From Phorcus lineatus (Eukaryota > Mollusca > Gastropoda > Trochida > Trochidae): DNA of 64,000 nucleotides. The notes under the pieces are model-generated. The model was not told the origin of the DNA, ran no database searches, and was given only the letters and a program-made list of their open reading frames with translations. Positions 1-64,000 of the stretch are shown piece by piece. The stretch spans positions 37,620,520-37,684,519 of the forward strand of contig OV121089.1 of the NCBI GenBank assembly GCA_921293015.1. The letters run 5' to 3'. Each line of letters starts with the position of its first letter. Position 1 is the first letter of the stretch. A program made the position numbers and the translations under genes.

Positions 1-73
1 TGAAATTGATCTTCAGCTCCCAGGTATTATATATTGAAAAATATGAAGTCAGAAGTAAAAACAATCCATTTTA

Positions 74-113
74 ATGGCTAGCGCTTTCAGCTCAACGAGC
101 CTCTTCAGGCCAT
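74..113 (-). ncRNA. Hammerhead ribozyme motif, PLE-1 tail (gene A, left end)
   Basis: Minus-strand reading gives the conserved CUGAAGA box (108-102), a 5-bp stem II with GUU loop (101-89), GAAA with a following GCGCU (88-80), the cleavage-site A (79) and a stem I half GCCAU (78-74) pairing with AUGGC (113-109). Layout is type I with minimal stem III, as reported for Penelope-like elements. It lies downstream of the ORF stop in the same sense. Confidence 0.8.
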
Positions 114-222
114 ACATACAACGGATAATGCGTTGCCAAGCAACGTCATCGTGTACAACATGACGTCATTACATTAATACGTCACAATATAGGTTACAAT
201 AGGATACGTGTACAGCAAAACA

Positions 223-2349
223 TTAAGTTCTAGAATTTAACCTCGGTGAAAACATTTTGATAAATCTGCTTTCTTTTGTTTCTAAAAGTTTATTGTTATC
301 AAAATTTAATTTATACATTGGGAAAACTGAAAATTGCCCGTTTCCACACTCAGCTAAATGTTTACTCAATGGAATTGTACGGTTTTTTGGGTGATTAATC
401 TGAGATCTGTGTAAATTCATGCGTAATTTTAACTTCATTTCAGTTTTTCCAATGTATTTTTCATTGCATCCAGAGCATGTGATGACATAAACAACATTTT
501 TACTGTTACAATTAAGATTTTGTCTTACAGAAAACACTTTAATTTCATTCATATGTACAGAAGAGCCTATTATGATATTTTTACATGTAAGACAGCGTAA
601 ATCACCGCATTTAGATACAGTTGGTTCTAACTCACTTGAATCAAACTTGGAAGAAGTTAATAACTTACGAAGATTTTTAGGTTGTTTAAGACTGTTCACA
701 ATTTTTGATTTACACAAAACTTTTTCCATTTCTTTACTTTGATGTAAAATAGGTAGGTTTTTGTCAATTATTGCAGCAGCGCTCTGATGGTTAGGGTTAA
801 AGGTGGAAACCAACGGGACAATGTTTTTATCACACAGTTTATTAGATTTAGGATCTCTGAGGCGACTTTGATCTAACACAGCGGCTTTCTGTACACTGTC
901 TTGTACTAGACTTTCAGGATAGTTTTGTATCAACAAAAATTCCTTGAGTTCTTTTAAACGTTCCCTCTTTTGTGTGTCATCTGTTACAATAGCAGAAATT
1001 CTTCTAGCGAGACAGTACGGGATGTTACGCTTAGTATGACTTGGATGACATGATTGAAAGTCCAGATATTGGTGTGTATCTGTAGGTTTATAGTACAAAT
1101 CCGTCTCTAACCGGCCGTCCTCTTTTACAATCACGGTCACGTCCAGAAAATTCAAATTAGAATCACTTGTTTCCATAGTGAATTTCAAAGATGGACTTAA
1201 AGAGTTCAGGATACAATGCAACTTACACAGTTCCTCTTTTGTTCCCATAAATGGCATGAAACAGTCATCCAAGAATCTTTTCCAATGCTGTTCAACATGC
1301 TCCTGCATATTCTCTCCGAGTGATTGTCCAACTTTCTCATAATGGAAAGTTTCAAGGTATCCCAAAACCAGGGTTGTATATGTGGGAGCAACTTTAGTTC
1401 CCATAGCGACGCCTTTAGTTTGTGTATAGAATGCACTATTAAAATAAAATACATTATTGGATATTACAAGATCAAGAGCATCTAGAATAAATCTGTCTGA
1501 AAACCTGTCGGCTAAGTCACATCTGCATTTGTTTAACCAATATTGTATAGCTTCTAGACCCAACTGTTTATCAATGTTATTATACATGTTAACAATGTCA
1601 AAACTAATTAAACTTGTACCTGGCGCAACATTTTTCGGTAGTTTACATAAGAAATCCAAACCATCTCTTAGATAACTTTTAACATTTCTACACAGAGGCT
1701 TCAGAATGATATCAATGAAATTACTTAAGCGTTGTGTGGGACTCTCCGGTCCACCGACTATAGGTCGGAAAGATAAATCTTCAGGATCTACACATGTTAT
1801 TACAATGTCATTCTGTTCTTCAATTTCCTTTTGGATAATTTTGCTTTTATGGACTTTGGGGAGTCCGTAAAAATAGGCTGTTTTTGATTCATAATCACAG
1901 AGATAATTTTGCTCCTGCTCCGTAAGCTCCGTGCAATGTTGTTTCAATAAAGCAGTTATTTTCCGCCTAATGCGATTCTCTTCTGTTTGATTTGAGGTGT
2001 TGTAGTAACTTTGGTTTTCTAACATTTCTGTAATTTTATTCTGGTAAAACTCTCTGTTCATTAACACAACTGCTCCACCTTTGTCCGCTATTTTGATTAT
2101 TAAGTCACAATTATTCTTCAATTGCTGTAAAGCTCTCTTTTCACCGGCAGATAAATTGTGTTTGATTTGTGTAGTTTGCACAGGTGTGGATTCCACAGCT
2201 TCTACAAAGTCATCCAGATATTTATTTCTTCCCGGTTTAGGAGTGAATTTTGACTTATTTCTCACTAAACTTTCATTCACAGAATTTAGCGGCTCTTCTG
2301 AATCGTCGCTATCACTATCATCATCTTTTTCTGTGAAATATTCTGTCAA
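223..2349 (-). CDS. Penelope-like reverse transcriptase with GIY-YIG endonuclease
   Basis: The frame is open for 708 codons in the annotated span. Visible parts: ADKGGAVVL finger motif (about 88-96), YFYGLPKVHK (159-168), RPIVGG (195-200), RT motif A SFDIVNMY (249-256), motif B GVAMGTKVAPTY (313-324), motif C FLDD (359-362), a C-x4-C-x2-C linker cluster (581-589) and a GIY-YIG nuclease (VVYVITC ... KYIGKT with LRMNLHR, about 619-650). This RT plus C-terminal GIY-YIG order defines Penelope-like elements. The first codon of the span is TTG; the frame continues upstream without a stop or an ATG through KIINLSNHHLSADEIKLL, a usual N-terminal motif of this family, up to the inverted repeat. The true start is therefore lost or non-ATG. 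It is a retroelement gene, not host coding sequence. Confidence 0.9.
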   Translation of the reverse strand: MTEYFTEKDDDSDSDDSEEPLNSVNESLVRNKSKFTPKPGRNKYLDDFVEAVESTPVQTTQIKHNLSAGEKRALQQLKNNCDLIIKIADKGGAVVLMNREFYQNKITEMLENQSYYNTSNQTEENRIRRKITALLKQHCTELTEQEQNYLCDYESKTAYFYGLPKVHKSKIIQKEIEEQNDIVITCVDPEDLSFRPIVGGPESPTQRLSNFIDIILKPLCRNVKSYLRDGLDFLCKLPKNVAPGTSLISFDIVNMYNNIDKQLGLEAIQYWLNKCRCDLADRFSDRFILDALDLVISNNVFYFNSAFYTQTKGVAMGTKVAPTYTTLVLGYLETFHYEKVGQSLGENMQEHVEQHWKRFLDDCFMPFMGTKEELCKLHCILNSLSPSLKFTMETSDSNLNFLDVTVIVKEDGRLETDLYYKPTDTHQYLDFQSCHPSHTKRNIPYCLARRISAIVTDDTQKRERLKELKEFLLIQNYPESLVQDSVQKAAVLDQSRLRDPKSNKLCDKNIVPLVSTFNPNHQSAAAIIDKNLPILHQSKEMEKVLCKSKIVNSLKQPKNLRKLLTSSKFDSSELEPTVSKCGDLRCLTCKNIIIGSSVHMNEIKVFSVRQNLNCNSKNVVYVITCSGCNEKYIGKTEMKLKLRMNLHRSQINHPKNRTIPLSKHLAECGNGQFSVFPMYKLNFDNNKLLETKESRFIKMFSPRLNSRT

Positions 2350-2677
2350 ACGTACTTTTCTGGTAAAATCTTTTAATTCAGATCTTAAAGTATCCTCATT
2401 TCTAGGAGGTGTCGGGGTAAATTTTAATCCTCTTTTTAGGAGCTTGATTTCGTCGGCAGATAGATGATGATTGCTGAGATTGATGATTTTGATAACAATA
2501 AACTTTTAGAAACAAAAGAAAGCAGATTTATCAAAATGTTTTCACCGAGGTTAAATTCTAGAACTTAATGTTTTGCTGTACACGTATCCTATTGTAACCT
2601 ATATTGTGACGTATTAATGTAATGACGTCATGTTGTACACGATGACGTTGCTTGGCAACGCATTATCCGTTGTATGT

Positions 2678-2717
2678 ATGGCCTGAAGAGGCTCGTTGAG
2701 CTGAAAGCGCTAGCCAT
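2678..2717 (+). ncRNA. Hammerhead ribozyme motif, inverted PLE-1 end (gene A)
   Basis: Stem I 2678-2682 with 2713-2717; CUGAAGA 2683-2689; stem II 2690-2694 with 2698-2702; GAAA 2703-2706; stem III limited to the self-complementary AGCGCU at 2706-2711; predicted cleavage after A2712. Antisense to the RT ORF. Confidence 0.8.
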
Positions 2718-2828
2718 TAAAATGGATTGTTTTTACTTCTGACTTCATATTTTTCAATATATAATACCTGGGAGCTGAAGATCAATTTCAAGATTGTGAA
2801 CTTTTTTCATATATATATATATATATAA

Positions 2829-3179
2829 CTTCTTTATTGAAACAACATTGCACGGAGCTTATAGAGCAGGAGCAAAATTATCTCTGTGATTATGAATCAA
2901 AAACAGCCTATTTTTACGGACTCCCCAAAATACATAAAAGCAAAATTATCCAAAAGGAAATTGAAGAACAGAATAACATTGTAATAACATGTGTAGATCC
3001 TGAAGATTTATCTTTCCGACCTATAGTCGGTGGCCCGGAGAGTCCCACACAACGCTTAAGTAATTTCATCGATATCATTCTGAAGCATTATCCGTTGTAT
3101 GTATGGCCTGAAGAGGCTCGTTGAGCTGAAAGCGCTAGCCATTAAAATGGATTGTTTTTACTTCTGACTTCATATTTTT

Positions 3180-3182
<3 letters not shown>
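2829..3182 (+). mobile_element. PLE-1 deletion derivative (RT fragment joined to 3' tail)
   Basis: On the plus strand, 2829-3085 encodes about 85 residues of the RT (QHCTELIEQEQNYLCDYESK and on to LSNFIDIILK) closely matching residues 132-217 of the neighbouring PLE-1 ORF. It then jumps directly into the PLE-1 tail (3086-3182), including a full hammerhead motif at 3103-3142. All of the RT core from motif A on and the endonuclease are missing. A (TA)n tract follows. This copy is absent at the matching place in gene B, where the tail joins the same flank directly. Confidence 0.85.
3103..3142 (+). ncRNA. Hammerhead ribozyme motif in the PLE-1 deletion derivative
   Basis: Same 40 bases as at 2678-2717, with all core boxes unchanged (CUGAAGA at 3108-3114, GAAA at 3128-3131). 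Here it is in the sense direction of the RT fragment. Confidence 0.8.

Positions 3183-3230
<48 letters not shown>
3182..3230 (+). repeat. (TA)n tract after the PLE-1 derivative
   Basis: Pure TA repeat between the Penelope tail and the shared intron 12 flank; only a few units remain at the same place in gene B. Confidence 0.95.
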
Positions 3231-3231
<1 letters not shown>

Positions 3232-3523
3232 CCGTCCTCTCAAATTCAAATCTAAAAAACATGCCAAGAACAAACAACCTTTCCGTCCTTCCTATTCTCT
3301 TAATCAACCCAAATGGGAGTACCTTCTGCTACATGAGCGAATTTGAATCCGCAGTGCTCCTTCAATACCCTGTGTAAGACACATTCATTTGTAAAATTGT
3401 GTCTACTAGTATCCTGTTTTAACTTTGAACTTTGGGTGGGCGATAAGAACATCCTAGTTAAATACGTGTTATTCAACGTAGGACTGTATATATTATACTG
3501 AACGATTTAACATGTTTTTCCAG

Positions 3524-6500
3524 GGTAACGATCACGTGATGGAGTACAACCACGTGCACCACCTGTGCGCCAACTCGAGTGATTGTGGGGCGCTTCATGC
3601 AGGTCGGGACTGGACCATGGTACGTCATACGGAAAATAAGCAATTCTCAAATTCAAGAAGCTATCGGATTTGTAGGGTTCTTAGTTCCAATTAAGAATAT
3701 TGAACTTAGTTTTAATTGCCTTTTCGACCACAGAACAGGTCAGAGAATATCTAAGTCTACAAATTTATTTCAAAATTAATCAAGAAATCTATGCAAAAGC
3801 TGTCAGTTTTTATTATATTCTATCATTCTAAATTAAGAACAAATTTGTGTGGAAGTGACCACCATGGCCAGACCTTGTTCGATACCATTCTTGGTTTAAC
3901 CCTTGTGATACGCCTTAATCGTTGCTAAAAATTACACTTCAATATTGACTCTGTCCTGTATCTGTACCACGTTGTTTCCGACCAGCATCCTGCTGCTTTC
4001 ATTTTTAACGTGACTACTCAAAAAATGATCAAATATTTGAAATCGATTTTATAAATGCGAACATATCAAAGAAGGGAAAAGTGAGTGCTATGTCGGGAAA
4101 CCCCGGCTTCGAAAATTATTAAATAACCCTCATGAACAGGAGTGGACTTATCGATGCTTTAATGATAATATACACTATCGGAGTCCATCTTTTCCTACAC
4201 CTTTACTGTTTATCAACAGGAGGTGTGTCATAATAGAACTCATTTGATTGGTATACTGGTCATCCAGCGAGCATTGTTGCATGTTAGATGTAAAAAAATG
4301 AAATAGTTCTGTTAGAGATAATTAGTTATGAGGTCGATTTTATTTGCTTCAGGTCCACCACAATTTAACTTAACATTCACAAATTCCATGGACTTCATGC
4401 AAGGTCGGAAGCCAGTCGGGCCATTTAGACCAGATTAATTAGTCCTTAGTTATAATTTTAGTCCTTACAAAATGGTGGATTAATTTATGAAGGTAATTTA
4501 TCAATCAATCAATTTCATTTTAGTAAGTCTTATGTCTGACAAAATTTGTATCTTAATGTGACATACTGCAAACCCTACAGAGGGGAATCCATATCCGCCA
4601 CAACCACATCCACCACACCCTGAGGAAGTTCCCGGGGGCCCAGGTGAGGGGGGTCATGCTGGACGATCAGTACTCCAGTGTCACCATCGAGCACAACGTC
4701 TTCTACGATGTAAGTGGCACAGTTGCAATTTGTGAGTTGTAAGATTATGAATTTACAAAGAGCCTGTTATTACAAACGTGTTTGGATTGAAACTATTTCA
4801 ATGACGATAGAGTAATACCTTCATAGTGGACTTCATAAGCATGATAACAATTTCCCATTGTGTATAAGTGTGACAGAGAAAGTTTGAAGATTGTTCCTTG
4901 TGCACTTAGGTATTTGTTTCCATCAGTTTGGCTCCATCACAACAGTTTGATAATATTCTTATAGAGCCTTCTGAGTGCGTCTTGGACAAACTAAACTATC
5001 TGGATATTGTACTAGTGAAAGAGACCTCATAACAATATCATTGGCTTGCTTTTGTATTCAGCTTGCTTGAAAGGAGAAGGCCTTATCTTTTCTAAAGTAA
5101 ACCTCAACTAGCAATATATTTCAACATTTTATTCTGAATGACGTCCATGCAACAAGTATGTACAAAGACAACATCATTCATCGTTCTTTGAATAACAAAA
5201 CTAATCAGATTTTTAAACCGTGTACGTATGACAGCCAGGCAATGTTTGAAACCTCGAAACAGGATTGGTTGATTTTAAACAGACTGACGGGTCCAATCAA
5301 ATTGCTTCTCCTTTTATCCAGAACGAAGTCCACGCCAACATAGGGGGAGGGAGAGACAACATCATCAGGTACAACGTCTTCTACAACGCGACAGGTGATT
5401 CTATACAGGTGGACGGACGAGGAACGGGACAACACAACGACGGAGATCTGGAGAGACATCTTAAGGTAAGACTTCATTATTAGCTGGTTCAAGTGGTTCA
5501 ACCGGTTCGAACTTCACACCCTTATGAATTGTATATTTTCTATAAATAAGTTGCACAAAAGGACTTGGTCTCCAATGACATACATTGACCCACCATCTTA
5601 GGATCATGGTGAATTCAGGCATTTGAAGATTAGCACTTTAAGACGATGATTACAATTAACGCTTGCTTTCTAACTTTTAATTTCACTTAATAATGCATAC
5701 AAAAGACATTTCTCAGAATGAGTTCCATAAGATTAGGCACTGTATATTTCCCAATAAGTCATAAAGTTTGGGTATGTTTTATATTTTAAGGACCTTAATT
5801 TTACTTATATACGTTACCTATGTGTATCATAACATTCCTGTCATTGCAAATCAAATAGAAGCTTTGATTTGATCGTCGACTTATGTTAAAAGACACTGTA
5901 TCACTAGGGCATCTCAATATTTAAAACTATATCATATATACATTTTCAACTCCTTAAAATATTTTTCAATTTGCCAAGGACTTAAATTGATTTTTCCAGG
6001 CGATGCCTTACACTGGTTCTCTGTGGGCCAGCAGATATCCAAAGCTTGCACACATGATAAACCGCAGCCTTCCAATGGGTGAGAACCCATTGTACATCAT
6101 GAGAATAAATATATATGCCAGGAAAAATATTTCATACTTAGTATATTTCTGTATACTATTCATTGTAAACAAAATGAAATATTTACTTCATTTTGAAATT
6201 ATTTCTATATATCCTTTAAATATTTTAGTAGTTAACAAAAGTATACATCATAGACTTGAATTTTCGTTGTTTCTTTGTGACATTTCGAAGCATTAATAAA
6301 CACAAAATCATTAGAATAAAATCGAACCAATCACACGTATCGCGCTGCGAGTGTGAGTACTGCTCCATAGGGATGTCTGAGTACTGCTCCATTTGTATCG
6401 TGTCAGGTGACCTTTGCACTCCAGCCAATCAGTGTAAATGCTAAAACGTTATCGGCACGATTTGATAATTTACCGGACCTCTGATTGTTGAAATTAACTG

Positions 6501-9500
6501 ATAGTGTAAAGTTCACAGACAACGCCATCATCCACGAGGAACGAGGGATAGGTTTGCCCTGATTTGAATGAGATTGAAATAAACAAGGAGTAAAAAAACA
6601 ATCTTTACTATTAAACATATGTAAGTTTTAAAGCATTTATTTTTTACAGGTAATGAAATATATGACAACATCTTCTTCAACAAGAGAGGAATTGAAAGAA
6701 TCCACTACAATGGAAGAAACTTACGGAGAACGGATTTATTCAACGTAACGAACAACCACAAGGTATCACGTCTTGGTGTTCTGTTCATGACAGGTGCTCG
6801 CCTCTTATATGCTTCTGTCAGTCATATTCCGTCATCAACGGTGTATTTTAACATTTAAAACTTAAAATATTTGTTCTCTTTCATTTCTTTAGCTCTATGA
6901 TCAGTTAGCGCTATTCAATACTGGTTACCATTCGTGTAAGGTCTAAGAAAGCTCTTGAATTCTTCTTACAACAGATGGAAGGGTGTGAGTAAACATATAA
7001 CCTCTCTAACCATATGAACTATCCTTGTCCTTTTTGTTTTTGTCGTTAACGAAAATGACTTTCCCAATTTTTAGTTAACACAGTCCTTGCCTTACCTTTT
7101 CATGCTGAACTAACTCCTTGTTAATAATCTGTCATTATTACCTACGAGGGTAATCATATCGGGGTTCATATTTTTCATACGATGCCCTAGGGCTTTTTCA
7201 TTGTGACGTCACGTAAAAAACAATGCTTTGACGTCACAGTTCGCCTATGACGTTGTGTTCCAAATGTGCCTATGCCTATGCTTGGATGTTGAATTTGATT
7301 AGTTTCTTTGATTTAACGACTTCGGTAAGAAACAGAATATCATATTCGTGTCCATGACATACTATGTTTACGACACTCGTGCCTTAATATCAGTATATCC
7401 CTCGCTCTCGCTCGGGAAATACTAATATTAGGCACTCATGTCGTAAACATAGTATGTCATGGACACTTCTCTAATATCCTCTATTTATACACTGATGACG
7501 TTATTGTCACTTTACGTTTATTCATTGAATGTTCAAATACTTACCACTGACGACTCAAATCGGTTATTGTCTACTGACATGATATAGTACTACCCTTATT
7601 CCATTTAATAAATCTTTCCTATAACCAGAGTATGTTCTCGACCGACTTCATTTCACCCGAAAATGGCGACTTCCGGCTGGCCTGCGCAGCTGTTGATTGG
7701 GCAAATGGAATCTTTTTCCCTCAACCCCTCACCCTACAGGAGGTCGGACCTCGCTATCCAACAGGACCTACGTACATGCACACCCGTAAATATATCATTA
7801 TATTGTGCCGTGTTTTTTTGGCCTATGTGATGGTTTATGAAAATATATATTAGCTATTTCAAGTTTTAAGGAACTGACATGCAATGTTTATCAAGAAACC
7901 CTCTTATTTGAGTAACGTCCACACATTCGACCTACCGATGGATTGAATTGGCAGCCATCATTTGTGTAGTTTTTCAAGAAATAAATAAATTAGGTAAGAT
8001 AACAAAAACCTTCAAGAACATTATTTTACAACAAAACAACCATCTTGTGTTGGTGAGTTTTTTATCCATGATAATTCTGACAACGATGTCATGAAAAATT
8101 TACTAGAGAGGATTTACATCATTTTAGCGTATCTGGCCAGAAAGTCCCGATGGACGTACGGAGTCTGGCGTCTGTCCGTAAACCTTTCACTATTTCGATT
8201 TCTTCTCCAGATACATCGACTCGAGAAATCTGAAATCATATGTACAGGCTCCTTGACTAATGAGGTTTCTGAGAATTCAAAGATATGGTGACCCCGCGAT
8301 CCCTAATAAGGACAAAAACGGTCACGCCCTAAAACCTTTACCCATATCTAAGTTAAAACCTTTTGTACAGACTCCTTAGCTGATGTAGATACCAATTTAC
8401 AGATGTGGTGACTCTGTGGCCTCTAATAAGCGCCACAGGCGGCACGACCTTAAAACAGTTTCGTTTTTCCGAAGGGGAAAGATATGGAAAGATTAAAGCT
8501 TGTCTACAGACTGAAGGGGATTATGAATTTTATATTTGATGACCCAGTGACCTCTTGAAACTTATTTTTATCAAAAACCAAACAAACCTAAAATTGTGTT
8601 TACAGATTCCTCAGATGATGAGGATAATGATAAAAAGTTTCGATGATCCTTGTACAGCTCATTTAGTGTCCAAGTGACCATTTATATTATTGGAGATACA
8701 GAGACAATCGAAATCAACTTAAGCGATGTTTCTGTCCCACCTAAAAATTTCTTTTACAAAATTGTGCTACTGTGTTATATGTCCTTGTTTATTCATACGT
8801 TCTTTGTGCTACAAATACTTCAACAAAGGACGTGCGTCAATTCAAGCGAGGTTTGTGCTCGGCCCCGATGTGACAAGCATGACACCTCACTATGGCGCAG
8901 CCAACTGTACGGGTACCGTAGCTCCGGCCACCAAGATACCTAAGACACCCTACTTCTCTGATGGGTCGGGACCAAACACTATTTACCCCAATATTCCTAA
9001 ACAAGGTAGGTATAGATGCTATAACTGTCAGACCTTCAGAATATCGGGATTTACCATTGTCTAAAACTCGGAACAAAGCTATGTTCTATGTTAAGGTGTA
9101 ATGGTTGGTTGTCAAAGCAATCAAGGTCGTTTTGTTTTCTGTTGGAACAAATATTGTACAATGCATGTATTACACCATATCAGATTTTCATAGGTCTTTA
9201 CCTACTCTAGTCCACAGAAACGGTGTTGTGTACCGTGTCTATCACGGAGAAAATAAGCTCAGAAAACTTGACGAAGCCGATGGCAAACTTCATACCTTTG
9301 TTCTGAAAATTTCATTTAGACGTCTGTAGTCTCGCGTGTTAAATCAATAAATTTTGACCCTGCTGTTACTAATAAAAAATGAATGATAACTATTCCTTTC
9401 TTATCTCGTGGTCCTCTATGAAAAAATTCACATTCAGTTGCATCTAAGCAGGGGTATTATATCTTCATATTTGAACTGCAATTTATTCCCGAATGTAATG

Positions 9501-10622
9501 CAACGCTGCTACGCCTCTCAGGTCATTATACAAATCTATTCGATATTGTTCTTTAATTACTACCGTTCTTCACACTGCTGATAACTTATTTAACTTTAGG
9601 ATGACAAAAGAACTTTTTTGCGGAGCTTTATTTGCACTCGTACTCAGAGGGACATCAAAAAGCCAAACGTTTAGAAAAGGGAATTAATGAATTAATCTTG
9701 AATGTGGATAAGGGGTTACATACTAATGAAAAGTGGAGAATAGTAGATAAGGATGAATGCTAATGTCATTTCATTGTTATAGGGTGTTGGCTCAAAACCT
9801 CTGGGTGTCCGCCCCACCCAACAAGCGGACTACACCGTGACACGTACGGGGAGACTAACGAGGGGGCGGGGGTCAGTGAAGAGAAGTGTCTGGCCCGGGC
9901 TGCCAACCAGTGGAGATACTGTGGCTCGCCGGATAATGAGACAGTCACCGCCGTGTTCGGACCTACGGGTAAGAGAGATGATCTTAGTTGACTTATTTTG
10001 ACAATTCGACGGATTAGGCCGTAACCGGTGAGGCCCGTTTATGTGCCCCACCTTGGCCTAGTGATTTCCCTAACGCTGATGTTTTTGCTCGCGATATTAA
10101 ATTTGGTGAGGTTTTAGGGCAGTGGTTTGGATATTGTTTATACCAGGTGGCTTTACTTTGCAGTTTAGTGAGGCTTTGGACCTCATGTTCAAAATGAAAA
10201 GTTTGAAGTGTAGTTTAGGACCTAGTTCGCCTTGGAAGTTAAAATGTTGTAGTACAGTTCCCGTTTCACTAACAAAAATATCATTGTGACAGGTGCGATG
10301 ACAATAGCAGGAAAGCACTGCTACTTTGCAGACTACGGATGCCTCAATCATGGGGGGTCAAAAGCCGGCCGCTTGGAGGTTGATGGGTATGGGGAAACAC
10401 ATGGGGGACTCACAGACGAGACCAAGTGTCTGGGAAGAGCTGTGGGGCAGTACGTGTATTGCGGAGCAGATCCAGATCATCCCTACACCAGCATATACGG
10501 GCCTACAGGTACAAGAAGGATTGAAGGGGAGGACTATGGGACGATATCTCTCTTTTGCTCGTTCTGTAGACTAAACTTCTGATTGTGAGAATTGACTTAT
10601 CCTAATCTTCAAAATAATGAAA

Positions 10623-10665
<43 letters not shown>

Positions 10666-11980
10666 TTTTTTTGAGATTACTTAACTTAGCCTACCTGTTT
10701 AGAGGACAGGAGTTCCTTAAGCTGTGAGTTCGGCACATAAAGTTATTTTGTACTCTACAGAAATGTTTAAAAACAATTATTTGACATAAAAAGTGGGTAT
10801 CCTAGATGTAATTTTCCCCGCTTGCAGTGATTACATTGGCCAAGCAATACGGCAAAATCTTTTACAATACCAACCGATAATAAGTTTCTCTTCTGCTAGC
10901 CAAGAAATAAGAGTAACAGTGATAATGTTGGCAGAAATGACTTGTGTATCCAAACTAGGGAAAGAAGTGGGCAGACAAATGCTGAATACAGTGTCTCGTA
11001 CTTTCTCTCGTTATAAAGGCTGTCTTCTTTCACTCATTTCGTTAACAAACACGGGGAGTACATATGTATTAAGGATTAGAATTTATTGTAACATTCAGAC
11101 GGAGACATTCAACAACACGGTCGGCTCGCTGGAAAACTCTGATGGAAATGACGTTTATTATAATTTTAACAGACTTACAGTTGTTATATGTTAATGACCA
11201 CGAAACCTCACCTTTCCATAAATATGACAATGTTGTAGGCGCGACACGTCACGCTGGAGGCGGATGTTGGATCAAGATGGCGTCCTGTCCTGCTGACAAA
11301 ACACTTCCGGCTTTCTTCTACGATGCCTGGGGTGCAACTAATCTTGGCACAGGTAAATTTACTGTCTTTACTGTCTAAGATCGGAAAAGTGTGCTACCCG
11401 TCCTGTTTCCAACAGGCGACGCAAGCTGTCATAATGTCGAGTTCTCTTCCAGGACATTCTTAACATTGGTTCACTCATGAAAAAGAAGTGCAAGACACAT
11501 AGTTTGAATTTGAGAAGGTTAGAACGTTCACGCCAAAAGTTAAAGTCCGCCACGACTGCTAATTTGTTGTTTGGGTTTTGTTTTCATTTGTCATGATAAA
11601 TATAGGGTCAAAGTCATTATTCTTATAGCTACCGTTTGCAGTAATTCAATTTTGGCATCCTTCCTGCAGTGAAATGATATGTTGTTGAAGTCTATGTGCC
11701 AAATGATTGTCCACTCTTCCTGCAATGCGATGGTCAGTCGTAGAGGAGTCAGAGTGCACAACGATGGAGTTTATACCATTTTGTGTTCTTTGAAATTTGG
11801 TATGTTTTTAATTTTATTCTGATTTGGTTAAATGAAAAGTCAATGCAAGGTTTTTGCAGTTTAGCCAACTATGACGCTTTCTGTATGTTAATTAGCGTTA
11901 TCATGCTTGAACAACTCCCTTTGTAAGTATTTAATCGGATGTATGTGACGCCTTAGGACGTGATAATGTACCGATTTTCT

Positions 11981-12013
<33 letters not shown>

Positions 12014-12596
12014 GTTGACTTGATACTAGGATATGAGAAATAAATGAGTCTTCTATAATTTTCATTAATATAACCATCTTATTGAAAAGAAATTTACATA
12101 TGTGGATAATAATACCTGGATATTTTGGTATCCTGCAATAGTTCGTAGTTCCAGAACAACTCTTAGATTTCATTGCTACGACTAACCCTATGGGGATGGA
12201 TAACCAGACTTGCCCCTCAAACCTGCTTAGTGATTTTTACAAAGCTTCCCCAAAAAGATTGTTCCAGTATCACACTTTACTAAAGGCCTCAAGTCTAGAC
12301 GAGATGACGTCAGGTTGCTCATCTCTTTCAAATATATTTCTTTCATATATCAACTGGTACTGCAGGGGTTTAGGGTAAAATATTATCTGGGATATACATT
12401 ATAGTAAGAGACGTTCAAACCTTTCCTGCTGTACATATAAAATGTTTGCTTCATATATATTATTGATATTTCAGACCAAGACGAGAGTGAGTGTCTAGAT
12501 AGAGCGGATGTTTTCTGGAATCACTGCGGTGCCCACAGGGACAAACCCGCCACTGCCATCTACAGACCGGCTGCCAAGTCTAGAACTGTTCCTTGA
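3524..12596 (+). CDS. Gene A: secreted beta-helix / Cys-rich protein, 3' half (exons 13-23)
   Basis: Exons: 3524-3619, 4581-4709, 5322-5465, 6000-6078, 6650-6762, 7629-7785, 8829-9005, 9783-9968, 10293-10508, 11239-11352, 12475-12596 (TGA stop). All have AG acceptors and GT donors and join in one open frame of 510 residues. Exons 13-17 carry beta-helix rungs such as GNDHVMEYNHVHHLC, GVMLDDQYSSVTIEHNVFYD and IGGGRDNIIRYNVFYN, typical of right-handed parallel beta-helix enzymes. Exons 20-23 encode three Cys-rich modules (motifs KCLARA, YCG, IYGPTG). The first 12 exons lie left of the window; by comparison with gene B they would supply the signal peptide and the N-terminal half. Unlike gene B, exon 20 is in frame here (186 nt), so gene A may be the intact copy. 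Intron 17 holds a hairpin element and intron 18 a mollusc-type repeat; the other introns show nothing I recognise beyond short (TA)n and (TAA)n. Function is inferred: extracellular carbohydrate-active enzyme or binding protein. Confidence 0.85.
7139..7486 (+). mobile_element. Hairpin element with TGACGTCA boxes in intron 17 of gene A
   Basis: About 345 bases absent from B and C, where the flanks join as CATTATACACTGATGACG. It contains two TGACGTCA boxes (7204-7211, 7229-7236) and a near-perfect hairpin with 41-base arms at 7348-7388 and 7426-7466, capped by CTCGCTCTCGCTCGG. No coding capacity. MITE- or SINE-like; superfamily unknown. Confidence 0.65.
8122..8640 (+). repeat. Old interspersed mollusc-type repeat in intron 18 of gene A
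   Basis: Starts with a TTTTAGC...CTGGCC...AAAG...GATGGACGTACGGAGTCTG and TCTGTCCGTAAAC pattern, then TTCGATTTCTTCTCCAGATA, followed by internal near-repeats of TGGTGAC...CCTCTAATAAG. This resembles an abundant bivalve and gastropod intronic repeat, by memory. Shared by B and C, so older than the array. Confidence 0.5.
10625..10663 (+). repeat. (TA)n in intron 21 of gene A
   Basis: Simple TA repeat; short in gene B (about 40230). Confidence 0.95.
11982..12014 (+). repeat. (TAA)n in intron 22 of gene A
   Basis: About ten TAA units; reduced to a few degenerate units in gene B near 44930. Confidence 0.95.
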
Positions 12597-12849
12597 GTTG
12601 ACCTTCATTCATAAAATACGTTGATGCAAGATGAATTTGTTTGTGGTTGCTTTATTGGTCTCTACGACTGGTATTTGGTTGTGTGAAGGTTGAGAATTGG
12701 TGGGCACATGAACATCCTGATAGCCTCATCTCTTTTACAACGTGTGGAACTACAACTTCCATCTCTTTTATAGTGGTGGTCCAGGCACAGTCACAGTGCC
12801 AATGTGAGTGTAAGCGCAAAGAGACGACAGCTGCACACAGGAACTTATA

Positions 12850-13440
12850 GTAAAATTCTTGTGCGTTGCAACAGAGAACCAAAAGACCTTACGGTCATCT
12901 CAACTCCAGGACTGCACAAAGAACGTTTCAAATCAGGTGTCAGCGGTCACGTGGTCTCATTTGCAGGAATTCTGCAACAATATAAACTCTATGAAGAAAT
13001 CAGTTTTCCTGAACTGCAAAATGGCTTCTGTGGTAGGTCACATCCTTCACCATTTACCTTCATCTCTTGAGGAGATCGATTTCGCCGGATGCGCCATGGA
13101 GGGGAGGTTGCCACAAAGATTTGAATCTGAAACGTCTGAACTTAAGCAGCACACGACTTGAGAGTTCAGATCTAAAGGCGCTCACCCAAGGAGTGAAACT
13201 GGGTGAGTCGCTGGAGGAACTCAACCTTGGTGGCACTCACCTGGACAGATCAGGCGTAGTGGCTCTGGCCGAGTCTATCAGGCTCTCCAACTCTCTAAAG
13301 TGTCTCGACCTCAGCAACTCAGAGCTCACCACACGTTCTCTGACGCCACGGCAGAGTCGAGAACTCTCAACAAGCTTATTGTCTCTCCGTTGTGAATGGT
13401 GTCATCAAGTAATCAAACAGGATTCGCTGAAATTCAACCT
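12850..13440 (+). pseudogene. LRR (ribonuclease-inhibitor-like) gene fragment downstream of gene A
   Basis: Two frames carry leucine-rich-repeat sequence: 12860-13110 (FLNCKMASVVGHILHHLPSS, LEEIDFAGCAM) and 13115-13447 (NLKRLNLSSTRLESSDLKAL, LEELNLGGTHLDRSGVVALA, SLKCLDLSNSELT). The pattern L-x2-L-x-L-x4-L...G-x3-L-A-x-S is that of RNI-type LRRs as in NLR-like proteins. Compared with the copy after gene B, about 25 bases are missing between the frames, which breaks continuity. No start codon, effector or NACHT part is visible. Either a decayed gene end or captured fragment. Confidence 0.65.
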
Positions 13441-15383
13441 ATTATGATGTCGGTTTACTCAACAGCTAAGCATGATTCATAAGGAAAAGTCACCAAAGTG
13501 CATAAGTCGCGTATTCATGAGATTAACCAAAAACTTTACAGGATTCTTATAAACAGTATTTTGCTAAAGAGAATGAAGTATACAAAACATATTTCATATG
13601 ATACTGCATGGTATACGGATTCATCGATACCATTTTTGCCTGGACTCGAAGCAAATGACTCGCCTCTTTTATCAGATTTGACACTTTGAATTCTCTCTTA
13701 TCTTGACTGTGTTCAAAAAGGGCATATTTATGTTGCATTAGTATAAAATAATTGGGGGAAACACTGTCTTTGTATAACTAAATCATTTAAGAAATATAAT
13801 CGTATATAGAAAACTTCATATTGAGAGAGACATACAAAATGTAAAACACGTACATACATGTAGGGTTTTGGAAAATCACTGAGGTAGATCTTGTTTCTTA
13901 TCCTTTTAGGAGCCAGACATTATTCGAAATATATAAAAAGCTCAATCTAACATCATGATATTTTCAACAGAGCAAGATTTCTTTATCTTTGTATTCTATA
14001 TCAATTGTAGTTTGGCGATTGATAGAATTCTTTAAGCCTCAAGATAGCATGATCGGTAAATATTCAAGGTCGACTACAAAAACTTCAACAAAGAAGAGCA
14101 AACGCATACATGGTGAACATTCCAGGTACCAACCCATATACGCACATGACGAATGTTCAGCCAAATCCCATCAACAACTATATTTTTAACTAATGAAAAG
14201 ATCTCAGTATTTCCAGACGTGGTACAGTAGGAAACGAAAGTTTACCATACACACTTTACAAACGTCCCGACAAAACGAGCTTTAATCAAAATTATTTTCA
14301 AAGTTATGGGATTCATATTGCTGAATAAACTAATAGATGTTATACTTTATTAACAAAGCAAATCTTGATAACACATGTACATACATTGTACTACATGCGT
14401 AAGTGAAAAATATAGATCCGTGGTGACCCAATGTGACAGAGAGATATATATTTTAACATGTTGATATCAAATATACACTTTTTATGTTGATGAAAGTTTA
14501 ACAGAGTATTACGGACTTCTGAATCACTAAAACTTATCATATCAGTTTTCAAGATAAAACCAATAAACATACCTGTCACACACATTGCATTATTAGCGGT
14601 GAGGGACACCATCAATATACTTCCCAAGAAAACAGCCAATACAGGACAGTCCGATATCATATACCTATCACGCCTGCAAATAAGCAATATCCATAGATAA
14701 CTAACACTTGTACATCGTTGTCCAAAAAAGGCGCTACTTATATTTTAGGTCAAATATATATGCCCTCATGTTCGACATTCTAGCAAGGTAACAGTCTGGA
14801 GACCTTTCATACGGCTCCTTAAGTAAATGGAAACGCTTTTGAACGTTCTTGTTTGCTAAACACGGCGTTTTTAAACTAGTGCTTACCCTAACCCGAATGT
14901 GAAATAAAAACCTTGGGTCATGGTGACCCCAACACATTAAGTGCTCTTTTTCACAGCCATAACAAATTAATGATTCAGAGTAGCAAATATTTGACATCAA
15001 AATACATGTTAGAAGTAACAAAAAATTGTCCTTGGTATTTGGGTCAAAAAATAAAAAATGTGCAATATATTAAAGATTTGAAGGGGGCGTGCAGTGACTT
15101 CAATCCATATGGTTATTTGAATAATTTATATATTAAATTTTCTTTAAAGTTTGATTTAGAAATACCAAAACAATTAAGCAATTTGTTTTGGATTTCTTTA
15201 TTATTTTAATGAATATTGAGCCCAGGGGTCACTTTGACACCAAACTTCGTACAAGAGTTGATTAAGAACCTTGAACAGCCTGTCTTGTTCTCTTGTGCAC
15301 CTGCTGGGATTCGTAATAGTCTCGTTTGAAGATGAAGATAGAAATAAGTGTTAACCGTTTCGAACTTACAGGATGACTGCTTG
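13441..15383. other. Spacer between LRR relic A and copia-like element
   Basis: AT-rich. Much of it aligns with 46430-48400 after gene B, including a 66-codon ORF (13989-14189) whose paralog (47686-47886) shows replacements without a coding bias, so probably non-coding. Bases 14404-15080 are specific to this spacer. Confidence 0.5.
14573..14673 (-). other. Possible signal-peptide exon on the minus strand
   Basis: Read on the minus strand, an acceptor (TTATTTGCAG) precedes 101 bases that start a Met at 14660, encode MISDCPVLAVFLGSILMVSL followed by TANNAMCVT, and end in CAG|GTATGT. This is a typical signal-peptide exon, but no following exon is evident to the left. The surrounding 680 bases (14404-15080) are absent from the B-C spacer. 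Chance remains possible. Confidence 0.25.
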
Positions 15384-18300
15384 TGAAAAGTCAGGAATAT
15401 TCACACGTTTTAATCCTTCAATAAGAATGTACATCTTTTATGGTCGTCATATTTTACTTTCATCGGTGCATCGATATTGTCTATTTGTTTTGAGAAAAGG
15501 TAGCGTTTATAAAAGCAACAAAATAATTTTTTTAAAACATTATAGTTAAAATTGACTGATAGTTAAGATGAATGAGTCCTTCAAATTTTCATGGTATTTA
15601 CAGTCTGGTTTTTTTTTTGTGTATTCACAGCGTGAGAATAGCTATATATAGGTTCCTTCTCCAGAGCATCCAAGAGTCTCAATGGGGAAGCTCCCTTCTT
15701 TGTCAGTACATCGGCCAGTTGATGTGCTGTCTGCATCCAGACAACAGTGAAGTTTGGTGATTCAAGCTTCTCTTTGATTGAGGCATTGTCCATCCTCAAC
15801 CGTTTTTCTGTGCATTTGTTGGATGTGGCGAAAAGAGCGTCATAAAGTGACTTACAGTCAGTCACGCATCGGACGTCAGGCTCTTTTCCCATGAGTTCAC
15901 CATACAGGTATGACAACAGCATACCTCTGTCGATTCCATCCGCCATTGCCATTGTTTCAGCAGCAGAGTGCTTCTGGCAACTCGTCTAATCTTCCTTGAA
16001 CTCCACATGATTGGAGCAACTTTGTTGCTCTGAAAGTTGCTCTGCCTATCTCGAAGAAATATCACACCGCCTCACACACTTATTCAGTTCCAGGATATTT
16101 TCTACTTTTGAGTTATTAACCTTTGCAGATAACTCACAAACACTGAATAATATGTCTGGTCTCGTTTGCCTGGCAGCCCTCATGATCTGTCCAATCTTTG
16201 ATCGCAGGATATCCTTTTCCTCCTGTGTCAGCGTTGTTTGCTTTTCTTGAGCTTTTGATTTGTCGAATTGGATGGGCTCAATGGATTTTCACGTAATGAT
16301 TTTGATTTAGAGAGATTCCTTCTTCGTCTTTAGAGAGTTGTAGACCTATGTATCTAAACGGTGGTTCTTCTTCTTTTCCAACAGTTAATGTTTCACGAAC
16401 ATGTTTGATCACCCTCTCCTCAAAGCTCTCATCTCCACCCCAGAGAAAATCATCTACATGACATGCTATAACACCTAACAGCCTTTCATTCTCCTTCCAG
16501 AAAAACACTGCTGGATCTACTTTAGACAATGAACCTCTTAGCGTTTCAAGCACAGATTTCACTTGCTGGTACCACTTCAGTGATGCATCACGCAGGCCAT
16601 ACACACATTTTTTAAGTTTCAACAACTTCCCTTCACAGCTGGCCTCCTTGGGCGGCTTGATGTAAACATCTCTACCAATTGCTTCACCCTGGAGAAAAGC
16701 TGTTTTAATGTCGAGGCTTTTTAGTGTCCATGTATGCATCGACATCACTGCAAGAGCCATTTTTCATAGGTTCCTGGGCACATGTTGGAGAATCACATTT
16801 GATATCACAACTGTTTTCCTCGAATCCTCGAGCAACAAGTCGAGCCTTTTTGGTAACGCCACAGTCACTTTCTTTTAGTGTACACACCCATCTAACAGAG
16901 ATGCACTTTTGTCCCCTGTTCTCTACTTCCTCAAACACTACGTTTTCACGCCAACTACTCAATTCCTTCCCCTTTGCATCATCCCATGACACATCATCAA
17001 CTGTGAGTATGGTATCCTCTTCTTGTTCAATTGTGTGTGTATTCACATCAGGAACCCGCTCTAGTTCTGAGACTTGGATTAAGTCCACAGAGATTTCGGC
17101 ACCTTCCATATCTTCTGGCTCAAGAATCTTCAAATTATATCAGTGTTTGTTTTTGTGATTTGCTTTGCCAGCTCTGCTAAGCAGTTGTGCAATAACTGTT
17201 TCCTCACCGTCTTTGTGTTTGTACTTAACAATGTCTTTAATCTGCAAGTCTGTTGTGCTTGTTGGGAGTTCTCTAGTTTCTCTGTCACCAAGATTGATTT
17301 CATTTTCATCACTTCTCTCCACAGGTGTGTTTTCACCACCTTGCTCATCCTCCATCACATGTTCATCAGTGTGTTAATGTACCAGTCGTTCAGCTTCTGG
17401 TTCAGATGTCTCCAGCTTTCTGTTAACAAGCTGGCTGTCGTCTTTTGTGGGGACTGCTTCAATGCGAGTCTTCTTCTTAAGACGGCTGATGTGTACTCTG
17501 ACTAGTCTTCCTCCATGCCTGACAAAGACCACAGAGCCATCTCTGCCGATTACGCGTCCTGGACCTCTCCATTCCAAACTGTCTGGTCTTTTGTAGAACA
17601 CTTTATCGCCTGCTTCATACAAGTCAGTGATCGGTCGAACTTGTTTCCTGATAGCTCTTCTCACTCTCTCTGCAGACTCAGATTGTGTGAATGCTCTCCT
17701 TGCTGCATACAAGGTATGATCAGAGATATGATATGAGATATGAGATATGATCAGCTACAGGAACTCTGCTTGTTGTTCCTTCCAATGCTGGCAGGTCGTC
17801 ACTCAACACAGATGGTAAGTTTGGATTGCGGCCATACACAAGTTGATAAGAGCAGAAACCGTGTATGTTGGATAGAGAGTTCTTAGCCATCAGTGCCCAT
17901 GAACACTGTTGCTCAGATTTGACCTCCAACACAATTGCAGTCAAAGTTTGATTGTGTCTCTCAAGTGCCCCATTACTCCAAGGGCTGTAAGCTGCAGTGG
18001 TAATTAATTCCATGTTGAAGTTTTCAGCCATTTCAATGACATCATAGCCTGAAAACTCTCCACCGTTGAAGAGTTTCTTTGGCGCACCATGAACTGCTAT
18101 CCACATTTGAATGAACTTCTGGAGAAACACTTTGCATTGCTTTGTTGTCATAATTGCCCTAGCACTAAACCGTGTGTACTCATCCATAATGTGTAGGTAC
18201 CATACAGATTTGTCAAGTTCATGCAAGTCAACTGCTACTACTTGGTTAAAGTCTACTGCAAGTGGTAAACCAACAGCTGGTGTGTTTGCAGGCCTCTTAA

Positions 18301-20007
18301 AACTTGAACAAATGTCACATGACCCACTGACTTCATCCAAGAAATCAAAAGCCTTTGTGTTAACAACACTAGCATCTTTTAATAATTTCTCAAGTCTCTG
18401 CCCACTTCGGTGTCCAAACTGAACATGTAGTTTCCTAATTGTCCTTTTCAAGTCTTTACTCTCTACGTCATCCAGAAGAAGAACTTGTAGCGAACTAAGT
18501 TCATCATCATGAGTGTGTTTGGTTCCAAGTTCAACACAATAATGACCGCTTGAAGTGTACATTATTTGCACTGGTTGTCCAAACATGCTTAACGTGTCAT
18601 TTTTCATGTCAATTATTGTCCCTGCTTTCTGTAAAGATGATTTACTCAATAGCAAAGGAATGTCAGCTGACACAACTTCAGATTCAATTTCACATTCAGT
18701 CTCACCTATCTTCACAGGAAGAACAATTTTCTTGCTTGATTGTACTCGCTTTCCATCTCCAAACCTAAAGGATTTGTGACTTAGTTTCCTTTGTAACACG
18801 TCCACCATGTCTCTGAAAATCTTCAAAGCAACTTTCACCACAAACAGTTCTTGAACAAGCCCTGTCAACAACGGCACAGCCTGATGCTTCTGTAATGCTT
18901 CAAGTGTGAACAGAACTAAATTACACACATCTTCATCACTATCATTGCCATCCATTTCAACAAGTCTAACATGATCATTCTTATGAGGGCAATCTTTCAT
19001 CAAATGGTACGTTGATTGACAGATGATACATCTTGACCTCCGACCATTCCTGTCAAGTGGATTTGTACCTCTTCTCAATGTGCCTATTGACTTGTTTTGG
19101 TGTACATATTTGCGTGACTTAGTGAACATTACATCTTCTGTTTTTATTGTAATAGCTGATTGTTGATCAGTTTGTATAGTATGTCCAAATACTCTCTTTA
19201 AAGCCCCTTTCATTGTCTCATATTTTCTATCAGTCGCAGCAGTAAGTGCAAGTTTACGATCTTTTTCATCAAGTTGAGAACTGTCTAACAATTTGAAACT
19301 GAGTACAGAATCTGGTAATGTCATATCATTTCGTTTGCACAGACCGTACCTTTTCTCATATTCCACAATGAAATCCATCATGCTGGTTCCAGGGCTTTTA
19401 CGATAAGAATCTAAACTGACGAAAGCTTCGTATGCCAGATCATTTGAGTCTCTAAGGTATACGGTATCCAAACGTTTCAGTAATTCCTCTAAACCGTCTT
19501 CGGCACTCAACTTTGTATGACCCAACTCTCGTGCGGTAGATCTTGCCGTTCGAGTTAGTGAAAGAGCCACTGCCCCACCTAACTGCTGTTTCTTTAGTGT
19601 TGTAACGTCTTTCCATATATTAATTTCAAGTTTCCAGTCTTCGTAAGACCTATTTGAATCAAACATCGGCGGATTTCTGTAATCCTTCGCCGCCATTTTG
19701 GTACGTAGCGTGATGTCCAAAAGTAATATTTCCACACAATGTTATTTGGATTTCGTTCTCTCTCCGTGAATACTGAAATTGCTCTGCTACCATGAAAAGT
19801 CAGGAATATTCACACGTTTTAATCCTTCAATAAGAATGTACCTCATTTATGGCCGTCATATTTTACTTTCATCGTTGCATCGATATTGTCTAGCGAGCAC
19901 ATGCTCTTCACTCGTCAACGGAAATAACATCTCCTATCATCCTGTCATGCGCACAATCCAAAAGCGGATATTACGATTTATACATTTACATAATTAGATA
20001 GTTAAAC
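15384..20007 (-). mobile_element. Ty1/copia-like LTR retrotransposon, broken
   Basis: Parts in copia order on the minus strand: right LTR 19793-20007 (5' LTR of the element), a primer-binding site matching initiator tRNA-Met directly inside it (19782-19792), a gag region with a CCHC zinc knuckle, protease and integrase region (about 17.7-19.7 kb), reverse transcriptase and RNase H region (about 15.6-17.1 kb), and a left LTR recognisable over about 100 bases from 15384. The LTRs begin TGAAAAG and differ at about 4 of 100 aligned bases, so the copy is moderately young but not fresh. Coding is in several pieces, so it is broken in several places. A short target duplication (CTTG) flanks it, and gene C carries the uninterrupted site at 48391-48405. 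Confidence 0.85.
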
Positions 20008-20289
20008 CTTGTAACACTTTTGTGTTACCTAATTAAAAAAACCTTTGTTAGAGGCAGCATATGATAGAGCTTGTAACCTGTCAACAATACGCTAATAATG
20101 ATTTAATAACTGTCGAACGAGTTCTAAGAGACCCGCTATCTTACGGCCTAGACATTTCCGTAATCACAGTACTTTTTAATGTCTACATAGATAACCGAAA
20201 ATGGCGACCTTAGATAAGGCCTGTTATATTACGTACAAGGAAACTGAGCGGTTTCGAGATTATCAGTCTGGAGAAAAAGGCTAATCACG
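20008..20289 (+). promoter_or_regulatory. Presumed promoter and 5' leader of gene B
   Basis: The 280 bases between the copia-like LTR and the gene B ATG match 48400-48745 before gene C, except that B lacks about 60 bases (present in C at about 48427-48490) and carries the LTR element immediately upstream. Near the start both copies share a short palindrome (GTAACAC TTTT GTGTTAC). No classical core promoter element is certain. Confidence 0.4.
20201..20284 (+). promoter_or_regulatory. 27-codon upstream ORF before gene B
   Basis: An ATG in the context AAAATGGCGACC opens a frame of 27 codons (MATLDKACYITYKETER...) that ends at TAA five bases before the gene B ATG, in a different frame. The same uORF stands before gene C with an unchanged peptide. 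If transcribed as leader it could restrain translation of the main ORF. The AAAATGGCG core also resembles a YY1-type initiator element, so it could equally mark the transcription start. No TATA box is convincing. Confidence 0.45.
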
Positions 20290-45542
<25,253 letters not shown>

Positions 45543-45784
45543 GTTGACCTCATTTATAAAAAATGTTGATAAAAGATGAATTTGTTTGTGATTGCTTTAT
45601 TGGTCTCTACGACTGGATTCTGTTGTTAAGAGGTTCAGAATTGGTGGGCTCCTGAACATCCTGATAGCCTCATCTCTTTTACAGCGTGTGGAACTACAAC
45701 TTCCATCTCTTTTATGGTGACAGTCCAGGGACATTCACAGTGCCAGTGTGAGTGTAAGCGCAAAGAGACAACAGTTGCACACAG

Positions 45785-46420
45785 GACCTGATGGCAAAAT
45801 TCTTGTGCGTTGCAACAGAGAACCACAAGACCTTACGCTTATATCAACTCGAGGACTGCACAAAGAAAGTATCAAATAATGTGTCAGCGGTCACGTGGTC
45901 TCATTTACAGGAGTTCTGCAACAACATAACCTCTATTAAGAAATTCATTTTCCTGAACTGCAAAATGGCTTCCGTAGTAGGTCACATCCATCACCATTTA
46001 CCTTCATCTCTTGAGGAGATCGATTTCGCCAGATGAGCCATGAACCCAATCTGTGCAGGCGAGGTTGCCACAAAGATTGAACACTCCAAGAATCTGAAAC
46101 GTCTGAACTAAAGCAGCACACGACTTGAGAGTTCAGATCTAAAGGCGCTCACCCAAGGAGTGAAGCTGGGTGAGTCGCTCGAGGAGCTCAACCTTGGTGG
46201 CACTCACCTGGACAGATCAGGCGTGGTGGCTCTGGCCGAGTCTATCAGGCTCTCCAACTCTCTAAAGTGTCTCGACCTCAGCAACTCAGAGCTCACCACA
46301 CGCTATATGACTCCACTGCAGAGTCGAGAACTCTCAACAAGCTTATTTACTCTCCGTTGTGAACTGTTTCATCAAGTAATCAAACAGGATTCGCTGAAAT
46401 TCTTAAATCAACCTAGCATG
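45785..46420 (+). pseudogene. LRR gene fragment downstream of gene B
   Basis: Paralog of 12850-13440. It keeps the segment lost in the first copy (CAGEVATKIEHSKNLKRLN) but has TGA or TAG-type stops after EEIDFAR and after KRLN. The LRR core LEELNLGGTHLDRSGVVALA is retained. It was duplicated together with the beta-helix gene. Confidence 0.65.
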
Positions 46421-48400
46421 ATGTCGGTTTACTCAACAGCTAAGCATGATTCATAAAAAATCACCAAATTACGTAAGTGGCGTATTCATGGGATTAACCA
46501 AAAACTGTTTATTATCATTTTAACAGACTTACAGTTGTCATTTATATGTTAATGGCCATGAAACCTTACATCTCAAAGTCCTCACCTTTCCTTGAATATG
46601 ACAATGTTCGGGATTCTTAGAAACAATATTTTTTTCAATCCATATTTCATGTGACGCTGCATGGTATACGGATTCATTGATACCATCTTGGCCTGAACTG
46701 GAAGCAAATGAGTCGCCTCTTTTATCAGACTTGACACTTTGAATTCTCTCTCATCTTGACTGTGTCCAAAAAGGGCATATTTATGTTGCATTAGTATAAA
46801 ATAATTGGTCTTTGTATAACTAAATCATTTTAGAAAAAAGTCGTTCATATTAAGAGAGACAATGAATTCAAAAACATACCATCGCATCCTATAGGTTCTA
46901 AGTTATCAATACTTTTTTCCTATACGTAAATCGCTTTTGAAAACGGCAGTCATGCATGTTATTTAAGTCAAAAATTTGTTTTACTCTTTCAGTCTCATCA
47001 ACAACGATTTATGGTCAAAAGATACAGATCAACTTTCGGTTTTAACTTCAAGAATCAAGATGTTATTCAAGCGAATATCTATGCAATAATGAAAGAAGCA
47101 TTTACACATTGGAGATTATTTTATTGTTATTGCAAATCTAGTAATAGAATGAGATATGAATATAATTGTGGTTATGAATTGATCTCTATTGACATCATAA
47201 AGTAAAATGTAGCCAATGTCCTTTATAACATGATTATATCATAGAAGAAATATATTTTGCCAATAAGATTCGACCCATGTCTACATCAGAAGTTCAATGA
47301 ATAATAACGTAATAATATGCTTAATTTTATTTCTTTTCTTTTTTTACATTTCGACAAACACCTAGGATAATATTTGGCGTGTAAGAATAGATAATGATTA
47401 CAGAACGACTCATGATACACAATAACAAAATAAAACAATATAATTATATGCTATTCACATAATGGTCTAAATAAAATATTCATCTAAAAACGACTTCGAA
47501 TGATACTGAACATCACTCAAGATTGGAAGTTCGCTTCAAAATGTAATACATACGTGTAGCGTTTTGGAAAATCACTGAGGTAGATCTTGTTTCTAATCCT
47601 TTTAGGAGCCAGAAAATATTCGAAAATATATAAAAAGCTTAATCTAACACCATGATATTTTCAACAGAGCAAGATTTCTTTATCTTTGTATTCTATATCA
47701 ATTGTACTTTGGCGATTGATTAAATTCTTTAAACGTCAAGATCGCATGATCGGTAAATATTCAAGGTCGACTACAAAAACTTCAACAAAGAGGAGCAAAC
47801 GCATACATGGTGAATATCCCAGTTACCAACCCATATACGCACGTGAAGAATGTTCAGCCAAATCCCATCAACAACTTTATTTGTAACTATTGATAAGATC
47901 TCAGAATTTCCAGACGTGGTGCAGTAGCAAACGAAAGTTCACCATAAACAATACACAAACGTCCCGACAAAATGAGTTTAAATCCAAATTCTTTTCAAAC
48001 TTATGGGATTCCTATAACTGAATAAACTAATAGATGTGACAATTCATTAACAAAGAAAATCTTGATAACACATGTACACACATTATACTACATGCGTAGG
48101 TGAAGGGGGACGTGCAGTGAATGCAATTCATATGGTTATTTGAATAATTTATATATTTTCTTTAAAGTTTGATTTAGAAATACCAAAATAATTAAGCAAT
48201 TTGTTTTGGATTTCTTTATCATTTTAATGAATATTGGGCACAGGGGTCACTTTGACACCAAATTTCGTACAAGACTTGATTAAGAACCTTGAACAGCCTG
48301 TCTTGTTCTCTTGTGCATCTGCTGGGATTCGTAATAGTCTCGTTTGAAGATGGAGATAGAAATAAGTGTTAACCGTTTTGAACTTACAGGATGACTGCTT
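46421..48400. other. Spacer between LRR relic B and gene C promoter
   Basis: No gene recognised. It contains a displaced copy of the end of intron 21 (46507-46608), and an AT-rich stretch (about 46890-47530) without counterpart in the A-B spacer. The target site of the copia-like element is intact at its right end. Confidence 0.5.
46507..46608 (+). repeat. Displaced copy of the intron 21 end of gene B
   Basis: Bases 46507-46608 match 44149-44246, the last 100 bases of intron 21 just before the exon 22 acceptor, with scattered changes. The match stops at GACAATGTT, just before the acceptor AG. The spacer after gene A has no such segment. Confidence 0.75.
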
Positions 48401-48745
48401 GTAACACTTTTGTGTTACCTAATTAAAAATGTTTTATTTCGTTATGGTAATTCGCACGTCCAAATTTTGAAGTTACTTTAGAATTAATAATATAAACCTT
48501 TGTTAAGAGACAGCATATGATAGAGCTTGTAACCTGTCGACAATACGCTAATAGTGATTTAATAACTGTCGAACCAGTTCTAAGAGACCCGCTATCTTAA
48601 GGCCTAGACATTTCCGTAATCACAGTACTTTTAAATGTCTACATAGATAACCGAAAATGGCGACCTTAGATAAGGCCTGTTATATTACGTACAAGGAAAC
48701 TGAGCGGTTCCGAGATTATCAGTCTGGAGAAAAAGGTTAATCAAG
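48401..48745 (+). promoter_or_regulatory. Presumed promoter and 5' leader of gene C
   Basis: Counterpart of the gene B flank without the LTR insertion; the uninterrupted target site of the copia-like element is at 48391-48405. It contains the same palindrome, the same uORF and about 60 additional AT-rich bases missing from B. Assignment as promoter rests only on position upstream of exon 1. Confidence 0.4.
48657..48740 (+). promoter_or_regulatory. 27-codon upstream ORF before gene C
   Basis: Identical peptide and spacing to the uORF of gene B; one synonymous-type change and a changed last codon base are visible. It ends five bases before the gene C ATG at 48746. Because the whole flank is nearly identical between B and C, this conservation alone does not prove selection. 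Confidence 0.45.
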
Positions 48746-49893
48746 ATGTGTTGGATGCGCATTCTGCTTCTGTTTGGTCTTGCAGCTTCTGTAACATGTA
48801 CAACTGTTCGGCTTTATGTTAGTCCAACTGGACTTGACACAAACTCGGGGTAAGGTTTTATACATCCTCTTTAGCGATTTTATCATTAGGAGGAAAAATG
48901 TTATTTTACAAATTTAACGTCTTTTGAAAATATGAATTATTCCTAAAGATTAATGTCATGTTTTATGTCGCTCATTGTAAAATGTCTAAGTCCAAACCAC
49001 TCATCTATAGCTGTGCGGTTGTTTGTATAAACATTTAAAGTTTTTCAGGGTTTCGTTGCAATGTATGCAAATCAAATGTTGATAAATCATCTTCTCTTTG
49101 TTCTGTAATTGACTCGGCCATTGTATACAAGTATTTTGGCTGTTATGCTTCAGCATTCAAAAGGATTCCTATGCGTTAAAAAAAACTAAAATAACAAAAA
49201 AAAATTTTTGAACTTGTGAAATAATTTGATTAAAATATCTATATTGTTTTCTTAATCATATTAGGATGCCAGCTCCTTCTACACTTGTGAAATTTGTAAC
49301 ATTACAAATAATTTCAAAATAAAAAACCTATACAGCTATATATGTGGTTTAAATCTGCGTAGTTAAATTTTAGAATAAGCCAATCCTTAATTCTGGGTGG
49401 TTAAAAAGACATTGGTTGCATATTAGACACTCCTGCCAGTAAGAATCTAGATCAACACATTCCTACCCCAACTTAACCGACATATTTTAAATCCAAGACT
49501 CTGCAAACCGACATGTAGGTCCCGAACATGTATTAATCACATAAAACTCGTTCTGAACAGTCAGACATCTAAACCGGCATGTTTAATATCGACCAAAAAT
49601 AGCCCTCACTGTTGTGAAAGGCATCTGGTTTCGATAAGAACAATACCGTCATATAGTCATAATATCCCCTTACTCCTTGTAGACTTGATGCAAAGCTCCC
49701 CCTGAAGACGCTGCAGAGAGCTAAAGAAAGACTTGATGAAGCAGACATCAAAGGGAATAGTAAGTATCACACTAAAGAGAACATGTAGATTTGTAAGAGT
49801 CGCTTGTCTTAGGAAAGGCAATGTCTGTTGCTGACCATTTTCATGAATCCAAAGTAAATGTTTGCTTTATCTATTTTTGATTATTTGTAAGCA

Positions 49894-49960
<67 letters not shown>

Positions 49961-52900
49961 CGTATATATATATATATATATACACATGCTTTCACATGAG
50001 AAGTATATACATCCTCAGTATTAAATGTATATAACAGAATTCAAAATGAATATATTTTCTAAATGCAAGAAAACCCTAAATATCTTTTTTTAGTTTTATC
50101 AGATAATACTCCATAAACCTTTGTTACTTATTACTTTCGGTTTTTGAGAAAAAAATTATAATTCCCTCTTAAGCATGGGTGTTTAGTCAGAGACATAATC
50201 GCTTAACCCAGCCACGGTGGAAGAAAAGGGTATTATTGATATTAAGGCAACTATTGTAGTTGTGGCCTAACATACCATGTATTTCTCCCCAGCTGTGATA
50301 GTGGAACTAAGACGGGGTTATCATATCCTGAACTCCACATTACACTTCTCTCACGGCTACTCCAGTCCTGTGGCCTTCACCTCTGAACCTGGGCAGGAAG
50401 TACACGTGGTCAGTTGCCAATATTTTCAGTTGTCAGATTTCTTTAAAACGATTTTTTTAAATCGACTTTTTCCCCCAATAAAAATGCAATGACATTACAA
50501 ATGAAGGGTGCTGTTTGACCTTTTGAAGATACCTTTAAAATTATGATTTCCATGAAACTAAAAATGTACTGATATTGCATTTTCATTTTCTTAAAATGAA
50601 GGTTGAATGACGAGAGAAGATATACGTTACCGCCTTCATCCCTGTTTTACTCTAAGTCTGCAACACATTACAGTGTATCACCGGCAACGAAATGCTTCTG
50701 TGTATTTACGTAGAAAAACTTATAAATATCTTTGGTATTCAATACCTAGTATATCGTATAATAAATATGTCACGTTTTTGCTTTTTCTATGACATTTGAC
50801 CGCAGACGGGAGGGAAGCAGATCGCAGGCTCCAAGTTTCAAAAAGTCACTGACCACAACATACTTCAGATTCTTCCAAATGTTGCCCGTTCTAAGGTACA
50901 TCTCTGCTGATGCTAAAAATTATTCAACCTCTTATTTTTTAGCTATTGCATCGAATTTTATTCTATGCTATTGCATTTTAATTTGAAGTCTTAAACATGG
51001 AAAATCATAACCAATTATAACAACTGTGAATATTTGTTTCACTTATATTTTTGCCAGGTGCTTCAAGTCCACTTGCCCGATGTAGGCATCACGGACTATG
51101 GTCAAATAACCCAGTTTGGATATTACACAACCAAAACCTCCTGGCTTGAACTCTTCATAAACGGCAACCCGACTCGTCTTGCTCGATATCCGAATGAGGT
51201 AAGGTCAAATTTAAAAGCTTTGTATCACGTTTTTAGAAAAAAATTTACTGATTTTAAGAACAAAAAAATATACAAATTGAAGTAGTACACTATTTTTAAA
51301 TTAGAGAAGTTATCATACGAACGTATCAAGTTCGGGTAATCTACACGAATCTATTTCATCACCTCGCTAAATTAAAGGTGATCATGCTAAACTGTTCTAC
51401 GGACACTGAAAATCGGACTGAGTAATGAGATGTTCCCCCTGAAGAAATATATATTTATTATTTTTTATATTCACTAAGAAAAATCTTAACAAATATAACG
51501 TCCAAAATCAGCGCGTTTATTTCATGCAATTTCATAGTTACATGTATTATAATCTTTATTGGTGATGGCCATCTTTCATCTTCATTTTATCTGTGAAAGA
51601 AAGGAAACATTGCGAAAGGTAATGACATTCACAACGAAGAGTTGCCCTCGGGAAATCTTGTCTTAGTTGCATGTTTCTCCTAAATGTCCTTTAGAGATTT
51701 GAACTGACACATCCATAAACGACTTGTAAAATCCTAGGGGTACATCGACATCACCTCAGTTAGCGATCGCCAAGCAACTGTGTTCACCCACGGCTCTCAC
51801 GAAGACTCCAGATGGACACAGGAGAAGGAACCTTGGGCTATTGGATACTGGTACGTTCAGCCACAGACTCTTATTCTGAATATATCCACTCTAGCACGAA
51901 GCATAATCTCTTGACAAGAGGGTCTAGATTGTAAATGAACATTACATTTATCTTACTTCTTCCCTTTTTGTAATAAAATAATCATTTTAAAAAATAATTT
52001 CAGATAGACGAGATACTGGTAGACTGTCAAAGATCATTATTATCCTTATAATAAGATGTAATTTTTCAAAACACGTTGTTATGTTATCGAAGATGTATGA
52101 AAATACTGCCATTATGTTCCAAAAGCCCAACATACATAATCTGGCTTCACTATACATACCTGACATTTTGTCTTAATGTTTATTTTAAATGATTGTAAAC
52201 GTCCTCTAATTTGGATCGAGCTACTTATAGACTCTCTGTAGAACTGTTTTCGGTTTTCATATACTTAATTCAAACTCGAATATATTTTTCCTGTTGTTGA
52301 AAGGATTATTTTACAGAAAATCAAATTCGTTAGATACAGTTCTAGTTGTAGAAGAATCAATATTTTCAAGAACCCCCGCAAGAACCTTTTCGTCCCCAAC
52401 CACCATCAAGTTTCCAGGACTGAGTCTTAAGATTAATTTTTTAGTTGTTATGTCATTCTGTGTTAACAGGTACTGGGGTTGGGCTGACGATGCTGTTAAA
52501 ATAAAATCTATCGATGCTACACACCACCAAATCACTTTGGCAGCTAAAACACGTTTTGGTCTTCGCAAAGGTAATCGTTCCATTCTTTTTTTGTTTTATA
52601 TGCGCAATGAAAGCGAAATCTTCGTTATAATTCTCCCGTTGAAGATACCGCCATTGAATAAATCTACAATGTTATTAAACATAATGTCCTAACGAGTGCT
52701 GATTGACGTCAAATGACGTCACAATACTAATACTAATCTCTTTGATTAATTTTTTTATAACGCTTTGCGAGTGATAAATAAAATACTGAACTCAGTCCCG
52801 TTTGTTAAATTTTTTACGAAACTCGTTAATGTTATTGGTATCTAACTCGCTTTCGCTCTTTAAATACCAAACCATTCACTCGATTCATAAAACTTTTGAT

Positions 52901-55900
52901 AAACGGGAAGTCGTTTAGCATCCTAATTGTTTTTGCCAGTGAACATTTGGGGGTTGCTCGTTATTACAATAGGAATGATGTTAAGTTCATCAACGGATGC
53001 AAACAGAAACAAACCGTGTTATCAGTTTCTAGGGACTGGAAATTATCATTATTCAGAATGCTGTCAACAATGAATAAGGCACATTAAGGCGATCTCGAGA
53101 TGACCTCCGTATATATACCCTCCATTCTACTAACTTTAACATTGTTGATCAACATATGATATCCGTCTTTGCTTTAATATACTTTGAGTGAGGTATGGGA
53201 AAATGGCAATGGTACCACCACTGAAATATACATACCACTTTACTGAATAGGATGTATGATTAGTAACCGACAAGAAATATAAAACTTTCTGTCGTTAATA
53301 ACTTTTGCATATGAAAAACCCTAGGCTTCTCCTTACTTTTCAAAAAGTTATTTACCTCCCCCAATACATGTAGAGGTCACTACAACGACGACAACAACGG
53401 TTACAGCAGTGAAAATATCTGACTTTTCACTGACCGGTCGCTCTCTTTTAGAAATAGCTTTTGTATTGTGTTTGAGTCAAGTTATGCTTGCAGTGACAGC
53501 TGGTAATGACGTCACATTCTTATTGTTACTCAGTGTGGCCAATTTTCGATAAGCCGCCTATCCAAAAACCATTAAATACACAATGTGCGTCTCTTTTTGA
53601 AAATTACCCATACAACTTTATATAGTGATGTTAAGTAATATTCTTTTGCTGCCAATAGTTGAAATGTAAATACTTAGCTTATTTGATGCGATATGGCATG
53701 TGTTATTATATTGCTTTAGAAATATCAACTTCGGAGGGGTATTTTAAAAAATCGCATAAATGCAGTCTCTTCCTACTTTGAACAATTACTGATTACTGAC
53801 CCCCTCCCGGAAATTATACACAGGTTACTACAACGACAACGAACTCAAAGGTTTCCTGGATCAAGGCGGCTACTTCCGGGTGTTCAACATGCTGTCGGAA
53901 CTTGATCAGCCGGTGAGAATATCATATCTTACTTAGAGGTTGCATTGTATCCATGTTAAGATACCACTCGACACAATAAAACAAGACGAGACTTGATCAG
54001 CCGGTGAGAATATCGTATCTTACTTAGAGGTTGCATTGTATCCATGTTAAGATACCTCTCGACACAATAAAACAAGACGGGACAGATTCTGTATCAAGAA
54101 GTGAGAAGCTTCGTCTTCTACCTTGCTGCATTCGATATTTTTCTATGTTCGATTGCGGCGCCTCTATCTGCGAATTTTGAACTGCCCCCTGACACTTTCT
54201 TAATCAAATGAAAAGCGTCATGAATTTATTTGTCATTCTTCCTGTGATAATGCAAATAAACGTTAAAGGAAAAAATTCTAAATATATAGATAACGTGGTA
54301 GGATATGATATTCGACTGTTATAGTCATCTCTATGAAGGATCTGGGAAATACATGTACATCCAACTGCTGAAAGGCAGGGGAAATTGATACAACATAAAC
54401 AAGCAGGATTTCATGAACTAAAAATGTAATGATAAAGATATTTGTAAATCAAAAGCGATCGTCAATAACTAGATGTTTATTAAACTAAACTACATGATGC
54501 TTTAATAAAATGGCATTTTATTACAAATCGAGGACTGTAATTTAAAAAGCCGAGTATCGCTTTCCTAGAGGTATTCTAGATGAGATACTCGTGATTTGCC
54601 CTTTCTTGGGATATAAAGTCTGGATCTCCATTAGTCTGGATCATGTGTTACCACCTGTTACCAAAGACTGCCGTTATTACTTACAAATATCTGGTGTTTT
54701 ATATAGAGTTTTGCTTTGTAAAATAGCATATTCTCTCCACTGAGGCAGCACCTTAATTCCCAAACAAACCTCACTTTTAAGAATAACCCTTCTCGGGCTA
54801 GAAATGGAGGAGCCATAGTGAACGTTAGTTGTGAAATCTAAAAGTCGTAATTCCAAAGCATTCATTTCATTGACAGGTGGCGATAGGTTAATTCCGTATG
54901 CTTCAGAAAATCCTTGGACGTAGTTTATTGTGCACTGCTCTTTCATTCAAGAAGTGTTTTCATTTCCTAAATATTGCAGCTAGTTTGTGTTGCAATGTTT
55001 TGCCGCTAGCTATAGGGGAATATCCCGGAAGCTGAGAACTGCTTGTACGTCACAGAGGTAAGTGTAGGATTTATGAAATGACCAAACTTTGTGGGGAGAG
55101 AATATTGTAATAGATACACGGCCTTGCAAATAAATCGGTGCAGTTTTATGTATTCCTTCTCTTTATTAGTGAGTTTTACTGCGTTAAAATTCTTAACCTG
55201 AGTTTATGGACTAGAATTTTCATTCGCAATATTCCTGTTGCAGGGGACAGATGGCATTTGCTGTCTGGGAAAGTTATGATTACATCATGGACAATATTCC
55301 TATGTTTAATTTTAATTATGATGCACATTATGTCTAAAGGGTGAGTACTACATCGACCGATCTACAGGTATCTTGTATGTGTGGCCCAATACACCACACG
55401 GATCTCTCACAGACAAAGACGTCATATATGCTTCTGTGGTAGCAGACTGTTTCAAGTAAGTACTCATGTAATTATCATGTTATGTAAATGATACCATTTT
55501 GTAGACGTTTTATTATGCATCTTAATTTCGGGAGATAATGTCCTGTTGTTTCGATCCAGATTCGGGAGATTTTAAGCAAGAACTACATTCTTGCTGTCTT
55601 ATGTCTATGTCGATATTTCCACATCCAGAATGGACCAGCACGTGAACAATCTCATCTTTGAAGAATTCACTCTAGAAGCGTGCAGACGTTCCGGGTTCGA
55701 CATCTACAGTGGTCGGGACCTCAGCTTCAAGAACTTGGAAATAAGAAATACCGGTATGCCCTTTCAAAAAGCAACGTCGCTTTAAGATTATCTAGCTTAT
55801 TTTCTGTTCTCTGTGTCTTTTTAACGTTTGCACACTGTAATTGGTCTTGAGATGTAGATATGCAAGAGCAACATACTTCAAGTTTTAACGATTATTGTAT

Positions 55901-58900
55901 GTGTGTTGACGCTAATTAATTCTACATGTACAACGTTTCAGTATAGATTTTAATATATCACTTGTTTGACCAATTTAGATACATAGAGAATCTCACCAAA
56001 TATCTCCGTATCAAATATGTCAACACGAGTCAATAGAAGTTTTTCAAAATCCGCATCAAAAGGCACGAGGGTCAGATTCTTTTTATCATTCAAAATCATT
56101 TTTCAGTACGATTTCACGAAATATTTACATCACTACCCGAAAATTCCAAATTCAGTTCATTCTTGACTACTGTTGGTTCAAATGAACAAACCCGACCTCT
56201 TCAATATTGTGAATTTCATAATACCTGTGTTTGTATTCTCCAGGTGCCTACGGCATCAATTGTTACGGAGATTGTAGATCTGTGAGTGTGTCCAGGTGTG
56301 ACATCCATCATACCTGTGGGGGCGTGTCCATTGCAGGTAAAATTGGCATATAAGTAACTCATGGTTTGTTGCAGGAACTGTTTATATTTTGAGTTTTTAG
56401 TAGATATCAGTATTAGGTGATGTATATGCTTCAACTTACTTCGATACATGAAATGTAAGTATATTAGGACTACCTTCCCCTCCCCACTTTTTCAATAGTG
56501 ACCCCCAAGAAATGCACACTGATCCATTCCCAATATTTTCCGTTATTATGTGAAAATCTTTAGTATATGCCATAATCTTAAATGTGTTTAAAAATTTGTA
56601 AACACGTCTTGTCCTCCTATAAGTACTCTCAGTAAGTAGCCTGCACAATGCGTAGTAATTTAGTGTTGTAAAGTATAACGGGAAACGAAAGAAATTTGGA
56701 TCTTGTTTTGAATCGGTGTTTTTCCAGAGAGTTGAAAAAAGCCCAAAAAATCAACTTAGAAACAAGTTGGAAACAAAAAAGACAAAACAATTTACATAAG
56801 TGGAATTTTGTAACTTCCAAACTTGCAGGGGGAGACCGGAAGACGCTGACTCCTTCTCTGAACGTGTTGGAAGACAACCATATATGGCAGTACGCCCGGG
56901 AGGGAGGAGTTGGATACAACGCTATCAGCCCATTCGGAGTTGCCATCAACATGCGATACAACCACATCCATGACGGGCAGTACACAGGGATCAGATGGGA
57001 TGTACGTGGGCCTTTAAAGCGACTTTTCCATTGTTTCGCCTCCTAGCAGCCATCTTGGGCGTTTTTGCATTACCTTAAAAACGCTGTATTTTCTAAATCT
57101 ACAACCTGCCTAAGAAAAAATAGATGACTTGATAAAATGTACTCTCAGTGACGTAATTTTCTTGGATTTCTAACTGATCATCTACCAGTGACGGATATGT
57201 ATATAAACAGGAGTGTCCTCTCAAATTCAAATCTAAAAAAACATACCCAGAATAAAAAGAAATCTTTCATCCTTTCTATTTCTCTTTATCAACCCAAATG
57301 CGAGTATCTTCAGCTACCATACCGCATTTGAATCCACAGATTGTAAAATGGTGTCTATTAGTATCCTGTTCCTATATTTATTATGAATGAGGATTAATTG
57401 TATCGGTAGAAATACAAATACATGGTCTATATATATATATAAAGCAAATTGTAGTTATTGTATGAAATGCTATTGAAATGTGTATAAGATGATATCTTGG
57501 AACAGATATATGTATGTCTATAGCTTTTGTTTATATCATTGTGTCAATGTGAAAATTTGGCTGTCTCTGCTGTCTTGAATAATTTGTGTTCAATTTTTTT
57601 TGCTCTTGTACCACCGTTGGTGGCGATTTGATCTCAATAGATAAATTTGAGTCTGAATCTGATTTTTTGCGTGAGCGAGTGTTATTTAACATAGGACTGT
57701 GTATATACATACTAAACAATTTAACATGTGTTTCCAGGGAAACGATCACGTGATGGAGTACAACCACTTGCACCACCTGTGCGCCAACTCGAGTGATTGT
57801 GGGGCGCTTCATGCAGGTCGGGACTGGACCATGGTACGTCATACTGAAAATAAGCAATTCTCAAATTCAAGAAGCTATCAGCTTTGTAGGGTTCTTAGTT
57901 CCAATGAAGAATAATGACCACAGAACAGGTCAGAGAATCTCTAAGTCTACAAATTCAATTCAAAATTAATCAAGAAATTTTTGCAAAAGCTGTCAGTTTT
58001 TATTATTTCAATCAGACTAAATTAAGAACAAATTTGTTTGGAGGTGACCACCATGGCCAGACCTTGTTTGATACTAAACTTTGTTTAACCCTTGTGGTAC
58101 GCCTTAATCGTTGTTAAAAAATACACTTCAATAGTGAGTCTGCCCTGTATCTGTACCATTTTGTTCGCGACGAGCATCCTGCTGCTTTCATTTTTGACAG
58201 TGACTACTCAATTGATCATTTTTAAAATCTATTTCTAATATGCGAACATATAAAAAATTACTTAACAAACCTCATGAACAGGAGCGGATTTCTCGATGCT
58301 TTAATGATAATATTCACTATCGAAGTCCATATTTTCTGACACCTTTTGTGTTTATCAACAGGTGTGTCATAATATAGTCATGAGGTCGATATTATTAGCC
58401 TCAGGTCCACCACAATTATAACTTTACATTTCTCGTTAACATTTCCCTGGACCTCATGCGAGGCCGGAAGTCAATTGGGCTGTTTAGACCCGGCCGTTTA
58501 GACCCGATAAACTTAAATTTTATTCCTAACAAAAAGGTGGATGAATTAATGAAGTTAATTAATCAATCATTTTCACTTTAGTGTGTCTTATGTCTCTGAC
58601 AAAATTTGAACCTTAATGTGGTATTCTCCACACCCTACAGAGGGGAGTCCATATCCGCCACAACCACATCCACCACACCATAAGGAAGTTTCCGGGGGCC
58701 CAGGTGAGGGGGGTCATGCTGGACGATCAGTACTCCAGTGTCACCATCGAGCACAACGTCTTCTACGATGTAAGTGACACAGTTTCAATTTGAGAGTTGT
58801 AAGATTGTGAATTTAGAAAGAGACTATTTACAAAAGAGTTCGAAATTAAACTATTTTAAAACTTTTTATCTTTCAAAAAGCATGTTGAAGGAACTTTCAT

Positions 58901-61900
58901 TTTCTAAACCAATGACGATACTTGAATGTTTTGTATTTGCATAAATTGCTCCTGTAGTTCGAATATGTAAGATATCAAATCTACAAGAAAATTGTTTTCT
59001 TATTAATAGTCCGTGTTTATTATCGTTCTATGTCAAAGTGTTGATGGCTATAATTTACATGAATTAAACAGGCAGAGATTACATATTTTTTTGAATAAAC
59101 ATATTCAACGTTTCGCTATATAAAAATAGAAATTACATCTCATTAAAATGGTCTGTCAACAAAAGGATAATATCGTGACTACTGAGATAGCTTTGCGGAA
59201 GCTCCTTATAGTTTGCACCTGTCTCGTTCAAAAGATGGAGATAGGAAACATTTTCTGCAATGTTTGAGTAATTCATTCCATCATAGACGCAGCTTGTTCT
59301 GGTTGACATTTAGAAAAATAGGAAATGTTCGTTCTCCTTGTTGTGAAGATCAAACATACATATATACGCGAGGATGAGGTCGCAGTTAACATATGACACA
59401 AAGCCGCTGGTTTGTTTATTTGAATATTTCCTAAGATGTAACCACCGGCTTGGGTAATTGGACCTTGTAAAATCTATTAACTCTGAAGCAAATTATGGTT
59501 TCCGTTTAATAACATTGTAAATGGACTTCACAAGCATGTTAATAATTTCCCTTTGTGTGTAAGTGTGACAGAGAAAGTTTTGTTCCTTGTGCACCTAGGT
59601 ATTCGTTTCCGTCAGTTTGGCTCAATCACACGCGTTTGATGGTGTTCTTATAGAGCCGTCTGAGTGCGTCTAGGACAAACTAAACGTTCTAGATATTGTA
59701 GCAGTGAAAGAATTCTCTTTACACTGACATGTGTACTTTAGTATTCGGCATGCTTGCATGCATCTTTTGTAAAGTAAACCTTAAGATGTAAACTAGCAAA
59801 ACATTTTTATTCTAAAAGACGTCAATGCAACATTTGTGGACAAAGACATCATTCATTACGTTCTTTGAGTAACAAAACTAATCAGATCGTATAACAACCA
59901 GTAGAGGAATTGTTGGATTCCTCGAAGCAGGATTAGTTGATTTTAAACAGACTGACGGGTCCAATCAAATAGCTTTTCCTAACTATCCAGAACGAAGTCC
60001 ACACCAACATAGGGGGAGGGAGAGACAACATCATCAGGTACAACGTCTTCTACAACGCGACAGGTGATTCTATCCAGGTGGACAATCGAGGAACGGACCA
60101 TCGAAACGACGGAGAACTGGAGCGACATCTTCAGGTAGGACTTTATCAGTGGCAGTTAAAGTGATTCAGCCGGATCGAACTTCACACCCTTATGCATTGT
60201 ATATTTTTTATAAATATGTTGCACAATGAAATACATTGATCCACCAACTTTGGATCATGGTGAATTCAGTCATTTCAAGACCAGTATTTCTAGACGATGA
60301 TTACAGTTAACCTTGCTTTCTAACTGTTTATTTCACTTAATAATGCATACAAAAGAAATTTCTCAGAATTAGTTTCGTGAGACTACGAACTGTATATTTC
60401 TCAGGAGGTCATAAGGTTTCGGTATGTTTTATAACTTAAGGACCCATATTTTACCTATATACGTTACGTGTGGTAATTCGAAGGACTTTGATTTGATTAC
60501 AATGTATATCATAACATTTCTGTTACTGCAAAGTCAAATAGTATCTTCGATTTGATCGTCGACATCATGATAAAAAAACACTATATTCAATGGGGCATTT
60601 CAATATTTAAAAAGTAAATCATATATACATTTATATAATGAATTAAATTGATTTTTCCAGGCGATGCCTTACACTGGTTCTCTGTGGGCCAGCAGATATC
60701 CAAAGCTTGCACACATGATAAACCGCAGCCTTCCGATGGGTGAGAACCCAATGTATATCATAAGGATAAATATATGCGCCAGGAAAAATATTTCATACTT
60801 AGAATATTTCTGTATACTGTTCATTGTAAACAAAATGAAATATATTGTTAATTTTGTAATTTATTTCTATATGTCCTTTGAATATTGTGGAGTTTAAAAA
60901 AGCATACATCATAGACTTGAATTTTCTTTGTTACTACTCAACGTTTCGAAGCATTAATAAACACAAGGTCAAGGAACAAGGGATATGTTCACGCTGATTT
61001 GAATGAGATTGAAATAAACAAGGAAAAAATCAGCTTAGCTTTTAAACATATGTAAGTTTTAAAGCATTTATTTTTTCAAGGCAATGAGATATACGACAAC
61101 ATCTTCTTCAACAAGAGAGGAATTACAAGCATCTACTACATTGGAAGAAACATAGAGAGAACCGATTTATTCAACGTAACGAACAACCACAAGGTATCAT
61201 GTCTTGGTATTCTGTTCATGACTTTGACATGACAGGTGCTCGCCACTTATATATCTCTGTCAGCCATGGCCCATCTTCAACGGTGTTTTTTAAACATTCA
61301 AAACTTAAAATATTTGTTTTTCCCCCCATTTTTTAAGCACTATGCTAAGTTAGCGCTATTCAACAATGGTCACCATTTGTGTAAGGTCCAAGAAAGCTCT
61401 TTAATTCTTCTTACAACAGATGGAAGGGTGTAAGTAAATATATAACCTCTCTAACCATATCAACTATACTTTTCCTTTTTGTTTTTGTCGTTAACGAAAA
61501 TGACTTTACCGATCAAAAGCGATCAAAATTCTTTTCATTTTGGTCCTCTTTCAACACTTTACTAAACTCATTGAGTCAGACCGATACTTAAAAATCCTAC
61601 AAAATGTAAAACATGAAAACCTTGTAATATAATAGACCTGCAATACCTATGTATTTGAACCTGTTTACAATGTGTTTATTTGAATCTATGTATGATATGT
61701 CTATGATTTATGGACATTTTATGTAAGCATCGTATGGGAAATAAAAATATAAAAAAAAGAAAAAAAAAAGAAAATGACTTTACCAATTTTTGGTTAACGC
61801 AATCCTTGCCTCAGCTTCATTATAGAAGACTGTTGTTTTCATGCTGAACTAACTTGTTAATAATCTGTCAATATGCACTGATGACGTGATTGTCACTTTA

Positions 61901-63459
61901 CAGTTTATCCATTGAATGTTCATATACTTAAAACTGACGACTCAAATCGGTTATTGTCTAGTGGCATAATATAGTACTACTCTTATTCCATTTAATAAAT
62001 CTTTCCTATAACCAGAGTATGTTCTCAACTGACTTCATTTCACCCGAAAATCGGGACTTCCGGCTGGCCTGCGCAGCTGCTGATTGGGCAAATGGAATCT
62101 TTTTCCCTCAACCCCTCACCCTAAAGGAGGTCGGACCTCGCTATCCAACAGGACCTACGTACATGCACACCCGTAAATATATCATATATTGTGCCGTGTT
62201 TTTTTATCTAATTTTGTGTGATTATGAAAATATGTATTAGCTATTTCAAGTTTTAAGGAACTGGCATGCAATGTTTATCAAGAAACCCTCTACTTTGTTT
62301 AACGTCCTTACGTTCAACCTACCGATAGATTGAATTGGCAGCCATCATTTGTGTCTCACTTTTCAAAAACCTTCAAAGACCTTATTTAACAACAAAACAA
62401 CCATCTTGTGTTGATAAGTTTTTTTTTATCTATGATAATTCCGACAACGTTGTCTTGAAACATTTTACTGGAGAGGATTTATATCTTTTTAGCTCATCTG
62501 GCCTGAAAGGATCGATGGACGTACGGAGTCTGTCGTCCGTCCGTAAACATGTCACTTTTTCGACTTCTTCTCCAGATATATCGACTCGAGAAATCTGAAA
62601 TCTTATGTTCAGACTTCTTGACTAATGAGGTGTCTGGGAATTGTAATTAAAAGATATGGTGACCCCGTGATCCCTTATAAGGACCAAAACGGTCACGCCC
62701 TAAAATCTTTTCCCATATCCTTCTCTAGAAGCAAAAGGCCTGGAAAGTGAAAACCTTTTGTGCAGACTCCTTAGCTGATTTGGATACAAATTTACAGATT
62801 TGGTGACCCTGTGACCTCTAATAAGCGCCTCAGGCGCCACGTCCTTAAATCAGTTTCATTTTTACGAAAGGGAAAGACCTGAAAAGCTTATGTCTTGAAT
62901 ACAGACTGAAGAGGATTATGGGTTTTGAAATTAAAAGAGCCAGTGACCTCTCGTAACATATTTTTATCCAAAAGCAAAAAGCCTAAAATCTTGTTTACAG
63001 ACTCCTCAGATGATGAGGATAATTATAGAAAGTTTCGATGATCCTGGTACAGCTCATATAGTGTCCAAGTGACCATTTATATTATTAATTCAAGACAGCT
63101 TTTTGAGCTGCGGAACCGATGGCTCTTTTTTATGTAACACTGTTACTGTTTATTGCTCTCTAAAAATCAACTCAAGCCAGGTTTCTGTCCCGCCTCAAGA
63201 ATTTTTTTTACAAAATTGTGCTACCGTGTTATATGTCCATGTTTATTTATACGTTCTTTGTGCTACAAATATGTCAACCAAGGAAGTGCATCAATTCAAG
63301 CGAGGTTTGTGCTCGGCCCCGATGTGACAAGCATGACACCTCACTATAGCGCAGCCAACTGTACGGGTACCGTAGCTCCGGCCACCAAGACACCTAGGAC
63401 ACCCTACTTCTCTGATGGGTCGGGACCAAACACCATCTACCCCAATATTCCTAAACAAG
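48746..63459 (+). CDS. Gene C: secreted right-handed beta-helix protein, exons 1-19 (3' end beyond window)
   Basis: Exons: 48746-48849, 49683-49759, 50293-50408, 50806-50895, 51058-51198, 51738-51850, 52470-52570, 53824-53912, 55340-55455, 55629-55753, 56244-56336, 56829-57001, 57738-57833, 58641-58769, 59991-60134, 60661-60739, 61081-61193, 62016-62172, 63283-63459. Every exon has the same length and phase as in gene B and all are open, giving 744 residues before the edge. The signal peptide reads MCWMRILLLFGLAASVTC. Exons 1-10 and their introns are almost identical to gene B. From exon 11 on, C differs clearly (for example GRGTGQHNDGDL in B against NRGTDHRNDGEL in C in exon 15). C lacks the Penelope, mariner and copia insertions of B but has its own LINE pieces in introns 12, 17 and 19. 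Intron 14 is about 630 nt longer than in A and B, with content I cannot identify. The Cys-rich tail is expected to the right of the window. Confidence 0.85.
49896..49982 (+). repeat. Expanded (TA)n in intron 2 of gene C
   Basis: Gene B has only short TA runs at the same place (about 21446-21478); the expansion is private to gene C. Confidence 0.95.
52704..52907 (+). mobile_element. Hairpin element with TGACGTCA boxes in intron 7 of gene C
   Basis: Counterpart of 24186-24389 at a constant shift of 28518, nearly identical, so inserted before B and C separated or were homogenised. Confidence 0.5.
53901..54082 (+). repeat. Two tandem copies of the exon 8 end and 5' splice site (gene C)
   Basis: Units 53901-53991 and 53992-54082, each 91 bp and each with a complete copy of CTTGATCAGCCG-GTGAGA. 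The copy number is two here against three in gene B. Confidence 0.9.
57375..57680 (+). mobile_element. Probable LINE/SINE 3' end in intron 12 of gene C
   Basis: C-specific insert relative to A and B. It ends with a retroposon-like 3' stretch (TTGGTGGCGATTTGATCTC, then an AATAGATAAATTTGAGTC segment and TCTGAATCTGA), as in many invertebrate LINE 3' UTRs. There is no coding part and the clade is unknown. Confidence 0.4.
58850..59515. other. Unexplained intron 14 segment specific to gene C
   Basis: Introns 14 of A and B pass directly from ACTATTTCAATGACG to AGTGGACTTCATAAGC, whereas C has about 630 further bases between the matching flanks. No terminal repeats, target duplication or coding similarity are visible. 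Either a decayed insertion in C or a deletion shared by A and B. Confidence 0.5.
61511..61769 (+). mobile_element. Short 5'-truncated LINE in intron 17 of gene C
   Basis: A 15-bp target duplication (GAAAATGACTTTACC at 61496-61510 and 61770-61784) flanks 259 bases that end in an A-rich tail. The first about 115 bases can encode a LINE-like C-terminus (FTKLIESDRYLKILQNVKH). Genes A and B have the empty site. Confidence 0.85.
62485..63060 (+). repeat. Old interspersed mollusc-type repeat in intron 18 of gene C
   Basis: Best preserved copy of the three: TTTTTAGCTCATCTGGCC, then GTCGTCCGTCCGTAAAC and TTCGACTTCTTCTCCAGATA. Spans most of the intron. Confidence 0.5.
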
Positions 63460-63754
63460 GTAGGTATAGATGCTATAACTGTCAGGCCTTCAGAAAATCG
63501 GGATTTACCATTTTCTAAAACACAGCTATGTTTATAGGTATAAATGGTTTGTTGTCAAAGGGAGCAAGGTCGTTCTGTTTTCTGCTGAAACGAATATTGA
63601 ACAATGCATGTATTACACCATATCGGATTTTCCTAGGCCTTTACCTACTCTAGTCCACAGAAACGGTCATGTGTAGAAAATAAGCTCAGAAAACTTGACG
63701 AAGGCAATGGAAACTTCATACCTTTGTTCTGAAAATTTAATTTAGACGCCTGTA

Positions 63755-64000
63755 ATCAGACAGTCAGTCAGACAATCAGGTCCTGCCACTACCAGCTGAG
63801 AAACATCAGGAATATCAGACATCTCCTTCCCCTAAATGCGGCCAATTCTCTTGTGCGATCCTTGGTTTTATCACGCATTGACTTCTGCAATGGTCTTTTG
63901 GCCAACATATCAAACGAACAACGAGGTTGCAACGAATTCAAAATTCGGCTGCCAGGATTGTGATGAGAACCAAAATAACATTTCACATAACTCCAACTCT
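63755..64000 (+). mobile_element. LINE reverse-transcriptase fragment in intron 19 of gene C
   Basis: Plus-strand translation gives LVRSLVLSRIDFCNGLLANI and, one frame over, RLQRIQNSAARIV, the thumb-region signature of CR1/L2/jockey-like LINE RTs. A frameshift lies near 63920. The similarity to A and B introns ends at about 63752, marking the insertion junction. The element continues past the window. Confidence 0.8.

Follow-up and report, generated by a model that had tools for sequence, protein, structure and literature searches.

Hammerheads and inverted ends in described Penelope-like elements

Minimal type I hammerheads are said to have been described in the pLTRs of Penelope-like elements by Cervera and de la Pena in 2014 and by Lunse et al. 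in 2017. The motif reported here shares with them the type I layout, a stem III that is nearly absent, the placement in the pLTR and the kind of element that harbors it and, as in those hammerheads, a self-complementary AGCGCU makes it suited to dimer formation. No difference in kind was seen, although the stems are particular to the present family and the Rfam models give the motif no score. According to excerpts of two papers, such motifs have been described without helix III, with cleavage possibly or reportedly occurring as dimers (PMC7761336, PMC6466107), and in the review among them it is stated that motifs with almost no stem III may self-cleave as dimers (PMC7761336).

Two further described systems, both drawn on here from excerpts of the respective papers, are comparable in architecture. 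The Pen2-type elements of Adineta vaga (Arkhipova et al. 2013, PMC3846280) exhibit head-to-head inverted pLTRs, 5′-truncated members, an optional tail of about 30-40 nt and AT-rich targets, all of which are also found in the present element, and a 5′-truncated member flanked by inverted pLTRs has been described among them. In the present element, by contrast, the inverted arm also takes in the last 80 nt or so of the ORF, and a direct 5′ pLTR is not seen. The word hammerhead has 0 occurrences in the excerpted text of that paper. Poseidon of Anolis carolinensis (Frangieh et al. 2024, PMC11167929) is likewise a GIY-YIG element with a pLTR hammerhead and an AT-rich target, and its tail, which is bounded by two reverse transcription start sites, may be counted as a further likeness. 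Poseidon forms direct tandem repeats in which the hammerhead overlaps the ORF start, while in the present element the frame following the motif is interrupted within the pLTR. An optional tail of 30-40 nt is a feature of Penelope elements in both accounts (PMC3846280, PMC11167929). The sense and antisense placement of motifs by inverted ends had been considered notable in the earlier note on this DNA; the excerpted A. vaga text, however, calls the head-to-head arrangement the most frequently observed inverted form (PMC3846280). A literature search for antisense hammerheads derived from inverted pLTRs as such found none, although such accounts may still exist.

Two copies of a Penelope-like element with five identical motifs

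In the window, namely the whole 64,000-nt stretch of DNA analysed, three host units that are related to one another are arranged in tandem near 3.2, 33 and 57 kb. The first two carry copies 1 and 2 of a Penelope-like element (element A; Table 1), while the third is without Penelope-like elements. A 36-nt core occurs five times in identical form in the window, at 76-111 and 30573-30608 on the minus strand and at 2680-2715, 3105-3140 and 33171-33206 on the plus strand, compared with a mean of 0.00 copies in 100 shuffles, and the five copies are also identical over a wider motif of 63 nt. The five motifs do not represent independent cases, since the two element copies occupy the same place in duplicated host units.

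Table 1. Positions of the element copies, hammerhead motifs and associated features in the 64,000-nt window.
Feature	Position	Strand	Remarks
Left arm of inverted repeat, copy 1	1..305	-	Clipped by window start
Hammerhead motif, left end of copy 1	64..126	-	Sense to ORF; H17 at 79
Penelope-like ORF of copy 1	223..2505	-	760 codons stop to stop; GIY-YIG residues 670-754
Right arm, copy 1	2486..2798	+	5′-truncated inverted copy of the same 3′ end; full tail 2763-2798
Hammerhead motif in the inverted right arm, copy 1	2665..2727	+	Antisense to ORF
Stem I of the 2665..2727 motif	2678-2682/2713-2717 and 2665-2671/2721-2727	+	
Stem II of the 2665..2727 motif	2690-2694/2698-2702	+	
Stem III of the 2665..2727 motif	2706-2707/2710-2711	+	H17 = A2712
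Extra plus-strand fragment in copy 1	2825..3188	+	Followed by TA run
Third hammerhead motif of copy 1	3090..3152	+	Tail-less pLTR of extra plus-strand fragment; H17 = A3137
Element B, 5′-truncated end of a second Penelope-like family	about 29930..30440	-	74% identity across 78 aa
Hammerhead counterpart of element B	29968..30029	-	Core position 14 is C, not A
36-nt tail, left end of copy 2	30490..30525	-	Followed by TA run
Hammerhead motif, left end of copy 2	30561..30623	-	Sense to ORF
Penelope-like ORF of copy 2	30720..32996	-	758 codons stop to stop; GIY-YIG residues 668-752
Hammerhead motif in the inverted right arm, copy 2	33156..33218	+	Antisense to ORF
Empty site, third host unit	57190..57219 (approximate limits)	.	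Short TATATA stretch in place of the elements of units 1 and 2

The hammerhead core consists of CUGANGA, GAAA and a UH ahead of stem I. Read as RNA, the motif contains CUGAAGA, GAAA and a cleavable UA before stem I, with the core being complete in 5/5 copies, and three stems can be drawn around this core in an arrangement that is open at stem I. Stem I comprises 5 bp, an internal loop and a further 7 bp, stem II comprises 5 bp (including one G-U pair) with a 3-nt loop, while stem III is made up of only 2 bp around the 2-nt loop CG. These observations agree with the earlier note, which had placed five copies with complete cores and pairing stems I and II in the window and had predicted cleavage after A2712: all five were found in those places, identical over 36 nt, the stems pair and H17 coincides with A2712.

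The motif at the left end of copy 1 is located downstream of the ORF, with its core beginning about 115 nt past the position of the stop codon. The end of the ORF in both copies matches the GIY-YIG family (Pfam PF01541; 28.8 and 29.0 bits; cut-off: 22.6). The first methionine of the copy 1 ORF is residue 149 and the frame enters the inverted arm, suggesting that the ORF has probably lost its 5′ end. Stretches at residues 302, 365 and 410 resemble motifs of the telomerase-like reverse transcriptase domain expected in Penelope-like elements. No Pfam reverse transcriptase family matched the ORF, nor did any PDB chain at E up to 0.01, and the structure model of the ORF product was unusable (pLDDT: 29.8). 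A search of viral contigs and prokaryote genome contigs for relatives of the element yielded none. Further Penelope-like traits are the inverted pLTR arms, the occurrence of the tail at some ends only and the AT-rich insertion site.

Probable identity of the motif as a minimal hammerhead

A hammerhead descriptor that includes the stems, composed after the motif had been seen, returns exactly the five copies from the whole window at zero core mismatches, while 40 dinucleotide shuffles of the window give a mean of 0.05 and a maximum of 1. Allowing one core mismatch adds the counterpart in element B and a match at 35736 on the minus strand; the shuffles yield a mean of 1.075 such matches per window, and the latter match was set aside on this account. 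The core pattern without stems is weak when taken alone, with 16 matches in the whole window against 3.84 expected.

The covariance-model comparison named as a check in the earlier note did not recover the motif. Rfam 15 gave no hammerhead in the whole window at the gathering score, and none at E up to 10 in the regions 2600-3250 (651 bases) and 2650-2740 (91 bases), in a comparison run without a known Penelope hammerhead as positive control. The 11 Rfam matches listed at E up to 10 for 2600-3250 fall below the gathering scores of their own families, many of them on the TA run, and were rejected. Free folding likewise does not distinguish the motif from shuffled sequence, with 92/200 shuffles at least as stable as the 40-mer (z: -0.04) and 8/200 at least as stable as the 71-mer (z: -1.87), and the minimum-energy fold of the monomer has a different shape from that of a hammerhead. 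The full hammerhead shape could not be scored because ViennaRNA disallows the 2-nt loop of stem III, while the shape without stem III is assigned -16.4 kcal/mol against a minimum of -19.7 kcal/mol.

Further support for the hammerhead reading is derived from element B, which keeps a motif in the same place, with stems that are different but pair. This motif is found at the corresponding site after the element B ORF and contains CUGAUGA, a 9-bp stem II and a two-part stem I layout resembling that of element A, as well as a stem III of 2 bp around the same CG in which an A-U replaces a G-C pair. All of the hand-placed pairs (19/19) are standard despite the changed stem sequences in this one, degenerate relative. 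The counterpart is probably inactive, to judge from its sequence, since core position 14 is occupied by C instead of A.

Taken with the GIY-YIG ORF, the core and stems bear out the earlier reading of minimal hammerheads in a Penelope-like element, and there is little doubt that the motif represents a hammerhead of the Penelope kind, minimal and of type I, with putative activity. The motif is real, resides in an element of known kind and is the self-cutting motif usual for that kind, adding a minimal hammerhead to which no score is given by the Rfam models.

Inverted ends and the origin of the head-to-head structure

The ends of the element are inverted, with 305/305 identical bases between 1-305 and 2486-2790 in copy 1 and 277/278 in copy 2. 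The left arm of copy 1 contains the ORF end, the 3′ UTR, the pLTR with the sense hammerhead and the first 28 nt of the tail. One motif is thus sense and the other antisense to the ORF, as the earlier note had held. The outer end on either side is the 3′ end of the element and the two pieces therefore lie head to head. TA runs are found at the visible outer ends, while the inverted arm adjoins the ORF with no TA run between them. The complete 36-nt tail occurs both in the copy 1 right arm and on the left side of copy 2, and its first 28 nt are visible at the left end of copy 1, while it is absent from the right end of copy 2 and from the extra pLTR ending at 3188. The latter belongs to the extra plus-strand fragment, which consists of a reverse transcriptase piece (2825-3086; 97% identity to 1698-1959) fused to a tail-less pLTR (3085-3188). 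Ten extra bases (2799-2808) separate the tail from the TA run in the copy 1 right arm and have no counterpart at the left end of copy 2. Inspection of the ends viewed revealed no recognisable target site duplication.

The overall explanation that we favor, with some reserve, is that of an element with a pLTR hammerhead whose inverted ends were left by an insertion primed on both DNA strands; the priming of both strands as the specific route is itself given about an even chance. The element would have entered an AT-rich site, where reverse transcription would have begun from both cut strands at the 3′ end of the element, with or without the tail. One cDNA would have reached nearly full length while the other halted after about 300 nt, and the two unfinished 5′ ends would then have been joined head to head. 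According to excerpts of a study of the green anole, the purified protein of its Penelope-like element is able to cut and extend either strand of DNA, with a preference for AT-rich sites, and begins reverse transcription within the RNA from two positions that bound the tail (PMC11167929). The present locus provides one clear case in which head-to-head 3′ ends, an optional tail and TA runs occur together, as expected from priming on both cut strands. Joining through measured microhomology was dropped from consideration, as an intact 5′ start is needed to judge either microhomology or a palindrome at the joint 2485/2486.

A different route to the same layout was proposed by Arkhipova and colleagues for A. 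vaga (PMC3846280). Here the end of a strand folds back and primes a second copy on the antisense template, giving rise to a head-to-head joint. This self-priming would require only a single target cut and would produce arms that match as well as the observed 305/305. In the excerpted A. vaga text it was, however, inferred from palindromes at the inverted joint (PMC3846280), and none was recognised by eye at the joint 2485/2486, nor was a short inverted pair at this joint present among 25 of the 27 repeat pairs listed. Furthermore, self-priming alone leaves unexplained why a 3′ end lies beside TA runs at both outer ends, and we consider it the less plausible route, though one deserving of attention. 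The site has also gathered element B, element A and the extra plus-strand fragment, and the inverted ends could accordingly stem from two independent events within one family, in which a short 5′-truncated copy entered the same AT-rich site after the first insertion, directly beside it and in the opposite orientation. The arms are, however, 305/305 and 277/278 identical, whereas the extra fragment, at 97%, is less similar to element A, and no TA run separates the inverted arm from the ORF, making two insertions rather improbable.

Under priming on both strands, a 3′ end with its hammerhead is placed at both outer ends, and the hammerhead opposing the ORF would therefore be a by-product of insertion. 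We consider it probable that the antisense hammerhead arose in this manner from the head-to-head structure and was not purposefully designed for action on two strands. The antisense feature to which the earlier note had drawn attention is thus most likely a consequence of how such elements insert.

History of the insertion in the host units

An alignment of copies 1 and 2 shows 10 differences over 2757 bases, together with one 6-base gap. The right flanks of the two units differ at 81 of 3896 bases, with 1, 6, 4, 3, 6, 34, 7 and 20 differences in successive 500-base intervals. The element is thus less diverged than the near flank (10/2757 against 20/2488; Fisher p: 0.043) and much less diverged than the whole flank (10/2757 against 81/3896; p: 2e-10). 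The copies share the same place and the same joint, which favors a single insertion before units 1 and 2 parted, and they are probably one insertion that was duplicated along with the host locus. For the same reasons, independent insertion of the two copies was judged less likely than duplication. The lower divergence of the element in comparison to its flank counts against a single shared insertion unless conversion occurred later or the flank changed unevenly; because of this difference, later conversion, uneven change of the flank and separate insertions of copies 1 and 2 are all possible. The study base is accordingly one insertion, or at most two, within the window. Copy 2 could be copy 1 minus 425 bp, lost between two identical direct repeats of 104 nt.

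The recurrence of the same joint in two copies that differ at 10 bases and by a 6-base gap also bears on whether the palindrome is an artefact of assembly or sequencing. Long perfect inverted repeats beside TA runs assemble poorly and the arms of copy 1 are 100% identical, but the layout is reported for Penelope-like elements in the excerpted A. vaga text (PMC3846280) and an artefact is hardly credible in the light of the shared joint.

Consequences for self-cutting of transcripts

The ordinary use of the motif is probably the cutting of sense transcripts of tandem copies as dimers, while in the inverted copy it would mostly be buried in a long hairpin. The earlier note had further proposed that transcripts of either strand could be self-cut. 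The part of this proposal that concerns sequence holds, as intact cores are found on both strands, but on either strand the complement lies upstream of the ribozyme and is made first, and in the predicted folds the resulting duplex covers the whole core of the minus-strand motif and, in copy 1, that of one plus-strand motif out of two. For the minus transcript (2790 nt), the prediction has 36/36 bases of the hammerhead paired with the complement, while the same minus-strand motif without the inverted arm has 5/36 bases paired outside its surroundings. For the plus transcript of copy 1, with a length of 3240 nt, one hammerhead is predicted to be fully paired with its complement while the other has 5/36 bases paired outside its surroundings. 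In a short plus transcript covering 2600-3240, the two motifs have 22/36 and 24/36 bases paired outside their own surroundings, with the pairing being mostly of motif with motif and not hammerhead-shaped. The folds are predicted from energy and take no account of tertiary contacts, of proteins or of co-transcriptional folding.

That the two orientations serve or allow the self-cutting of transcripts from both strands is, as such, very doubtful. In its favor, besides the intact cores, one of the plus-strand motifs of copy 1 stays outside the long duplex, and a plus-strand dimer is conceivable, given that two plus-strand motifs lie 425 nt apart and one of them is outside the duplex. The excerpted text furthermore suggests that one A. 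vaga pLTR might possess a bidirectional promoter (PMC3846280). Against this stand the burial of the minus-strand motif and of one plus-strand motif out of two, each at 36/36 core bases, a stem III of just 2 bp, and the anole element, which in the excerpted report showed no cleavage without protein (PMC11167929). Insertion of the latter element in vitro was independent of cleavage, and none of the reads terminated where cleavage would occur (PMC11167929). The argument for cutting of either strand is weak because a perfect complement is transcribed first and in the fold covers all core bases of the minus-strand motif and of one plus-strand motif; on these models, self-cutting of transcripts from either strand appears less likely but could still occur. 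Should the ribozymes of inverted copies generally be hidden within a hairpin, any claim of self-cutting on two strands that is made from genome sequences would have to be discounted.

The two plus-strand hammerheads at 2683-3137, 425 nt apart, are the only two motifs of a single element copy that share an orientation. If these motifs were active as a dimer, a 425-nt RNA could be released.

An inverted-only layout might also be envisaged as a stable, inherited architecture that acts as an RNA lock, an idea to which we attach very little credence. Were it true, a full-length transcript would carry the complement upstream of its ribozyme and be shielded from self-cutting, while a transcript starting inside the element would lack the lock and be cut. 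Unequal codons at the tail end and the ORF start would then signify that tandem copies no longer keep both alike.

The tail end (2763-2805; codons K-I-V-N-F) and the ORF start (2470-2490; K-I-I-N-L) carry codons that seem to have diverged from one common set, as though the pair were no longer kept alike, over a likeness of only 15 nt.

Neighboring elements

Other mobile element remnants are present in the window. Copia-like retrotransposon pieces are located at 16278-19741 on the minus strand and include an RVT_2 match (e-value: 5.2e-20) and a weak integrase core match that falls below its cut-off. A frame at 28614-29021 on the minus strand encodes a Mos1 transposase HTH domain (HTH_48; 27.4 bits; cut-off: 24.1) and represents a mariner-like remnant.
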